NCBI GenBank assembly: GCA_024697225.1
Contig: JAILGA010000104.1
Coordinates: 1 to 64,000, forward strand
DNA: 64,000 nt
Direction of reading: 5' to 3'
Origin: Lachnospiraceae bacterium
GTDB taxonomy: Bacteria; Bacillota; Clostridia; Lachnospirales; Lachnospiraceae
Below the pieces are notes generated by a model that saw nothing but the letters and a program-made list of their open reading frames with translations, searched no databases and was not told the DNA's origin. How positions within the stretch are numbered: position 1 is the stretch's first letter; each line of letters begins with the position of its first letter. The position numbers and the translations under genes were made by a program. This document shows positions 1 to 64,000 of this stretch, in pieces.

Positions 1-6
1 CCCGGA

Positions 7-1899
7 TCAGAACCCGTTGTTTTCCTCCTCAACAGTTCCCCAATAATCCGAAGCCTGAGCCTCCTGTCCTTCAAGTTCAAGGACCTTCCGGAACTGGGTC
101 TCATACAGTTCCTTGTAAATCCCGCCCTCTTTAAGAAGTGAATCATGATCTCCCTGCTCGGCGATCACCCCGTCCTTCACGACCAGGATGCTGTCCGCTT
201 TGAGGATCGTAGAAAGCCTGTGCGCGATGACAATGCTTGTCCTCCCCTTCATCAAAAGCTCGAGCGCATCCTGGATGGCATTTTCGGATATGGAATCCAG
301 CGCGCTTGTCGCCTCATCGAGGATGAGGATCTTCGGATCCTTGAGTATCACACGCGCGATGGAAAGCCTCTGCTTTTCCCCGCCTGAGAGTTTGAGTCCC
401 CTGTTCCCGACCATCGTGTCATAGCCGTCAGGCTGACCTGTGATAAAATCATGTATATTCGCGTTCTTACACGCTTGTATCATCTCCTCCTCAGTGGCAT
501 CATCCTTTGCGTACATAAGGTTCTCACGGATGGTACCGTTGAAAAGATAAGTATCCTGCGTAACGACACCGATATTGGATCTGAGCCAGGAAAGATCAAA
601 ATCCCTCACGTCCGTTCCGCCTATCTTCACAGAGCCCGCAGCCACATCATAAAGTCTGGGGATGAGATTTACGATGGTAGATTTTCCCGAGCCTGAGGGT
701 CCCACGATCGCATACATCTGTCCGCCAGGCACTGCAAAATTCACATCCTTAAGTATGGGGACTTCCGGGTCATAGGAAAACGCCACATGATCATAGACGA
801 TATCCCTGCAGGTGACATCGGGTTTTGCGCCGTTTTCGGGGCTTACGATGGAACTCTTCCTGTCAAAATATTCAAATATCCTGCTGAAAAGCGCAAGCGA
901 CCGCGTGAATTCGACATGGACATTTAAGAGGCTCCGCACCGGCATATTGATCCTGTTTATAAGAGCCACCATAGCCGTGATCGTACCAACAGTCAGCGCG
1001 CTGTCCATCCTGGAAATAATGAGATAACCGCCTGCAAAGTAGATAAGAAGCGGTCCCAGTTGTGTGAACATCCCGAGAATGACTACAAACCAGCTGAAGC
1101 TGCGCTGTTCCTTCAGATTGAGTGCCGCAAGCTCCGCATTGACCTTCTTGAATTTGTCGTACTCCTTCTCTTCCCTCGTAAATAGCTTGACCAGCATGGA
1201 ACCGCTGACGCTCAGCGACTCATTGATCATCTGGTTCATCTCGTCATTTTTTTCCTGGGAATCCGTGCGTATCTTCCACTGACTTTTGCCGACAGTCTTT
1301 GTGGGAAGTATGAGCAGAGGGATTATCACGATGCCCACTATGGCGAGCTGCCAGCTCATGGTGAAAAGTGCTACGAGGGTGGTCACCACCACGGCAACAT
1401 TTGAGACGATGCTGGTCAGGACACCGGTTATGACGCTGCTCACGCCGCTGATGTCCGTATTCATGCGGGTTATGATATCTCCCTGCTTTTCCGTTGTGAA
1501 AAACGAATGAGGCATGTACTGCAGATGATGATACATCTGATTCTTCATGTCAAAGATGATACGCTGGGATATCCATGAGTTGATATACGATTCGAGGACT
1601 CCTATGATCTGGGATACTGCCAGTGTTGCGAATGCCATGAGAAGAAGGCGTATCAACAGCGTCATATCCTTGTTTATCAGCGCCTCATCCACGATCTTTC
1701 CGGTTATGATGGACGGCAGAAGTCCTACCACCGCAGAAATGAGGATCGCTGCAAAGACAAGGGAAAACTGAAGCCAGTACGGCTTCAGATACGAGAGTAT
1801 CCTTTTTATCAGTGCTTTATCGACCTTCGGAAGATTTTCCTTTTCTTCGTCGGTAAGAAATCCGCGAGGTCCAAAGCCTCTCATTGACGGCTGTGCCAT
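7..1899 (-). CDS. ABC-type multidrug/lipid exporter, fused permease and ATPase
   Basis: A half-size ABC exporter that would work in the cytoplasmic membrane as a homodimer or heterodimer and drive export of drugs, lipids or peptides by ATP hydrolysis. About six membrane segments lie in residues 50-340. The ATPase follows, with Walker A GPSGSGKST near residue 403, signature LSGGEKQR near 503 and Walker B ILILDEATSALD near 520, then an H-loop IVIAHRLS. At 630 residues it is a complete MsbA/LmrA-type half-transporter. It is the last gene of a same-strand run behind rubrerythrin and the AEC carrier, with a 25-bp gap and no terminator between them. No second ABC half is visible inside the window; one could lie beyond the left edge. 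The substrate cannot be read from the sequence. Confidence 0.93.
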   Translation of the reverse strand: MAQPSMRGFGPRGFLTDEEKENLPKVDKALIKRILSYLKPYWLQFSLVFAAILISAVVGLLPSIITGKIVDEALINKDMTLLIRLLLMAFATLAVSQIIGVLESYINSWISQRIIFDMKNQMYHHLQYMPHSFFTTEKQGDIITRMNTDISGVSSVITGVLTSIVSNVAVVVTTLVALFTMSWQLAIVGIVIIPLLILPTKTVGKSQWKIRTDSQEKNDEMNQMINESLSVSGSMLVKLFTREEKEYDKFKKVNAELAALNLKEQRSFSWFVVILGMFTQLGPLLIYFAGGYLIISRMDSALTVGTITAMVALINRINMPVRSLLNVHVEFTRSLALFSRIFEYFDRKSSIVSPENGAKPDVTCRDIVYDHVAFSYDPEVPILKDVNFAVPGGQMYAIVGPSGSGKSTIVNLIPRLYDVAAGSVKIGGTDVRDFDLSWLRSNIGVVTQDTYLFNGTIRENLMYAKDDATEEEMIQACKNANIHDFITGQPDGYDTMVGNRGLKLSGGEKQRLSIARVILKDPKILILDEATSALDSISENAIQDALELLMKGRTSIVIAHRLSTILKADSILVVKDGVIAEQGDHDSLLKEGGIYKELYETQFRKVLELEGQEAQASDYWGTVEEENNGF

Positions 1900-1924
1900 G
1901 ATCTACGGTCCCCCATTATACGCG

Positions 1925-2902
1925 TCACAGGCCATGCAGGCCCTTGAAGATCACTACAACAAAAGGTATTGTGACAACAGAGACAAGTGTAGACATTATG
2001 ATACCCCTTGAGAACAGCGTATCGTCCAGTCCCAGCTGTCTCGAAACTATCATCGGCATATTGCCGGCGGGAACCGCCAACAGAAGAAGCACCGTTGACA
2101 GCATAAAGTCATCGCTTATGAAAAACGACAGGATAAACGCCGCAATAACGGGCACTGCCACCCCTCTCAATATGACAAATACCCACAGTTTAACATCCGT
2201 CACAAATTCACGTATGGAGGAACTCGCCACTGATACGCCCAGAACCAGCATGGACAGGAAAGTCGTGCAGCGGCCCGCATACAGAAGCGGATCCGAGATA
2301 ACAGACCACACCGGCGGTTTGAAGAGATAAACACATACGGTCAGCACGGCGCTTATGGTTCCGGCATTAATCATTCCGAGGAGCGCATTTGCAGGGGCGG
2401 TTTTGCTCTGCTTTTTGTCTTGTCCGCCGCCCTCTCCCGCCGGAGCCGAACGCTTTATCAGCGCCATGCCGACGGAATAGAACAGTATGCAGTAGATCAG
2501 ATTGTTTATCGAGACATAGACCATCGCCCTTGTACCGAGCGTTGCAAGAGCGAGCGGAATGCCTATGAATCCGACATTTGCAAAAACCGTCATCAGCATG
2601 ATGGCAGTCCGCCCGTAGCTGTCCTTTCTGAGGATGCAGCCGATGATCCAGCCAAAGATACCCGCCAGAAGATAAGCTGCGATCGAGATCGCAAAGACCT
2701 GTGCGATCTCACCCGGCGGTATCTTCGCATCCTCCTCGATCGCCGAGGAGAGAAGTATCGCCGGGTTTGTCACATTTATGATTATCCAGGATATCTGCTT
2801 TACCGTTTTGTCGGCGAGAAATCCTTTTTTATACAGAAACGCGCCAAGAGCGATGAGTATGAGTATAACGAGCATCTGCTCTATGACCAGGGTTGTATCC
2901 AT
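1925..2902 (-). CDS. AEC family (auxin efflux carrier-like) transporter
   Basis: An integral membrane carrier of the AEC family, whose bacterial members move organic acids such as malate, or other small metabolites. The 325 residues contain about ten hydrophobic segments. A conserved helix pair reads ANVGFIGIPLALATLG, and the C-terminal half repeats the pattern around LLAVPAGNMPMIVSRQLG, as expected for the two five-helix repeats of this fold. A hydrophilic loop rich in K, Q and G near residues 155-170 separates the halves. The start lies 2 bp after the rubrerythrin stop, so the genes are almost certainly co-transcribed. Substrate unknown. Confidence 0.88.
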   Translation of the reverse strand: MDTTLVIEQMLVILILIALGAFLYKKGFLADKTVKQISWIIINVTNPAILLSSAIEEDAKIPPGEIAQVFAISIAAYLLAGIFGWIIGCILRKDSYGRTAIMLMTVFANVGFIGIPLALATLGTRAMVYVSINNLIYCILFYSVGMALIKRSAPAGEGGGQDKKQSKTAPANALLGMINAGTISAVLTVCVYLFKPPVWSVISDPLLYAGRCTTFLSMLVLGVSVASSSIREFVTDVKLWVFVILRGVAVPVIAAFILSFFISDDFMLSTVLLLLAVPAGNMPMIVSRQLGLDDTLFSRGIIMSTLVSVVTIPFVVVIFKGLHGL

Positions 2903-2904
2903 TT

Positions 2905-3444
2905 TCAGTAGTTCTCTTCATGAACCTCAAAATATGCCTGGGGATGATTGCAGACCGGGCAGACCTCGGGTGCCTCTGTACCCACAACAATGTGACCGCA
3001 GTTGCGGCACTCCCACACCTTTACCTCGCTCTTTTTGAACACTTCCTGTGCTTCCACATTCTTAAGAAGTGCCCTGTAGCGCTCCTCATGCTGCTTTTCG
3101 ATCGCGCCCACGCCGCGGAACTTCTCGGCGAGTTCGGGAAAGCCCTCTTCCTCGGCTGTCTTTGCAAAACCCTCATACATATCGGTCCACTCGAAGTTCT
3201 CGCCGTCAGCAGCCGCGGCGAGATTCTGCGCGGTGTCGCCTATGCCTTCAAGCTCCTTGAACCAGAGCTTTGCATGCTCCTTTTCATTGTCCGCTGTCTT
3301 CAAAAAGATGGCTGCGATCTGCTCATAACCCTCTTTTTTTGCCTTTGATGCAAAATATGTATACTTGTTCCTTGCCTGCGACTCTCCCGCAAAAGCCTCC
3401 AGGAGATTTTTTTCGGTCTGTGTTCCGGTGTACTTATTTGCCAT
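2905..3444 (-). CDS. rbr: rubrerythrin
   Basis: A cytoplasmic non-heme diiron peroxidase that reduces hydrogen peroxide with electrons from rubredoxin or NAD(P)H-linked partners, typical of anaerobes. The N-terminal four-helix bundle has the two diiron motifs: [14 protein letters not shown] with [12 protein letters not shown], and later [12 protein letters not shown]. The C-terminal rubredoxin-like domain carries two CxxC pairs, CRNCGH and CPVCNHP, for a mononuclear FeS4 site. At 179 residues it matches the family length. It has an AGAGGAGG ribosome site and its own sigma-A type promoter, and it heads a run continuing into the AEC carrier and ABC exporter. No PerR-like box was recognised in the promoter. 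Confidence 0.96.
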
Positions 3445-3501
3445 GATCGTGATCCTCCTCTCAATGAAAACCTGTTAAGTTCCTGTCTGTTAATGTCAAA
3501 T

Positions 3502-3530
3502 ATTTTACAGTCTGTGACGGATACCGTCAA
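3502..3530 (-). promoter_or_regulatory. sigma-A type promoter of rubrerythrin
   Basis: On the minus strand TTGACG (plus 3525-3530) and TAAAAT (plus 3502-3507) are separated by exactly 17 bp, about 60 bp upstream of the rubrerythrin start. A short GACGG/CCGTC inverted repeat overlaps the -35 region. Prediction from consensus and spacing only. Confidence 0.6.
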
Positions 3531-3558
3531 TAAACAAAGGTTCGGGACTGATAATCCC

Positions 3559-4491
3559 CTACTGTTCTTCAAAAAACTCCAGCATCCTGTCGTTGGATAT
3601 CCTGCTTTCAAGCCACTCCCAGTGGGAGATATTAAAGACATGCTGCAGATGTACAGCGTCCTCTTTCTTCCAGATCAGGGTTTCGTATTGCTGTCCGGTG
3701 CGCTCCATCGTTTCGATGAGACTTTTTGACTGCTCATAGAGCGATTCGGTCTCGGAGCCTATGAGAAGTATGGGCGGCAGCGAAACTTTCTCCATCGTCT
3801 CCGAGGCACTCATATGGCCGTTCCAGGGGGCTTTCTCGCCCATATCGCCAAGCATCAGTTCCCGATATGCTTTTGCGGATTCATCTCCCTTCTCAGTTCC
3901 CTCCGCGTCAAGTATGTACAGTCTGTCCATTTCCGCGCAGGGACAGCACACACAAAGCGCCGTCAGCGGGAACCCGAAGGGTCTGACATCATATGCCTTC
4001 TGCAGCTCGGTATCCTTCTGGATACAGGCCACGAGATTAGTAAGATGTCCTCCCGCGGAGTCACCGGTGAGGAGCACCCGGTCAAGGTCAAAGCCGCGCT
4101 CCGGGCCGAACTGCTCAAGCCAGTGCATGCTGTCATATATATCGGCAACAAGTCCCCTGAGATCTGTCTCCTGCAGCAGTCTGTAATTCATGCCCATCAC
4201 GGCATAGCCCCTTGACGCCAGATAGCCGAGATATCTCTCCGAATCATCCACCGTGCCGTACAGCCAGCCGCCTCCGTGTATGTCGATTATGGTCGGAAGC
4301 TTGTCATCTCCCGCTTCCCAGGTATCGGGGTAATAGAGATTGAGCACGTGCATAGGATCATAATCGCCGGTATAAGGTATATGCGCCTCCTTCTTCCAGC
4401 CGGTGCTGTCGACACCGTATTTCCAGCCGGCGTCATTGTTCTTCTTTATGTTGTCCCAGAATGTAAAGAGCTCCTGCTTCCACTTATCCAT
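3559..4491 (-). CDS. alpha/beta hydrolase (esterase/acetyl-hydrolase type)
   Basis: A cytoplasmic serine hydrolase of the hormone-sensitive-lipase/acetyl-esterase type. The oxyanion-hole motif IDIHGGGWLYGT is near residue 72 and the nucleophile elbow is TGDSAGGH near residue 147. A late DAVHLQHVF segment probably carries the catalytic histidine, with an acidic residue in the PPILLIGSETE strand region. The start was placed at the ATG opening MDKWKQELF because GAGGTG lies 8 bases upstream; the longer track ORF uses a GTG without a site. No signal peptide. Probable role is deacylation of small esters such as acetylated sugars. It lies between the cstA terminator and the rubrerythrin promoter, so it may be monocistronic. 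Confidence 0.85.
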   Translation of the reverse strand: MDKWKQELFTFWDNIKKNNDAGWKYGVDSTGWKKEAHIPYTGDYDPMHVLNLYYPDTWEAGDDKLPTIIDIHGGGWLYGTVDDSERYLGYLASRGYAVMGMNYRLLQETDLRGLVADIYDSMHWLEQFGPERGFDLDRVLLTGDSAGGHLTNLVACIQKDTELQKAYDVRPFGFPLTALCVCCPCAEMDRLYILDAEGTEKGDESAKAYRELMLGDMGEKAPWNGHMSASETMEKVSLPPILLIGSETESLYEQSKSLIETMERTGQQYETLIWKKEDAVHLQHVFNISHWEWLESRISNDRMLEFFEEQ

Positions 4492-4507
4492 GGTCGAACA
4501 CCTCACT

Positions 4508-4545
4508 TTCCAAAAGGGGAACCGTTTCCGGTTCCCCTTTTCTTA
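4508..4545 (-). terminator. hairpin after cstA
   Basis: An inverted repeat AAAAGGGGAACC / GGTTCCCCTTTT with a 6-base loop lies between the cstA stop and the next gene. It is followed by only a short T tract on each strand, so it may act in both directions or weakly. Confidence 0.6.
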
Positions 4546-4566
4546 ACGCATAGATTGTCTGTATTA

Positions 4567-6294
4567 TCAGGCTGTCTTGCCGTTCTTCTGTGCCAGAAGA
4601 GTCTTGGCCGCTATGGAGGCAAGTACCACCGACAGCACGACCAGAAGTACAGCGATGGCTGCCTGGATGAGTGCCCAGAAGTCTGCGGCGCCCGAAGTGA
4701 AGGCCTTCATCTTTGCGATGATGGTCTGGATCAGCGAGCAGATCGTGACCACGAGCATGAAGCACATCGGAATATAGAACATCTTGTTGTTCTTTCCGAC
4801 AGCGCCCAGCCATGTGCAGACTGCAAGCAGACCGATGGCGGCGAGCAGCTGGTTCGCAGCGCCGAACAGCGGCCAGATCTTGGTGTAGCCTGTCATACCG
4901 AGAGCGATGCCAAGGACAACCGTGATGGCAGTGGCAACATAGGGATTTCCGAGGATCCTCTTGTAGCCGGTAGCGTCCGTGTACTTCTGGCCGTCATCGA
5001 GGAAGAACTCCTGGAACATATATCTCGCAAGACGGGTTGCGGTATCGAGCGATGTCAGGCAGAATACCGAAACCGCAAGGATCAGCATCTGATACATGGT
5101 ACTCTGGAGACCCGGTGCAAAGCTTCCGATCATCGCGGAGAGACCGCCGGCGAAAACCTGTGTGGGGCTTGCATATTCTCCGTTTGCCGCAGCTGTCCAC
5201 ACGAAACCGATGGCGCACAGGGAAATGACAGCAACCAGACACTCGATGAGCATCGAGCCGTATCCGACAGGCTGCGCATGCTTCTCATTGTCGAGCTGCT
5301 TGGAAGATGTTCCGGATGAAACCAGTGAATGGAAACCGGATATGGCACCGCAGGCGATGGTGACGAACAGAGCCGGGAATGCGGTACCGGTCGTGAATAC
5401 GCCCACGCCCTTAAGAGCGGCGTCGCCAAAAGCGGGGATCGCGAAGCTTCCGTTGCCGGAGAAGCCTGATCCGATAACAGCAAAGACACCGGCCGCGATC
5501 ATGAAATAGAGCAGGAATGAGCTCAGGTAATCACGGGGCTGGAGCAGGATCCACACGGGAGTGACGGATGCCACCAGAATATAGGCACCCACAACCCACA
5601 TCCAGGTGTTGTAGGAAAGAGAAATGGGATGGAAATTCAGGCCGATGACAACGATAAGAATGATGCCCACGCATCCGATCACAGACGAGATACCGATCGG
5701 TGCATTTTTGCGGTATACGAAAAATCCGAAGGCTATAGCGAGCAGGATGAACAGGATCGATATCATCGCTGTCGACTCGTTGGCCGCGAGAGCCGCGCCC
5801 TCGATAGCGGCGCCGGCCGCATTGGTGTTGCCGAAAGTGCTTGCAACGATGGATGCAAAGGCAGCCACGACCAGGAGCAGTGTCAGATAACCAAAGGTCA
5901 GGAACAGTTTCTTTGCCATTCTTCCCATGGAGTCATCGATGATCTCACCGATGGACTGGCCTCTGTGGCGAAGTGAAGCGAATAGAGCACCGAAATCATG
6001 TACGCCTCCGAAGAAGATACCGCCGATGAGGACCCAGAGAAGTACCGGAACCCAGCCGAAAACCGCCGCCTGAATGGGGCCGTTTATAGGGCCTGCACCT
6101 GCTATCGATGAGAAATGGTGACCCAGGACAACGGGCGTCTTTGCCGGGACGTAATCCACGCCATCCTCGAGTTCGTGTGCGGGCGTCTTTCTGCTCGGAT
6201 CGATCCCCCACTGTTTTGCAAGCCATCCGCCGTAGAAAATATATCCCACGACCAGGACAACTGCGCTGATGATCAGTAACAATGCTGCATTCAT
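4567..6294 (-). CDS. cstA: carbon starvation protein A, peptide/pyruvate transporter
   Basis: A CstA-family membrane transporter, known in other bacteria for peptide uptake under carbon starvation and for pyruvate import. The 575 residues hold about 15-16 hydrophobic segments. Recognisable family blocks include YVPAKTPVVLGHHFSSIAGA near residue 50, VLIGGIFFGGVHDFGALFAS near 90, GAISGFHSLVSSGTSSKQ near 315 and LTSLDTATRLARYMFQE near 420. The C terminus is shorter than the roughly 700-residue E. coli CstA, as is common in Firmicutes. It has an AGGAGG site and starts 16 bp after the small gene at 6311-6850, so the two probably form an operon. A hairpin follows the stop codon. Confidence 0.94.
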   Translation of the reverse strand: MNAALLLIISAVVLVVGYIFYGGWLAKQWGIDPSRKTPAHELEDGVDYVPAKTPVVLGHHFSSIAGAGPINGPIQAAVFGWVPVLLWVLIGGIFFGGVHDFGALFASLRHRGQSIGEIIDDSMGRMAKKLFLTFGYLTLLLVVAAFASIVASTFGNTNAAGAAIEGAALAANESTAMISILFILLAIAFGFFVYRKNAPIGISSVIGCVGIILIVVIGLNFHPISLSYNTWMWVVGAYILVASVTPVWILLQPRDYLSSFLLYFMIAAGVFAVIGSGFSGNGSFAIPAFGDAALKGVGVFTTGTAFPALFVTIACGAISGFHSLVSSGTSSKQLDNEKHAQPVGYGSMLIECLVAVISLCAIGFVWTAAANGEYASPTQVFAGGLSAMIGSFAPGLQSTMYQMLILAVSVFCLTSLDTATRLARYMFQEFFLDDGQKYTDATGYKRILGNPYVATAITVVLGIALGMTGYTKIWPLFGAANQLLAAIGLLAVCTWLGAVGKNNKMFYIPMCFMLVVTICSLIQTIIAKMKAFTSGAADFWALIQAAIAVLLVVLSVVLASIAAKTLLAQKNGKTA

Positions 6295-6310
6295 GTTGCT
6301 TTTTCCTCCT

Positions 6311-6850
6311 TTACCCTTTTTTGAATATATCGGTCAAAAGCGTTTTCAGCTCTTTACCCGCGTAATTGGTAAGGACGCTTTCGCTGTCAAGGAAAGCGCA
6401 GGCGATTCGGGCCTGAGAGTGTCCCCTGAAGCCGAGAAGATATCCCTTATCATAACTGAACTTCTTCACGGCTTTTTTCACCTCATCCTCAGGCGTCTTC
6501 TTACAAATGATCACAAAGGTGAGGTAAGAACTCATGTGATCCTTTTCCGGATACTTCTCGCCCCTTCGCACGAGTTCCGGCTCCACATGCCCATCGATCA
6601 TGGTCCTGATCCCGGCGAGATGATCCGCCGTCAGACTTTCAGCCGTATCAAAGAAGACATGCTCGTAGGCCCGAATCGCCCACAGCTTTGCCTCCTTCTT
6701 CAGCACATATTTCTCACCCAGCGAAAAAAAACTGGCATAGGCCGGATATGTTCTGTCTCCGATCCTGTAATCCGAAGTGATATCGAAGTTGGCCTTATAT
6801 CTCTTAAGCAGTTCGCCAAGGTAATCTTCCGGCGTGAAGTCTGATGCCAT
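6311..6850 (-). CDS. conserved hypothetical protein upstream of cstA
   Basis: A soluble, charged protein of about 179 residues with no signal peptide, membrane segment or motif I can name. Mid-protein it reads SFFSLGEKYVLKKEAKLW and AYEHVFFDTAESL; the C terminus has FLDSESVLTNYAGKELK. The start was set at MASDFTPEDY because GGGAGAAGGAAC lies just upstream; the longer track ORF has no ribosome site. It is 16 bp upstream of cstA on the same strand, so a regulatory or accessory role for CstA is a reasonable inference but unproven. Two copies of a 16-bp sequence (6868-6883 and 6926-6941) lie just upstream. Confidence 0.75.
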   Translation of the reverse strand: MASDFTPEDYLGELLKRYKANFDITSDYRIGDRTYPAYASFFSLGEKYVLKKEAKLWAIRAYEHVFFDTAESLTADHLAGIRTMIDGHVEPELVRRGEKYPEKDHMSSYLTFVIICKKTPEDEVKKAVKKFSYDKGYLLGFRGHSQARIACAFLDSESVLTNYAGKELKTLLTDIFKKG

Positions 6851-6867
6851 CTGTTCCTTCTCCCTAC

Positions 6868-6941
6868 TTTTCCGATGCCATCTCCGATCTGATTTCATGC
6901 CTTAACAATATATTCCGTCCTGCCGTTTTCCGATGCCATCT
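6868..6941. repeat. two 16-bp direct repeats upstream of the cstA-partner gene
   Basis: TTTTCCGATGCCATCT occurs identically at 6868-6883 and 6926-6941. A related GATGCCATCTGT at 6843-6854 covers the start codon of the downstream gene. The surrounding 6851-7064 stretch shows no ORF or RNA gene. Confidence 0.6.
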
Positions 6942-7061
6942 GTACATATTATAAAAGATTAACGCATAAACTCTACTGTACCACTATGAAATTTCTTTTC
7001 AAGATAACAAATATAACCTCTTTTGAGGATAAAATCGCAACGAAAGTCTCCCGTTAATGTG

Positions 7062-7105
7062 ATCAAAAAAAAGCACCGGATCCCCTGAGAGATCCGGTGC
7101 CTCTT
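7062..7105 (-). terminator. rho-independent terminator of the sigma/anti-sigma/DUF4097 operon
   Basis: On the minus strand a stem GCACCGGATC ... GATCCGGTGC closes a short loop and is followed by eight T residues. It sits directly after the DUF4097 lipoprotein stop codon. Confidence 0.9.
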
Positions 7106-7118
7106 CAACTTCAGAAGT

Positions 7119-8051
7119 TTACAGCACATTCAGGTCTATATCGCCCGAAGTTGATTCAATATTCAATTTGTTCGCTCCGCTGCCGCAGATATAGCTGCTG
7201 CCGTTCTTTGAAAGCGGCAGATCATACGAGAAATCTCCGCTTGTAGTGTCGATATTGGCGGTGAGATCGGCATTCTCCGGAACCGTTATTTCAATATCAC
7301 CCGAGGTTACGTGTATATCGGTGCTTCCCGGTGTTTTTGCAAATCTGAAGTTCCCATTTCCGCTCGTAGCCTCGCTTTTGATAGTCTTCACGTCATCCGC
7401 CTTCACACTGACAACTCCCGAGGTCACTTCGATATTCATATCGGAAACGGTTTTCGCATCGACTTTAATGTCGCCCGAGGTCGTCTTTATCCTTATACTC
7501 TCGCTTTTGCCCTTCTGAGCAAGCGTGATGTCGCCGGAGGTTGCCTCGACGGATATATCGCCCGCCTCACAGTCGGCTGTAATGTTGCCGGAGGTCACAT
7601 CTATACCAAGACTTCCTGTCTTTATCCCCTCGCAGGATATATCCGCGGATGTACCAGCCATTTTGACCGTATTCATATAAACGCTCTTCGGGACCTCGAT
7701 CACAAGGCTCTTCTCAATCCCGTCAAATGAAAGCTTTTTTCCGGATGCGCAGAACCTCACACGGAGCGTCGTGCCGTCAACCCAGGTGTGGACCTTTCTT
7801 CTGTCATCGAGTTCGACATTACTGGTCTCTTTTACGGAAGCAGTATTTGTATCTGATGACACGAGTCTGACGTTACCCGAAAGATAGTCCACATCTAAAT
7901 CCTCTATCCTGTCCGTTATCTCACAGTCACCGGGCGCGTATTCTTCCGCGTCACGGTAAACATATTTTGTATAGCTCATCGCGCATCCGCCGAGCATCCC
8001 CGTTATCGCAGCAAAAGAAACTGCGAGAAGAAATCCCTTAAGCCTGTTCAT
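7119..8051 (-). CDS. DUF4097-family lipoprotein with TSGD repeats
   Basis: A probable surface lipoprotein. The N terminus is a signal peptide ending in the lipobox LGGC at residues 20-23. Residues 60-310 form a repetitive beta-strand domain in which a TSG(D/N)-type turn recurs about every 20-25 residues, for example TSGDITL, TTSGDIKV, VTSGDIEI and STSGDIDL. This is the DUF4097/adhesin-like beta-solenoid pattern. The gene overlaps the anti-sigma gene by 14 bp, so the two are translationally coupled. DUF4097 proteins next to ECF sigma/anti-sigma pairs are common in Firmicutes and are thought to act in envelope stress; the exact function is unknown. A strong terminator follows. Confidence 0.9.
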   Translation of the reverse strand: MNRLKGFLLAVSFAAITGMLGGCAMSYTKYVYRDAEEYAPGDCEITDRIEDLDVDYLSGNVRLVSSDTNTASVKETSNVELDDRRKVHTWVDGTTLRVRFCASGKKLSFDGIEKSLVIEVPKSVYMNTVKMAGTSADISCEGIKTGSLGIDVTSGNITADCEAGDISVEATSGDITLAQKGKSESIRIKTTSGDIKVDAKTVSDMNIEVTSGVVSVKADDVKTIKSEATSGNGNFRFAKTPGSTDIHVTSGDIEITVPENADLTANIDTTSGDFSYDLPLSKNGSSYICGSGANKLNIESTSGDIDLNVL

Positions 8052-9003
8052 CTGTCTGTCCTCCCTTTTTCTTCATTCTTAAAAAGCCTGCTGCAGCTAA
8101 GACCGCCGCGACACCGAAACCTATATACATAACGCCTGGCAACTCTATCTGATACGATACGACGGGCTGATCCGTATTCCTTAACATGAGCCACATGATC
8201 ACTTCGTTCCCCAGGAAGTTAAAAGCCGATATCGCCACAATACAGATGGCTGCTTTGATCAACCCGTTCACCGGAAGATATCTGATGACCAGGAAGATCA
8301 GCCATGCCATGATGAGTAACGGAAGGCTTATTGAAAAAGCCATCCCGAAGAAACCATGCTCCTGCACATACAGACCTATGCAGATCATCATCAGGATAAA
8401 TGTGATGGTATAAGCTGTCATAACTGTTATACCCTTGCGGTTGCCCAGGTGATCCCTTACCGGTCTCCTGCAGGCTATGAAGGGCGCAAAGCACACTGTA
8501 AGTCCGAAAAGTGTCGCGGGCGCCGCCGCCAGAAACCACGTTCCACCGCTGTAAATGCATATGACCGCCAGAAGCAGGATGACGCTTGCCGTAAAGGAGC
8601 ACATTGTAAGGAACATCCGGTTTTTTTCAGCGATCAAAGGAACCACAAAGAGTGAAGTCGGTATGAGCATCGCTGCAAACACTATGAAAAACCAGCTGAG
8701 CCTCTGGCTGCTTGCCAGGTTTACTATCAGGCAGATCAGTATGGGGAGAGCAAATATTCCCGCGATGATGCTGCCTATCATGGCGCTCTTTCTCTTAAAG
8801 TATTTCGACTGCGATCCGATGACGTCTTCCTTTTCCTTTACGATCATTTCGTCGATCGCCGTATCCTTCAGTGCATTATAAACTTCTGTGCACTTGGGGC
8901 ATTCCGCCAGGTGTTCGTCAACGGCCTTTCTGCTCTCCTCGCTGCAGGCGCCGTCCTTATACAAAGGCAGAAGATCCTCTATAACGCTGCATTCGTATTT
9001 CAT
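8038..9003 (-). CDS. membrane anti-sigma factor with N-terminal zinc-binding motif
   Basis: A membrane-bound regulator that would hold the adjacent ECF sigma factor at the membrane. The N-terminal cytoplasmic region has a zinc anti-sigma motif: an early Cys, then HLAECPKC (Hx3Cx2C) near residue 30. Residues 80-315 contain about seven hydrophobic segments, more than the single helix of classic anti-sigma factors, so the membrane part may be the sensor. It overlaps the sigma gene by 4 bp (ATGA type) and the DUF4097 gene by 14 bp. The inducing signal is unknown. Confidence 0.9.
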   Translation of the reverse strand: MKYECSVIEDLLPLYKDGACSEESRKAVDEHLAECPKCTEVYNALKDTAIDEMIVKEKEDVIGSQSKYFKRKSAMIGSIIAGIFALPILICLIVNLASSQRLSWFFIVFAAMLIPTSLFVVPLIAEKNRMFLTMCSFTASVILLLAVICIYSGGTWFLAAAPATLFGLTVCFAPFIACRRPVRDHLGNRKGITVMTAYTITFILMMICIGLYVQEHGFFGMAFSISLPLLIMAWLIFLVIRYLPVNGLIKAAICIVAISAFNFLGNEVIMWLMLRNTDQPVVSYQIELPGVMYIGFGVAAVLAAAGFLRMKKKGGQTDEQA

Positions 9004-9518
9004 TTTCCGTCCATCCTTTCCTTGATAATGATCCTTGCACGATGATAGGTAACCCGGGCCCAGGTCTCTGTCTTACCGAAGACTGATGCTATCTCCTTAA
9101 AGGATAATTCGCCGAATATGCGGAGCTGGAACACTTCCTTGTACGGTTCTTCCATCTCGTGGAGGATGCGGTGTATCCGTATTGAAGTATCCGCATCCGT
9201 AATGCTTTTCTCGATGCTCTTATTTGTGTCAGGCTGCTCATCGAGAGGTGCGTCTTCGAATTTGGATTTCTTCCTGGTCTCATCGATAAAGAGATTCTTT
9301 GCGATCGCACACAGCCAGGTGAAGCACTCGCTCTCTCCTCTGAATGACTTTTCCGTGGATATCGCCCTGAAAAATGTCTCCTGGGTTATCTCCATGGCGT
9401 CATTGTGATCCCCCGCGAGCGTCATCACATACGAGAAAACCTTCATGTAAAAAGCATCATACAGTTTTTCGGCAGTTTTTTTATCCATCAGGTATCGTGC
9501 TTTCTTTTTTGATCTCAT
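9000..9518 (-). CDS. ECF-type RNA polymerase sigma factor
   Basis: A group IV sigma factor of about 170 residues. Sigma region 2 is seen in DAMEITQETFFRAI and FTWLCAIAKNLFIDETRK; sigma region 4 is seen in YKEVFQLRIFGELSFKEIA and GKTETWARVTYHRARIIIK. Two starts are possible. The ATG at 9518 (MRSKKKARYL) lies about five bases after the predicted -10 element, so translation would be leaderless. The ATG at 9488 (MDKKTAEKLY) lacks a good ribosome site. The longer form is given. It heads an operon with its anti-sigma factor and a DUF4097 lipoprotein, and its promoter looks like an ECF promoter, suggesting autoregulation. Confidence 0.93.
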   Translation of the reverse strand: MRSKKKARYLMDKKTAEKLYDAFYMKVFSYVMTLAGDHNDAMEITQETFFRAISTEKSFRGESECFTWLCAIAKNLFIDETRKKSKFEDAPLDEQPDTNKSIEKSITDADTSIRIHRILHEMEEPYKEVFQLRIFGELSFKEIASVFGKTETWARVTYHRARIIIKERMDGK

Positions 9519-9522
9519 ACAT

Positions 9523-9550
9523 TAGACGGACGAGTTTCGGATTCGTTACA
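9523..9550 (-). promoter_or_regulatory. ECF-type autoregulatory promoter of the sigma operon
   Basis: On the minus strand TGTAAC (plus 9545-9550) and CGTCTA (plus 9523-9528) are separated by exactly 16 bp, the AAC/CGTC layout used by many ECF sigma factors. It lies immediately upstream of the sigma gene, so the sigma factor probably transcribes its own operon. Confidence 0.7.
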
Positions 9551-9608
9551 AAAATTTTTCAGATTTTTGAGAAAAATTTATCTGCGCGTGAATCAGCGAT
9601 ATTGCCGC

Positions 9609-9643
9609 ATGAAAAATGCCCGGAAAAGATACACCGGGCATGA
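9609..9643 (-). terminator. terminator after the BMP-type binding protein gene
   Basis: On the minus strand ATGCCCGG / CCGGGCAT form an 8-bp stem with a 10-base loop, followed by TTTTC. It lies about 50 bp after the stop codon of the BMP-family gene and before the ECF sigma promoter. Confidence 0.7.
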
Positions 9644-9691
9644 ACACATCCCGCCATGGCAGGAAAAGAGTATGCGGTTTCTGTTCTTTCG

Positions 9692-10885
9692 CTATACGAT
9701 CGTGATGATATCCAACAGTATATAATGGAATGTGGGATATGACGTATTTGCATTCTCGATATAGCCGCTGTGCAGATCGCAGGTATCCGAGGAGTCCTCG
9801 GGATTGACGCCTATATAATTGCCGCGGAAAACAAATTCCAGATAACCGTTCTTGAACATATCTATAGCTCCGTCCATGACCTCCTGTGTCCCGGGCGCGG
9901 CGACCTGCTGGTTCAGATCTATCATCTCGACCCAGCCTCTCTCAAATCCCGCGGATATATCGGTACCGTGAACACGGCCCGCAACGACCGATTCGATCGC
10001 CTTATCGTTCATAACGGCTTCCACGGCGCCGAGTATATACGGTTCCCAGCAGATTCTTGATGTGATCAGGGATGTACCCGGAGCAACCTCCGACATGCTC
10101 TGATTATATCCCACGAAATAGACGGGTATGTTTTCCTCCGCCGCCTCTTCACAGGCAATAGCCGGGCCGATCGTGTCCGTATGCTGTGAGATTATTACGC
10201 ACCCGTCATCTATCAGCTGTTTTGCAGAGAGTTTTTCCTGGGCATAGCTGCTCCAGGTCTCGGTGTAATGGACCCGCATAACTGCTTTCGGTACTATGGA
10301 TCTGACTCCCAGAAGAAAAGCGGTGTAACCAGAGATAACCTCCGGGGTGGGAAATGCAGCCACAAAGCCCACAACGGCCTGATCTTCGGTGATGAACCCC
10401 TCGGAGATCATCTGGTCGATCTTCATGCCCGCCGCTATACCGCTCACAAAACGTCCCTGATATGCCTCCCCCTTAAATGTGTGATAATTGGCAGGCACAG
10501 TCTGATCGCTCATGTCCATGTATGAAGTCTGACAGAACTGTATATTCGGATATTCCGGCGCGAGTTTGCGCACCAGTTCGCTGTATCCATTGAAAAAGAT
10601 GATGTCACAGCCCCGTCCGGCAAGATCCCTCAGGGGCTCCTCCATCTCGTCGTCAAGTACATTGCTGCAGGTAAGGATCTCCACCTGATCGCCGTATTCC
10701 TTTTCTATCGCGTCCTTTGCCAGAGAAAAGTTGTAGGTGTAGGGAGTGCTTTCATCGTTGTCATAAATGAAACCTATCTTAAGATCGGTCTTCCCTCCTG
10801 TCAGATTCAGATACCTGAAACCGGCAATGAGACAGGCCATTACCGCCAGACACGTCAGCGCAGTTGCCAAATATACCCGCTTCAT
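9692..10885 (-). CDS. BMP-family substrate-binding protein, membrane anchored, without transporter genes
   Basis: A periplasmic-binding-type protein of the BMP/Med family, whose members bind nucleosides or related ligands for ABC importers. Residues 5-25 form an uncleaved-looking membrane anchor or signal; there is no lipobox Cys. Family features are KIGFIYDNDES at the first strand, FFNGYSE, a GRFVSGIAAGMK block near residue 145 and GFVAAFPTPEVISGY near 170. The start overlaps the stop of the ECF-S-like/propeller/HD-GYP gene by 4 bp, so the two are translationally coupled. No BMP-type ATPase or permease gene is nearby, which suggests a ligand-presenting sensor partner rather than a transporter subunit. 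A hairpin terminator follows. Confidence 0.85.
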   Translation of the reverse strand: MKRVYLATALTCLAVMACLIAGFRYLNLTGGKTDLKIGFIYDNDESTPYTYNFSLAKDAIEKEYGDQVEILTCSNVLDDEMEEPLRDLAGRGCDIIFFNGYSELVRKLAPEYPNIQFCQTSYMDMSDQTVPANYHTFKGEAYQGRFVSGIAAGMKIDQMISEGFITEDQAVVGFVAAFPTPEVISGYTAFLLGVRSIVPKAVMRVHYTETWSSYAQEKLSAKQLIDDGCVIISQHTDTIGPAIACEEAAEENIPVYFVGYNQSMSEVAPGTSLITSRICWEPYILGAVEAVMNDKAIESVVAGRVHGTDISAGFERGWVEMIDLNQQVAAPGTQEVMDGAIDMFKNGYLEFVFRGNYIGVNPEDSSDTCDLHSGYIENANTSYPTFHYILLDIITIV

Positions 10886-13800
10886 ACCCCGGCTCCTTTC
10901 TGCTCATCGGCATCTTTCTTCTCTTCTTCCGGTGTCTTCTTCTCTTCATCTGAAGTCTTTTTCTCTTCATCTGAAGCCTTGTTCTCTTCGTCTAAAGCCT
11001 TCTTCTCTTCCCCCTCCGGCTTTTTGTGCATCTCAGCCTCCTGGATGCGCTTGTCTTCCTCGACACGCCGTGTCAACTCAGCGTCCTGCTTCACGTGCGA
11101 AAGCTCTTCCTTCTTTCTCTCTGCGATCTTGTCCAGATCGATCACGCCCTTGTCCACCAGGCGTAAAAATGCATCCAGCGCATCAGGATCGAACTGGCTC
11201 CCGCGTCCGCGCCTCATCTCGTTCATGACATAATCATTATCCATATGATTTCTGTAAACGCGGTTGGAGGTCATGGCGTCAAATGCGTCCGCCACACCTA
11301 TTATCCTCGCAAAGATGGGTATCTCCTCGCCCTTTAATCCGTCGGGATAGCCGCGCCCGTCATAGCGTTCATGGTGATATCTCGTTCCGTCGACGACATG
11401 CTCTACCAGAGTAAAGTCTTTCAGGATCTCCGCGCCTCTTGTCACATGGGACTTCATCACTGCATACTCCTCGTCGGTCAGTCTTCCGACCTTGTTCAAT
11501 ATCCGGTCAGGTATGCCGATCTTTCCGATATCATGCATCTGAGCGGCTTTTCTGAGACTTGAGAGCGCTTTCCTCTTCTCCCACCACTTAAAACAGCCCA
11601 TCTCCTGCGCTATCAGCACGGAATACTCCGCGACGCTTATGGAATGCTGGTGCGTGCGCACATCCTTGGCATCGACCGCGTTCGCTATAGCCATGACGGT
11701 CTCATTAGCCATATTCAGTTTGATCTGCTGGTTGTTGATAACCCTCTGCACCACGAGCCAGGTGAACCATACGATGATCGCAGAGAGGAGGAACAGCATG
11801 TAAAATGAGAATCCCCTGCGCTCATAGAACTCGCCTTCCTTTACTATCTCGAACTTTCGTTCCTCGAGCACATGTTCCCCGGTGCTGTCCAGGATCGCCA
11901 AATGGAAGGTATAAGTACCTGACGGCAGATTGACGTAGATTATATTGTTCAGGCTGTTCTGCGGCAGTATCGTCCACTGGGTATCATACCCCTCAAGAAC
12001 ATAACCGACTGTGGGCTCCTGTATGGTATAGTTTAATATCTCGGGGCTCAATTCCACGCGGCTGACGCCCTGTCCCACGGTGATGGGGCCCATTCGGGCG
12101 ATGGGCTGCAGCTCGCCGTCCATGCGGACAGAAGCCAGCTGCATGCGGTATGAACGCACATCGCTGTTATACTTATCCACATCGATGATATAGACACCGG
12201 TATCGCAGGGAAGGAAGAGCTCACCGTTCCCGTTGTAATAGTTCCAGGAATTGGCAGTAAGCGAAGTACCCAGACCTCTTCTGGCATCCAGAAGCTCCCA
12301 GGCTATCTCGCCGCCTTCCACCAGTTCGTCGCGCTCGACCACATAGATGCCCGCACTGGACATTACAAACAGCGTATCCTCATCCTTTACCCAGATATCA
12401 TAGTTATTGAAATAAGGGAACTTGTCCAGCACGCGGATCGAACCCCCGGGTTCCAGATAGCACAGGCTGTTGCTGGTGACGATGAACACACCGTCGGATT
12501 TCGGATCCTTGACAGTCCGCAGTATGACACCGCTTGAAAGCCCGTCATCCCTGGTCAGCATCTCTGAGACCTTTCCGTCCTTTAAGATGGCGATGCCGTC
12601 GCCGTCTGTACCCGCAAGGATCGTGCCGTCCCTCATCTCCGTGATGGACAGTATCATGGAATTGATGAGACCGTCCTCGTTGCGTATGGTCTGCGTGATC
12701 TTATGATCCCTTATGTAACTGATCCCGGTATCACCGGCAGCAAGAATAGTGCCGTCCGAGAGTCCCGTAACGATCCTGGCGCGGTTTCCGAAGCTTCCAT
12801 GATCGGCATCGTAGGACCATTCCTCCCCGCTCTCCGAATATTCCATAAGCCCGCTTCCATAGGTACATACCCACAGATGGTTGTTCTCGTCCACATACAT
12901 GCAGCGGATCCGCTTGCCGTCAAGTTCTTCGGTGAGTTTGTTCTGCAGCTGCCTGCGACAGCTTTTGTCAACCACATCAAGACCTTTGTCGGTACCGATG
13001 TAGTAGCAGTCCTGCCAGAATACTATGGTGTTGACAACCCTTCTCTCCATTCCCACGGCACTGTACACATCCTTGAAGGGGGATTTCGCGAGTCTGAGGA
13101 GGCCGAGCCTTGAGGAAGTGAACCAGAGATTGCCCTGATAATCGTAGAGCATATTATCTATGGAATTGTTGAAATCATTGGTGTTCAGTATATGGTATCC
13201 GCCTTTGTCTATGTAGGATACGCCGCTGTCCGTTGAAATAAAGAGAGTTCCGTCGCTCAGATAGTTCAGATTGTTGATGCTGACGACATTCTCGCAGGTC
13301 ATGACATCGAGTTCTTTCAACTCGTCCCCGGAGACATCATAGCTGTATATATGATCAGTCGAGGTGCCGACCATAAGGGTTCCGTCCGGCGCAAAAGCGC
13401 AGCACCTGAAGATCTCCTGTTCGTCAGGCATCGTCAGGGAACATCTGATCTCGCCACCGTCCAGCAGAAACAGCCGGCCGTCGGAGGATATGGTAGCCAC
13501 ATGACCGACCTCATCAGCTGTTATGCTGTCGGCATAATTGATCTCGTCCAGAGTATGCGCTGCCCTGAGACCGTTATTCATCATCAGTATCTGCATGCTG
13601 GCAGTCGTTCCCACGTAGTAATATCCATCCGCCGCCCGCACGATGCAGCGCACTGAATTGGACGGAAGGCCGTCAGACTGATCCAGTACATTAACGACCT
13701 TCTCGCGTATCACGATTGACAGACCGTTGTCATTGGTACCGATCCACAGTCGCCCCTCCTCATCTACATAGAGGCAGTTTACGTTTCTTACGGATTCATA

Positions 13801-14634
13801 GTCGTCAACCCAGCGGAATTCCCGCCCGTTGTAGCGGTACAGTCCCGCATAGGTCCCTATCCACAGCACCCCGTCGTTGGTCTGGGCGATGTCATTGGCC
13901 TCGCCGCAGGGCAGTCCGTTATTGCTGCTGTATACACTCTGAACATAGTCATTGTAATCCGTCGTTGCAGATGCGGCAGCTTTCACCCGCGCCGGTGCGA
14001 GCATGGATATTCCCAGAGATATGATAAGAAGTGCGACAGTACCCGCGGTACCCGCTGCCTTGCCGTCGTTCACTGTCCCGTCCTTTTTGCGGTTCCGGTA
14101 ATACCGGCGAAGCAGGATGACCAGATACACCGCCGCGATAGTCAGCACTTTATCGGCAAATTCAATGGCAAGCTGTCCCATGACGCAGCATATGAAAGGC
14201 GGCCATTCCTTGTCCAGCAGATAAGTGATGACACCGTCGCCCCACTTATTTCCGGTGAAGCCGTTGTCAAAGAACATATCCACAGGCACAGACACGATGA
14301 GTGAAATTATCACGGCCATTGATGCAGTCTTCATAAAGCCGTAAAACTGATCGAACCAGTGCTTCTTAGCGGCAACGCCGATGATGATACCCAGAGCGAC
14401 ACTGGTGATCGCGTAGGCCGCCGAAAGTTTGTTGACCACGCAGTAGGCCAGATTGCCGGTGACACCGACCATGGCGCCGCACACCGGACCCCCGATATAT
14501 GCACAAAGAGCAGTTCCGAAGGAATCGAGCCACAGCGGCAGTTCCAGCCATACAGCCAGAAGCTTTCCGCCCACATTAAGACACAGACATGTCGCCACAA
14601 ACAGAATGATCTTCCAGAGTTTCCATTTCTTCAT
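10882..14634 (-). CDS. multidomain sensor: ECF-S-like membrane domain, beta-propeller, Y_Y_Y and HD-GYP
   Basis: A membrane receptor of about 1250 residues with a c-di-GMP phosphodiesterase-type output. Residues 1-215 hold five to seven membrane segments resembling an ECF-transporter S component, with LPLWLDSFGTALCAYIGGP. Residues about 228-850 form repeated two-component-regulator propeller blades such as DGVLWIGTYAGLYRY. A Y_Y_Y domain follows near 860-925 and a membrane helix near 942-960. The cytoplasmic HD-GYP domain has MHDIGKIGIP near 1033 and HHERYDGRGYP near 1086, both intact. The C-terminal 60-70 residues are a charged tail of 7-residue DEEKK-type repeats. The start was set at MKKWKLWKII because GGGAGGA lies upstream. 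It is coupled to the BMP gene. Confidence 0.9.
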   Translation of the reverse strand: MKKWKLWKIILFVATCLCLNVGGKLLAVWLELPLWLDSFGTALCAYIGGPVCGAMVGVTGNLAYCVVNKLSAAYAITSVALGIIIGVAAKKHWFDQFYGFMKTASMAVIISLIVSVPVDMFFDNGFTGNKWGDGVITYLLDKEWPPFICCVMGQLAIEFADKVLTIAAVYLVILLRRYYRNRKKDGTVNDGKAAGTAGTVALLIISLGISMLAPARVKAAASATTDYNDYVQSVYSSNNGLPCGEANDIAQTNDGVLWIGTYAGLYRYNGREFRWVDDYESVRNVNCLYVDEEGRLWIGTNDNGLSIVIREKVVNVLDQSDGLPSNSVRCIVRAADGYYYVGTTASMQILMMNNGLRAAHTLDEINYADSITADEVGHVATISSDGRLFLLDGGEIRCSLTMPDEQEIFRCCAFAPDGTLMVGTSTDHIYSYDVSGDELKELDVMTCENVVSINNLNYLSDGTLFISTDSGVSYIDKGGYHILNTNDFNNSIDNMLYDYQGNLWFTSSRLGLLRLAKSPFKDVYSAVGMERRVVNTIVFWQDCYYIGTDKGLDVVDKSCRRQLQNKLTEELDGKRIRCMYVDENNHLWVCTYGSGLMEYSESGEEWSYDADHGSFGNRARIVTGLSDGTILAAGDTGISYIRDHKITQTIRNEDGLINSMILSITEMRDGTILAGTDGDGIAILKDGKVSEMLTRDDGLSSGVILRTVKDPKSDGVFIVTSNSLCYLEPGGSIRVLDKFPYFNNYDIWVKDEDTLFVMSSAGIYVVERDELVEGGEIAWELLDARRGLGTSLTANSWNYYNGNGELFLPCDTGVYIIDVDKYNSDVRSYRMQLASVRMDGELQPIARMGPITVGQGVSRVELSPEILNYTIQEPTVGYVLEGYDTQWTILPQNSLNNIIYVNLPSGTYTFHLAILDSTGEHVLEERKFEIVKEGEFYERRGFSFYMLFLLSAIIVWFTWLVVQRVINNQQIKLNMANETVMAIANAVDAKDVRTHQHSISVAEYSVLIAQEMGCFKWWEKRKALSSLRKAAQMHDIGKIGIPDRILNKVGRLTDEEYAVMKSHVTRGAEILKDFTLVEHVVDGTRYHHERYDGRGYPDGLKGEEIPIFARIIGVADAFDAMTSNRVYRNHMDNDYVMNEMRRGRGSQFDPDALDAFLRLVDKGVIDLDKIAERKKEELSHVKQDAELTRRVEEDKRIQEAEMHKKPEGEEKKALDEENKASDEEKKTSDEEKKTPEEEKKDADEQKGAGV
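10905..11010 (-). repeat. heptapeptide-coding tandem repeat in the HD-GYP tail
   Basis: Five imperfect 21-bp units encode a charged series of the type K(A/T)xDEEK at the C terminus of the propeller/HD-GYP protein. The two central copies are almost identical at DNA level (CTCTTCATCTGAAG repeated). It is part of the coding region and is likely to change length by slippage or recombination. Confidence 0.75.
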
Positions 14635-14703
14635 ATGCCGTGACTTCCTCCCACATAATGCAGGACAATCGCACCAAACAATCATAAAAAAACGCTGATA
14701 ATT

Positions 14704-14732
14704 ATTATAACAAAGAAAGAATACTCTGTAAA
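14704..14732 (-). promoter_or_regulatory. sigma-A type promoter of the propeller/HD-GYP and BMP operon
   Basis: On the minus strand TTTACA (plus 14727-14732) and TATAAT (plus 14704-14709) are separated by 17 bp. The -35 overlaps the left arm of an inverted repeat at 14730-14767. Confidence 0.6.
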
Positions 14733-14767
14733 ACAGTATATTATTGTGGCTGTAAAAGTACTGTTTT
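14726..14767. promoter_or_regulatory. inverted and direct repeat in the divergent HD-GYP intergenic region
   Basis: AAAACAGTA (14730-14738) and TACTGTTTT (14759-14767) form a perfect 9-bp inverted repeat with a 20-bp gap. CTGTAAAA also repeats directly at 14726 and 14750. The element overlaps the -35 of the minus promoter and lies just upstream of a plus-strand TATAAT at 14782-14787, so one regulator could control both directions. No candidate regulator is identified. Confidence 0.5.
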
Positions 14768-14781
14768 CAATGATTGTGTGC

Positions 14782-14787
14782 TATAAT
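14782..14787 (+). promoter_or_regulatory. -10 element for the plus-strand HD-GYP/kinase genes
   Basis: A perfect TATAAT lies about 57 bp upstream of the ECF-S-like/HD-GYP start codon. No good -35 stands at 16-18 bp, so activation through the adjacent inverted repeat is possible. Confidence 0.45.
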
Positions 14788-14843
14788 ATATTGTTATTTT
14801 TTCACCGTAACCGGCAAAACATCAATTGAGGAAAACGCAGCCG

Positions 14844-16976
14844 ATGAATCACAGCTCAGGATACGCACAACTTAAAAAGCAGAACTTATCGGCACTGTTC
14901 TTCTGTGCTGTCGCTGTCTGCGTGAATCTCCTGGCCGGACTCGCGGTGTCCGCGCTGGGGCTCCCACTGTATATGGACACTCTCGGCAGTATTGTGATGG
15001 CTGCGCTTGGCGGCACACTTCCGGGAGTCCTTGTTGCTTTCTTCACCAATATCATAAAGGGCTTTTACGCACCGACTTCCGTTTTTTACGCCTTTCTCAA
15101 CGTGCTGATCGCATTCTGTGCGGCAAGGCTCGGCCACCGCGGCTATTTCAAACACACCCGCGGCATAGTGGCCTCCATGCTCATATTCACCATGATAGGC
15201 GGGGTATTCGGATCTGTCATCCCCTTGTTCACGGAAGGACCTGCCATAGACAGCAATGCTCTGGGCAGTTTTCTCTATTCCACTGGCATTTTCGGTCCAG
15301 TGGCCGCGCATTTCATATCCTGTTTTCTGACGGATCTGCTTGATAAAGCCATCACGGTCCTTCTGGCAGCCGTTATTATCCGCCTGATACCGGAGAGATT
15401 TTACGATTACTTCAGCCTTAAGGCATGGATGCAGAAGCCCCTTTCCGACGAAAAGGCCTTCACCCACAGAAAGCAGCCCGTGCGTGTGATCTCGATGCAG
15501 GCCAAGTTCACACTCATCCTCAGTATATCCCTGATCGCAGTCTCCGTTATCATCATCACGATAAGCATGCTTATATACCACAGATCCCTTGTGAGCGAAC
15601 ACACAAGGATCGCCAAGGGCGCAGCCGGGATCGCAAAGAGCGTCATCGACGGCGACAGAGTAGATGACTATCTCGAAAGAGGCACCTATGCTCCGGGATA
15701 TAACGAGACAAAGAGGCTCCTTACCGATATCTATGCCGATTCCACCGATATCGCGTTTCTGTATGTATATAAGATAAAGGAAGACGGCATACATGTCGTA
15801 TTTGATGTCGACACTCCCGAGATAGCCGGTGACGCGACAGGCTCTCTCCTTCCTTTTGAAGAAAGATTTCTTCCGTATGTGCCCGCAATGCTTGCCGGCG
15901 AAGAGATCGAGCCCAATATCACAAAAGATGAATACGGATACCTGCTGACAGTATTTCAGCCTGTGTATGACTCCGCCGGAAACTGCGTGTGCTACACGGG
16001 CGTGGATGTGAACATGGCACGGCTCACAGCTATGGAGCGCGGTTTCCTCATCGAGCTGATATCAACATTTATAGGTTTCTTCATCTTCCTCATAGTTGTT
16101 GTGATCTGGCTTACCGAATACATGCTCATCATCCCCATAAACTCACTCACCGAGCGGGTCAACAGATTCGCTGATACCACGGATACTCAGGAGAGCATGG
16201 ATAATAACGCGAGAAAGATAAGAGGGCTCGATATCCACACGGGTGATGAGGTCGAGAAGCTCTATCTCTCCGTGAGCAGGCTGGTCTTGCAGCAGACCGA
16301 ACAGCTCCGCAACATACGCAAGCTTTCCGATTCCACCGCAAAAATGCAGGACGGACTCATCATCACGATGGCGGACATGGTTGAAAACCGCGATTCCGAT
16401 ACGGGTGCACACATCCAGAAAACCGCCGCCTATGTGAAGATAATCGTGGAAGGATTGAAGAAAAAGGGCTACTACACCGAAAAGATCACTCCCAAGTTTA
16501 TCTCGGACGTAGTCCGTTCCGCCCCGCTCCATGATGTAGGAAAGATCAACATCCCCGACGGCGTGCTAAACAAACCCGGTAAGCTTACCGACGAGGAATA
16601 TGCGATCATGAAGACACATACCGTATCCGGAAAGCTAATAATGGAGAATGCCATCGGCACCGTGTCGGGCGAAAACTATCTCAAGGAAGCCAGAAACATG
16701 GCCGCATATCACCACGAGCGCTGGGACGGAAAAGGCTATCCCGAGGGTCTCCACGGCGAGGTAATACCTCTTTCTGCTCGCATAATGGCTGTCGCGGACG
16801 TCTTTGACGCTCTGACCTCACCCAGGATCTATAAACCTGCTTTCCCTCTTGATAAAGCTCTTTCGATCATAGAAGAAGGCAAAGGTACCCAGTTCGACCC
16901 CAAATGCGTGGAGGTCTTTATGGAAAATCTTGACGAAGTAAAGATCATCCTGAGCAAATACAGCCGGGGCATATAA
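14844..16976 (+). CDS. ECF-S-like/Cache-like/HAMP/HD-GYP membrane protein
   Basis: A membrane receptor of 710 residues with an HD-GYP output. Residues 1-190 form five to six membrane segments similar to those of the divergent propeller/HD-GYP protein ([19 protein letters not shown]), resembling an ECF-transporter S component. A helix near 215-235, an extracellular Cache-like region of about 160 residues, a second helix near 400-425 and a HAMP-like linker follow. HD-GYP has [10 protein letters not shown] near 562 and [12 protein letters not shown] near 622, with all expected metal ligands. The start was placed at the ATG ([10 protein letters not shown]) rather than the TTG 18 bp upstream because GAGG precedes it. 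The kinase gene begins 13 bp after its stop. Confidence 0.9.
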
Positions 16977-16989
16977 GGGGAGTATATCC

Positions 16990-18312
16990 ATGATCACACA
17001 CGATCTCACGCTGTTAAATATTGCTGTTTTTGTTCTCATAGTCTTTGTGACGGTACTGATCGCATGGCACGTCATCAAAACCACAGTCATACAAAAACAA
17101 TACGATGAGATAAAGAAGGCAAAGGATGACGCTGAGAGCGCCAACTCGGCCAAATCCAGATTCCTTGCCAATATGTCCCACGAGATCCGGACGCCCATCA
17201 ACACCATCATGGGGATGAACGAAATGGCACTCAGAGAGGACGCCTCAGGCGTGCCCAGAGAATACTACACGGCTATGAGAAACTATTCCCTGGATATACG
17301 CAATGCCGCGGAAACACTTTTGTCCCTCATAGATGATGTACTCGATATGTCCAGGATCGAGTCGGGCAAGATGCGTCTTGTCGAACAGGAATATGACACG
17401 CAGAAAATGCTCAGATCCATCGTATCGATGATAAGGATGCGCAGCATAGATAAGGAGCTCACATTTGACGTCAGCGTCGATGAACTCCTTCCGTCCCGCC
17501 TGTACGGGGATCAGGGAAAGATCAGGCAGATCCTGCTGAATCTTCTGACCAACGCCCTCAAATACACCGATATCGGGGGATTCTCGCTGAATGTCTCGAT
17601 GCCGGAAAGGCATGACGACGAATGCCTGCTCAGGTTTTCCGTCAAAGACACCGGAATAGGCATCAGAGAAGAGGATATCGACAAACTCTTCACCGCTTAC
17701 GAGCGCCTTGACGAGGAGAAAAACAGCGATATCCGCGGAACGGGGCTCGGGCTTGACATCTCACGAAGATTTGCGGAACTGATGAACGGCACTCTCACCT
17801 GCGAAAGCGTATACGGAAACGGTTCGGAATTCATACTGACCCTTAAGCAGAAGATCATCGATCCTTCTCCGACAGGTGTTTTCACAGAGCATGATGAAAG
17901 CGCGGCAAACGGCCCCTATGTGCCTCAGTTCATAGCGCCCGATGCCGATATCCTTGTAGTGGACGACACTCCCGTGAATCTGAACATAATCAAAGGTCTG
18001 CTGAAGGCGACGAGAGTATTTGTCACAACCGCATCAAGCGGCGAGGAATGCCTCGAGAAGATAAAGGAGACCAGATTCAACGTCGTTCTCCTCGATTACA
18101 TTATGCCGGGCATGGACGGTCTTGAGACCATAGCTGGGATCCGTGAGATCGACCCCGATCTCCCTGTTTATGCCCTGACTGCCAACTCGGCGAACACTGA
18201 AGACTTCTATATATCCAGGGGATTTACCGGTTATCTCACCAAACCTGTTGACAGCATTGCCCTCGAAAAAGCCATCATGCGGCATCTGCCTGAAGAGATG
18301 ATGGAAAAATGA
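16990..18312 (+). CDS. hybrid sensor histidine kinase with receiver domain
   Basis: A membrane-anchored hybrid kinase of 440 residues. One N-terminal membrane helix (residues 8-28) is followed almost directly by the HisKA H-box [18 protein letters not shown] near residue 62. The HATPase domain has [16 protein letters not shown] and [11 protein letters not shown]-terminal receiver has VVDDTP and the phospho-acceptor aspartate in [11 protein letters not shown] near 367, with the conserved Lys in YLTKP. There is no extracellular or PAS sensor, so the signal probably comes from a partner such as the neighbouring ECF-S-like/HD-GYP receptor. No separate HPt protein or DNA-binding regulator is encoded nearby. 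It sits between two HD-GYP genes with short gaps and is probably co-transcribed. Confidence 0.93.
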
Positions 18313-18339
18313 CGTTTTTGCAAAGGAGATCTTTGCCTT

Positions 18340-20712
18340 ATGTTTGACCTGATAAAAGCCCACCAGCTGAATATCATGCTTGTATTGTGCGGAGCCTGCG
18401 CCACGATAGCGCTTCTCCTCATCATAACACAGTTTATATCAAGAAGCAGAAAGACCATCCTCATACTGATGGAAGTTGTCGCCCTGCTGCTTTTGTGGTT
18501 TGACAGACTGGCTTATATCTACTCCGGAAATATGACCCAGAAAGGATATATCATGGTGAGGGTCAGCAATTTCTTCGTATTTTTCCTCACCTCAGCGATT
18601 GTGCTCGTTTTTACGGGATACATTGTGGATCTCCTGACCCACGAAGGCGGAATGAAAAAGGCTCCCAGAAGGCTCTACATAGTCGGATATGCAGCTGCCG
18701 CAGGAATGCTGATGTCTGCCATCTCCGCGTTCACGAACCTGTACTACTATTTTGACGGAGCAAACAGATATCACAGGGGAAACGGCTTTCTGATAGCCTA
18801 TATAGTGCCTGTCATCTGTCCGCTCATACAGCTCAGCGTCATTATCCACTACAGGAAAAAATTCAGCCGGCTGATCTTCGCCTCCCTGCTGCTTTACATC
18901 ATTGTACCTATAAGTTGCGGGATCCTGCAGATCTTTGCCTACGGAATATCAATAGTGAATATGTCAATGGTACTGGTGTCGGTATCGCTGTATGCCTTTA
19001 CTCACCTTGATATCAACGATGAGGTCAAGCGCGCTCACGAGATCGAGATGAACAACATCCTGGGCGAGAGAGTGCGTCTGCAGCGGCTTTTCGACCAGAC
19101 GGCCAACGCCTTTGTCTCGGCAGTTGAAAAAAAGGACGATTTCACAAAGGGTAATTCCGCCAGAGTTGCCGGATATGCTAAAAGGATCGCAGAGCTCTCG
19201 GGCAAGAGCGCTGATGACTGTGAAAAAGTATACTATGCCGCCCTTCTCCACGATGTCGGGATGATAGGCATACCTGACAGCGTCATAAAGAACGAAGGTG
19301 ATCCGGAAAAATGGGACTATGAGATGATCCGCCAAAAACCGATCATCGGCGCGGAAATATTATCAAGCATCACAGAATATCCCTATCTCAGCCAGGGTGC
19401 CAGGTACAGCCACGAGAGATACAACGGTACAGGCTATCCCGAAGGGCTTAAAGGAAATGATATACCGGAGATAGCACGGATCATAGGTGTTGCCGACGCC
19501 TATGTCACCGCGACTTCAAAAAAAAGATACCGCGACGCCAGACCTGATTTCGTGGTCAGGGAGATGCTCGTCAAGGGCGCGGGCGAGACCTTTGATCCTG
19601 ATTTTTCCAAATGCATGCTCAAGGCCATTGACGAGGACGTAAGCGAGGAAACGCGCAAACGCAGTGCCCCGCTCGAGACAGGTCTCGAATGCGGCGCATA
19701 CAGAGACACAGTATCCCTCGGCATCTTAGCTGATGAGTCAGAAAAAAGGATCAGTTTCAGATGCGGACCCTCAGATGATGCCAAAGGAACCTTCAGCGCG
19801 CCCTCGATCATTCTGTTCGACTCCTACGATGAGCGCGTTCATACCGGCGAAAAGGCCATTAAGGAATACAGTTATCTTGAGTACGGTGAGATCTGGTTTG
19901 ACGACAATATGATAAACAACCAGATGCGGAAAGCCGAGGTAAACATAATATCACGCGCCGGAAAGAACGCTTCCGGAGGCGACGGCCCCGCCGAATACGA
20001 GATCATCGCGGGCAAATACGAGGACCACATCAGGCTCAGGATGCAAGGACCGGCGATGTCAAAGGAACTCATCATCGTTTTGCCCGACAGTTCCAAATCG
20101 GCCTATATCGGGATCACGGGCGAGAATTGCAGCATTACGGACATCTCTGTCGAACCGACTGGTGTTACTCTTGGGCAGGGGGACATCCCGCGTATAGCCG
20201 AGGCAATAAGCTATACCGATCACCTCGAATCCGATATCAGCAACGTCCAGATCGATACGAACAGATCAGCCTCGACCGAGGGCATAAAACTGAACGACAG
20301 TTTAAGGATCAGTTTCCATACCATGAGCCTTCCCGGTGCAAGCTTCATATGGCACTGTCCCTATATAATCCTGTTTAACTCTGATGACGGCCTCGTCGGC
20401 GGCGAAAACTATATCGAACACAATGTGATCAAGCTAAACGGCGAGAGCGATAATCAGGATGATCCTGCCCGAAACAGATTCGTCATGAAGAAAAAAGACG
20501 ACTTCCCGGGCTGGGAAGCCTGGAAAGCCGCCAATAAAGAAGGTCTTGACTGCGAGGTCACCATAGACAGGATCGGCGACCGTGTGATCATAAAAACCGA
20601 GAATCTGGGCATCAGCATCGAGAGCATCACTACTCTTCCCGATAAAAACGGAAACGTATTTGTAGCGCTCAGCGGTGATCAGTGCGCACTGACCGATATC
20701 AGGATCAGCTGA
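18340..20712 (+). CDS. 7TM/HD-GYP protein with altered catalytic motifs and two C-terminal beta domains
   Basis: A 790-residue protein with about seven membrane helices (residues 10-235), an HD-GYP domain and a long C-terminal extension. The HD-GYP motifs differ from consensus: LHDVGMIGIP has Met for the usual Lys near 305, and YSHERYNGTGYP has Ser and Asn in place of the first His and the Asp of HHExxDGxGYP near 357. The extension holds two similar beta-rich modules (about 460-600 and 640-790). Each begins ISF and contains IILF, and each ends in a LPD...GxxCxxTDI motif. With this topology the modules are cytoplasmic. It may be a weakened phosphodiesterase or a c-di-GMP sensor. It follows the kinase gene by 27 bp. 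Confidence 0.85.
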   Translation: MFDLIKAHQLNIMLVLCGACATIALLLIITQFISRSRKTILILMEVVALLLLWFDRLAYIYSGNMTQKGYIMVRVSNFFVFFLTSAIVLVFTGYIVDLLTHEGGMKKAPRRLYIVGYAAAAGMLMSAISAFTNLYYYFDGANRYHRGNGFLIAYIVPVICPLIQLSVIIHYRKKFSRLIFASLLLYIIVPISCGILQIFAYGISIVNMSMVLVSVSLYAFTHLDINDEVKRAHEIEMNNILGERVRLQRLFDQTANAFVSAVEKKDDFTKGNSARVAGYAKRIAELSGKSADDCEKVYYAALLHDVGMIGIPDSVIKNEGDPEKWDYEMIRQKPIIGAEILSSITEYPYLSQGARYSHERYNGTGYPEGLKGNDIPEIARIIGVADAYVTATSKKRYRDARPDFVVREMLVKGAGETFDPDFSKCMLKAIDEDVSEETRKRSAPLETGLECGAYRDTVSLGILADESEKRISFRCGPSDDAKGTFSAPSIILFDSYDERVHTGEKAIKEYSYLEYGEIWFDDNMINNQMRKAEVNIISRAGKNASGGDGPAEYEIIAGKYEDHIRLRMQGPAMSKELIIVLPDSSKSAYIGITGENCSITDISVEPTGVTLGQGDIPRIAEAISYTDHLESDISNVQIDTNRSASTEGIKLNDSLRISFHTMSLPGASFIWHCPYIILFNSDDGLVGGENYIEHNVIKLNGESDNQDDPARNRFVMKKKDDFPGWEAWKAANKEGLDCEVTIDRIGDRVIIKTENLGISIESITTLPDKNGNVFVALSGDQCALTDIRIS

Positions 20713-20713
20713 T

Positions 20714-21454
20714 TCAGTCCTTCTTTCCTATATACCATAAGCCGCAGGCGCACAGAAGCGCTCCGCCTGCGACATTTCCCACAGTGACCACCAGGATGTT
20801 AACGATCGCGCCGGCAGCTGATATCTCCGCGCCGCCGTAAAGCCCTGCTGCCATCATACCGGCGGGGATAAAATACATATTCGCGATACAGTGTTCAAAA
20901 CCGCTGAGCACGAACGCAAAGGTGGGAAGAAACGCCGCAAGGACCTTTCCCGCCGTATTGTCCGCCCGTATCGCATTCCATACGGCTATGCATACAAGAA
21001 TATTGCAAAGTATGCCCCGCATCAGCATCTGAGGTACCGATAAGCCGCACTTGCTCACTGCCGTCGATATCATGGTCTCGCCCACAGCCCCTGAAAGCAG
21101 TCCGCCCGTTCCACCATAAACTGCAAGGAAAGCGACGAACAGGCTGCCCGCGAGATTCCCCAGATATACAAATATCCAGTTTTTCAGCATCTGCATCGGA
21201 CTTATGGCTTTGGTGCAGACGGCGTAGGCCAGCAGATTATTGCCCGTAAAGAGCTCCGCTCCGACGAGCACCACCATGACGAGTCCTATGGGAAAGACAG
21301 CCGCCTGCGCCACTCTGAGCGAAGTGTCCGCGCCCGCTATCTGCGAGCACAGCGCTCCGAAAGCGATGAAAGCGCCCGCAAATATCCCGCTCACAAAAAG
21401 CTTTGCGGCTGATTTTGAAACTTTGCCCTCTGCAACAGCGTTATAGGTATCCAC
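20714..21454 (-). CDS. formate/nitrite transporter (FNT) family channel
   Basis: A pentameric-channel-type membrane protein of the FocA/NirC/FNT family, moving formate, nitrite or other small monovalent anions. The 246 residues carry six helices with family blocks KLFVSGIFAGAFIAFGAL, GAELFTGNNLLAY near residue 75, WIFVYLGNLAGSL, and SGFEHCIANMYFIPAG near 185, which contains the expected conserved His. A fermentative anaerobe would use it for formate export. It starts 18 bp after the upp stop on the same strand, so it may be the last gene of the uracil operon. Its stop is 2 bp from the convergent HD-GYP stop, with no terminator between. Confidence 0.93.
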   Translation of the reverse strand: MDTYNAVAEGKVSKSAAKLFVSGIFAGAFIAFGALCSQIAGADTSLRVAQAAVFPIGLVMVVLVGAELFTGNNLLAYAVCTKAISPMQMLKNWIFVYLGNLAGSLFVAFLAVYGGTGGLLSGAVGETMISTAVSKCGLSVPQMLMRGILCNILVCIAVWNAIRADNTAGKVLAAFLPTFAFVLSGFEHCIANMYFIPAGMMAAGLYGGAEISAAGAIVNILVVTVGNVAGGALLCACGLWYIGKKD

Positions 21455-21472
21455 GCCTCATCCTGCCCTTTC

Positions 21473-22117
21473 TTACTTCGTGCCGAAGATCCTGTCGCCC
21501 GCGTCACCGAGGCCGGGACAGATATAGGCGTTCTCATTCAGCTCACGGTCAAGATGCCCCACGTAGATCTGGACATCGGGGTGCGTTCTGTGCAGGTTCT
21601 CAAGTCCCTCGGGTGCTGCTATTATGCACATAAACTTGATCCGGACGCCGCCCTTCTCCTTAATGAATCTGATGGAATCGACAGCCGATCCGCCTGTCGC
21701 AAGCATCGGGTCGGTCACGATGATGATGCGCTCGTTGATGGGATCCGGAAGCTTGCAGTAGTAGCTGTGCGGCTTGTGTGTATCGGGATCGCGGTACATT
21801 CCGATATGACCGACCTTAGCCGTAGGAAGAAGGCTCAGAATGCCCTCAGTCATCCCCAGTCCGGCTCGCAGGATCGGCACCACGGCCTGCTTGCGTCCCG
21901 CTATCACAGGAGCCATAGTCTTTTCTATGGGCGTCTCCACCTCTATCTCTTTTGTCTCGAGGTCGCGGAGCGCCTCATATCCCATCAGCATCGCGATCTC
22001 GCTGGCGATCTGTCTGAATTCCGCAGTGCCCGTATTCTTATCCCTGAGGCGCGTTATCTTGTGCTGAATGAGCGGGTGATCAAGTATAAAAACGTTCTCT
22101 TCTTTTGTGAAATCCAT
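21473..22117 (-). CDS. upp: uracil phosphoribosyltransferase
   Basis: Converts uracil and PRPP to UMP and pyrophosphate in pyrimidine salvage. The PRPP-binding loop appears as [14 protein letters not shown] near residue 130, with [10 protein letters not shown] near 78, the substrate segment YYCKLP and the uracil-binding C-terminal region [16 protein letters not shown]. At about 214 residues it matches the family. The start was set at the ATG in MDFTKEE, 5 bases after AGGAGG; the track ORF begins at an upstream GTG. It lies 45 bp after the uracil permease gene and is clearly its operon partner. Confidence 0.97.
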
Positions 22118-22162
22118 ATGCACCTCCTGCTGATCTCGCGTTTTATTATTGTCAGTTCTTTC

Positions 22163-23542
22163 TTACTTGTCATCGTGAGTGTTGAAGTTCAGGCCTCTGT
22201 TCTTGTCCGCCTGGGGATTTGAGCCGAACTCATAATCCTTGCCGGGCAGAATTGCGTTCAGGACGATGCCCGCGATGGCTGCGATGGCGAGAGCTGTCAG
22301 AGTGACAGATGTTCCGCCTATCTCAAAAGTGATGCCATTGGAGAATCCGAGGCCACAGACAAGGATAACAGCGGCGATGATGAGATTTCGCGACTTGGTG
22401 AAATCAACATGATTCTCAATGACATTCCGCACGCCTATAGCGGAGATCATACCGTAGAGGATGAAGCTTATTCCGCCGACTATGGCCGAAGGCATCGTTC
22501 CGATAAGCTGAGCCACCTTGGGGATGAAGCTTAAGACCACCGCGTAGACAGCAGCGATGCGGACAACCTTGGGATCATATACCTTTGAGAGTTCAAGGAC
22601 ACCGGTATTCTCGCCGTAGGTTGTATTCGCGGGTCCGCCGAAGAGAGCCGCGATGGAGGTCGCAAGACCGTCGCCGAGGAGCGACCTGTGAAGGCCGGGA
22701 TCCTCAATGAAGTTCCTGCCCGTCGTGGCGGAGATGGCGGAGATATCGCCGATGTGCTCCATCATTGTGGCCAGCGCGATGGGCGCCATGACCAGTATCG
22801 CGGTTATATCAAACTTTGCGAGGAAGAACTGCGGAAGTCCGACGATACCCGCCTGAGCTATGGGCTCAAAGTTGAGGATCGCGCTGCCGTCGGCGTTGGT
22901 GATGCCGATGGCGTTAAAGATCAGCGCGCATACATAAGATATCACGACACCCATAAGGATCGGGATGATCTTGAACATCCCCTTGCCCCATATGTTGAAG
23001 ATGACAACCACCGCGAGGGCGATGAGGGCGAGAGGCCAGCACATCGACGCGTTGGATACCGCGGAGGGCGCGAGACTCAATCCTATGCATATGATGATCG
23101 GACCCGTCACGACGGGCGGCAGGAATCTCATCACTCGCTTGATGCCGACCAGTTTTATAATGCCCGCGAGAACCAGATACAGAAGACCCGCGATCACTAT
23201 GCCGCCGCACGCGTAGGGAAGTTTTTCCGCGGGGTTCATGAATTTGAATTTGCCGGTATCAAGTCCCGCGATCGTCGCGAATCCTCCCAGAAACGCAAAA
23301 GAAGATCCCAGAAACGCGGGGACCTTCAACTTTGTACATAAATGGAAAAACAACGTGCCCACGCCGGCGAAAAACAGTGTGACCTGCACGGACAGAACCT
23401 CCTGTCCGAAATAGGAGTTCACCAGTATCGGCACAAGTATCGTCGCGCCGAACATGGCGAACATATGCTGTACGCCAAGCAACAGCATTCGCCCGGTACC
23501 CAGTTCCTTTGCATCGTAAATTGCCTTTTTCTCTTCGCTCAT
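22163..23542 (-). CDS. uraA: uracil permease, nucleobase:cation symporter-2 family
   Basis: Imports uracil (possibly xanthine) by proton symport across the cytoplasmic membrane. About 14 hydrophobic segments are seen. Family hallmarks are LGVQHMFAMFGATILVP near the N terminus, ATMMEHIGDISAISATTGR near residue 245 with the substrate-binding Glu/His, and GDGLATSIAALFGGPANTTYGENTG near 280. The start was set at MSEEKKAIYD, preceded by AGGAGG at 7 bases; the longer track ORF has no site. Together with upp downstream it forms a complete uracil salvage unit. The roughly 120-bp upstream region shows a possible TTTTCA-17-TATTAT promoter but no visible PyrR-type attenuator. Confidence 0.95.
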   Translation of the reverse strand: MSEEKKAIYDAKELGTGRMLLLGVQHMFAMFGATILVPILVNSYFGQEVLSVQVTLFFAGVGTLFFHLCTKLKVPAFLGSSFAFLGGFATIAGLDTGKFKFMNPAEKLPYACGGIVIAGLLYLVLAGIIKLVGIKRVMRFLPPVVTGPIIICIGLSLAPSAVSNASMCWPLALIALAVVVIFNIWGKGMFKIIPILMGVVISYVCALIFNAIGITNADGSAILNFEPIAQAGIVGLPQFFLAKFDITAILVMAPIALATMMEHIGDISAISATTGRNFIEDPGLHRSLLGDGLATSIAALFGGPANTTYGENTGVLELSKVYDPKVVRIAAVYAVVLSFIPKVAQLIGTMPSAIVGGISFILYGMISAIGVRNVIENHVDFTKSRNLIIAAVILVCGLGFSNGITFEIGGTSVTLTALAIAAIAGIVLNAILPGKDYEFGSNPQADKNRGLNFNTHDDK

Positions 23543-23660
23543 CGTAACCTCCTCGAGAATTGTTAACAAACCCGATAAATAATACCACATTTACATATCA
23601 GTGAAAAGAAAAATACAACATCTTGTTTTATTTTCTGTTAATAAAGTTTATAAAATGTTA

Positions 23661-23687
23661 TTAGCACTCACTCTTGACGAGTGCTAA
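23661..23687. promoter_or_regulatory. CIRCE element (HrcA operator)
   Basis: A perfect CIRCE sequence: TTAGCACTC, a 9-bp spacer, then GAGTGCTAA. It is the binding site of the heat-shock repressor HrcA and overlaps the -35 of the hsp20 promoter, so HrcA would block transcription at normal temperature. Confidence 0.97.
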
Positions 23688-23702
23688 TAATCGTGCTATA
23701 TT
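23674..23702 (+). promoter_or_regulatory. sigma-A promoter of hsp20
   Basis: TTGACG (23674-23679) and TATATT (23697-23702) with a 17-bp spacer. The -35 lies inside the CIRCE spacer and right arm. Confidence 0.85.
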
Positions 23703-23787
23703 TGTCATAGAACAAAGGAACAGAGAAACAAAACTCCGTCCCCTTGCCCGGTGACAAAGAGTTATGTTTTTGAAAAGGAGGTGTATT

Positions 23788-24246
23788 ATGTTAGTACCCA
23801 GCATTTTTGGAGAGAACCTGTTTGACGAGTTTTTTGATTTTCCGGCATTACCGGATCTCGGAAGGGACATGGACCGCACAGAGAGAAAGCTCTACGGACG
23901 CCACCCCGACAGGCTGATGAAGACAGATGTCCATGAACACGAGGATCACTTCGAGGTTGACATCGATCTTCCCGGATTTAAGAAGGAAGATATCACACTG
24001 GAGCTGAATCAGGGCTATCTTACAGTCAGTGCCACAAAGTCTGTAGACAATGATGAGAAGGAAAAGGGCAAACTGATCCGCCAGGAGCGCTATTCGGGTT
24101 CCATGCAGAGAAGCTTCTACATAGGTGAGAACATCACCGAGGAAGACATTAAGGCCGCCTTCAGACACGGCGTACTCAGCCTGAACATCCCCAGGAACAA
24201 GCAGGCTGCGATCCCCGAGAAAAAGACTATTGCCATCGAGGGATGA
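23788..24246 (+). CDS. small heat-shock protein, Hsp20/alpha-crystallin family
   Basis: An ATP-independent chaperone that holds unfolding proteins in the cytoplasm. The alpha-crystallin domain spans residues 38-140, beginning MKTDVHEHEDHFEVDIDLPG, with the conserved LNQGYLTVSA strand and the HGVLSLNIPR segment that ends the domain. A short N-terminal arm and an extension with a PEKKTIAIEG tail complete it; 152 residues is typical. The start was set at MLVPSIFGEN, 7 bases after AAGGAGG; the track ORF starts upstream in the leader. CIRCE and a sigma-A promoter control it, and a long perfect terminator follows. Confidence 0.96.
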   Translation: MLVPSIFGENLFDEFFDFPALPDLGRDMDRTERKLYGRHPDRLMKTDVHEHEDHFEVDIDLPGFKKEDITLELNQGYLTVSATKSVDNDEKEKGKLIRQERYSGSMQRSFYIGENITEEDIKAAFRHGVLSLNIPRNKQAAIPEKKTIAIEG

Positions 24247-24298
24247 TGTCTGAAACTCCCCGTCCGGAGCAGGTTCCGGCGGGCGCATGATCTAAGAA

Positions 24299-24345
24299 AC
24301 CGGCGCATGGCTGATCTATGTCAGCCATGCGCCGGACTTTTTGTG
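24299..24345 (+). terminator. terminator of hsp20, possibly bidirectional
   Basis: CCGGCGCATGGCTGA pairs perfectly with TCAGCCATGCGCCGG across a 6-base loop, followed by ACTTTTT. It lies between the convergent hsp20 and DUF975 genes. Confidence 0.93.
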
Positions 24346-24368
24346 TATTGCGATATCCTGATCAGATA

Positions 24369-25082
24369 CTATACTGCCGCAGAATTGCCGTTTGTCTCCC
24401 TGATTGCCTGATACAGTGCGGCATCGGCATTATGATAGTAGGGATTTCCATAGAACAGACCTACGAGGCCAAGTGTAATGAGAGAAAGAAATCCCCAGCC
24501 GATAAAGGAAAGATCGAAGACAAAGCATTTCCACTTCTGCCCCTTCATCATCATCCTCGAGCGCTTCAGCGCATCACCGATGCTCACAGCGGGATCCTCC
24601 GAAACGATATAGGGCACCAGGCGGTAAGAATAACACATGATGATACCGGGTATGAATAATAGGATGAATCCGATCGCTATGAAGATATCCCGGACAAAGA
24701 GTGCTACCGCCGCGGTGATGTAATTGTTTTTAAAGCAGTGAATCCACTCGCTGATCTTTGCGTTCTCCGACTGATTCACGAGGAAGAACCTGTTGCAGCC
24801 CGCCTCAAGAGGATTCAGGACAAAAATGTTGATGATGAAACTGACTACCATCGCAACACCCAGGATACCTCCGACAATGGCCAGTATGGTGACGGCATCG
24901 GGCGAATTCATGATGTCGCTCATGACCGCGTTCAATCCGCCTTCATCATCGGCGCCGCTCTTATAGGCAGCACTCGACGATGCAAAAAAGATCATATAGA
25001 TCAGCGCCGTCAGAACGCTCTTCCAATAGTTCCTTCTAAGGCATGCCTTTCCCTTTTCCTTTATTGCTCTTCTATTCCACAT
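24369..25082 (-). CDS. DUF975 family integral membrane protein
   Basis: A 237-residue membrane protein. The N terminus MWNRRAIKEKGKACLRRNYW is the usual opening of DUF975 proteins, followed by about six hydrophobic segments. A cytoplasmic-looking segment SYRLVPYIVSEDPAVSIGDA near residue 165 and SRMMMKGQKWKCFVFDLSF are also family-typical. The function of the family is not established. It has a GGAGGT site, and a TTGACA-like -35 stands in the divergent intergenic region upstream. It converges on the hsp20 terminator. Confidence 0.85.
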   Translation of the reverse strand: MWNRRAIKEKGKACLRRNYWKSVLTALIYMIFFASSSAAYKSGADDEGGLNAVMSDIMNSPDAVTILAIVGGILGVAMVVSFIINIFVLNPLEAGCNRFFLVNQSENAKISEWIHCFKNNYITAAVALFVRDIFIAIGFILLFIPGIIMCYSYRLVPYIVSEDPAVSIGDALKRSRMMMKGQKWKCFVFDLSFIGWGFLSLITLGLVGLFYGNPYYHNADAALYQAIRETNGNSAAV

Positions 25083-25144
25083 TTTTTGTGTACCTCCATG
25101 GTATATGTAGTAATATTGACATCCTATAGATTACATACAATAAC

Positions 25145-25224
25145 ACATGTTGTCAAATAAAATTGAAAATATACACTAATATTTGTAATTTTTTGTTTTG
25201 ATTTTTCGTATGTTATTGTATAAT
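25145..25224. promoter_or_regulatory. divergent promoter region between the DUF975 and RsbW-like genes
   Basis: On the minus strand TTGACA (plus 25151-25156) with TAATCT 17 bp downstream could serve the DUF975 gene. On the plus strand TATAAT at 25219-25224 lies 28 bp before the RsbW-like start codon, with only a weak -35. The stretch is very A+T rich. Confidence 0.5.
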
Positions 25225-25252
25225 TACTTTATATGGTCTGAAAGGAATGCAT

Positions 25253-25660
25253 ATGAAAAAACTCAACATTGAAGCAAAAACTGAAAATCTTGACCAGGTT
25301 CTGGCATTTGTCGAAGAACAGCTTGACGAGCTGGACTGTCCGCCCGCCAAGAGCATTCAGATAAGCGTGGCTGTTGAGGAGGTATTCGTAAATATCTCCA
25401 ACTATGCGTACTCACCTTCTGTAGGTCAGGCGGAGATCTTCTTTGATCACACGGACGACAGCAAGGAAATGATAATGACCTTTACTGACAGCGGTGTACC
25501 TTTTAATCCGCTTGAAAGAGAGGATCCTGATGTCACGCTTCCCGCCGAGCAGAGACAGATCGGGGGACTGGGCATCTTTATGGTCAAAAAGAGCATGGAC
25601 GACGTTAAATACGAATATAAGGACGGCAAGAACATACTGACCATACGCAAGTTTCTGTGA
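25253..25660 (+). CDS. RsbW-like ATP-binding protein (HATPase_c_2)
   Basis: A small cytoplasmic GHKL ATPase of the anti-sigma/serine-kinase type. The N-box is EEVFVNISNYAY near residue 45, G1 is DSGVPFNP near 85 and G2 is GGLGIFMVKK near 107. Such proteins phosphorylate a STAS-domain antagonist and bind sigma or other partners, but no STAS or sigma gene is adjacent, so its partner lies elsewhere. The start was set at MKKLNIEAK because the AAAGGA site directly abuts the alternative ATG 6 bp upstream. Two small membrane protein genes follow on the same strand. Confidence 0.87.
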   Translation: MKKLNIEAKTENLDQVLAFVEEQLDELDCPPAKSIQISVAVEEVFVNISNYAYSPSVGQAEIFFDHTDDSKEMIMTFTDSGVPFNPLEREDPDVTLPAEQRQIGGLGIFMVKKSMDDVKYEYKDGKNILTIRKFL

Positions 25661-25731
25661 TATGAGCGGTTTTGACGAACAGGCCGTCAGACCGCGCAAA
25701 GAATAAATCATATTTGGGGGAGGGTATTCAC

Positions 25732-26130
25732 ATGGCATGTTTTATTGTTCCAACAGCAGAAGCAGTAATAGTAACAGCAGTTAAGAAGATCGAAAGGAAA
25801 AAGGAAGCAGCAGGTGCTCAGAGTCATGAAGTACAGGCTCACGAGGACAGAGTACCTCTTGCAAGGAAGCTCACCTGGCTCGCGAATATGCTCTGGGGCG
25901 GCGCTGTTCTTTTGGCTTTCGAGCACATCTGGCACGGGGAGGTAACTCTGTGGTTTCCTTTCCTCACAGCCATGAACGACGCTGAGGAAATGGCAACCAT
26001 GCTGCATGAGATGGCCACGGTCGGAGTATCTATGGCAGTTCTTATCAGTATTGTCTGGATCGGCATGTGCATCGCTGCCGATGCCATCGTAAGACGTCAT
26101 TCCTCAGAAACAGCGGAAAGCACAAGATAA
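25732..26130 (+). CDS. small membrane protein of unknown function (first of a pair)
   Basis: A 132-residue protein I cannot assign. It opens MACFIVPTAEAVIVTAVKK, with a hydrophobic N-terminal helix, then a charged stretch (KKIERKKEAAGAQ), then two further hydrophobic segments around LANMLWGGAVLLAFEHIWHG and VGVSMAVLISIVWIGMCIA. The region between them is rich in Met, Glu and His (AEEMATMLHEMA), which could bind metal. The start was chosen at the ATG after GGGGGAGGG, not the upstream ORF start. It is 12 bp from the next small membrane gene, so the two probably act as a pair. Confidence 0.7.
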   Translation: MACFIVPTAEAVIVTAVKKIERKKEAAGAQSHEVQAHEDRVPLARKLTWLANMLWGGAVLLAFEHIWHGEVTLWFPFLTAMNDAEEMATMLHEMATVGVSMAVLISIVWIGMCIAADAIVRRHSSETAESTR

Positions 26131-26142
26131 GGAGATATCTGC

Positions 26143-26457
26143 ATGACATTACTTATCACTGTTTTTGCCGCTGTTATCGCGACAGTAAAGTGGTATACAA
26201 GAAAAGACGACACCATGATGCTTGGCATCCTCTGCTTCCTGTACTGGGGTGCCTCCATCATGTGGCTGGTGGATGCGGTATTTGAGTATATGGAGCTCGG
26301 TGCGGAGTATTTCACGCCGGCTGCAGAAGACATGCTCAATGACACATTCCTTGGGCTGTCCGTCGTGGCACTTGGCCTTGTTATCTGGCTCGTGAGGCTT
26401 CTCATTGCGGATCCCCGCGGTGTGATCCATAAGGCACTCACAAGAAAGCAGGCCTGA
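26143..26457 (+). CDS. small membrane protein of unknown function (second of a pair)
   Basis: A 104-residue protein with three hydrophobic segments: residues 2-15, 27-48 and 70-88. An acidic loop (DAVFEYMELGAEYF) lies between the last two and a basic tail at the C terminus. It follows its partner by 12 bp with an AAGGAG site. The stop is 4 bp from the convergent transglutaminase gene stop, with no terminator visible. No function can be given. Confidence 0.7.
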   Translation: MTLLITVFAAVIATVKWYTRKDDTMMLGILCFLYWGASIMWLVDAVFEYMELGAEYFTPAAEDMLNDTFLGLSVVALGLVIWLVRLLIADPRGVIHKALTRKQA

Positions 26458-26460
26458 ATT

Positions 26461-28656
26461 TCAGCCCTTTACGACCTTGTAGATATATCTGAATCTGCTC
26501 TTTTTTTTCAGATATTCCATAAGGATCGGACGGCAGGTGTAAGCTGTATCCGGAAGAGCCGAAACGCTATCGTTATATAATACGGATTCATAACAGGGGA
26601 TGAAGGAAAGCGCTTCTTCCCCTGTTTCTTTTCCTATCCTGTTCCTGTATTCGGAGAGAGTCTCACCGGCTCTTATCCCGTATCCTGCAAGTCGTAATAT
26701 ATCAAGACAGTCTTTTGATATGAGCGTGAGTTTCTCACTATCATCCAATCTCGCAAATCTCGCCCTGCCGATAAGTCGTCCGATCAGTAAAAACATCGCA
26801 AGAAATACCAGCACAGCCGCCATAGGGACAGCCACAACATTAAGATTCACGCGGATCTGCTCTTCTTCTGTCTCTTCTTCGGATCCAACTTTCACGGTCA
26901 CAGATTCTGCCCTCTCAAACACATCCGGCGTGATCACCGCTGAAGTATCATTAGCAGCCGGTATGGTGCTCATTGTCCACTCGGATTCCTTAAAAAATCC
27001 CGGTGTCGGATCAAAGGCCATCCAGCCTCTTCCCTCGAAATAAACCTCCGGCCACGCGTGCGCCATGCCCGTTGTCACTCTGTACGTACCCTTCCTGCCC
27101 ACCGGAACGCGGTAACCCTGCACGTACCGCGCGGGAAGCCCCTGCTCTCTGGCAAGCAGCACGAACGCCGATGCATAATAACTGCAATATCCTCTCCTGC
27201 TCTCAAGCAGGAAGAAATCCAGATAAGCAGACGGATCCTTTACTGAGACGGGTATATCCGGCGGATCCAGTGAATACTCCATAACCGAAAGCGCTCGCTC
27301 AAGCCTCTTCATCCTCTCGTAATCGCTCACGGAACCCTCATAGAGCTCATCAAGCTTTGTTGCAAGATCCTCCGAAAGTGTGATATCTGCGGTATATGTA
27401 TCTTTTACATGCCTTACATACTCGAGATATCTGTCAAAGGTCAGTGAATCGTCCTGTTTGCCCGATTTCATGGGCTCAGAAGTGAAAAACCAGACTTCCT
27501 CATCCGGGATCCCGCCATGTTCCATAAACTCGTAGAAGCCCGGGTTATCCGCATTCGGACGTATATAAGTCTCTGAGACCTTCAGATGCCAGGTATTGTA
27601 TTTATCAAACATGAAAGTACCGCCGACCTCACTGTATCCGATCTTCCCTGAAATCGGTTCCCTCTGGGTGAGCTTCGTGGGCGCGAAGAGATATTTTGTC
27701 TTGCTGTCAGTGTATTCCAGCACTATCGGTACGTCCTTGTAGTAATCGCGTCTTGCCAGTCCCACTGAAAGGACAGAGCTTATGCTTTCCGCCGCATCCA
27801 TGGCATGCATGGCATAATCCGAGGTATCCTTCATCTTCCACCCGTGCCCGTCAAAGGTATCAAACACAGCACCTGCCATATATACAGGCGCATTCACATC
27901 TGTCAGGGTTGTAAGTGAAAGGACCTCCTTATTCTCGCCCCTGAGGGAGGCGTTCAGCATCCCGTCGTCAGAGAAACCCGTGATCAGATCGCGCCCCGAG
28001 TCAAAGCTGAAGCTTATCCTTTCACAGACTCTCACTATCCTCGACCACGCATTGATGAAAAACTGCCAGTCATATGGCTCATCAGGATAATGTATAAGCG
28101 CTGCTCCCAGCACGATGACCGCGAGAAACGGCGCAGTGCAGATCATATACATCCTGAGATCTGTACTCCCCTCTTTTTTCCATCTTGCGGATACCTCCGT
28201 AACAACAGAAAACAGGATAAATCCCATGGCGCAGAAGACTCCTGCGGCATGCACGTTTATGAATGACAACAAAGAAAGCGCGAGCAAAATGAGCGCGCAG
28301 CCGGATATGACTATCCTTACTAAGCTTTGTCTCGCCGCCGGCACGCCCAGCGCAAAGGCCAAGGCCGATATGAGAAGCACCGGGGCGAGCCAGGGATGAT
28401 CTCCAAAAGATAAGTGCTCCTCAAAATGCCTGCGGACGATAAAAACGCCTATGAGTCCTGCGATAATTATTCCCATCAGCATTGCACGTCCGCGGGCCTT
28501 CATGTGAATTACAAGCGTGAGAAGAACAGCAGGCAAAAGTGCCGCGCCCGCGACTGCCCATGCTGTGGCTTCCGCCCCTGCGGCTCCTGTAAAGACAAAG
28601 GCCGCAGCCACGGAAAGTAATGCAGTATAAATGATCTCATAGAAAAAACCTGTCAA
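26461..28656 (-). CDS. transglutaminase-like membrane protein
   Basis: A 731-residue membrane protein. Residues 1-190 contain about seven hydrophobic segments. A large extracellular part follows, with a transglutaminase-like domain near 480-570 whose triad is visible: Cys in RRGYCSYYASAFVLLAR, His in TGMAHAWPEVYFEG and Asp in AFDPTPG. A further membrane helix near 610-635 and a cytoplasmic C-terminal domain end the protein. It is the last gene of a MoxR-DUF58-transglutaminase set, a common bacterial arrangement linked to assembly or maturation of surface proteins. The gap to DUF58 is 17 bp. The natural substrate is unknown. Confidence 0.92.
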   Translation of the reverse strand: MTGFFYEIIYTALLSVAAAFVFTGAAGAEATAWAVAGAALLPAVLLTLVIHMKARGRAMLMGIIIAGLIGVFIVRRHFEEHLSFGDHPWLAPVLLISALAFALGVPAARQSLVRIVISGCALILLALSLLSFINVHAAGVFCAMGFILFSVVTEVSARWKKEGSTDLRMYMICTAPFLAVIVLGAALIHYPDEPYDWQFFINAWSRIVRVCERISFSFDSGRDLITGFSDDGMLNASLRGENKEVLSLTTLTDVNAPVYMAGAVFDTFDGHGWKMKDTSDYAMHAMDAAESISSVLSVGLARRDYYKDVPIVLEYTDSKTKYLFAPTKLTQREPISGKIGYSEVGGTFMFDKYNTWHLKVSETYIRPNADNPGFYEFMEHGGIPDEEVWFFTSEPMKSGKQDDSLTFDRYLEYVRHVKDTYTADITLSEDLATKLDELYEGSVSDYERMKRLERALSVMEYSLDPPDIPVSVKDPSAYLDFFLLESRRGYCSYYASAFVLLAREQGLPARYVQGYRVPVGRKGTYRVTTGMAHAWPEVYFEGRGWMAFDPTPGFFKESEWTMSTIPAANDTSAVITPDVFERAESVTVKVGSEEETEEEQIRVNLNVVAVPMAAVLVFLAMFLLIGRLIGRARFARLDDSEKLTLISKDCLDILRLAGYGIRAGETLSEYRNRIGKETGEEALSFIPCYESVLYNDSVSALPDTAYTCRPILMEYLKKKSRFRYIYKVVKG

Positions 28657-28673
28657 TGATTCGCCTCACAGTT

Positions 28674-29840
28674 TTACAGCACTTCGGTCAGCTTCGATCC
28701 GACCGGTACCGGAACCACTTTTATGTGCGGACTGACTTCCACCGGGCTGCCCGACTTTCCCGGTTCGTCGTTTACATGATAGATCACCACGTCACTCCCC
28801 TGTCCGCTTATCTGCCTCGAAATCTCAAGTGCCTCCGCACATACCTCGACAGTGATGATAAAGACGATCCTGCTGTCAAACACACCTGCCCGCCCCGGGA
28901 GTGAGGCATACGATGTAGCGCTGTCTGCCGCCTGATCAAAAGAGAGCCCCGCCATTGCCCTGTAGAAAACCTCAAATGTTTCAGCCGAATCCACAGGAAA
29001 CTCCGATATATCCCGCCGCATGGAAAACACCGTGACCGGTATGTTTTTGTTCTTGAAGAACAGTGTGAGCGCTATCGCCGCCTCCAGCATCCTGTTCTCA
29101 AGAGGCAGATAGATACCCGGATCATCGCTCTTTTTAGCGGCATCCAGGATCAGCGCTATGCCCTCCTTCTCTTCGCCCGTATGCTCCCTCACCGACAGTT
29201 TCCCGGTCCTCGCCGTCAGTTTCCAGTTGATGCGCCTTATATCATCGCCAGGTATATATTCCCTTATCGTGACATCCGGCCGCGAGAGGTCGTTTCTTGA
29301 AATCCTGTCAGAGACAGTGTCCACGTCGGCGCTCTTTATCGCCTCGAGCTCGATGATATTTGGCACAACGTTGACCCACAGGGGTTCCCTGTTATTCCAC
29401 CTGATGCGGAACAGTTTCAGATAATCCCTCAGGACAACTGACTCTATCCCCACAAGGTACTCACCTCTGTATTTGCAGATAAGCTTTGTCTGTCTTGTTA
29501 TCTGTGCATGGGGAAGGAGCTCGTATTCGGTGCTGTCATCCAGTCCGTCTATCACGGAAAAGTCAGAGTAAAAGGTGATCCTGACACCCGAAAACGCGAA
29601 CAGATCCTCGTTCTGAAGTGTGAAATAGAATGGCACCACGTGATCGCTCACAATCTCATGTCCCTCAACGTGCTGGTATATCTTAAACCTGGCAAGCACA
29701 AGGAGCAGATATATGAGCGACATCACGGGTATGAATGTGAGTACCGCAAAAAAACCGTAGCTCACGGGTCCCCCGAAGAAGCTGATCCCGACGAGAGATA
29801 ACAGCCACAGTATGATCAGAATGATCAGATTGCGTGACAT
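28674..29840 (-). CDS. DUF58 domain membrane protein
   Basis: A 388-residue protein with two N-terminal membrane helices (residues 5-45) and a cytoplasmic or surface beta-rich region leading to the DUF58 core. The hallmark is DDIRRINWKLTARTGKLSVRE near residue 205, followed by a von-Willebrand-A-like fold segment IALILDAAKK. DUF58 proteins work with MoxR AAA ATPases as a chaperone-like pair, though the mechanism is not settled. It lies 7 bp after the MoxR stop and 17 bp before the transglutaminase gene. Confidence 0.9.
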   Translation of the reverse strand: MSRNLIILIILWLLSLVGISFFGGPVSYGFFAVLTFIPVMSLIYLLLVLARFKIYQHVEGHEIVSDHVVPFYFTLQNEDLFAFSGVRITFYSDFSVIDGLDDSTEYELLPHAQITRQTKLICKYRGEYLVGIESVVLRDYLKLFRIRWNNREPLWVNVVPNIIELEAIKSADVDTVSDRISRNDLSRPDVTIREYIPGDDIRRINWKLTARTGKLSVREHTGEEKEGIALILDAAKKSDDPGIYLPLENRMLEAAIALTLFFKNKNIPVTVFSMRRDISEFPVDSAETFEVFYRAMAGLSFDQAADSATSYASLPGRAGVFDSRIVFIITVEVCAEALEISRQISGQGSDVVIYHVNDEPGKSGSPVEVSPHIKVVPVPVGSKLTEVL

Positions 29841-29847
29841 TTATCTG

Positions 29848-30768
29848 TCACTCCATGGGAACTCTGGCCTTTAGCATGAGAGTATTGATCAGTGTATCGG
29901 TATTCTCCCTGCGTATCCTGGCCTCTGAAGTGAGATTCAGCCTGTGATGAAAGGTATTTACGCACACAGCCTTTACGTCATCGGGCTTGACAAAATCCCT
30001 TCCGTTAAGATATGCCCTCGCACGCGCCGCTTTGGCGAGAAAAATGGTCGCTCTGGGGCTGGTGCCCGCGACAAAGCTCTCCACGCTCCTTGTCAGCATT
30101 GATATCTCCTGAATGTATTCAAGTACCTTGTCGCTGATATGGACTTTTTCTACATCCTTTTTCATGCTTATCACATCGGAGGCGGAGCACACCGGATCGG
30201 CCGGGTCCTGGCCCTTATTGTCCAGATTGTTCCTCGTCAGCGCGACCTCTGATTCCTTCGTGGGATATCCTATGGAGAGGCGCATCATGAAGCGGTCGAG
30301 CTGCGCCTCCGGAAGCGGATAGGTTCCGAGGAATTCCACCGGATTCTGAGTCGCGATGACCATGAACGGATCCGGCAGCCTGTAGACCATGCCGTCTACG
30401 GTCACCTGTCCTTCTGCCATAGCCTCGAGAAGACTTGACTGTGTCTTTGGTGAGGTGCGGTTTATCTCATCCGCTAGCAGAAAACTGTGCATCACGGAAC
30501 CGGGTCGGTACTCGAATTCTCCGGTCTTCATATTGTAGACAGACACCCCGGTCACATCCGTCGGCAAAGTGTCCGGCGTGAACTGTATCCTGCCGAAATC
30601 CGCTCCCACCGCCTCCGCGAGCATCCTTGCAAGCGTCGTCTTGCCTACTCCGGGAACATCCTCAAGCAGTACATGCCCCCCGGCAAGAAGACAGGTCAGC
30701 ACATCCTCCACCACGTCCTCCTTGCCGATGAAATATTCATTTATCCTGCTGCGAAGCTTTTCTACCAT
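29848..30768 (-). CDS. MoxR family AAA+ ATPase
   Basis: A cytoplasmic AAA+ ATPase of about 306 residues. Walker A is DVPGVGKTTLARMLAEA near residue 38, Walker B is LLADEINRTSPKTQSSLLEA near 100, sensor 1 is VIATQNPVE, and the C-terminal lid follows with SPRATIFLAKAARARA. MoxR proteins act as chaperones for assembly of specific complexes, here presumably the downstream DUF58 and transglutaminase proteins. The start was set at MVEKLRSRI, 7 bases after AAGGAG; the ATG 6 bp upstream is too close to the site. Confidence 0.93.
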   Translation of the reverse strand: MVEKLRSRINEYFIGKEDVVEDVLTCLLAGGHVLLEDVPGVGKTTLARMLAEAVGADFGRIQFTPDTLPTDVTGVSVYNMKTGEFEYRPGSVMHSFLLADEINRTSPKTQSSLLEAMAEGQVTVDGMVYRLPDPFMVIATQNPVEFLGTYPLPEAQLDRFMMRLSIGYPTKESEVALTRNNLDNKGQDPADPVCSASDVISMKKDVEKVHISDKVLEYIQEISMLTRSVESFVAGTSPRATIFLAKAARARAYLNGRDFVKPDDVKAVCVNTFHHRLNLTSEARIRRENTDTLINTLMLKARVPME

Positions 30769-30830
30769 GAACATTCTCCTTATAATTTATGATCTATCAT
30801 ATACCGCAAGCTGTCTATTCTCTTCTTCAG

Positions 30831-30863
30831 CAGTATTATACTGTCATTTTCAGTATTAAACAA
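30831..30863 (-). promoter_or_regulatory. promoter of the MoxR operon with a palindrome at the -10
   Basis: On the minus strand TTGTTT (plus 30858-30863) and TATAAT (plus 30835-30840) have a 17-bp spacer. The -10 lies inside a perfect palindrome CAGTAT-T-ATACTG (30831-30843), which could be an operator. The inferred leader is about 60 nt. Confidence 0.55.
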
Positions 30864-30888
30864 TGAGCATACATAGCCGTATTCATGA

Positions 30889-30917
30889 TTGCAAATGTAC
30901 ACGGCGTCTTATATAAT
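30889..30917 (+). promoter_or_regulatory. promoter of the DUF4867 gene
   Basis: TTGCAA (30889-30894) and TATAAT (30912-30917) with a 17-bp spacer, about 50 bp before the start codon. Confidence 0.7.
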
Positions 30918-30967
30918 TAAACAGTCGACAATCTGTTCTTCAATTTCTGCAAATGGAGGGTATTGAA

Positions 30968-31603
30968 ATGACGATTTATTCCGTAAACGATCCTGAATTC
31001 AAATCCTATGGCAAGGTACTCGAGGGCTACGATACCTCTGAACTCACTAAGGCTCTGGACGATTCGACTCCACTTCCGGACGGTGTGGATTATGTTATGA
31101 GTGAGGCTACTCTGGAGTATACGAACCTCTTTGGCGCGCTTCAGAACAACGCCTACGGCGGCATGCCCATTCAGATCGGCTACTGCAACGGCCACAACAC
31201 CAAGCTCAACTGCCTCGAATATCACAGGGACAGTGAGCTAAATATCGGTTCCACGGATTTCATACTTCTCCTTGCCAAGGCTGACGACATCGAGAACGGC
31301 AAGCTTGACACCTCCAGGGTCAAGGCTTTCCTTGCAAAGAAGGGCCAGGTCGTCGAGGTCTACGAGACCACTCTTCACTATGCTCCCTGCTCCGCAAAGA
31401 AGGGCGAGGGCTTCAAGGTCGCGATCGTTCTTCCCAAGGGCACGAACGGGGCTGTTCCGAACCTCAAAGCCATAAATGAGGAAGACAAGTGGATGACAGC
31501 CTGCAACAAGTGGCTGCTCGCACACGCGGAATCCTCAGAGGCTTCGACAGGCGCTTACGTAGGTCTTACCGGAGAGAATACTGATATAGAATCACTCATC
31601 TGA
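30968..31603 (+). CDS. DUF4867 family protein
   Basis: A soluble protein of 211 residues with no signal peptide or membrane segment. The sequence resembles the DUF4867 family seen in clostridia, with GYDTSELTKALDDSTPLPDG, QIGYCNGHNTKLNCLEYHR and VYETTLHYAPCSAKKGEGF. The His/Cys/Glu-rich centre (CNGHNTKLNCLEYH) and the beta-rich pattern would fit a cupin-like, metal-binding fold acting on sugars or sugar acids, but this is inference. The start was set at MTIYSVNDPE after GGAGGG. It has its own promoter and a hairpin terminator shared with the convergent MurF-like gene. Confidence 0.82.
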   Translation: MTIYSVNDPEFKSYGKVLEGYDTSELTKALDDSTPLPDGVDYVMSEATLEYTNLFGALQNNAYGGMPIQIGYCNGHNTKLNCLEYHRDSELNIGSTDFILLLAKADDIENGKLDTSRVKAFLAKKGQVVEVYETTLHYAPCSAKKGEGFKVAIVLPKGTNGAVPNLKAINEEDKWMTACNKWLLAHAESSEASTGAYVGLTGENTDIESLI

Positions 31604-31610
31604 GGCATAT

Positions 31611-31659
31611 AAAGAAAAAGCGGTCTCCCGGTTTCAGGGGAGACCGCTTTTTTCATGGC
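31611..31659. terminator. bidirectional terminator between DUF4867 and the MurF-like gene
   Basis: GCGGTCTCCC pairs with GGGAGACCGC, followed by TTTTTT on the plus strand and TTTTTCTTT on the minus strand. The 40 bases 31620-31659 match 31705-31744, inside the MurF-like coding region, at 39 of 40 positions. Confidence 0.9.
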
Positions 31660-31744
31660 AGCATCAATAGTCGTCAGGCAGGTCATTCTCAAGCAGTATG
31701 GCGCGCGGTCTCCCGGTTTCAAGGGAGACCGCTTTTTTCATGGC
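31620..31744. repeat. near-exact 40-bp tandem duplication spanning the MurF-like stop codon
   Basis: Copies at 31620-31659 (non-coding terminator) and 31705-31744 (coding for AMKKAVSLETGR of the MurF-like protein) differ at one base and are 85 bp apart. Weaker similarity continues at the same offset (ATAGTCG in both). Confidence 0.9.
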
Positions 31745-33286
31745 CTCCTGGATAGTCGCGCACGCAGAAATCTTCTCCGCAGGATACGAGGCTTTCTTTG
31801 CACCCTCAGCGATGGCCTCACTGTTTGTCTTACCAACAGTGAAGATATAGTCGCAGACCTTTGCGGCCTCCGCACCGAACTCACTGTTGTACTCCGCCTG
31901 CTTTTCACCAAGCTCCACCATGCCCGGCGTCACAAGTATCTTAAGCATGGAGCTGTCAAATGACCCGAGTGCCTCAAGTGCGGCTCTCGCCCCGGCGGGA
32001 TTGGCATTATATGCGTCATCAAGGATGGCTCCGTATGGCATCTTCTTCACTTCCAGCCTGTGCTCGGCAGGCTTTAGTCTTCTGGCTGCGCGCCTGCATT
32101 TATCAAGCGGAACGCCCAGTTCACAGGCCGCAGCTATGGCTCCGGTGGCATTTATCACATTGTGCCTGCCTACGAGCGGTATCTCGAACTGCGCACTCTC
32201 CTTCATCTCTTGCCCGTCTCTGACGATGACATGAGGAGTTGTGAGAAGAAATCTCGTGCCGTTCATATCGACCGAAAGGATCTCGCTTCTGTAGTCATTG
32301 CCTTCGTTCATACCGTAAGTGATCACATTATCCGGAGCAGCCGCCCGTATGTTCTCATCGTCGCCGTTGACCAGCCTGATTCCATTTGGTGTAGCATCCA
32401 GGAGCTCGAACTTGGTCTTTATTATATTCTCCCTAGTGTGGAAGGTTTCCAGATGCTGGTCTCCTATCGCGGTGATCACGGCATCCGCGGGATGCACTAT
32501 GTCACAGATCTCCTTTATGTCGCCCACATGCCTGGCACCCATCTCGCAGACAAAGATCTCATGCGTAGGCCGCAGATTTTCCCTTATCGTTCTCACTACA
32601 CCCATGGGCGTATTGAAACTTCCGGGCGTCATTAGCACAGAGTACTTCTCTGAGAGGATCTCGGTCAGATAATGCTTGACAGACGTCTTGCCAAAACTCC
32701 CTGTGATGCCAATTATCTTAAGTCCCGGATGCTCGTTTATCATCCTGACGGCATCCTTTATGAAGCCCTTCTGTATGTTTTTTTCTACAGGCGAGACCAT
32801 CAGCCCGCATAACGATATCAAAAGTGTATGAAATGACAGCCATAGTCCCTCAATAAAAAGGATTGCGGTAAATACCGGAAAGACCTGCATGCCTGACGTC
32901 ACAGGGATCGCTATGACAAGCATAACGGCAAACAGAGCGCATACCACCGCAATCTGTCTCTTTACTCTCGCAGTGACCACAAACTTCTTCTTGGCCTTCC
33001 TCGGAAAGAACACAAAGCAGGTTACAGCCGCGGAGATCAGAAGTATGAGTGCCGATGCTGCATTCCCCGACAACACCGCAAAAATGATCAGGCAGACAAG
33101 CGCCGTGATACCTGAAGCGATGACCGCAGGATGTGTCCTCATAACCCTGTAATAGCCCTGCTGCTGATAGGATGAGAGCTGGAACATGTGCAGATCATAT
33201 CTGACTGCCATTACGATCGCGGCAAGACAGATCAGTTCCACCGCCGCAAACATGATTATAGAAGTTACCGTTAATCCGGTTGTCAT
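31664..33286 (-). CDS. membrane-fused MurF-like ligase
   Basis: A Mur-ligase-family protein related to UDP-N-acetylmuramoyl-tripeptide--D-alanyl-D-alanine ligase, which adds the terminal dipeptide to the peptidoglycan precursor. It lacks the usual soluble N-terminal MurF domain. Residues 1-165 carry about five membrane helices. The ATPase domain begins near 190 with P-loop GITGSFGKTSVK, followed by EMGARHVGDI near 250 and the C-terminal ligase region DDAYNANPAGARAAL and FTVGKTNSEAI. The start was set 6 bases after AAAAGGAG (MTTGLTVTS). It ends a probable five-gene run with an alpha/beta hydrolase directly upstream. Whether it is the housekeeping MurF or a variant for modified precursors cannot be told. 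No D-Ala-D-Ala ligase is adjacent. Confidence 0.85.
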   Translation of the reverse strand: MTTGLTVTSIIMFAAVELICLAAIVMAVRYDLHMFQLSSYQQQGYYRVMRTHPAVIASGITALVCLIIFAVLSGNAASALILLISAAVTCFVFFPRKAKKKFVVTARVKRQIAVVCALFAVMLVIAIPVTSGMQVFPVFTAILFIEGLWLSFHTLLISLCGLMVSPVEKNIQKGFIKDAVRMINEHPGLKIIGITGSFGKTSVKHYLTEILSEKYSVLMTPGSFNTPMGVVRTIRENLRPTHEIFVCEMGARHVGDIKEICDIVHPADAVITAIGDQHLETFHTRENIIKTKFELLDATPNGIRLVNGDDENIRAAAPDNVITYGMNEGNDYRSEILSVDMNGTRFLLTTPHVIVRDGQEMKESAQFEIPLVGRHNVINATGAIAAACELGVPLDKCRRAARRLKPAEHRLEVKKMPYGAILDDAYNANPAGARAALEALGSFDSSMLKILVTPGMVELGEKQAEYNSEFGAEAAKVCDYIFTVGKTNSEAIAEGAKKASYPAEKISACATIQEAMKKAVSLETGRPRAILLENDLPDDY

Positions 33287-33311
33287 GTACATCTCCTTTT
33301 TTGAGAAAAGT

Positions 33312-34100
33312 TCATATCTGCAAAAAACTACCGAGTATGCTCATGAAATGTGACGGGTTTTCAAGGAATGAAAAATGCCCTGCACCCGGTATCACAGCAA
33401 GCCCGGCCTCCGGCATGAGTTCCGACATACGCCTGCCGTCAGACAGGGGCGTGGCGGTATCCTCGCTCCCCCAGATGAGAAGTACAGGCATGGTTATCTT
33501 GTCCATCTCGTCCGTAAGATCGGCATTCACCACATTTACCATGGTCTTTCGCATCACGGGAGTGGCATTTGCATAATCGGCCGAACCGAACTTTCTCTGC
33601 AGGCGGTCTATAAGCCCGGGGAATGCCTTTGCCAGCCCGGTCCTGGTCAGTATTTCCTTATAGCGTTTATACTTCTTCGTTCGCTCACTCTGCGCAGCTG
33701 TCTTTACAGGCACGATACCTGCGCTGTCTACAAGTATCATCTTTGCGATGTTCATATCCCCGGCCTTAAGTCCCGCTGCCATATGGATCAGCACCCTGCC
33801 GCCGTGGCTGTGCCCCAGAAATATGAACTCCTTTTCATCAGGCGCAGCCTTCGCGACAAAAGCCTTAACAAAAGCCACATAGTCATCGAGATCCATGGGC
33901 TCTGCAGGCTCTTCGCTCTTTCCGGCACCTGGGAAATCCGGCCCTATTACCCTGTATTTAGAAGACGCGAACTTATAGATCCCGTCAAAGAGATCCGTGT
34001 TCGCACCCCATCCGTGAAGAAGAATGAGAGCAGGCACACCGTCCCTGTGCACCCCCTCATCTCTGTATTCTATTTTAAGTCCGTTTACGGTTGTCTGCAT
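33312..34100 (-). CDS. alpha/beta fold hydrolase
   Basis: A soluble 262-residue alpha/beta hydrolase. The oxyanion segment is LILLHGWGANTDLF near residue 26, the nucleophile elbow GHSHGGRV near 96, the acid GSEDTATPLSDGR near 210 and the catalytic His in IPGAGHFSFLENP near 240. There is no signal peptide. A lid-like helical insertion lies in residues 125-185. It has a 19-bp gap to the GH9-like lipoprotein upstream and 25 bp to the MurF-like gene downstream. Pairing with a membrane Mur ligase suggests action on a cell-wall precursor or its ester, but the substrate is unknown. Confidence 0.9.
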   Translation of the reverse strand: MQTTVNGLKIEYRDEGVHRDGVPALILLHGWGANTDLFDGIYKFASSKYRVIGPDFPGAGKSEEPAEPMDLDDYVAFVKAFVAKAAPDEKEFIFLGHSHGGRVLIHMAAGLKAGDMNIAKMILVDSAGIVPVKTAAQSERTKKYKRYKEILTRTGLAKAFPGLIDRLQRKFGSADYANATPVMRKTMVNVVNADLTDEMDKITMPVLLIWGSEDTATPLSDGRRMSELMPEAGLAVIPGAGHFSFLENPSHFMSILGSFLQI

Positions 34101-34119
34101 TTCCCTGTCCCCGCGCAGC

Positions 34120-35730
34120 TCACTTCATCAGCATCCCGACAGCCACGGCAAGATCCGCGTTAAGCACCGGCTGGTTGATGATCCCCGGATAACCCTCCGT
34201 CGAAGCGTCGCTCTCAAATCCCATAAGATAACTCCTGCCGTATGGATTTCTGCCGCACACCGAGTGCAGATACTCGGCGATCAGCTGCGTATACTCATGG
34301 CTGTAGCTGACCCGGTCATTTATCGCGAGCACCATTATATCACGCAGCAAAAGAGTTGAACTCCCGAACGGATCATCCGCAAATCTCTCAGGATCCGTTG
34401 CAAAAGCCGAGCTGTTGGCCCTGTCAGCGATTTCCCTTGCCGATGATCTGAAGCACTCCATCAGCTTCTCACTGGCCTCTCTGTCAACAGGCTGCGTCGT
34501 TGAAAGATATGTCACGGCGCCTATGAACAGTTCCGGTTTTGAAGTGACCCTGCCGTAAAAATCCGCCGAATCACAAAAAGCGTCAATTAAATCCCTGTAT
34601 TCCTCCCCGCCGGTTGCCCTGTAGAGCTCGGCAGCAGCCGCAAAAGCCTCATCTCCGGGCTTGTTGCCCACGGCCTGCATATACCATGAGAGAGCCCTGT
34701 CCGCGGCTCTTAAGGCTTTAGTTGCAAAGATCTGGTCAACCCGTCTGTAATCATAACTGAACTTGGCAAGCGCTGTTGCAAAAGCAGCACTTGCGGCGGG
34801 ATCCACTCCCTGTACCTCAACGGGTGCCGCAAGCAGGTTAGACCCGTCATCTCCTATGGTATAGGCAGCCGCATAAACACCCCCGGAATCCGCATCCTGC
34901 ATCTTCATCAGCCAGCTTACTTCGATAAGACATTCATCGAGCAGATCGGATACCCCGTTTCCGCTCTCGGGGATCCCCGTATCATCACCGAAAGCCTCAG
35001 GCGCAGACTCATACGCGAGCAACAGCCTTGATACGGCATCGGCGCCGTCGGCGGAAAACCTGTCTGCACGCCCGTCCATATGCCAGCCGCCGGTCACATC
35101 TATCGTTCTGTCTGTACCGGCTATCACCGCATCGGTGGTATGGCAAACGCTGTGAGCCTCCTCGCCGGCATATTCGCGTGTTATGGCAATACCGCAGCGG
35201 TTTATGTAGTACCTGCGCATCACCATGTCCCTGATGGTCCTGTAGCCGTCAGGAAGTATTGCAAATGGCTCGGACTCTCCCATCCACTCCGCACTCAGAT
35301 AATATACACCGGGTTCCGTAAGTGATGAAAAATCACCTACACCTATGCTCTCATCGTGGCGAGAGCGGTTAACCTCACCGGAGAAGACAATCTCCCCCGT
35401 CTCGTCATTTTTCACCTCATATGAAGTCGGTATGACATCACCCACAAAAACCGCCGTCTTAGAAGCTTCTGCGTCATAACCGTTCATATCCACCAGGATC
35501 CCGGGAATCTGGGCGGCATATCCGTCAAAAGAGGCAAAAGACACCGACGGAGCAGAGGCCTCCCGCCCCTGCTCCGCACGTACAGCTTTGTCCTCGGTCT
35601 GTTCCCTGTTTATTTCCTCTGCCCTGTCATCACCCGGTATACGCGTATCGGACAGAGCCCCGCATCCCGCGAGTACAGCCGTCAGAGACAGGCATAGAAG
35701 AACATTTTTGATCCTGCCGCCGTAAAACAT
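34120..35730 (-). CDS. GH9-like lipoprotein lacking the catalytic residues
   Basis: A 536-residue protein with a lipoprotein signal peptide (lipobox LAGC, residues 20-23), an Ig-like domain near 60-155 and a glycoside-hydrolase-9-type helical barrel. Family landmarks are clear: LLLAYESAPEAF, IPESGNGVSDLLDE and the late CGRNPYGRSYLMGF. However, the motif that is normally GWHDAGD reads GWHMDGR near residue 213, and the C-terminal NE(V/A) acid motif reads NQPVLNAD near 521, so the aspartate pair and the acid glutamate appear lost. The PHHR segment is also absent. It is probably a carbohydrate-binding or regulatory pseudoenzyme at the cell surface, or has a different mechanism. It starts 8 bp after the hydratase stop. 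Confidence 0.82.
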   Translation of the reverse strand: MFYGGRIKNVLLCLSLTAVLAGCGALSDTRIPGDDRAEEINREQTEDKAVRAEQGREASAPSVSFASFDGYAAQIPGILVDMNGYDAEASKTAVFVGDVIPTSYEVKNDETGEIVFSGEVNRSRHDESIGVGDFSSLTEPGVYYLSAEWMGESEPFAILPDGYRTIRDMVMRRYYINRCGIAITREYAGEEAHSVCHTTDAVIAGTDRTIDVTGGWHMDGRADRFSADGADAVSRLLLAYESAPEAFGDDTGIPESGNGVSDLLDECLIEVSWLMKMQDADSGGVYAAAYTIGDDGSNLLAAPVEVQGVDPAASAAFATALAKFSYDYRRVDQIFATKALRAADRALSWYMQAVGNKPGDEAFAAAAELYRATGGEEYRDLIDAFCDSADFYGRVTSKPELFIGAVTYLSTTQPVDREASEKLMECFRSSAREIADRANSSAFATDPERFADDPFGSSTLLLRDIMVLAINDRVSYSHEYTQLIAEYLHSVCGRNPYGRSYLMGFESDASTEGYPGIINQPVLNADLAVAVGMLMK

Positions 35731-35738
35731 CGGGGATC

Positions 35739-38060
35739 TCAGCCCTTTGAAGCCCTCAGTAGTCCGTTGTTGTAATTGATCAGGCAGCCGTCCAGAATGA
35801 TCTGACGCTCTTCATCCGTCAGGTCACCGACCGTCAGATCAAAAGCCTTTAATCCGCCATCCGTCACCGCGTACGCAGTAACCCTGTCCAGACTCTCCTC
35901 AACCATCTTTCTGATACCCGGTATAAAGACCCAGTCCAGATTCCTGAATGGCAGTTCGCCCTGCTCTATTACAAAGGGCAGCATACCCCAGTTTATGAGA
36001 TTCGAGCGGTAGCGCTTGGTAGCATATTCATTTGCGATATTTGCACATGCTCCCAGCACTCTCTGGCACGATGCGGCCTGTTCCCTCGCAGAGCCGTCTC
36101 CCGGTTTCACCGCAAAAATGGTTGAGCCTATGCCCGTATTCTCCCTGTCAATATCAGGATACTTCTCCATTACGGTCTTCACGGCGTCCGCTATATCGCC
36201 CTGCATATCCCCAAGGGCCTTTCCGTCGCGCCGCGCGGTCTCAAAAGCATATACCTCCTTAGCCCTTCCCACGTACTCCGGATCTTTTCTCGAGAGAGTA
36301 AACTCTGCGAGTCCAAGAGGATTGGATCTGTAGGATGAGGTCTCACCCGAAGGTATCAGCTCATCCGTCGTGGTCACCGGATCATGTATCTCCGATACGA
36401 CCTTAAGGAGCAGATTGTCAGTAAGCGCCACCATCTTCGGCCAGTCCTTGATATTGGGTCCAAGAACCAGTTCGGTCTCCGGTGATGCTTCGCCGTGGGA
36501 ATCAAACACACGGTTTTTGTAGATATCAGCATCAAAGAAATATTTGTACTTCTTTATCTCCCCGTCAAATTCCGTCGCCGGCGTGAGAATACCTTTATTT
36601 GCCGCGGTAGCCGCGATGGATCTCGCATCCATCAGTGCAACGGAGGCAACCTGGCCGTTCTGTATCTTTGAGCCCTCGCGGTTGGGGAAATTTCTCGTTG
36701 AATGGCGGATGGAGAATGCGTTGTTTGAAGGTGTATCGCCTGCTCCGAAGCAGGGGCCGCAGAAGGCCGTCTTTAAGATGGCGCCGGTCTTCAATATCTG
36801 TGCCGCCACTCCGTTTTTCAGAAGCTCCATGTATATGGGTGTGGACGCCGGATATACGGAAAGAGTGAAGGCATCGCTTCCGATGTCTTTTCCGGCGAGG
36901 ATATCCGCGGCAGCGCATATGTTCTCAAAACCGCCGCCTGCACAGCCTGCGATGATACCCTGGTCAACCATGAGTTTACCGTTCTTCACCTTGTCACGAA
37001 GCGAATAGGAAACCTTGTCACCGAAGCTCACACGCGCCCGTTTTTCGGTTTCGGCAAGAATGTCGTCAAGGTTGGCATTCAGTTCGTCTATCGTATAGGC
37101 ATTGCTGGGATGGAAAGGCATGGCGATCATCGGACGTATCGAGGAGAGATCCACCCTTACAAGTCCGTCGTAGTATGCCACTTCTCCCGGCCTCAGTTCC
37201 CTAAAATCCCCGGCTCTGCCGTGTACCTCATAGTATTCCTTAATCTCGTCATCAGTCTGCCATACCGAGGACAGACAGGTCGTCTCCGTGGTCATAACAT
37301 CGATGCCGATGCGGAAATCCGCAGACAGTTTTTCCACACCCGGTCCCACAAACTCCATGACCTTATTCTTGACATATCCGGATTCAAAGACGGCGCCGAT
37401 AATGGCTATGGCGACATCCTGCGGACCCACGCCCTTTACAGGCTCGCCGTCCAGATAAATCGCGACAACTCCGGGACGTTTGATATCCCAGGTCTGTCCC
37501 AGAAGCTGCTTTACAAGCTCCGGGCCGCCCTCGCCCACGGCCATGGTGCCCAGGGCTCCGTATCTCGTGTGGGAATCACTTCCCAGTATCATGCCGCCGC
37601 ACTCTGAGAGCATTTCTCTGGCATACTGGTGAATGACCGCCTGATGCGGCGGAACATATACACCACCGTATTTCTTTGCGGCGGAGAGTCCGAATACATG
37701 ATCGTCCTCATTGATGGTTCCGCCCACGGCACAAAGCGAATTATGGCAGTTTGTCAGTACATAGGGCATCGGAAAACGCTCGAGACCTGATGCTCTCGCA
37801 GTCTGGATAATACCCACATAGGTTATGTCATGGGATGTGAGCTTATCGAATCTTATCTTCAGATCATCGCTCTCATCCTCCCCTTTATTATGCTTTGCAA
37901 GGATCCCTGCCGCTATGGTCTCCTTCCTTGCCCTGTCTTTTTCCACCGGTTCGCCGGTGCGGCCTGATATCACCGCAGCCGCTTCATCCGAATCCTCGAC
38001 GACGAGATATCCGTCGACAAGATATGCTCCCCTGCCTTCAAGTACGGTTACTGCTGCCAT
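35739..38060 (-). CDS. aconitase-family hydratase
   Basis: A cytoplasmic [4Fe-4S] hydratase of the aconitase/isopropylmalate isomerase superfamily, about 773 residues. It has the substrate loop [13 protein letters not shown] near residue 155, cluster cysteines in [14 protein letters not shown] near 425, and the swivelling C-terminal domain with [11 protein letters not shown] near 695. Length and sequence style match the stand-alone hydratase type rather than housekeeping AcnA/AcnB, so citrate isomerisation is possible but not certain. The start was set at [10 protein letters not shown], just after AAAGAGGA; the track start 24 bp upstream overlaps the glycogen phosphorylase stop by 4 bp. Co-transcription with glgP is likely. 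Confidence 0.87.
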
Positions 38061-38080
38061 TTCATTCCTCTTTCCATAAC

Positions 38081-40588
38081 TCACATTTGTACTTTATCAA
38101 GATGCCAGATCTCGTCCACATATTCCTGGATCGTGCGGTCTGACGAGAACTTTCCGGCGCAGGCCGTGTTCATCATGGCCATCTTTGCCCAGCGCTTCTT
38201 GTCCTTGTAGGCGATCGAGATCTCCTGCTGTGCCTCCGCATAGGATTCGAAATCCTTGAGGATGAAGTAGGTATCCGCTCTCGATGAATTCTGGGTGTTG
38301 AGCAGTGAATTGTACAGAGGTCTGAACAGCTCCCTGTCGCTGTCGAATGTTCCGTCCACAAGCTGATCCAGCACTCTGTGGACATTGGGGTTGTTCCTGT
38401 AGATCTCCTCCGGATTGTATCCGCCGTGCTGCTCGAAGTTTATGACTTCGTCTGAGGAGAGGCCGAAGATCACTGCGTTCTCCTCGCCGACCTCCTTGAC
38501 TATCTCCACATTTGCGCCGTCCATCGTACCGATGGTGACAGCGCCGTTGAGCATCATCTTCATATTGCCGGTGCCGCTGGCCTCCTTGGAAGCCGTGGAT
38601 ATCTGTTCTGAAACATCCGCTGCCGCAAAGATGATCTCGGCGTTGGAAACTCTGTAATCCTCGATGAAGACGACCTTCAGTTTGTCATTGACATCGGGAT
38701 CGTTGTTGATGACATCTGCCACGGAGTTGATGAGCTTTATCGTGAGCTTGGCATTGGCGTAGCCCGCGGCCGCCTTTGCACCGAAGATGTATGTCTTCGG
38801 GAAGAAGTCTGTGCCGGGGTGATCCTTGATCATGTTATAGATATGTATGACATGAAGTATGTTGAGGAGCTGTCTCTTGTACTCGTGAAGCCTCTTGACC
38901 TGCACGTCAAAGATGGAATCAGGATCGATCTCTACGCCGTTATGTGCCTTGACATACTTGGCAAGACGGACCTTGTTCTTCTTCTTGATGCTCATGAACT
39001 CCTTCTGGGCATCGCGGTCATCCACAAACTCCTTTAGCTTTCCGATCTGTGAAAGATCCGTGATCCAGCCCTCGCCGATCTTCTCGTTGAGCCAGTCGGA
39101 GAGAAGTTCGTTGCCGTGTGCAAGGAATCTGCGCTGTGTAATGCCGTTCGTCTTGTTGTTGAACTTCTTGGGCATCATCTCGTAGAAATCCTTGAGTTCC
39201 TGTTTCTTCAGGATCTCGGTATGAAGTGCGGCAACGCCGTTGACGGAATAGCTGCCCGCGATGGCAAGATGTGCCATTTTTACCTGATTATCATAAAGGA
39301 TCGCCATCTTCCTGATCTTCTCGGATACATCAAGACCCGGAGTTGCGGCATACTTCTTCATGATCTGGTCCACAAAGCGGCGGTTGATCTCGTCAACGAT
39401 CTGATAGATGCGGGGAAGGAGCCTCTGGAACAGGTCGATGGGCCACTTCTCAAGCGCCTCTGCCATGATGGTATGATTGGTGTAGCAGCAGGTCTTTATG
39501 GTGATATTCCACGCGGCATCCCATGTGAGTCCGTGCACGTCCATAAGATTGCGCATAAGCTCTGCCACAGCCACAGTGGGGTGCGTGTCATTGAGCTGGA
39601 ACACATTCTTCTCATAGAACTTCTTTATGTCCTTGTGATGCCTTAAATATCTCTCTATAGCCTCCTGCACGGATGCGGAGATAAAGAAGTACTGCTGCTT
39701 CAAGCGCAGCTCCTTACCTGAGACGTGATTATCATTGGGATAAAGCACATCACAGAGCTGGCTCGCAAGGTTTGCTTCCTCAACTGCCTTCTGGTAATCA
39801 CCTTTGTCAAAAGAGTCAAGATGGAAGCGTTCCATGGGCTGCGCGTCCCAGATCCTGAGAGTCGCCACAAAGCCGTTGCCGTAGCCCACGACAGGCAGAT
39901 CATAGGGAACCGCCTTTACGGCCTGATATCCCTTGTGCTCAAAAACTATCCTTCCGTTCTCATCGGTATAGGAATTGACATATCCGCCAAATCTTACCTC
40001 TTTTGCATACTCGGGTCTGGGAAGCTCGAAGGGATTGCCGTTATCCAGCCAGTTATCGGGCTTTTCCACCTGATAACCGTTTACGATCTTCTGTCTGAAC
40101 ATACCGTAGCGGTACCTTATGCCGCAGCCGTATGCCATGTAACCCAGGGTGGCAAGAGAATCGAGGAAGCACGCCGCGAGACGTCCCAGGCCGCCGTTTC
40201 CGAGTGCCGGGTCCGGCTCCTCGTCCTCAACAGCGTTAATGTCAACGCCAAGCTCATCAAGTGCCTCTCTGACAGCCTTGTATGCCCGCATGTTGATGAG
40301 ATCGTTGCCGAGAGCGCGGCCCATCAGGAATTCCATGGACATATAATATACGATCTTCACATCCTGCTCTATGGAAGAGCGCTGGGAAGTGATCCACATA
40401 TCGACGATCTGGTCCTTAAGGGCATAGGATACAGCCTGGAACAGCTGCTGCCCCGTTGCCTCCTCGATCGTCTTTCTGAAGAGAGTCTTGACATTGTACA
40501 GTACGCTTCTCTTAAAGAGTTCCTTGTCAAATTCGTCTCTCTTTGTGACTATGTCGGTGTTCTTCTGATTATCTTTTTTCTTTTCCAT
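38081..40588 (-). CDS. glgP: glycogen/starch phosphorylase
   Basis: Releases glucose-1-phosphate from alpha-1,4-glucans with phosphate; a PLP-dependent GT35 enzyme of the cytoplasm. It is 835 residues, full length. The PLP-lysine motif [15 protein letters not shown] is near residue 670, with [15 protein letters not shown] near 85, [15 protein letters not shown] near 130 and the active-site region [11 protein letters not shown] near 640. It has an AGAGGAG site. It heads a probable five-gene operon continuing into the hydratase, GH9-like lipoprotein, alpha/beta hydrolase and MurF-like genes. The ileS terminator lies just upstream. Confidence 0.97.
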
Positions 40589-40640
40589 GAACCTGCTCCT
40601 CTTTGTGTTGAAAGATAGTTGACAGTCCCGTTTATTCTAA

Positions 40641-40684
40641 CATCAAAACCCCTGTGAGGCAACTGTCCCACAGGGGTTTTGTTT
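40641..40684 (-). terminator. terminator of ileS
   Basis: On the minus strand AAAACCCCTGTG and CACAGGGGTTTT form a 12-bp stem with an 11-12 base loop and a short T run, 14 bp after the ileS stop codon. Confidence 0.85.
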
Positions 40685-40694
40685 CACATCCGTC

Positions 40695-43600
40695 CTATTT
40701 TTTCCGTACTCCGAGCGTCACCCTGTCCTCTCCGAAATCCCACTCCTTCGCGCCGGGAAGAGCCGCATCGTATGAGATGCCATCGGCGAGCACCTTGACC
40801 GAGATTGCCCGGGAATTGGCCTTTACGACCTCCGCGACTTTCTCGCTTCCGGTTACGGAAACATCTATGCGGTCCATAACCTCAAATCCGGAATCCTTGC
40901 GCATATTCTGGAGTTTGGAAATGACCTCGTTCACTATGCCCTCATCCACAAGCTCCTTTGTGAGCTTTGTGTCAAGGACGGTCGTGATACCGTAGTCCTC
41001 CATTGACACATAGCCTTCCTTCTGCGTCATCTCGATGAGAAGGTCATCCTTTGTAAGCTCAACTGCATTGCCGTTCACATCAAGCTTCAGCACACCCGAT
41101 GCACCAAGCTCATCCATGGCCGCATTGCCGTCGATCTCCTTCAGCTTTCCGCCTATGGCACCCACGAGCTTTCCGTACTTGGGTCCCACTGTCTTTAGCT
41201 GCGGCTTGAAGCTGTAGCTTGTGAATTCCCTGACGTCCTCGGCAAATACGAGTTCCTTGACATTTAATTCCTCGCGGATTATGGCCTCGTACATATCGTT
41301 GCCCTTCACGGTGCAGTTTGCGTACTTCGACTCATCCATACGCACAAACATCCTTCCGATAGGCTGACGGTTCTTGATATTGGCGGTATTCCTGGCAGAT
41401 CTGCCGAGGACCACGATATCTCTCGCAAGCTCCATGTCATCCTCAAGCTTCCTGTCGATGAGCGATGCATCCGCCGCGGGATAATCGCAGAGATGAACGC
41501 TCGCGGGAGCATCAGGATAACTGTTGCACACCAGATTCCGGTAGATCGCCTCGGTCATGAACGGGATCATGGGAGCCGCAGTCTTGGAGAACTCAACCAG
41601 GCATGTATACAGCGTCATGTAGGCATTTATCTTGTCCTGCTCCATGCCCTTTGCCCAGAATCTCTCGCGGCATCTGCGCACATACCAGTTGGAGAGATCG
41701 TCCACAAATGCGGCGAGTTTCTTTCCTGCCTCCGGTATGCGGTAATTCTCAAGATCCTTATCGACACCTTCGATTACGGTATTTAGTCTCGAGAGGATCC
41801 AGAGATCCATGACCTCGAGTTTGTCCTTCTCCAGTTTGTATTTGCCGGCATCAAAGCCATCGATATTGGCATAGAGCACGAAGAATGCATAGGTGTTCCA
41901 AAGAGTTCCCAGAAAGCCTCTCTGCCCCTCAAGAACAGCCTTGCCGGAAAATCTTGAGGGAAGCCAGGGTGCGCTGTTGGTGTAGAAATACCACCTGATC
42001 GCATCGGCACCGTAAGTCTCGAGTGCCTCAAAGGGATCCACCGCGTTGCCCTTGGATTTGCTCATCTTCTGGCCGTTCTCGTCCTGAACGAGCCCCAGGA
42101 CTATTACGTTTTTGAAGGCTGGCTTGTTGAAAAGCAGTGTTGCCTCCGCATGCAGCGAATAGAACCAGCCTCTTGTCTGGTCGACCGCCTCCGAGATGAA
42201 CTGGGCGGGAAACTGCTTTTCGAACAGATCCTTATTTTCAAACGGATAGTGGAGCTGCGCAAAAGGCATGGCACCGGAGTCAAAGCAGCAGTCGATGACC
42301 TCCGGCACTCTCTTCATATCCTTGCCGCACTTGTCGCACTTTATCACATATCTGTCGATGTATGGCCTGTGAAGCTCTGTACTCTCAGCTGAAGCATCGC
42401 CGGTCTTCTCAGCGAGTTCCTTCCTGCTTCCTATCGCAGTCTGGTTTCCGCAGTCCGGACACTCCCAGATATTGAGTGGAGTTCCCCAATAACGGTTCCT
42501 TGAGATTCCCCAGTCCTGGATGTTCTCGAGCCAGTCGCCAAAACGTCCCTCGCCTATCGACTGCGGGATCCAGTTGATCTCCTTGTTGTTCCTTATAAGG
42601 TCGTCCTTTACCGCTGTAACCTTTATGAACCAGGACGAGCGCGCATAATAGATCAGCGGCGTTCCGCAGCGCCAGCAGTGAGGATAGTCATGCTCGAATT
42701 TCGGAGCCGAGAACAGCTGTCCTCTCCTGTCGAGGTCCTTTAAAACCTCGGGATCGGCGCTGATTGCACCCTCTTCCATCTCTTTTTCCGTCGGCTTGCA
42801 GCGCATGCCCGCAAAAGGAGTCTCGTCGATGAGTTTGCCCTGCTCATCGACCATCTGTACGAGAGGAAGATCGTAGGTGCGTCCGACCCTCGCGTCATCC
42901 TCACCGAAGGCAGGCGCGATATGGACTATACCGGTACCGTCATTCATCGTGACATAGTTATCGCACACCACGTAGAAGCCCTTCTTGTGCTGGCGCTCGG
43001 CATCGTTTGCCGCGCACTCATAGAGAGGCTCATACTCCCTGCGCTCAAGGTCCTTTCCGGTCATGGTCTCAAGGATTTCATATGCCGGTGCCGCATCGGC
43101 CCCGTCTTCCGTCTTACCCGCCGCGGCCGAAAGCACCGTATCGGCGAGTGCTTTTGCGAGATAGTATGTGTTGCCGTCGACGCATTTTGCCTTGATATAG
43201 GTCTCGTCGGGATTGACGCACAGCGCAACGTTGGAAGGCAGTGTCCAGGGTGTCGTGGTCCATGCAAGGAAATATGCGTCCTCGCCCCTGACCCTGAATC
43301 TGACCGTTGCCGAGCGCTCCTTAAGCTTCTTGTATCCCTGCGCCACCTCATGTGATGAGAGCGGCGTCCCGCAGCGCGGGCAGTAAGGAACAACCTTAAA
43401 CCCCTTGTAGAGCAGGCCCTTGTCCCAGATCTCCTTTAACGCCCACCACTCCGATTCGATGAAATTGTCATCATAAGTGATATAGGGGTGATCCATGTCC
43501 GCCCAGAAACCCACTGTGCCGGAGAAATCCTCCCACATGCCCTTGTACTTCCAGACGCTCTCCTTGCACTTTTTTATAAAAGGTTCGATCCCGTAGGCCT

Positions 43601-43925
43601 CGATCTGATCCTTGCCCTCGATGCCAAGTGCCTTTTCCACTTCAAGCTCAACCGGCAGACCGTGAGTATCCCATCCGGCCTTTCTCGGAACATCATAGCC
43701 CTTCATGGTGCGGTATCTGGGGATCATGTCCTTAATGGCACGTGTAAGCACATGCCCGATATGAGGCTTACCATTGGCGGTGGGAGGTCCGTCATAGAAC
43801 ATATACATGGGGCTTCCCTCGCGGATCCTGATGGATTCGCCGAAGACATCCCCGTCCTTCCAGAATTTCTCGATCTCCTTCTCACGCTCTACGTACCTGT
43901 TGTCGGTTTCCACCTTGGAATACAT
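40695..43925 (-). CDS. ileS: isoleucyl-tRNA synthetase, long (type 2-like) form
   Basis: Charges tRNA-Ile with isoleucine. It is a class I synthetase of 1076 residues. The signature PPTANGKPHIGHVLT is near residue 57, the editing (CP1) domain lies between about 185 and 400 with WTTTPWTLPSNVAL, and the KMSKS loop QKMSKSKGNAV is near 620, followed by the anticodon-binding and C-terminal domains. Two CxxC pairs (CPRCG near 180 and CPDCG/CDKCG near 490-530) occur in the catalytic half. The length and style fit the type 2 (eukaryote-like) IleRS group, which is often less sensitive to mupirocin; that property is not testable here. The leader is only about 100 bp and shows no T-box. Confidence 0.96.
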   Translation of the reverse strand: MYSKVETDNRYVEREKEIEKFWKDGDVFGESIRIREGSPMYMFYDGPPTANGKPHIGHVLTRAIKDMIPRYRTMKGYDVPRKAGWDTHGLPVELEVEKALGIEGKDQIEAYGIEPFIKKCKESVWKYKGMWEDFSGTVGFWADMDHPYITYDDNFIESEWWALKEIWDKGLLYKGFKVVPYCPRCGTPLSSHEVAQGYKKLKERSATVRFRVRGEDAYFLAWTTTPWTLPSNVALCVNPDETYIKAKCVDGNTYYLAKALADTVLSAAAGKTEDGADAAPAYEILETMTGKDLERREYEPLYECAANDAERQHKKGFYVVCDNYVTMNDGTGIVHIAPAFGEDDARVGRTYDLPLVQMVDEQGKLIDETPFAGMRCKPTEKEMEEGAISADPEVLKDLDRRGQLFSAPKFEHDYPHCWRCGTPLIYYARSSWFIKVTAVKDDLIRNNKEINWIPQSIGEGRFGDWLENIQDWGISRNRYWGTPLNIWECPDCGNQTAIGSRKELAEKTGDASAESTELHRPYIDRYVIKCDKCGKDMKRVPEVIDCCFDSGAMPFAQLHYPFENKDLFEKQFPAQFISEAVDQTRGWFYSLHAEATLLFNKPAFKNVIVLGLVQDENGQKMSKSKGNAVDPFEALETYGADAIRWYFYTNSAPWLPSRFSGKAVLEGQRGFLGTLWNTYAFFVLYANIDGFDAGKYKLEKDKLEVMDLWILSRLNTVIEGVDKDLENYRIPEAGKKLAAFVDDLSNWYVRRCRERFWAKGMEQDKINAYMTLYTCLVEFSKTAAPMIPFMTEAIYRNLVCNSYPDAPASVHLCDYPAADASLIDRKLEDDMELARDIVVLGRSARNTANIKNRQPIGRMFVRMDESKYANCTVKGNDMYEAIIREELNVKELVFAEDVREFTSYSFKPQLKTVGPKYGKLVGAIGGKLKEIDGNAAMDELGASGVLKLDVNGNAVELTKDDLLIEMTQKEGYVSMEDYGITTVLDTKLTKELVDEGIVNEVISKLQNMRKDSGFEVMDRIDVSVTGSEKVAEVVKANSRAISVKVLADGISYDAALPGAKEWDFGEDRVTLGVRKK

Positions 43926-43993
43926 ATGACCACCTCTCTATACATATATTTCAAGTCAAAACAATCTATTTATTTTATTTTTTTTGATCCGTA

Positions 43994-44023
43994 TTGTCAA
44001 GGCACGAAGAAGCATAGTATAAT
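43994..44023 (+). promoter_or_regulatory. promoter of nudC placed for a leaderless transcript
   Basis: TTGTCA (43994-43999) and TATAAT (44018-44023) with an 18-bp spacer. Only six bases separate the -10 from the start codon, so the expected transcription start falls on the A of the ATG. No ribosome site precedes this ATG. Confidence 0.7.
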
Positions 44024-44029
44024 CATTCC

Positions 44030-44932
44030 ATGCTGCAGGATATCTTGCCTCACAGGCTTAACAACGAATACCGTCCGGTCCCGCCCTCGGATGACGATCT
44101 CGTATTTGTCTTCTCCGAAAAGGGGACGAATGCGATGCTGCGCGCCTTTGACGACAACGGGCATCTTCTCGACCGGCCCGTTACCGATGAGTATCCTGTC
44201 ATACCCAGGCTGCTCTTTCCCCGTATCCTGGATTACAGGCAAAATGTCCCGGAGAGGATATCTTCTCTCATCTGGCTGTTTTCAATCGATGACTGTCAGG
44301 TATTTCTTGATGCGGGCCCCGATCCGGTGCTGATCCCCGGATATGCCTGGCTCCCGACAAAGCTGTTCAGGCGCGGGATCCCTGCGGAATTCTCATATGC
44401 CGGTGCAACAGCCTGGCATCTGAAGGAATGGTATATATCAAGCCGTTTCTGCGGCCGCTGCGGTGCCCCGATGAGACCCGACAGGAAAGAGCGCGCCATG
44501 CGCTGCACCTCCTGCGGAAGCATAGTCTATCCACGCATCAATCCCGCCGTGATAATAGGCGTGATAAAGTATGACAGCATCCTGCTCACCAGATATGCCA
44601 ACAGACCCTATAAAGGCCGCGCCATGATAGCTGGCTACTGCGAGATAGGAGAGACCCCCGAGCAGACAGTCGCCCGTGAAGTCATGGAGGAGGCCGGTCT
44701 CAGAGTCTGTGATATAAAGTACTACAAGTCCCAGCCCTGGGGCTTCGATTGCGGTCTGCTGCTCGGCTACTACTGCCGGGCAGTTGACAGCGACATCAGA
44801 ATGGAGACCGATGAACTTTCAGAGGCCTACTGGTGCAGGCGCTCCGATATAGGCAATGTGCCCGGCACCTCAAGTCTGACCAACGATATGATCATTAATT
44901 TCAGAGACAACGGAGCTGACTGTATCAGCTGA
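44030..44932 (+). CDS. nudC: NAD+ diphosphatase / NADH pyrophosphatase-like Nudix hydrolase
   Basis: Cleaves NAD(H) to NMN(H) and AMP, and in other bacteria removes NAD caps from RNA. It is 300 residues. An N-terminal beta domain is followed by a zinc ribbon CGRCGAP...CTSCG near residues 140-165 and the Nudix domain. The Nudix box GYCEIGETPEQTVAREVMEE spans about 203-225, and an SQPWGF motif, the NudC specificity signature SQPWPF(P)xS-like, follows near 238. It appears to be translated from a leaderless mRNA. The YicI-like alpha-xylosidase gene starts 12 bp after its stop and probably shares its transcript. Confidence 0.92.
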   Translation: MLQDILPHRLNNEYRPVPPSDDDLVFVFSEKGTNAMLRAFDDNGHLLDRPVTDEYPVIPRLLFPRILDYRQNVPERISSLIWLFSIDDCQVFLDAGPDPVLIPGYAWLPTKLFRRGIPAEFSYAGATAWHLKEWYISSRFCGRCGAPMRPDRKERAMRCTSCGSIVYPRINPAVIIGVIKYDSILLTRYANRPYKGRAMIAGYCEIGETPEQTVAREVMEEAGLRVCDIKYYKSQPWGFDCGLLLGYYCRAVDSDIRMETDELSEAYWCRRSDIGNVPGTSSLTNDMIINFRDNGADCIS

Positions 44933-44944
44933 CAGGAGAACAAA

Positions 44945-47266
44945 ATGAAATTCACAGAAGGATACTGGCTGGGAAGCGAGAATGCCGTGCCATCTTATGC
45001 GGCACAGGCTTTTGATGTAAAAAAGATCGAAAACGGCATGCGGATATTCGCCCCGGAGCGCCCGATCCTTTCCCGTGCGGATGCTCTTGATCAGACCGTT
45101 CTCCAGCTCGACTTCGTATCTGCGGGCCACAATGATATCGCCGTGACAGTCACGCATTTCAAGGCCTATGACTGCAACGAGCCCAGATTTATCCTCAATA
45201 CTTCCCCCGATCCCGCAGGTGTTGAAATCACCGATGATGAGGCCGTGCTGAAAGCCGGTGATATCACGGTGCGCGTCAACAGAAAAAAGTGGGGCTACAG
45301 CTTTGAGGCTGACGGAAGGGTACTTACAACCTCCGGGTTCAGAAACACCGGATACATCCGATGGAACAAGCGTCCTTCCTCCATGCTGCTCGGTGATGAT
45401 TATCTCGCACAGAACCATGACCCGTACGTGATGACGGAGCTTTCGCTGAAGCCCGGTGAGACGGTTTACGGCTTCGGCGAAAAATTCACTCCATTTGTAA
45501 AAAACGGCCAGGTCATAGAGGAATGGAACGAGGACGGCGGTACAGCCAGTCAGGTGAGTTACAAAAACATCCCCTTTTATATGACGAGCGAAAGCTACGG
45601 CGTATTCGTTGATCATTCCGGGCCCGTCGAATTCGAGGTCGGCAGCGAAAAAGTGGAGTATGTGGGCTTTTGCACTCCCGGTGAAACACTCAGATATCAC
45701 TTTTTGTACGGCAAGGATCCCGCAGCACTTATGGAAGTATACACGTCCCTGACGGGACGCCCTGCCCTGCCGCCTGCATGGAGCTTCGGTCTGTGGCTTT
45801 CCACTAGTTTCAAGCCCCGATATGACGAGGAGACAACAAATGAAATGATATCGGGCATGGCTGAACGGGATATACCGCTCAGGGTCTTCCACATCGACTG
45901 CTACTGGCTCAGGGCGCTTCACTGGTGCGATTTTGTCTGGGACAGCGAACAGTTCGGCGATGTAAAAGGCATGCTGAAACGCTACCACGATAAAGGTCTT
46001 AAGCTGTGCGCCTGGGTGAATCCCTATGTGAGCCAGTACGGAGATACCTTTGATGAGCTCGCGGAGAAAAGATATTTCCTCATGAGAAGCGACAACAGGG
46101 GTGTAAAACAGGTTGACAACTGGCAGCCAGGTCTCGCCGTCATTGATTTCAGCAATCCGGAAGCAGCAAAATGGTATGCCGGAAAGATAAAGGAGCTGCT
46201 GGAACTCGGCATCGACTGCATCAAGACTGACTTCGGCGAAAGGATCCCCACGGACGTCTCTTATTATGACGGGAGCGACCCTGCGGCAATGCATAACATG
46301 TACTCATATCTATATCAGAAAACGGTGTTTGACGCCATCGAAGAGGTAAAAGGCAGAGGTGAGGCCCTTCTCTTTGCACGGAGCGCGACCGCGGGCTCTC
46401 AGAGTTTTCCCGTGCACTGGGGCGGGGACTGCAGCGCAAGCTATTCTTCAATGGCTGAAACTCTTCGCGGCGGTCTTTCACTTGCGATGAGCGGTTTTGC
46501 ATTCTGGAGCCATGACATCTCGGGATTTGAGGCGACAGCGACTCCTGATCTTTACAAACGCTGGACCCAGTTCGGTCTTCTGAGCACACACAGCCGCCTG
46601 CACGGCTCCGATACCTACAGGGTTCCGTGGATGTTCGACGAGGAATCAAATGACGTTTTAAGGGCATTCACAAAGCTCAAATGCACTCTCATGCCATATA
46701 TTTACCGCATGGCAGTCATTGCGCACGAGTCGGGCACTCCCGTCATGCGTCCCATGCCCTTTGAATTTCCTGACGACCCGGGCTGCAGATATCTGGATCT
46801 TCAGTATATGCTAGGCGATTCTTTGCTTATTGCCCCCATTTTTAATGACAGGGGAACAGGTGAATTCTACCTGCCAGAAGGCAAATGGATAAATATGCTC
46901 GATGATGAAGTGCTGGATGGCGGGCACTGGTACAAAAGACAGTATGATTATTTCCATCTGCCTCTCTTTGTGCGTGAAAACTCCCTTCTTGCCATAGGCG
47001 GAAACGATAATGTGCCGGATTACGATTATACCGCGGATCTCACACTGAAGTATTATCTGCCGAAAGAAGGGACAAAAGCCTGCGCCGAGATCACTGATCT
47101 TAAGGGTGAAACTGTGCTCACAGCATCAGCATTGCTTGCGGGAGATGATGTAACGATAGAGATATCGGATCCCGGTGTCAGAGCAAGAGCGGAGATCATT
47201 ACGTCCGCAGGCATGAAATACGAGGCATCTCTCGATGCCGGTATTTCACGCATAAGAATAGCCTGA
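44945..47266 (+). CDS. yicI: alpha-xylosidase, glycoside hydrolase family 31 (YicI type)
   Basis: Removes alpha-xylosyl residues from xyloglucan-type oligosaccharides such as isoprimeverose; a cytoplasmic GH31 retaining enzyme. Its 773 residues match E. coli YicI almost exactly in length. The nucleophile motif KTDFGERIP is near residue 427 and the acid/base aspartate lies in HWGGDCSASY near 498. FWSHDISGFE and HSRLHGSDTYRVPW downstream are typical of YicI. There is no signal peptide, so the substrate must be imported. It has an AGGAG site 12 bp after nudC. A non-coding stretch and the tRNA-Gly terminator follow on the other side. Confidence 0.94.
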   Translation: MKFTEGYWLGSENAVPSYAAQAFDVKKIENGMRIFAPERPILSRADALDQTVLQLDFVSAGHNDIAVTVTHFKAYDCNEPRFILNTSPDPAGVEITDDEAVLKAGDITVRVNRKKWGYSFEADGRVLTTSGFRNTGYIRWNKRPSSMLLGDDYLAQNHDPYVMTELSLKPGETVYGFGEKFTPFVKNGQVIEEWNEDGGTASQVSYKNIPFYMTSESYGVFVDHSGPVEFEVGSEKVEYVGFCTPGETLRYHFLYGKDPAALMEVYTSLTGRPALPPAWSFGLWLSTSFKPRYDEETTNEMISGMAERDIPLRVFHIDCYWLRALHWCDFVWDSEQFGDVKGMLKRYHDKGLKLCAWVNPYVSQYGDTFDELAEKRYFLMRSDNRGVKQVDNWQPGLAVIDFSNPEAAKWYAGKIKELLELGIDCIKTDFGERIPTDVSYYDGSDPAAMHNMYSYLYQKTVFDAIEEVKGRGEALLFARSATAGSQSFPVHWGGDCSASYSSMAETLRGGLSLAMSGFAFWSHDISGFEATATPDLYKRWTQFGLLSTHSRLHGSDTYRVPWMFDEESNDVLRAFTKLKCTLMPYIYRMAVIAHESGTPVMRPMPFEFPDDPGCRYLDLQYMLGDSLLIAPIFNDRGTGEFYLPEGKWINMLDDEVLDGGHWYKRQYDYFHLPLFVRENSLLAIGGNDNVPDYDYTADLTLKYYLPKEGTKACAEITDLKGETVLTASALLAGDDVTIEISDPGVRARAEIITSAGMKYEASLDAGISRIRIA

Positions 47267-47446
47267 CTCTTTACGATCCTGCGGTCATTTTCTGTTATTC
47301 AGTCCGTTCGCACCGTGTCCCTCAAGAACCATATCCTGCACCTTTGGAGAAACTGTATTTCGTCTGGCCGGCCTGCGTCTGACCTTTTGAAGTGGTTGCA
47401 TCTGTTTTTGTGATCAACTGCCAACCATAGTTCACCCGGTGCACAA
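47267..47446. other. unassigned intergenic stretch after the alpha-xylosidase gene
   Basis: This 180-bp region between the alpha-xylosidase stop and the tRNA terminator has no convincing ORF. The small ORFs on the minus strand overlap the tRNA gene and lack ribosome sites. No terminator for the alpha-xylosidase gene was recognised in it. Confidence 0.5.
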
Positions 47447-47484
47447 CAAAAAACCGGGAACTGCGTATCATCGCAATTCCCGGG
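47446..47484 (-). terminator. terminator of tRNA-Gly
   Basis: On the minus strand CCGGGAATTGCG and CGCAGTTCCCGG form a 12-bp stem with one wobble/mismatch position around a 6-base loop, followed by TTTTTTG. Confidence 0.9.
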
Positions 47485-47494
47485 CAATAAAAAG

Positions 47495-47567
47495 AGCGAT
47501 AGACGGGGCTCGAACCCGCGCTCTCCACCTTGGCAAGGTGGCGCTTTACCAACTAAGCTACTATCGC
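47495..47567 (-). tRNA. tRNA-Gly (anticodon GCC)
   Basis: The cloverleaf can be drawn fully on the minus strand. The acceptor stem is GCGATAG/CTATCGC, the D arm GCTT/AAGC with an AGTTGGTA loop, and the anticodon arm CCACC-TTGCCAA-GGTGG with anticodon GCC. The T arm is GCGGG-TTCGAGC-CCCGT. The discriminator is U and CCA is not encoded. A sigma-A promoter stands just upstream and a strong terminator downstream, so it is a single-gene transcript. Confidence 0.97.
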
Positions 47568-47579
47568 ACAGCGAAAATA

Positions 47580-47608
47580 ATTTTATCCGAGCGCTATGAG
47601 TTTGTCAA
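47580..47608 (-). promoter_or_regulatory. promoter of tRNA-Gly overlapping the EamA gene end
   Basis: On the minus strand TTGACA (plus 47603-47608) and TAAAAT (plus 47580-47585) are 17 bp apart. The -35 lies within the last codons of the upstream EamA gene (KCLTNS), so coding and promoter function overlap. Confidence 0.8.
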
Positions 47609-48529
47609 GCACTTTTTATCGTTTTTTTCGATCCGTTTTTTATCCGTTTGCTTTCCGTCAGTATTGAGGATGACAACGGCCGCAAGGATCAGAAGGATTC
47701 CCAGTCCGGAAAGCAGTGTCAGCGGCTCTGAGAACACAAGTATCCCAAACAGAGTGGCCACCATCGGTTCGATCGTTGCGAGGATCCCCGCCCTGCTCGC
47801 CTCCACCGATCGCAGGCCGAGTGTATATGCCATAAAAGGTATCACCGCCGTCACAATGGCGGTCAGTACGCAGAACATTACCAGCATTCCGGGATTGTCC
47901 GAAGTCAAAAACCTGCCGAACATATCCCCTGGACGGCATATCACAAGGGAACCAAACGCGGCAAAAAGAAACGTATAGGCCGTAACCGTGTACGGCGAAT
48001 ACCTCTTCAAGGCCACAGTCCCAAGAATGCTGTATAATCCATATCCTATCCCGGAGCCAAGGCCGATCAGCAGTCCCGCGGGAGTGATCCCGCCGTCTGA
48101 GATCCCCGATACCAGCACGCAGCCCCCAAAGGCTGCGGCGAGCGCCAGAAGCTTTCTCGCGGTAAGTCTTTCATGGAAGAACAGTACCGACATCAGCATG
48201 ATCCAGACGGGGGAAGTATATAGCAGGATTGCAGCTGTTGAGAGAGGCATCATGGTTATGGCCGTAAAATAGCATACGGTAAAAAACAGGATGCTCCCGA
48301 AGCCCAGTCCCAGAAAGAGCGGAATGTCACGCCTATGGATCGCAAAACCGCGCCTGTCTCTGATAAAAAGTATTGCGCAAAAAGCCAGAGCTGCAAGGGT
48401 GACGCGTATGGAAACTATCTGTATGGAGTCAAAGCCTTCTGCCCCGAGCCTTCTCACAAAGATGCCCATGCTTCCCCAGAAGCAGCCTGCCAGGATTATC
48501 AGTGCCGTTCCGATCCTCTGTCTGTTCAT
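47594..48529 (-). CDS. EamA/DMT family transporter
   Basis: A ten-helix membrane transporter of the drug/metabolite superfamily, about 311 residues, with two EamA repeats of five helices. The first repeat shows [18 protein letters not shown] at the N terminus and [22 protein letters not shown] near residue 95. The second shows [21 protein letters not shown] near 160 and [22 protein letters not shown] near 250. Substrate unknown; relatives export amino acids or metabolites. The start was set at [10 protein letters not shown], where an extended -10 lies just upstream; the track ORF begins at a GTG further up. The last codons overlap the tRNA-Gly promoter. Confidence 0.9.
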
Positions 48530-48539
48530 AATGCGGCGT

Positions 48540-48548
48540 ATTATATCA
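48540..48548 (-). promoter_or_regulatory. extended -10 promoter of the EamA gene with a near-leaderless start
   Basis: On the minus strand TGATATAAT lies 10 bases before the ATG at 48529. The expected transcript would have only about four leader bases and no ribosome site. No clear -35 is present, as is common for extended -10 promoters. Confidence 0.6.
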
Positions 48549-48652
48549 CATTCCGGTCGTTTGTGCACATGATTGGCTTATGTCGGTGACAAGGCACTTG
48601 CCCCGCGGACACTATATGTTGTAAAATATACAAATATTATGGAGGACTTCAA

Positions 48653-50017
48653 ATGAAATTCCGGGAAAACAAAAGATATGCGCTGCCGGCTTTTTGTGCA
48701 ACGCTTGCGGTTGTGATCATTTTATTCATCATCAGCATCATAAAACTCAGTGCCTTTAACGCTGCGGATCACCGTCAGATGTTTACGGGTCAGGCACTCT
48801 TTGGCGAAGTCAACGCCAGAAAGCAAAAAGATGTATCCATAACCGTGGAACCCAGGGGCAGCACCTGGACAAAGGCCTTTGATTTCAACAACGAAGGAAT
48901 TACAGAACACAATTATCAGGCCTTTACTTACGATTTTTCCATCTCAAACAATACCAAGGATGAGGTGTCGGCTTTTACATTCAAACTGACTTTCGGAACC
49001 GAAGCCTATCTGATGTCCGCCTGGAACGGCGCACTTGAGATACATCAGGATCAGGACGGAACTGAATATATTGCGACAGTGCCAGATCTCAGGGAGTTTC
49101 ATCCTGAGAATTATGATCTTTATACCGTCAACTTTGACGGGGAGGATCTTATCAGGATGAGGCCGGGCGACTATCTGGTCTATCTGCCCAGTTCGAGCCA
49201 GGGCGCCATGGAGATTCCCATAAAGCCCTCAGAAGGCTCGGTTCCAGGCATTATCATGTATGTTGCCATCGGCAGCGACATAAACGATTCCACGCTGGTA
49301 TTCGACTACAAGCTGCACAGACTTCTTACGCAGGAGCCTCTGTTCTTGGTTGCCGTCGCAGGACTTGCAGTCTGGCTCATCGCTCTGCTCATCTACGCGA
49401 TCACCTCCATACAGATCAGGAAGTACAAAGAGCGCCACGAGCACGATAACGAAATCATCCAGGAATCAATAGAGACCTTCACGGGCTTCATCGATGCCAA
49501 GGATCCCTATACAAACGGCCATTCAAACAGAGTTGCCATGTACACCAGACAGATTGCCGAGGAAATGGGCTACAGCGGCGAAGAGCTTGACCGCATCTAC
49601 TATGTGGCGCTCCTCCACGACTGCGGAAAGATCGGCGTCCCGGACAACATCCTCGGAAAACCCGGCAGGCTCGATGACGATGAATTTGAGATCATAAAAT
49701 CGCACACAGTAAGGGGCGGAGAGATCTTAAGCCACTTCAAGAGTCTCTCAAATGTCGGCGAAGGTGCACTCTATCACCATGAGCGATATGACGGCAGGGG
49801 CTATCCCGAGGGGAAGGCCGGCGAAGATATACCTCTGATCGCAAGGATGATCTGCGTGGCGGACTCCTTTGACGCGATGAATTCCAACAGGGTATACAGA
49901 AAGAAGCTCACGAAGGAAGACATCATAAACGAGATCAGGGAGAACAAAGGAAAACAGTTCGATCCGGAAATAGCCGATACGTTCCTCAGGCTGTTGAAGG
50001 AGGGTAAGATAAAGTAG
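48653..50017 (+). CDS. membrane HD-GYP protein with an extracellular beta-sandwich sensor
   Basis: A 454-residue c-di-GMP phosphodiesterase-type receptor. A membrane helix at residues 10-32 and another near 230-252 enclose about 190 extracellular residues. These are beta-rich and resemble a cellulose-binding-type sandwich (AFTFKLTFGTEAYLMSAWNG). The cytoplasmic HD-GYP domain has LHDCGKIGVPDN near 320 and YHHERYDGRGYPEG near 368, with intact metal ligands. It has a GGAGG site. An MFS transporter gene starts 12 bp after the stop, so the two are probably co-transcribed. The sensed ligand could be a carbohydrate, but this is inference from the domain style only. Confidence 0.9.
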   Translation: MKFRENKRYALPAFCATLAVVIILFIISIIKLSAFNAADHRQMFTGQALFGEVNARKQKDVSITVEPRGSTWTKAFDFNNEGITEHNYQAFTYDFSISNNTKDEVSAFTFKLTFGTEAYLMSAWNGALEIHQDQDGTEYIATVPDLREFHPENYDLYTVNFDGEDLIRMRPGDYLVYLPSSSQGAMEIPIKPSEGSVPGIIMYVAIGSDINDSTLVFDYKLHRLLTQEPLFLVAVAGLAVWLIALLIYAITSIQIRKYKERHEHDNEIIQESIETFTGFIDAKDPYTNGHSNRVAMYTRQIAEEMGYSGEELDRIYYVALLHDCGKIGVPDNILGKPGRLDDDEFEIIKSHTVRGGEILSHFKSLSNVGEGALYHHERYDGRGYPEGKAGEDIPLIARMICVADSFDAMNSNRVYRKKLTKEDIINEIRENKGKQFDPEIADTFLRLLKEGKIK

Positions 50018-50029
50018 AAAGAAATCACA

Positions 50030-51232
50030 ATGAAAACCGGTTATAAGATGACGATAAAAGCCGCATATCTGGGCTATGTCGTTCAGGCAATAGTTAATAA
50101 TTTCGTGCCGCTCCTCTTCGTACAGATGCAGTCAGAGTTCGGGATCCCCCTGGGAAAGATCACTCTTCTGATCACCTTCAACTTCGGTATTCAGCTTCTG
50201 ATAGACATGTTCTCGGCGCCGTTCATCGACAGGATCGGCTACAGGGCATCCATGATAATATCGAACGCCTCTGTGATCGCGGGACTCCTTCTTCTGACAG
50301 TTTTGCCGGGAATATTTGTCGATCCATTCTTCGGCATACTGGTCCCGGTGTGCATCTACGCCATCGGGGGCGGTCTGCAGGAGGTGCTGGTAAGTCCAAT
50401 AGTAGAGGCGTGTCCGACCGACAACAAAGAAGCTCAGATGAGCCTTCTGCACTCGGCATACTGCTGGGGACACATGGCAGTCGTCCTTTTCTCGACCCTT
50501 TTCTTCCATTTTTCCGGGATTTCAAACTGGCGATATATGGCCGTACTGTGGTGCATAATCCCCGCTGTTGATCTCATCCTGTTTACCAGGGTACCGATAG
50601 CAGTATTGCAGCCGGACACCGAAGAAGGCGCCGGATTGGGCGCTCTTATGACCCAGGGCGTTTTCTGGCTGATGTTTATCATGATGATCTGCGCAGGCGC
50701 CTCCGAGCAGGCCGTGAGCCAATGGTCATCGGCATTTGCGGAGATCGGTCTGGGCGTATCCAAGACATTGGGCGATCTTTTGGGGCCCATGTTCTTTGCG
50801 CTCTGCATGGCTGTTTCAAGAACAATATACGGACTAAAAGGAGACCGGATCGATCTGGACTTCTTCATGAAGCTATCTACCTGGCTGTGCGTTCTTTCCT
50901 ATCTGGTGATCGTTCTTGTGCAGATTCCGGTCATCGCACTTCTGGGCTGCGGTCTTGCGGGATTTTCCGTCGGGATCTTCTGGCCCGGAACCTTCAGCAC
51001 CGCCTCTGCCAGGATCAAAGGAAGGGGCACGCTCACTTTTGCACTACTTGCCCTTGCAGGTGATCTGGGATGTTCCGGAGGCCCCACTCTCGCCGGTGCC
51101 ATAGCGGGCGCTTCCGATGACAACATGAGAGTCGGGATAGGCATCGCCATGATCTTTCCGGTCATAATGGCACTCTGCCTCGGCGTGAACGCGTATAAAC
51201 GGGACACAGGGACCATACACGGGGATGCGTAG
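50030..51232 (+). CDS. major facilitator superfamily transporter
   Basis: A 400-residue membrane transporter with about twelve helices. The MFS loop-2 motif region is seen as SAPFIDRIGYRASM near residue 65 and the N-terminal half ends in a central cytoplasmic loop near 185-200. The C-terminal half includes GCGLAGFSVGIFWPGTFSTASARI near 305, typical of the sugar-permease-like FucP/BsfT style. The substrate is not known. It starts 12 bp after the HD-GYP stop. A very large hairpin-forming sequence begins about 10 bp after its stop codon. Confidence 0.87.
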   Translation: MKTGYKMTIKAAYLGYVVQAIVNNFVPLLFVQMQSEFGIPLGKITLLITFNFGIQLLIDMFSAPFIDRIGYRASMIISNASVIAGLLLLTVLPGIFVDPFFGILVPVCIYAIGGGLQEVLVSPIVEACPTDNKEAQMSLLHSAYCWGHMAVVLFSTLFFHFSGISNWRYMAVLWCIIPAVDLILFTRVPIAVLQPDTEEGAGLGALMTQGVFWLMFIMMICAGASEQAVSQWSSAFAEIGLGVSKTLGDLLGPMFFALCMAVSRTIYGLKGDRIDLDFFMKLSTWLCVLSYLVIVLVQIPVIALLGCGLAGFSVGIFWPGTFSTASARIKGRGTLTFALLALAGDLGCSGGPTLAGAIAGASDDNMRVGIGIAMIFPVIMALCLGVNAYKRDTGTIHGDA

Positions 51233-51241
51233 ACCTTGGCG

Positions 51242-51408
51242 GCCTGCCTGCGAAATTTTCCGACAGGCAGGATGCAGTGTCCTCCGAGCCGCGAGTCCTT
51301 GTGTGCCACTCAGATGAGACTCCCAAGGAGGCTCGTCTGAGTGACCGGCACACCGGCGAGCGGGCGGAGGATGCAGCATCCTGCCGGTCATACAGTACAT
51401 AAGGCAGG
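51242..51408 (+). other. large composite hairpin with competing arms, candidate structured RNA
   Basis: Bases 51262-51389 can fold into an almost continuous rod. An outer stem (51262-51286 with 51365-51389) pairs 23 of 25 positions including two wobbles. A 4-bp CCGC/GCGG stem, a 7-bp GTGTGCC/GGCACAC stem and an inner 16- to 17-bp stem closing the loop CAA at 51324-51326 follow. The 5' part of the outer stem can instead pair with CCTGCCTG at 51243-51250, and the 3' part CCTGCC (51380-51385) with GGCAGG at 51403-51408, so alternative folds compete. It lies between the MFS stop and the aldo/keto reductase start. No T-run follows. It could be a regulatory leader, a small RNA or a palindromic mobile repeat. 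Confidence 0.75.
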
Positions 51409-51444
51409 TTTCAAGAATTATAAATGTTATAAGGGGGACATGAC

Positions 51445-52626
51445 ATGCAATACCGCACTGATCAAAGGAACAACAACGAACTCTCGGTTCTGGGCTTCGG
51501 CTGTATGCGTTTCACAAAAAAGGGAGGCTCATTCGACCAGGAGAAGGCTTTCCGCGAGCTGGCACGCGCTGTTGAGCTCGGTGTCAACTACTTCGACACC
51601 GCCTATGCATACGCAGGCAGCGAAGTCCTGCTGGGACGCTTTCTGAAGGAGTACGGCTGCCGCGATCGCATCAATATCGCAACCAAGCTTCCCCAGTACC
51701 GAATAAAAAAAGGCGAGGAATTTGATTCCTATTTCAACGAGGAACTGGAGCGTCTGATGACGGATCATGTGGATTACTACCTGCTCCATATGCTGAATGA
51801 TGTGAAGAGTTTTGAGAGACTGTGCTCTCTTGGTCTTAAGGAATGGATCAGGGCAAAGAAGGCCTCGGGGCAGATACGTAACATGGGATTCTCATTCCAC
51901 GGCGGCACACTGGCCTTTAAGGATCTCCTTGATGCCTATGACTGGGATTTCTGTCAGATACAGTTCAATTACATGGACGAACACACCCAGGCGGGTATCG
52001 ACGGTCTGAATTATGCCCATGAAAAAGGCATTCCCGTCATCATCATGGAACCCCTCCGCGGAGGACGTCTCGTTAACGCGCTTCCGAAGGATGCGCTGAT
52101 GGAATTCGAAAATATGAGCATAAAACGCTCCCCTGCGGAATGGGGACTGCGCTGGGTCTGGAACCACCCCCAGGTCAATGTCGTACTGTCGGGCATGAAC
52201 GACATCACACAGGTTGAGGAAAACTGCCGCATAGCTTCCGAGAGTCTTCCCGATTCCCTGAGTGAGGAAGAACTCGCTCTCTACGGCCGCGTTCTCACGG
52301 CCATACTCCACGACATAAAGGTGGGCTGCACCGGCTGCGGCTATTGCCAGCCTTGTCCCAGAAACGTGGACATACCGACCTGCTTCTCAACCCTCAATGC
52401 CAGCTATTCCGACAATTACGCCAACTCCTTCCGTGAGTACTTCATGTGCACAACTCTCAGGAAGGACCGTACCAATGCCGGCCTTTGCATAAAATGCGGA
52501 AAATGCGAGCAGCACTGCCCGCAGAGCATCAAGATAAGGGATATGCTGGATCTGGTCAAACGCAGATTTGAAAACCCGGTCTACAAGATCGCCGCAGCCG
52601 GTTCAAAGCTTATCATGAGATACTGA
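51445..52626 (+). CDS. aldo/keto reductase with C-terminal ferredoxin-like domain
   Basis: An oxidoreductase of 393 residues. Residues 1-280 form the aldo/keto reductase barrel, with FGCMRF near 14, YFDTAYAY near 50 (catalytic Tyr in this segment), TKLPQYRIKKG near 78 and LHMLNDV near 113. The C-terminal part has one four-cysteine motif, CTGCGYCQPCP near 293, and a second, CIKCGKCEQHCP near 350, for [4Fe-4S] clusters. This is the common clostridial Fe-S aldo/keto reductase; its physiological substrate is unknown. The site AAGGGGG precedes the ATG, and a giant hairpin lies in the upstream 200 bp. Its 3' end overlaps the convergent small Cys-rich gene by 24 bp. Confidence 0.93.
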   Translation: MQYRTDQRNNNELSVLGFGCMRFTKKGGSFDQEKAFRELARAVELGVNYFDTAYAYAGSEVLLGRFLKEYGCRDRINIATKLPQYRIKKGEEFDSYFNEELERLMTDHVDYYLLHMLNDVKSFERLCSLGLKEWIRAKKASGQIRNMGFSFHGGTLAFKDLLDAYDWDFCQIQFNYMDEHTQAGIDGLNYAHEKGIPVIIMEPLRGGRLVNALPKDALMEFENMSIKRSPAEWGLRWVWNHPQVNVVLSGMNDITQVEENCRIASESLPDSLSEEELALYGRVLTAILHDIKVGCTGCGYCQPCPRNVDIPTCFSTLNASYSDNYANSFREYFMCTTLRKDRTNAGLCIKCGKCEQHCPQSIKIRDMLDLVKRRFENPVYKIAAAGSKLIMRY

Positions 52627-52809
52627 GGGAACGGCACCGGTCTTTTTCCCGTGACAGCATCCGCTCATGGAACATGAGGAGCAGTGACAGCCCTGACAGG
52701 ACTGTCCGCTCCTCATATCTTTTACCATCACATACAGTATCCGTGACACGATCGCGATCAGTATGATAAGGACCGCGATCGTGCCAAGATTGTCAATGAA
52801 CCATGTCAT
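52603..52809 (-). CDS. FeoB-associated Cys-rich small membrane protein
   Basis: A 68-residue protein with one membrane helix (residues 8-30) and a Cys-rich tail, CQGCHCSSCSMSGCC. Proteins of this kind are found next to feoB in many Firmicutes and are thought to help iron transfer, though the role is not proven. It overlaps the feoB stop by 4 bp (translational coupling) and its own end overlaps the convergent aldo/keto reductase gene. Confidence 0.88.
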   Translation of the reverse strand: MTWFIDNLGTIAVLIILIAIVSRILYVMVKDMRSGQSCQGCHCSSCSMSGCCHGKKTGAVPSVSHDKL

Positions 52810-55274
52810 CTGACGGCTACCTTTCTCTCAAGTGTCGTAGCTTCCTTATACGGTCTGAAGAGCAGCCACAGGAACGCGGCGATCAGGGCTATTGAAACGA
52901 TGACGCCTATCACATTTGCCGATCCGGCAAATGCACTTCCGAGCTGGTAGACCACAAGCGATACCAGATATGCGAATCCGCACTCGTAGCCGATCGCAAA
53001 CCAGGTCCACTTCGCGTTGTTCATCTCTCTCTTTATGGCGCCGATAGCCGCAAAGCAGGGTGCGCAGAGAAGATTGAAAATCAGGAAGCTCAGGCCCGCA
53101 GCCGTGGTAAATGCCGCAGCAAGAGCAGCCCAGGCGCTTCCTTCTCCGCCGTAAAGAACGCCCATGGTACCCACGATATTCTCCTTGGCAACGAGTCCCG
53201 TGACCGAAGCGACAGCCGCCTGCCAGTTGCCCCAGCCAAGAGGAATGAAGATCCAGGCCACTCCGTTTCCTACAGCAGCAAGGATACTGCTTCCGATCTC
53301 GTCCTCTTCCAGCATTCCAAATGCGCCCTCGGTCCAGCCGAAGCGGGACAGGAACCAGATAACTACTGTCGAGAGGAGTATGATGGTACCGGCCTTTTTA
53401 ATGAAACTCCAGCCGCGCTCCCACATGCTCCTTAAAACATTGGCGAGCGTGGGCCAGTGATAGGCGGGAAGCTCCATGACAAACGGCGCAGGGTCACCCG
53501 CGAACATCTTTGTCTTCTTAAGTATGATACCCGAACAGATAATGGCGGCGATGCCGATGAAATATGAACCCGTAGAGATCCAGGCGCTGCCGCCGAAGAT
53601 CGCACCGGCTATCATCGCGATGAAGGGCACTTTTGCACCGCAGGGAATAAAGGTCGTGGTCATGATCGTCATCCGGCGGTCTCTCTCGTTTTCAATGGTG
53701 CGGCTCGCCATAATGCCGGGGATACCGCAGCCTGTGCCGATGAGGATCGGGATAAAGCTCTTGCCCGACAGACCGAAGCGTCTGAAGACCCTGTCAAGGA
53801 CGAAGGCAACTCTTGCCATATATCCGCTGGCTTCGACAAAGGCCAGCATGAAGAACAGCACCAGCATTTGCGGAACAAAGCCAAGGACCGCGCCTACACC
53901 GGCCACGATGCCATCTAGGATCAGGCTCTTAAGCCATTCGGCGCAGCCGATCGCATCGAGACCGCTCTCGATAATGGCGGGGATACCGGGGATCCAGATA
54001 CCGAAGCCCGCGGGATCGGGTTCCTCAGTGCCCTTCTCTCCGAAGTAATCAACAGCATCGAGGTAGCTCATAGAATTGACTTCCTCCTCATCCGCTCCCT
54101 CCGGCACAGACTCGTAATAAACCGTGATCTCGCTCTGTTCAAGTGTCTCCTCGTCCTCAACAGTGTAGGATACCTCTGTGGCTTCGGGACTGAAGGCCTT
54201 CATGTCATCCACGGACATCTCCTCATCAAAGCCCGCGAAGGCATCGATCGCCTGCATGGCCGCAGTGTATTCATCCGCAGCCTCCTCAGCATCGGCCGAG
54301 CCGATCCCGAAGAGATGATAGCCGTCGCCGAAGAGGCCGTCATTTGCCCAGTCCGTTGCCGGCGCGCCGACACCCACCATTGCTATCCAGTATATGGCAT
54401 ACATCACGATCGCAAATATCGGCAGACCGAGCCACCTGTTGGTTACAATCCTGTCGATCTTATCCGAAGTGCTTAGTGCGCCGGCGTCCTTCTTTTTATA
54501 TACACCCTTTAAAACCTCGGCAATGTATACATATCTCTCATTGGTGATGATGCTCTCCGCATCGTCATCCAGTTCCTTCTCTGCGGCCTTTATATCTCCT
54601 TCCACGTGCTGGAGCTTATCCGACGGGATCCTGAGATTCGCAAGGACCTTGTCGTCACGCTCAAAGACTTTGATCGCATACCATCTCTGCTGTTCCTCCG
54701 GCATATCGTGAACGATCACCTCTTCGATGTGGGCCAGGGCGTGTTCCACCGGTCCGGAGAAGGTGTGCATGGGGATCCGCTTATCGGCTTTTGCCGCCCT
54801 GATCGCAAGCTCCGCGGCCTCCATCGTCTTATCACCCTTTAATGCCGAGATCTCAATGATGTCGCAGCCGAGCTTTCTCGCAAGCTCATTTGTATTCAGT
54901 GAGTCGCCGTTCTTTCTTACGACATCCATCATGTTGATGGCGATCACGACCGGAATTCCAAGCTCTATCAGCTGTGTGGTCAGATAGAGGTTTCGCTCCA
55001 GGTTTGTTCCGTCAACAATGTTCAATATGGCATCGGGTCTCTCGCCTATCAGGTAGTTTCTTGCTACCACCTCTTCCAATGTATAGGGCGAGAGCGAATA
55101 GATGCCGGGAAGGTCGACTATCTCCACATCGTCGTGCTTCTTAAGTTTTCCTTCCTTCTTTTCAACCGTTACGCCCGGCCAGTTTCCCACAAACTGGTTG
55201 GAACCGGTCAGATCATTGAACAGCGTGGTCTTACCGCTGTTCGGGTTACCTGCAAGTGCAATACACAAGCTCAT
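52806..55274 (-). CDS. feoB: ferrous iron transport protein B
   Basis: Imports Fe2+ across the cytoplasmic membrane. It has an N-terminal G-protein domain and a polytopic core. G1 is GNPNSGKTTLFNDL near residue 10, G3 DLPGIYSL near 57 and G4 INMMDV near 118. The membrane part contains GVGAVLGFVPQMLVLFFMLAF and the Gate motif PCGAKVPF near 545. About 100 very acidic residues (roughly 330-430, for example EEMSVDDMKAF) are inserted after the first membrane helix, which explains the 822-residue length. The start was set at MSLCIALAGN, 6 bases after AAGGAGGT. It follows two feoA genes in an iron-regulated-looking operon. Confidence 0.96.
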   Translation of the reverse strand: MSLCIALAGNPNSGKTTLFNDLTGSNQFVGNWPGVTVEKKEGKLKKHDDVEIVDLPGIYSLSPYTLEEVVARNYLIGERPDAILNIVDGTNLERNLYLTTQLIELGIPVVIAINMMDVVRKNGDSLNTNELARKLGCDIIEISALKGDKTMEAAELAIRAAKADKRIPMHTFSGPVEHALAHIEEVIVHDMPEEQQRWYAIKVFERDDKVLANLRIPSDKLQHVEGDIKAAEKELDDDAESIITNERYVYIAEVLKGVYKKKDAGALSTSDKIDRIVTNRWLGLPIFAIVMYAIYWIAMVGVGAPATDWANDGLFGDGYHLFGIGSADAEEAADEYTAAMQAIDAFAGFDEEMSVDDMKAFSPEATEVSYTVEDEETLEQSEITVYYESVPEGADEEEVNSMSYLDAVDYFGEKGTEEPDPAGFGIWIPGIPAIIESGLDAIGCAEWLKSLILDGIVAGVGAVLGFVPQMLVLFFMLAFVEASGYMARVAFVLDRVFRRFGLSGKSFIPILIGTGCGIPGIMASRTIENERDRRMTIMTTTFIPCGAKVPFIAMIAGAIFGGSAWISTGSYFIGIAAIICSGIILKKTKMFAGDPAPFVMELPAYHWPTLANVLRSMWERGWSFIKKAGTIILLSTVVIWFLSRFGWTEGAFGMLEEDEIGSSILAAVGNGVAWIFIPLGWGNWQAAVASVTGLVAKENIVGTMGVLYGGEGSAWAALAAAFTTAAGLSFLIFNLLCAPCFAAIGAIKREMNNAKWTWFAIGYECGFAYLVSLVVYQLGSAFAGSANVIGVIVSIALIAAFLWLLFRPYKEATTLERKVAVR

Positions 55275-55294
55275 CTTCATACCTCCTTGCTGTG

Positions 55295-55516
55295 TTATTC
55301 TACTTCTATCATCTCCGCGTCCGCTTTTCTGATCGAAAGCTCGTAGCCTCTGACCGTCACCTCTATGGGATCACCCAGCGGAGCCACCTTTCGCACATGT
55401 ACATCCGTTCCCTTTGTTATACCCATGTCCATGATTCTTCTCTTGACGGCACCCTCACCGTGGAGCTTCACCACTTTTGCCGTATCGCCTATTCTTACAT
55501 TTCTCAATGTTTTCAC
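55295..55516 (-). CDS. feoA: ferrous iron transport protein A (second copy)
   Basis: A 73-residue SH3-like beta-barrel protein that supports FeoB in Fe2+ uptake. Typical features are KVVKLHGEGAVKRRIMDMGITKG and the C-terminal IEVTVRGYELSIRKADAEMI. It lies 20 bp before feoB and follows another feoA-like gene, so the operon has two FeoA proteins, as often in clostridia. Confidence 0.93.
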   Translation of the reverse strand: MKTLRNVRIGDTAKVVKLHGEGAVKRRIMDMGITKGTDVHVRKVAPLGDPIEVTVRGYELSIRKADAEMIEVE

Positions 55517-55537
55517 TTACTTCTCCTCCTCTTTTTG

Positions 55538-55750
55538 TCAGACCATTATCCTTTTAGCCAGTTCTTCGCTGACCGCCACCCTGCTCTCCTTGATCTTCAC
55601 TATCAGGTTTTCGCCGAGCGCGCTCACGACGCTCACTTCTCCGCCGACATTAAAGCCAAGGTCCTCAAGATGTTTCTTTACTTCCGGGCTCCCACCGATC
55701 CTTTTGATGATCTGAGTCTGTCCTGTGTCTGCATAGATCAATGGCATCAT
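55538..55750 (-). CDS. feoA: ferrous iron transport protein A (first copy)
   Basis: A 70-residue FeoA-type SH3-like protein with IIKRIGGSPEVKKHLEDLGFN and VKIKESRVAVSEELAKRIMV. It differs clearly from the second copy, so the two may have different partners. It is the first gene of the feo operon, with an AGGAGGG site and three operator-like palindromes in its upstream region. Confidence 0.9.
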   Translation of the reverse strand: MMPLIYADTGQTQIIKRIGGSPEVKKHLEDLGFNVGGEVSVVSALGENLIVKIKESRVAVSEELAKRIMV

Positions 55751-55777
55751 ACATTCCCTCCTGAATCACTTATTGGT

Positions 55778-55857
55778 TTAGTCTATGCTAACTGTCACGT
55801 AAAAAATATTGGTTAGCATCGTCTAACCAAAAACATAGTATAGTTAGCGTATGCTAA
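55778..55857. promoter_or_regulatory. three TTAG-N6-CTAA palindromes controlling the feo operon
   Basis: TTAG-N6-CTAA sites occur at 55778-55791, 55813-55826 (inside GGTTAG-N6-CTAACC, 55811-55828) and 55844-55857. They lie 35 and 31 bp apart, near three helix turns. The layout resembles operators of DtxR/IdeR-type iron repressors. The third site sits exactly in the promoter spacer. The identity of the repressor is inferred. Confidence 0.75.
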
Positions 55858-55865
55858 TTTGTCAA
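55837..55865 (-). promoter_or_regulatory. sigma-A promoter of the feo operon
   Basis: On the minus strand a perfect TTGACA (plus 55860-55865) and TATACT (plus 55837-55842) are 17 bp apart. The spacer holds the palindrome TTAGCATACGCTAA, so repressor binding would exclude RNA polymerase. Confidence 0.88.
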
Positions 55866-55917
55866 GTGTCTTATTTATAGAAAGTTTACATTTCCGTTTT
55901 AGGAGCAACATTTTTTT

Positions 55918-55948
55918 TTGACGTTTTTTGCCAAATATGCTATATAAT
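55918..55948 (+). promoter_or_regulatory. promoter of the chemoreceptor gene
   Basis: TTGACG (55918-55923) is followed by TATATA at 17 bp or TATAAT (55943-55948) at 19 bp. The transcript leader would be about 90 nt. No c-di-GMP riboswitch or flagellar-type promoter was seen in it. Confidence 0.55.
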
Positions 55949-56043
55949 TATGTTTGTTGTTTTATATGCCTGACAGACAAAAATTCTTACATAAAAAGCA
56001 ACGACTTCAATCATAAGTCTGCTATTCAAGGAGGAACGGTACA

Positions 56044-58059
56044 ATGAAAGAAAAGAAGAGAGGGTCTCTGAAGAAATCACTTCTCGGAAAGATCATAATA
56101 TTTGTGGCGATCATAATAGTGATCATCACTCAGATAACGGTAAAGCTGGCAGTTGATAACATCCAGTCACTTACCAACAAGATCCTTGCCGATGAATCCG
56201 TGAACTATGCAAATACGGTCTCAAACTGGTGGAGCCACATAGAGGAGCGCACCAAGCAGACCGCCGATGTCGTGAGGAATCTGCCCGAGATCTCGCATGA
56301 CGACATGCTGGCTATGCTTCTCAAGCTTACCGCGGAGGATCCCGATTCACAGGATATTTACATGGCATACGGAAATGATAATGTATTCCTTGACGGATCA
56401 GGCTGGATCCCGGACGATACTTTTGTATTCACCGACAGAGCCTGGTATCAGGGCGCCATTGCCAAGGGCGGGGCCATCTATTCCTCTGAGCCGTACATCG
56501 ACGCGTCAACAGGCAAGACCTGCCTCGCCTGTTCGATCATGATAGCCGACGGCATCGTATTGAGCAGTGACATCAACTTTGACAAGGTCGCTGAACGGGT
56601 CAACAGCTTTCAGTCCATTTCACCCGAGGCGAAATTCTATATCATAAATAAGGAGACAAAGGATGTACTCATAAGCAACAACGCATCCTGTGTCGGGGAA
56701 CAGGTCGGCGCTTCAGGCGATCCCATCGTACAGGCCATGAGCGATATATTCAGTTCCTTCAATACCGGTCTTACGGCGGATGAGAGCAAGGTTCTCACTC
56801 TCAAGACCTCAGCCGGGACGGTCATGATCACTGCCACAGATATCCCCGATACCACCTGGATGGTTGTAAGTGCCGCGCCCTCCACCCTCTTAAGCGATGC
56901 CATATGGAAAGTCATGATCTTCACATTTGCCAGTGCCATCATCCTTCTTATCGCACTCTCGATCATCATGTACTTCATAATCAATAAGGCACTCAACCCT
57001 GTTGCCACCATTACCGAGCGCATCACGGACATCAGCAAGGGCGACTTCACCGTAAGCATCGAGCCTGAAGGGAACAACGAGATCACTACTCTCGCAGAGA
57101 GTCTCAACGAATATATAAACAAGATGAGAGCCACTCTCAACTCGCTCTCGGATATCTCCGGTGCCATGAACAGCAGAGCCAGCGAGTGCTTCGACATCTC
57201 GCATATTCTTGCGGACAGTAACCGCAATCAGGGCGGTTCTCTTGAGAGGCTCAATTCTACACTGGGCGACATGAATTTATCTCTCGGCGATATTGCAAGC
57301 GCTGCAGCGGATCTGGCATCCACTTCCGGACAGCTGGCAGTTAATGCCGACAACGTCCGTGAGCTGTGCAACGAGACCCTCGAGGCCTCAGGCAAGGGCA
57401 AAGATGAGATGGAGAGCATGACAAAGAATGTCAGAACTCTCAACGAGACGATAGCCGGTCTCACCGAGCTCATCCACGCTACAGCGAAATCCATCGACGA
57501 GATCACAGGTATCACGGATACTATCACCGCGATCTCCTCTCAGACCAACCTCCTTTCCCTCAACGCTTCGATCGAGGCAGCCCGTGCGGGAGAGATGGGC
57601 AAAGGCTTCGCTGTCGTCGCGAGCGAGGTCGGTACCCTGGCAACCCAGTCCACTCAGGCGACCGAGACCATCCGCAGACTGATTGACGAGGTCACGCACA
57701 ATATCAATGAGATCAACAAGAAGGCCGATATCTGCATGAAGGATATGGAAGCCTGCATCAGCGGTGTGGACGGTGCGAACGAGTCCTTTGACCTGATCAT
57801 CGGTGATATAGCAAAGGCCACGGACGGCATCGTGGAGATCGCAAACGGCATAAACAGGATCAACGAAGTAGCAACGAACAATGAGACCACCACGAGAGAA
57901 CAGGCCGAGAATATCAATAGCGTGCTCAGCCTCAGCGACATGATCGTCGATGAGAGCAACAGACTCAATGCAGAGACAGACAATATCACCAATATTTCCG
58001 AAAACCTGAACCAGTATTCAGACAAGATCAATTCGGATCTGTCACAGTATACTGTCTGA
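56044..58059 (+). CDS. methyl-accepting chemotaxis protein with dCache-type sensor
   Basis: A 671-residue chemoreceptor. A membrane helix at 13-35 and one near 285-312 enclose a large extracellular dCache-like sensor. Within it, DRAWYQ and [10 protein letters not shown] near 135-160 resemble the ligand-contact pattern of amino-acid-binding dCache domains, which is suggestive only. HAMP follows near 315-365. The cytoplasmic signalling coiled coil carries the hairpin tip [20 protein letters not shown] near 495 and [19 protein letters not shown]. No CheBR methylation sites can be assigned with certainty. It has a GGAGG site and a strong hairpin follows. Presence of an MCP suggests a motile organism. 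Confidence 0.94.
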
Positions 58060-58088
58060 TCACAGCTATCCGGATCAAAACAAATCAG

Positions 58089-58125
58089 GAAAAAAGCGCC
58101 GCACCGGTTTCCCGGTGCGGCGCTC
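58089..58125 (-). terminator. strong hairpin between the chemoreceptor and flotillin-like genes
   Basis: AGCGCCGCACCGG pairs perfectly with CCGGTGCGGCGCT across a 4-base loop. A TTTTTT run follows on the minus strand, so it best fits the flotillin-like gene, but it may also stop chemoreceptor transcripts. Confidence 0.9.
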
Positions 58126-58163
58126 ATTATTTACAGGTTCTTCCGATAACGATCCCGGAGTGT

Positions 58164-59657
58164 TTACTCCTTCGTCACTTTCACCTCTGCCCCTGTCAGA
58201 TCCACCTTGCGATTGACCTTTGCATCATAGGTGTTGGCTCTCATGATCTCCGTGAAATCAACCCCTGTTGCCTCGCTCATGGTATCAAAGACCTGTTTCA
58301 TGACCACGGGCAGGTTGCCGGATATCTGACTCGCTCCGTTTGCCCCGTCGCCTGTGCCGTAGATATTGATCTTATCGATCTGCGACAGAGGCTTTGCGAT
58401 CTCCGCAGCCATCTCAGGCATGATCTTAATCATCATCTCCGCCATGGCGGCTCCGTTGTACTTCTTGTAGGCCTCTGCCTTCTTTTCCATCGCCTCGGCT
58501 TCCGCGATACCCTTTGCGCGAATGGCCTCCGCCTCTGCAAGACCCTTTGCAGCGATACCTGCTGCCTCTGCGTCATATTTTGCCTTGATACCTGCGGCTT
58601 CCTGCTCGGCCGCATACTTCAGTGCCTCAGCCTGCGCCTTCTTCGCCTCGGCGTTCTGCTCCTGCTCATATTTCTCGGCCTCGGCGTTCTTCTGGCGCTT
58701 TACGAGTTCGGCTTCAGCTGCCTGTGCTGCGCGATACTTCTCTGCATCAGCCTTCTTCTCGATCTCGGCTGCCAGCTCCTGCTGCTTGACTATGACTTCC
58801 TTCTGTCTGAGCTCTGCTTCCCTCTCGGCCTTTGCGATCTGGGCATTCACGGTTGCTGCCTGGATGGTCTTCTCCTGCTCCTGCTCCTGGATCTTGTAAG
58901 CAGCATCAGCCTCGGCATTCTTGGTGTCGGCCTGTTTCTTGAGTTCCGCCTGTCTGATGGCCAGCGCGTTGTTCTTTTCGGCTATCTCTGTCTGCGCCAG
59001 CACTCTCGCGTCATTGGCCGCCTTGTCCGCCTCTGCCCTTGCTATTGCCACATCCCTGTCGGCCTGTGCCTTTGCAATGGCAGCATCCTTCTTTATCTTG
59101 GCGGTATTGTCCATTCCCAGATCGCTTATGAGGCCGTTCTCATCGGTGACATTCTGGATATTGCAGGAGAGGATCTCGATACCCAGCTTGCTCATATCCC
59201 TGGACGCCTTTTCCATGACCTGATCCGAGAATGAATCCCTGTCAGTATTTATCGCCTTGAGTGCCAGTGTTCCGATTATCTCACGCATATTGCCCTGCAG
59301 CGAATCCTGGAGATCCATTGTGATCTGCTCGGACGTCTTGTTCAGGAAGTTCTTGGCAGCCAGCTGTATGGCATCCGGATCCGTTCCTATCCTTACCTTT
59401 GCGACAGCATCCACATTGACATTGATGAAATCGTTTGTGGGGACTGACTGCTCGGTCTTGATATCGACGGTCATCTGCCCCAGGTACAGTTTGTCTACTC
59501 TCTCGAGGAACGGGATCTTGATGCCTGCCCTTCCGATCAGTATACGCGGGCGGCGCCTCAGTCCCGAAATGATGAAGGCTTTGTCCGGCGGAGCCTTCAC
59601 ATATCCCGCTGCCGCTACTAGTAACAGTGCCACAACTACGACTAAAAGAATGATCAT
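58164..59657 (-). CDS. flotillin-like SPFH domain protein
   Basis: A membrane-microdomain scaffold protein of about 497 residues. One N-terminal hydrophobic hairpin (residues 1-22, MIILLVVVVALLLVAAAG), the SPFH/band-7 domain about 25-185 (VKAPPDKAFIISG, RIGTDPDAIQLAAKNFL), then a long Ala/Glu/Lys-rich coiled coil near 190-410 with repeated EAEA-type steps, and a conserved tail with IMPEMAAEIAKPLSQIDKI. The start was set 7 bases after AAGGAGG; the track ORF adds 47 unlikely residues upstream. Flotillins organise membrane proteins and fluidity. No NfeD-type partner gene is adjacent. Confidence 0.94.
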   Translation of the reverse strand: MIILLVVVVALLLVAAAGYVKAPPDKAFIISGLRRRPRILIGRAGIKIPFLERVDKLYLGQMTVDIKTEQSVPTNDFINVNVDAVAKVRIGTDPDAIQLAAKNFLNKTSEQITMDLQDSLQGNMREIIGTLALKAINTDRDSFSDQVMEKASRDMSKLGIEILSCNIQNVTDENGLISDLGMDNTAKIKKDAAIAKAQADRDVAIARAEADKAANDARVLAQTEIAEKNNALAIRQAELKKQADTKNAEADAAYKIQEQEQEKTIQAATVNAQIAKAEREAELRQKEVIVKQQELAAEIEKKADAEKYRAAQAAEAELVKRQKNAEAEKYEQEQNAEAKKAQAEALKYAAEQEAAGIKAKYDAEAAGIAAKGLAEAEAIRAKGIAEAEAMEKKAEAYKKYNGAAMAEMMIKIMPEMAAEIAKPLSQIDKINIYGTGDGANGASQISGNLPVVMKQVFDTMSEATGVDFTEIMRANTYDAKVNRKVDLTGAEVKVTKE

Positions 59658-59903
59658 AACACGCCTCCTTTCAAGAGCTTGTCTGTGTGTTGCGAGTATA
59701 CTATCATGCCTGAAACGGCAGATAAAGTCACAGCTTTGCGGGATAAATCGCGATAATTTCACTTTTTTGGCAAAATATCCCTTTGACTGCAGGCTCATTT
59801 ACCACCGCCGACACATCAATACTAACATACCGAACTGGTGAATTCATCATGCTTATGATAAACTTATTCTGTTGCGGACATCTGCTGAATAAACCGGAGG
59901 TGT

Positions 59904-62462
59904 ATGATGAGACAGACGATCCTTGATGAGAAATGGACCTTTCGAAGAGGTTTTCTGGATTCCATAGGGCAGCTGGATGAGGATCCGGGGACCACGGTTG
60001 ATCTTCCCCATGACGGTATGATAAATACGCCGGTCTCGCCCGATGCGCCTGCGGGATCTGACAGCGGTTACTTCACGGGCGGAATGACCAATTACACAAA
60101 GTACGTGATGTTCCCCGAAGAATGGAAGGACGGCTGCACCGGGCTCTATTTCGACGGGGCGATGATGAACGTGACGGTTGAGATAAACGGCTGCCTCGCC
60201 GGACGTCATCACTACGGATACTCCCCTTTCTACATTGATCTCACCCCATATGTGACCTTCGGGAAGGAAAACCGCATCACGATCAATACCAACACAAGCA
60301 TGCAGCCCAATTCAAGGTGGTACACGGGTTCGGGACTCTACCGCGGCGTCAGGCTCTGCCACGGCCCAAGGATACATATAGCACCGGACGGCATATTTGT
60401 ATATACAAAAGAGATCACGGATACGCACGCTTTTCTCGAAGCCCGTATCGAAGTGGAGAACGCGGCTTCAGTGAGCAGACTGGCCGAAGTTACGCTCTCC
60501 CTTTCGGAAGAGGGAGGCGATCCAGGTGCCGCAGTCACGGCAAAAAAAGTGATCCATATCTCAGCCGGCAGTACGGGCACTGCCAGAATGGCGTTTCCCG
60601 TCGCATCCCCGAAGCTTTGGAGCGCAGATGATCCGAACCTATATTCCGTAAAGGCATCGGTCCGCGACCTCGGCGAATACAGAACACACTGCGACGGAAT
60701 ACTCTCTGCAACGGACAATACTGCATCAGACGCATCCGTTTCCAGTTTTGATACTGATGAAGCCTCTGCTCTGTTCGGCATCCGTACCGTCACCGCAGAC
60801 CCCATCCGCGGACTTCGTATCAACGGTGCGGAAACCAAACTGAAAGGCGGCTGTCTGCACCATGATAACGGTCTCCTGGGCGCTGTATCTCTGTATGAGA
60901 CCGAGTCAAGAAAGGTTAAGAAGCTCAAGGAAGCGGGATTCAACGCGGTCCGCACCGCCCACAATCCCCCGTCATCCGCGCTTGTAGAGGCCTGCGACAG
61001 ACTTGGCATGTACATCTTTGACGAGGCATTCGATGCCTGGGGCATTGCAAAGAGAGGCGGCGACTACAGCCAGTTCTTTGAAGCAGATCACGAGAAGGAT
61101 CTGACAGCTTTTGTAAAGAGAGACAGGATACACCCCTCCGTCATCATCTGGTCGACGGGAAATGAGATTCCCGAGCGGGGAGGCCTGGGTAACGGATATG
61201 CCCTTGCGGATGAGCTGGCGGATATAATAAGACGACTCGACGCTACGAGGCCTGTAAGCAACGGGATCTGTTCCATGTGGAGCGGTCTCGATGACGAACT
61301 CGCCATCGGACAGAGGCAGGAACAGAACGCGGGAAATGAGGCGGGAAGCACCCTGTGGGAGCGCGCCACCGAACCCTTTACAAACGGACTGGACATGGTG
61401 GGCTACAACTATATGGAAGATATATATGAGAGAGACCATGAAATGTTCCCCGAGCGTGTAATCCTTGGTTCCGAGAACTTCCCCCAGCAGATCGGCTACC
61501 GCTGGCCACTTGTTGAGAGCCTGCCCTATGTGACAGGTGACTTCACATGGACAGCCTGGGATTACCTGGGCGAAGCGGGCATCGGTAAAGCGGCATATGT
61601 AGAAAAAGATGATCCGCTTGTAGAAAAAGGGCCTTGGGCACTTATGCCCCAGTTTACCTCTCACTTCCCCTGGCGCACGGCAAACTGCGCGGATTTTGAT
61701 ATCACTGGTCACAGATGTCCCCAGGGTGATTACAGGAGCGTCGTCTTCGGCAGTGACAAGACATATCTGTACAGCATGCATCCCGATACCTTCGGAAAGG
61801 TACAGGTCATGAGCATGTGGGGATTCCCGGGAGTTCTGTCTTCCTGGAACTATAAAGGGTACGAAGGAAAGCCCGCCATGCTTGTTGTCTACTCCCGCGC
61901 CGAGGAGGTGGAAGTGCTTGTAAACGGAAAGAGCCTTGGCAGAAAGAAAGTCGGAAATGAAAAGCCCATGCCCTGCTCCGTCACATTTGAGACCGTATAT
62001 GAACCGGGAAAAGTCGAATCCATAAGCTTCAGTGGCGGAAAAGAGATCAGCCGTGACACGCTGATTACTGCCGGAGAGCCTGCACAGATCGCACTTATAC
62101 CCGAGAAGGATGAAATGCGCGCAGACGGCCATGACGTGATATATGTAGAGATAGAGATCCGCGATAAGGACGGCAATATCGTTCCTGATACTGACCTGAA
62201 GCTCACCGCAGAAATAGAAGGAAATGCGGTTCTCGCGGCCTTCGGCTCAGGAAATCCGGTGACCGATGAGGATTATACAGATCCTCACACGACCTCCTTC
62301 AGAGGCCGTGCCATGGCTGTGATACGTGCGGCTTACGAAGCAGGTGCAATAGGCCTGAAGGTCTTGGCGGATGGTCTTACCGCTGTATCCGCCGACGGCA
62401 ACGCACTTCCGGCAGAGGGGCTGGCACTTCGTTCGTATATGGATGAAAGCCGCGAATCATAG
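59904..62462 (+). CDS. glycoside hydrolase family 2 beta-galactosidase-like enzyme
   Basis: A cytoplasmic retaining beta-glycosidase of 852 residues, most likely beta-galactosidase or a related activity. An N-terminal sugar-binding jelly roll (about 1-165, DLPHDGMINTPV, GSGLYRGVRL), an Ig-like domain, and the TIM barrel with GGCLHHDNGLLG near 313 follow. The acid/base Glu is in WSTGNEIPERG near 418 and the nucleophile Glu in ILGSENFPQ near 522. Two further beta domains end the protein. There is no signal peptide. It has a GGAGG site. It shares no operon with a visible transporter; the rRNA methyltransferase gene starts 45 bp later. Exact substrate cannot be read. Confidence 0.93.
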   Translation: MMRQTILDEKWTFRRGFLDSIGQLDEDPGTTVDLPHDGMINTPVSPDAPAGSDSGYFTGGMTNYTKYVMFPEEWKDGCTGLYFDGAMMNVTVEINGCLAGRHHYGYSPFYIDLTPYVTFGKENRITINTNTSMQPNSRWYTGSGLYRGVRLCHGPRIHIAPDGIFVYTKEITDTHAFLEARIEVENAASVSRLAEVTLSLSEEGGDPGAAVTAKKVIHISAGSTGTARMAFPVASPKLWSADDPNLYSVKASVRDLGEYRTHCDGILSATDNTASDASVSSFDTDEASALFGIRTVTADPIRGLRINGAETKLKGGCLHHDNGLLGAVSLYETESRKVKKLKEAGFNAVRTAHNPPSSALVEACDRLGMYIFDEAFDAWGIAKRGGDYSQFFEADHEKDLTAFVKRDRIHPSVIIWSTGNEIPERGGLGNGYALADELADIIRRLDATRPVSNGICSMWSGLDDELAIGQRQEQNAGNEAGSTLWERATEPFTNGLDMVGYNYMEDIYERDHEMFPERVILGSENFPQQIGYRWPLVESLPYVTGDFTWTAWDYLGEAGIGKAAYVEKDDPLVEKGPWALMPQFTSHFPWRTANCADFDITGHRCPQGDYRSVVFGSDKTYLYSMHPDTFGKVQVMSMWGFPGVLSSWNYKGYEGKPAMLVVYSRAEEVEVLVNGKSLGRKKVGNEKPMPCSVTFETVYEPGKVESISFSGGKEISRDTLITAGEPAQIALIPEKDEMRADGHDVIYVEIEIRDKDGNIVPDTDLKLTAEIEGNAVLAAFGSGNPVTDEDYTDPHTTSFRGRAMAVIRAAYEAGAIGLKVLADGLTAVSADGNALPAEGLALRSYMDESRES

Positions 62463-62507
62463 AAAACATATATCACACATCAACTGCAGAATAAATGACG
62501 AGGCATA

Positions 62508-63818
62508 ATGACTATGACTGAACATACGACAGACATCAAAGCCGCCGTGATATTGAAAAAAGGTGAAGGCCGCACACTCAAAGCCGGAGGCCCCTGGGTA
62601 TACGACAATGAGATCGACAGGACGGAGGGAATCTATGAAAACGGCGATATCATAGCCGTTCGTGATTTCGACGGCTTCTTTCTCGGCTGGGGATTCATAA
62701 ACGATCACTCGAAGCTCAGAGTACGCATCATGTCAAGAAGAGAGGATGTGCCCGTGACCCCTGCCCTCATTGAGAGCAGGATAAGGGCCGCATGGAAATA
62801 CCGGAAAGCTGTCATGGCGGATTATATATCGGAATTCCTGTCACCTGAAGATGCAGGATCTGACTACATACCGGGTGCAAAGGAATATACCGAACTGTCC
62901 TGCAGACTTGTATTCGGCGAAGCGGACCTGCTGCCCGGTATAACCATAGATAAATTCTCCGATGTGCTGGTCATCGAATCCCTTGCTCTCGGTACCGACC
63001 TCATGAAGGAAAGCATACTCGAAGCATGTAGAAAAATCCTTCTCGAAGACGGTGTAAATATCCGCGGCATCTACGAGAGAAGTGATGCAAAGGTGCGGGA
63101 GCTGGAGGGTCTCGAAAGAGTGAAGGGCTTTATCGGCGAACCCTTTAACACAAATGTTCTGATCGAAGAAAACGGGATCAGTTATTATGTGGATGTGGAA
63201 AACGGACAGAAGACCGGTTTCTTCCTCGATCAGAAATTCAACAGACAGGCCGTCAGAGGACTCTGCAGAGGCAAAAAGGTCCTCGACTGCTTTACCCACA
63301 CGGGCTCCTTCGCGCTCAATGCAGCGGTTGCCGGCGCTTCCGAAGTCCTTGCCGTCGACGCCTCGGACACAGGAATAGCGCAGGCAAAGGAAAACGCGGA
63401 GCTGAATATCCTTCTGGATGAGATCCGGTTCGAAGTCGCAGACGTCTTTGATCTGCTTCCCGCCCTTGAAGAAAAGGGCGAGAGCTTTGATGTCGTGATT
63501 CTCGATCCTCCGGCCTTTACAAAATCCCGTGCCTCTGTCAAAAAAGCCGTCACAGGCTATCGCGAGATCAATATGCGAGGCATGCGGCTGGTCCGAAACG
63601 GCGGCTTTCTGGCAACCTGCTCCTGCTCCCACTTCATGGAACCGGAACTTTTTGCAAAAACGCTGCAGGAAGCGGCAAAAGGTGCCCGCCGCACCCTCCG
63701 TCAGGTCGAATTCCGCACACAGTCCCCGGATCATCCCATACTCTGGACGGGCTCGGGCGGCACCGAGAACTCATATTACCTCAAATTCTATATCTTCCAG
63801 GTATTTGAGGAAAAATAG
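62508..63818 (+). CDS. class I rRNA methyltransferase, RlmI-like
   Basis: A SAM-dependent 23S rRNA cytosine-5 methyltransferase-type protein of 436 residues (RlmI/YccW family). An N-terminal PUA domain (residues 8-80, LKAGGPWVYDNEI and GFFLGWGFINDHS), a middle RNA-binding-like region, and the Rossmann domain with SAM motif VLDCFTHTGSFALNAAV near 262 follow. DPPAFTKSRAS near 335 is the catalytic-loop signature and CSCSHFMEPE near 370 is also family-typical. Two ATGs six bases apart are possible starts; GAGG lies close to the first. It follows the GH2 gene on the same strand. Confidence 0.93.
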   Translation: MTMTEHTTDIKAAVILKKGEGRTLKAGGPWVYDNEIDRTEGIYENGDIIAVRDFDGFFLGWGFINDHSKLRVRIMSRREDVPVTPALIESRIRAAWKYRKAVMADYISEFLSPEDAGSDYIPGAKEYTELSCRLVFGEADLLPGITIDKFSDVLVIESLALGTDLMKESILEACRKILLEDGVNIRGIYERSDAKVRELEGLERVKGFIGEPFNTNVLIEENGISYYVDVENGQKTGFFLDQKFNRQAVRGLCRGKKVLDCFTHTGSFALNAAVAGASEVLAVDASDTGIAQAKENAELNILLDEIRFEVADVFDLLPALEEKGESFDVVILDPPAFTKSRASVKKAVTGYREINMRGMRLVRNGGFLATCSCSHFMEPELFAKTLQEAAKGARRTLRQVEFRTQSPDHPILWTGSGGTENSYYLKFYIFQVFEEK

Positions 63819-63850
63819 GTGCCGGCAAACACCTGTTTACATAAGTCCGA

Positions 63851-64000
63851 CTATAGCGGCTCCCTCTCATTATACATGTCGACCATCTCCCTTATCTTCG
63901 GGGCAGGCTTTGTGATGTTCTGCATCGACTCTCCTCTGTTCATTGTGTCGATAATGGCGGCGATATACCTCTCCATATTGACTCCGCAGTAATACTCTCT
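63851..64000 (-). CDS. 3' end of an unidentified gene, cut by the window edge
   Basis: An open frame on the minus strand enters from the right edge and ends at a TAG at 63851. The visible 49 residues include YYCGVNMERYIAAIID and KIREMVDMYNEREPL and look like real coding sequence of a soluble protein. Too little is seen to name it. It converges on the rRNA methyltransferase gene, with 32 bp between the stops and no clear terminator. Confidence 0.6.
   Translation of the reverse strand, partial: REYYCGVNMERYIAAIIDTMNRGESMQNITKPAPKIREMVDMYNEREPL

Follow-up and report, generated by a model that had tools for sequence, protein, structure and literature searches.

The window, a 64,000-nt stretch of a Lachnospiraceae draft genome, contains a 212-nt spacer between a gene for an MFS transporter and one for an aldo/keto reductase (AKR), and this spacer holds a long hairpin (Table 1). 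Folding of the window copy produced a 128-nt rod (51262-51389) with a 3-base apical loop, as the first-pass annotation had described, separated from an outermost stem by 12 unpaired nucleotides on each side. The minimum free energy of the enclosing 229 nt (51222-51450) was -115.6 kcal/mol, well beyond chance: 200 dinucleotide shuffles of the same segment gave -77.0 +/- 4.5 kcal/mol (z -8.55), and 0 of the 200 reached the native value. The outermost left strand is either a part of the element or belongs to a hairpin that pre-existed at the site.

Table 1. Features of the MFS-AKR spacer and its flanking genes (window positions)
Feature	Position	Strand	Remarks
Upstream gene, MFS transporter	50030..51232	+	weak NCBIfam match only
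Outermost stem, left strand	51235..51249	+	partner 51402-51415, probability 1.0 over six pairs checked
Left distal rod arm	51262..51280	+	partner 51371-51389; copy-specific sequence, self-complementarity kept
CAGGCAGG, alternative partner of 51243-51250	51264..51271	+	unpopulated in ensemble
Conserved 90-nt core (CCTCCGAGCC...GGCGGAGG)	51281..51370	+	five full own-genome copies, ends 17/17 and 15/15 identical; R2 match 78.1 bits
Apical motif in core	within 51281..51370	+	GCCAC...GAGAC...GGCTC...GAGTG...GGC
Right distal rod arm	51371..51389	+	partner 51262-51280
Outermost stem, right strand	51402..51415	+	partner 51235-51249
Downstream gene, AKR, C-terminal Fe-S cysteines	51445..52626	+	

The same annotation read the arms as mutually exclusive and the whole as a regulatory leader with competing helices. 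A complementary segment does exist, as CCTGCCTG (51243-51250) finds its full complement at 51264-51271, but real competition between the helices does not: forcing the alternative pairing yielded -105.7 kcal/mol, a penalty of 9.9 kcal/mol, and in the ensemble the outer stem had a pair probability of 1.0 compared with <=0.0001 for the alternative helix. Two negative statements in the annotation held up. A search at the hairpin found no T-run terminator, and with the hairpin as query no Rfam family was matched at the gathering threshold, in line with the absence of a known riboswitch or RNA class. Relaxed Rfam thresholds returned MIR898 and WT1-AS_4, which were rejected as eukaryotic families with chance-level scores.

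Sequence and pattern searches of the source genome (G000, a 2.8-Mb draft in 165 contigs), a check that had been suggested from the outset, recovered exactly five full copies at unrelated intergenic sites, together with two separate 3'-end fragments. The five full copies share identical ends, CCTCCGAGCCGCGAGTC (17/17) and GCGAGCGGGCGGAGG (15/15), and core identity is 84-88% among the four that can be aligned. Beyond the core, the arms vary in sequence from copy to copy and retain self-complementarity. Besides the MFS/AKR site of the window, copies lie between murC and glgC, between two FlgK-like genes, upstream of an acyl-CoA dehydratase activase gene, and between ysxC and lon (gene names other than AKR were read from translations). 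In the ysxC-lon spacer (L197, contig C105), the arms enclosing the copy, AAAATTCAGCGCCGCGGCTATATA and TATATAGCCGCGGCGCTGAATTTTT, look like a terminator hairpin that the insertion has divided. Between the FlgK-like genes (L003:1400-1600, contig C7), part of the element with its flank is repeated in tandem at a distance of 85 bp from the full copy, and at L004:253-350 (contig C31) a direct repeat of ~50 nt with a small palindrome, GGATGTACATCC, precedes the copy. Close relatives of the AKR gene in sister species have different upstream genes and no copy of the element, and because other genes lie upstream of the orthologue there, an empty-site comparison at the window locus found no matching upstream region. 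One relative (L058, G042, contig C1) has, some 20-230 nt ahead of its AKR orthologue, a different, almost perfect inverted repeat with arms of ~75-80 nt (AAACTTCGCACTTGCC...GGCAAGTGCGAAGTTT), which the covariance model places outside the element family.

A first covariance model built from four copies recovered diverged members in congeners, and a wider model of 21 sequences detected the family in 42 of 79 congeneric genomes of Butyrivibrio (in the GTDB sense), at copy numbers from 0 to ~30 (31 in G068 and 21 in G074). Five further genera of the same family were positive among 173 genera sampled in the order, a lower bound given that filters were stricter and few candidates were scored outside the genus. 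Among named records, the short-tip form occurs in Lachnospiraceae MAGs recovered from the reticulum of goat and buffalo. Phage and plasmid records contained no matches to the element, and viral contigs gave either none or matches unsupported by the covariance model; pattern-scan matches outside the Lachnospiraceae scored at most 16.3 bits in the model and were dismissed as chance. Members share the pattern GCCAC..GAGAC..tip..GGCTC..GAGTGnnnGGC, with a bulge and a lower internal loop, and have an interchangeable tip that is either short or a 37-nt stem tip (GTGAGCGC..GCGCGAAAC). They make up a family of small palindromic DNA elements, dispersed through rumen Butyrivibrio-type bacteria, that appears not to have been described before, and the literature covered, mostly that outside subscription journals, describes no such element for Butyrivibrio or Lachnospiraceae.

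The same rod recurs in 102 aligned copies, with 97.2% of cells paired and 277 double-sided changes compared with 63 in shuffles. The alignment was fitted to the model, which biases the 97.2% upward, yet the shuffles and controls with a slid structure (30-38% paired) still leave a large margin. Covariation of this strength, along with conserved internal loops, implies that the structure is recognized by something, as such upkeep would be unnecessary for a purely decaying repeat; this point weighs against the mobile-element reading given below. The first-pass annotation had looked to covariation as a sign of RNA; the covariation is there, but two observations keep it from implying a regulatory RNA by itself: copies are used in either orientation, and G-U pairs hardly occur. 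In the core, with the innermost pair left out, G-U accounts for 0.8% of standard pairs, compared with 5.9% in tRNAs. This difference is a hint of DNA rather than RNA pairing, and only a hint because the control comprised three tRNAs and single-copy folds of the element give 5%.

Most copies, including that of the window, are intergenic. In three rumen relatives (G068, G074, and G072), we examined 56 copies and found 26 of them in frame within open reading frames with Pfam support; counting the one in the source genome, 27 of the 102 copies are in frame overall. The hosts, identified by Pfam or NCBIfam, include TrmD, CarB, YgfK-like, DUF6020, YfhO/GH20, MBL, MATE, and DegV/Hpt proteins. The copy in carB adds ~48 residues relative to E. 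coli CarB, a solved homologue, and that in trmD places ~80 residues (query 186-266) where the S. aureus-type 3ky7 has 8. The number of copies in a YgfK-like protein differs between three species (three, two, and one), and a sister species, G072, lacks the C-terminal copy that G068 has. The in-frame copy of the source genome is a diverged one that lies antisense in a DUF3810 gene, where it occupies a spacer that most homologues keep short; 9 of 11 aligned homologues have no comparable insert, and the other two (G065 and one more) have shorter, unrelated spacers. In-frame copies occur in both orientations, and those in sense nearly always use one reading frame: where more than one frame of a sense copy is open, the same one is used in 15 cases out of 15, encoding about HGAETTGSAECPAKPERSG, with some of the 15 orthologous and the number of independent events correspondingly lower.

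As in-gene copies were chosen by requiring an open reading frame, the remaining copies were checked separately. None of the 10 same-strand gene pairs flanking remaining intergenic copies was a split gene, the neighbors belonging to different families or having no shared family, so frame-breaking insertions seem to be purged or rare. In G074, TrmD and RimM form one open frame with the element between them (L137:2722-4212), in a trmD-rimM order that is unusual, which suggests that the element can join neighboring genes. At ~6351-6432 of a G068 locus (L111:2843-7501), one copy within the coding frame is flanked symmetrically by repeated left-half and right-half units, an arrangement suggestive of elements inserting at the apex of older ones.

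Presence and absence could be compared upstream of a GyrB/ParE-type gene, where G016 and G058 have a copy and G089, G076, and G044 have none. G089 and G016 are 100% identical over the 300 aa compared. At this site the tip is short in G016 and long in G058, and the distal arms contain compensated changes. The empty species have neither arm, indicating that the arms there belong to the element and not to a hairpin already in place. Insertion into the loop of an existing hairpin or terminator, an idea prompted by the ysxC-lon copy, was set aside as a general rule on the strength of this one clean empty site. Members in three species (L161 in G062, L156 in G057, and L154 in G014) adjoin an apparent carA start (MKAxLILEDGTVF), with two copies in opposite orientation in G062 and G014; they may represent an old shared insertion or a retained copy that is possibly of use.

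We consider it highly probable that the window hairpin belongs to a non-autonomous mobile element, palindromic and dispersed, whose hosts are Lachnospiraceae and chiefly Butyrivibrio in the GTDB sense, and that it represents one of the intergenic copies. The element is dispersed, conserved in structure, resident in frame within functional-looking protein genes, and present or absent at the same site in different species. A mobile palindromic repeat had been the alternative in the first-pass annotation and is now favored by dispersed copies with conserved ends, by near-identical species that differ in presence, and by insertions into genes in both orientations. The dispersal expected of such a palindrome was found, but its target-site duplication was not: at the sites compared, we identified no duplication, exact insertion ends, mobilizing enzyme, or parent transposon. 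Measured against MITEs, the element has conserved complementary ends, and a search for exact ends, a duplication, and a related full-length transposon found none. Sites common to several species (carA, and the site shared by G016 and G058) also fit old, retained, and possibly useful copies, and the absence in G089 could reflect precise loss instead of a recent gain in its sister.

Other readings explain parts of these data. If the hairpin were a cis-regulatory leader in the AKR mRNA that switches between mutually exclusive helices, its place in the spacer, 30-200 nt ahead of the AKR start, and the existence of alternative complementary segments would fit, but the two folds are not of comparable stability, the alternative being 9.9 kcal/mol worse and unpopulated. 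Copies at unrelated genes in either orientation, sister-species AKR orthologues that have no element, and the lack of a terminator or of an Rfam match at the gathering threshold leave the hairpin untied to the AKR gene and make this leader highly improbable. If the dispersed copies were instead genes of one structured RNA family that acts in trans or binds protein and is functional as RNA, then the strong covariation, the conserved internal loops and apical motif, and the position ahead of carA that several species share would all be accounted for. In-frame gene copies in both orientations argue against such a family, as do the scarcity of G-U pairs in the core (0.8%, against 5.9% in the small control of three tRNAs) and a copy number that runs from 0 to ~30 among congeners, and we think it unlikely.

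Hairpin elements recognized by structure are the hallmark of the REP/RAYT system, and 60 of the 79 genomes in the genus contain Y1 genes, which would suit a repeat of the REP/REPIN type mobilized by a Y1 (IS200/RAYT) transposase. However, Y1_Tnp (PF01797) had no match in the draft genomes of G068 and G074, the richest hosts, or in those of G000, G070, G081, and G065, many Y1-rich congeners, such as G041 and G055, are without the element, and the unit is far longer than REP; we give this reading very little credence. An attC cassette array, considered from the 0.6- to 1.2-kb spacing of copies in G068 and G074, was rejected because copies sit inside or between ordinary housekeeping genes.

The mobile element that we favor would spread as a hairpin recognized by its structure, either as DNA or as RNA later copied into DNA, with a mobilizing factor that recognizes the hairpin probably supplied in trans. 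Its persistence in genes may be due to a stem that stays open in the frames required and whose translation product (in sense, about HGAETTGSAECPAKPERSG) would be tolerated as an insert, probably one exposed on the protein. A more specific proposal, which we put forward with considerable doubt, is a structure-recognized hairpin element that no known type of mobilizer moves. Selection would have made its sense frame and tip harmless in translation, so that essential genes are colonized as readily as spacers, and its arms would stay complementary through a process acting on DNA, such as the use of one arm as template for the other. Such upkeep would account for both the unique, near-perfect distal arms found at each site and the almost complete lack of G-U pairs. 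The window copy itself most likely has no dedicated regulatory job, and we found no evidence of function for it. If transcribed, it would form a very stable hairpin in the MFS-AKR spacer and could have an incidental effect on read-through or mRNA decay.

Palindromes in frame within genes have so far been treated as a peculiarity mainly of Rickettsiales. With many congeneric hosts carrying 0 to ~30 copies, clean presence/absence pairs, and culturable species, the phenomenon would become testable in free-living bacteria, including how the element moves, how its pairing is kept up, and whether the inserted peptide matters. The data also call for caution in annotation, as folding alone is no ground for labeling spacer hairpins of this kind in Butyrivibrio as regulatory RNAs.

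Placed by kind and not by sequence homology, the element appears nearest to the Rickettsia palindromic elements (RPE), followed by ERIC/RU. It resembles REP/REPIN repeats with RAYT in being a structure-recognized hairpin scattered through intergenic space, and differs in its greater length, its presence inside genes, and richest hosts that have no Y1 transposase. In mitochondria of Nematomorpha, long inverted repeats lie inside translated genes, with both arms encoding conserved host protein (PMC6649704), whereas the palindrome here is an added insert and belongs to a dispersed repeat family. ERIC and RU-1, RU-2, and RU-3 of enterobacteria are small imperfect palindromes, mostly intergenic, some of them intragenic and translated in fusion (PMC2759123); their hosts are different, and their in-gene copies amount to a handful, compared with 26 of 56 in three genomes here. 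RPE, as far as the accounts consulted describe them, are palindromes of ~100-150 nt that lie in frame in open reading frames of unrelated genes, encode a conserved peptide, and also occur between genes (Ogata et al. 2000, via PMC2635572; PMC10969869). The 128-nt rod matches them in size and in forming a stable hairpin, its many copies are likewise dispersed at unrelated loci, and in-frame insertion with a conserved peptide occurs in relatives and in one copy of the source genome, the window copy being intergenic. A review regards similar events in other prokaryotes as conceivable (PMC10969869). In contrast to RPE, whose hosts are obligate intracellular alphaproteobacteria, the present element inhabits Gram-positive Butyrivibrio/Lachnospiraceae of the rumen, and for it a covarying internal-loop pattern and an interchangeable tip are demonstrated here.
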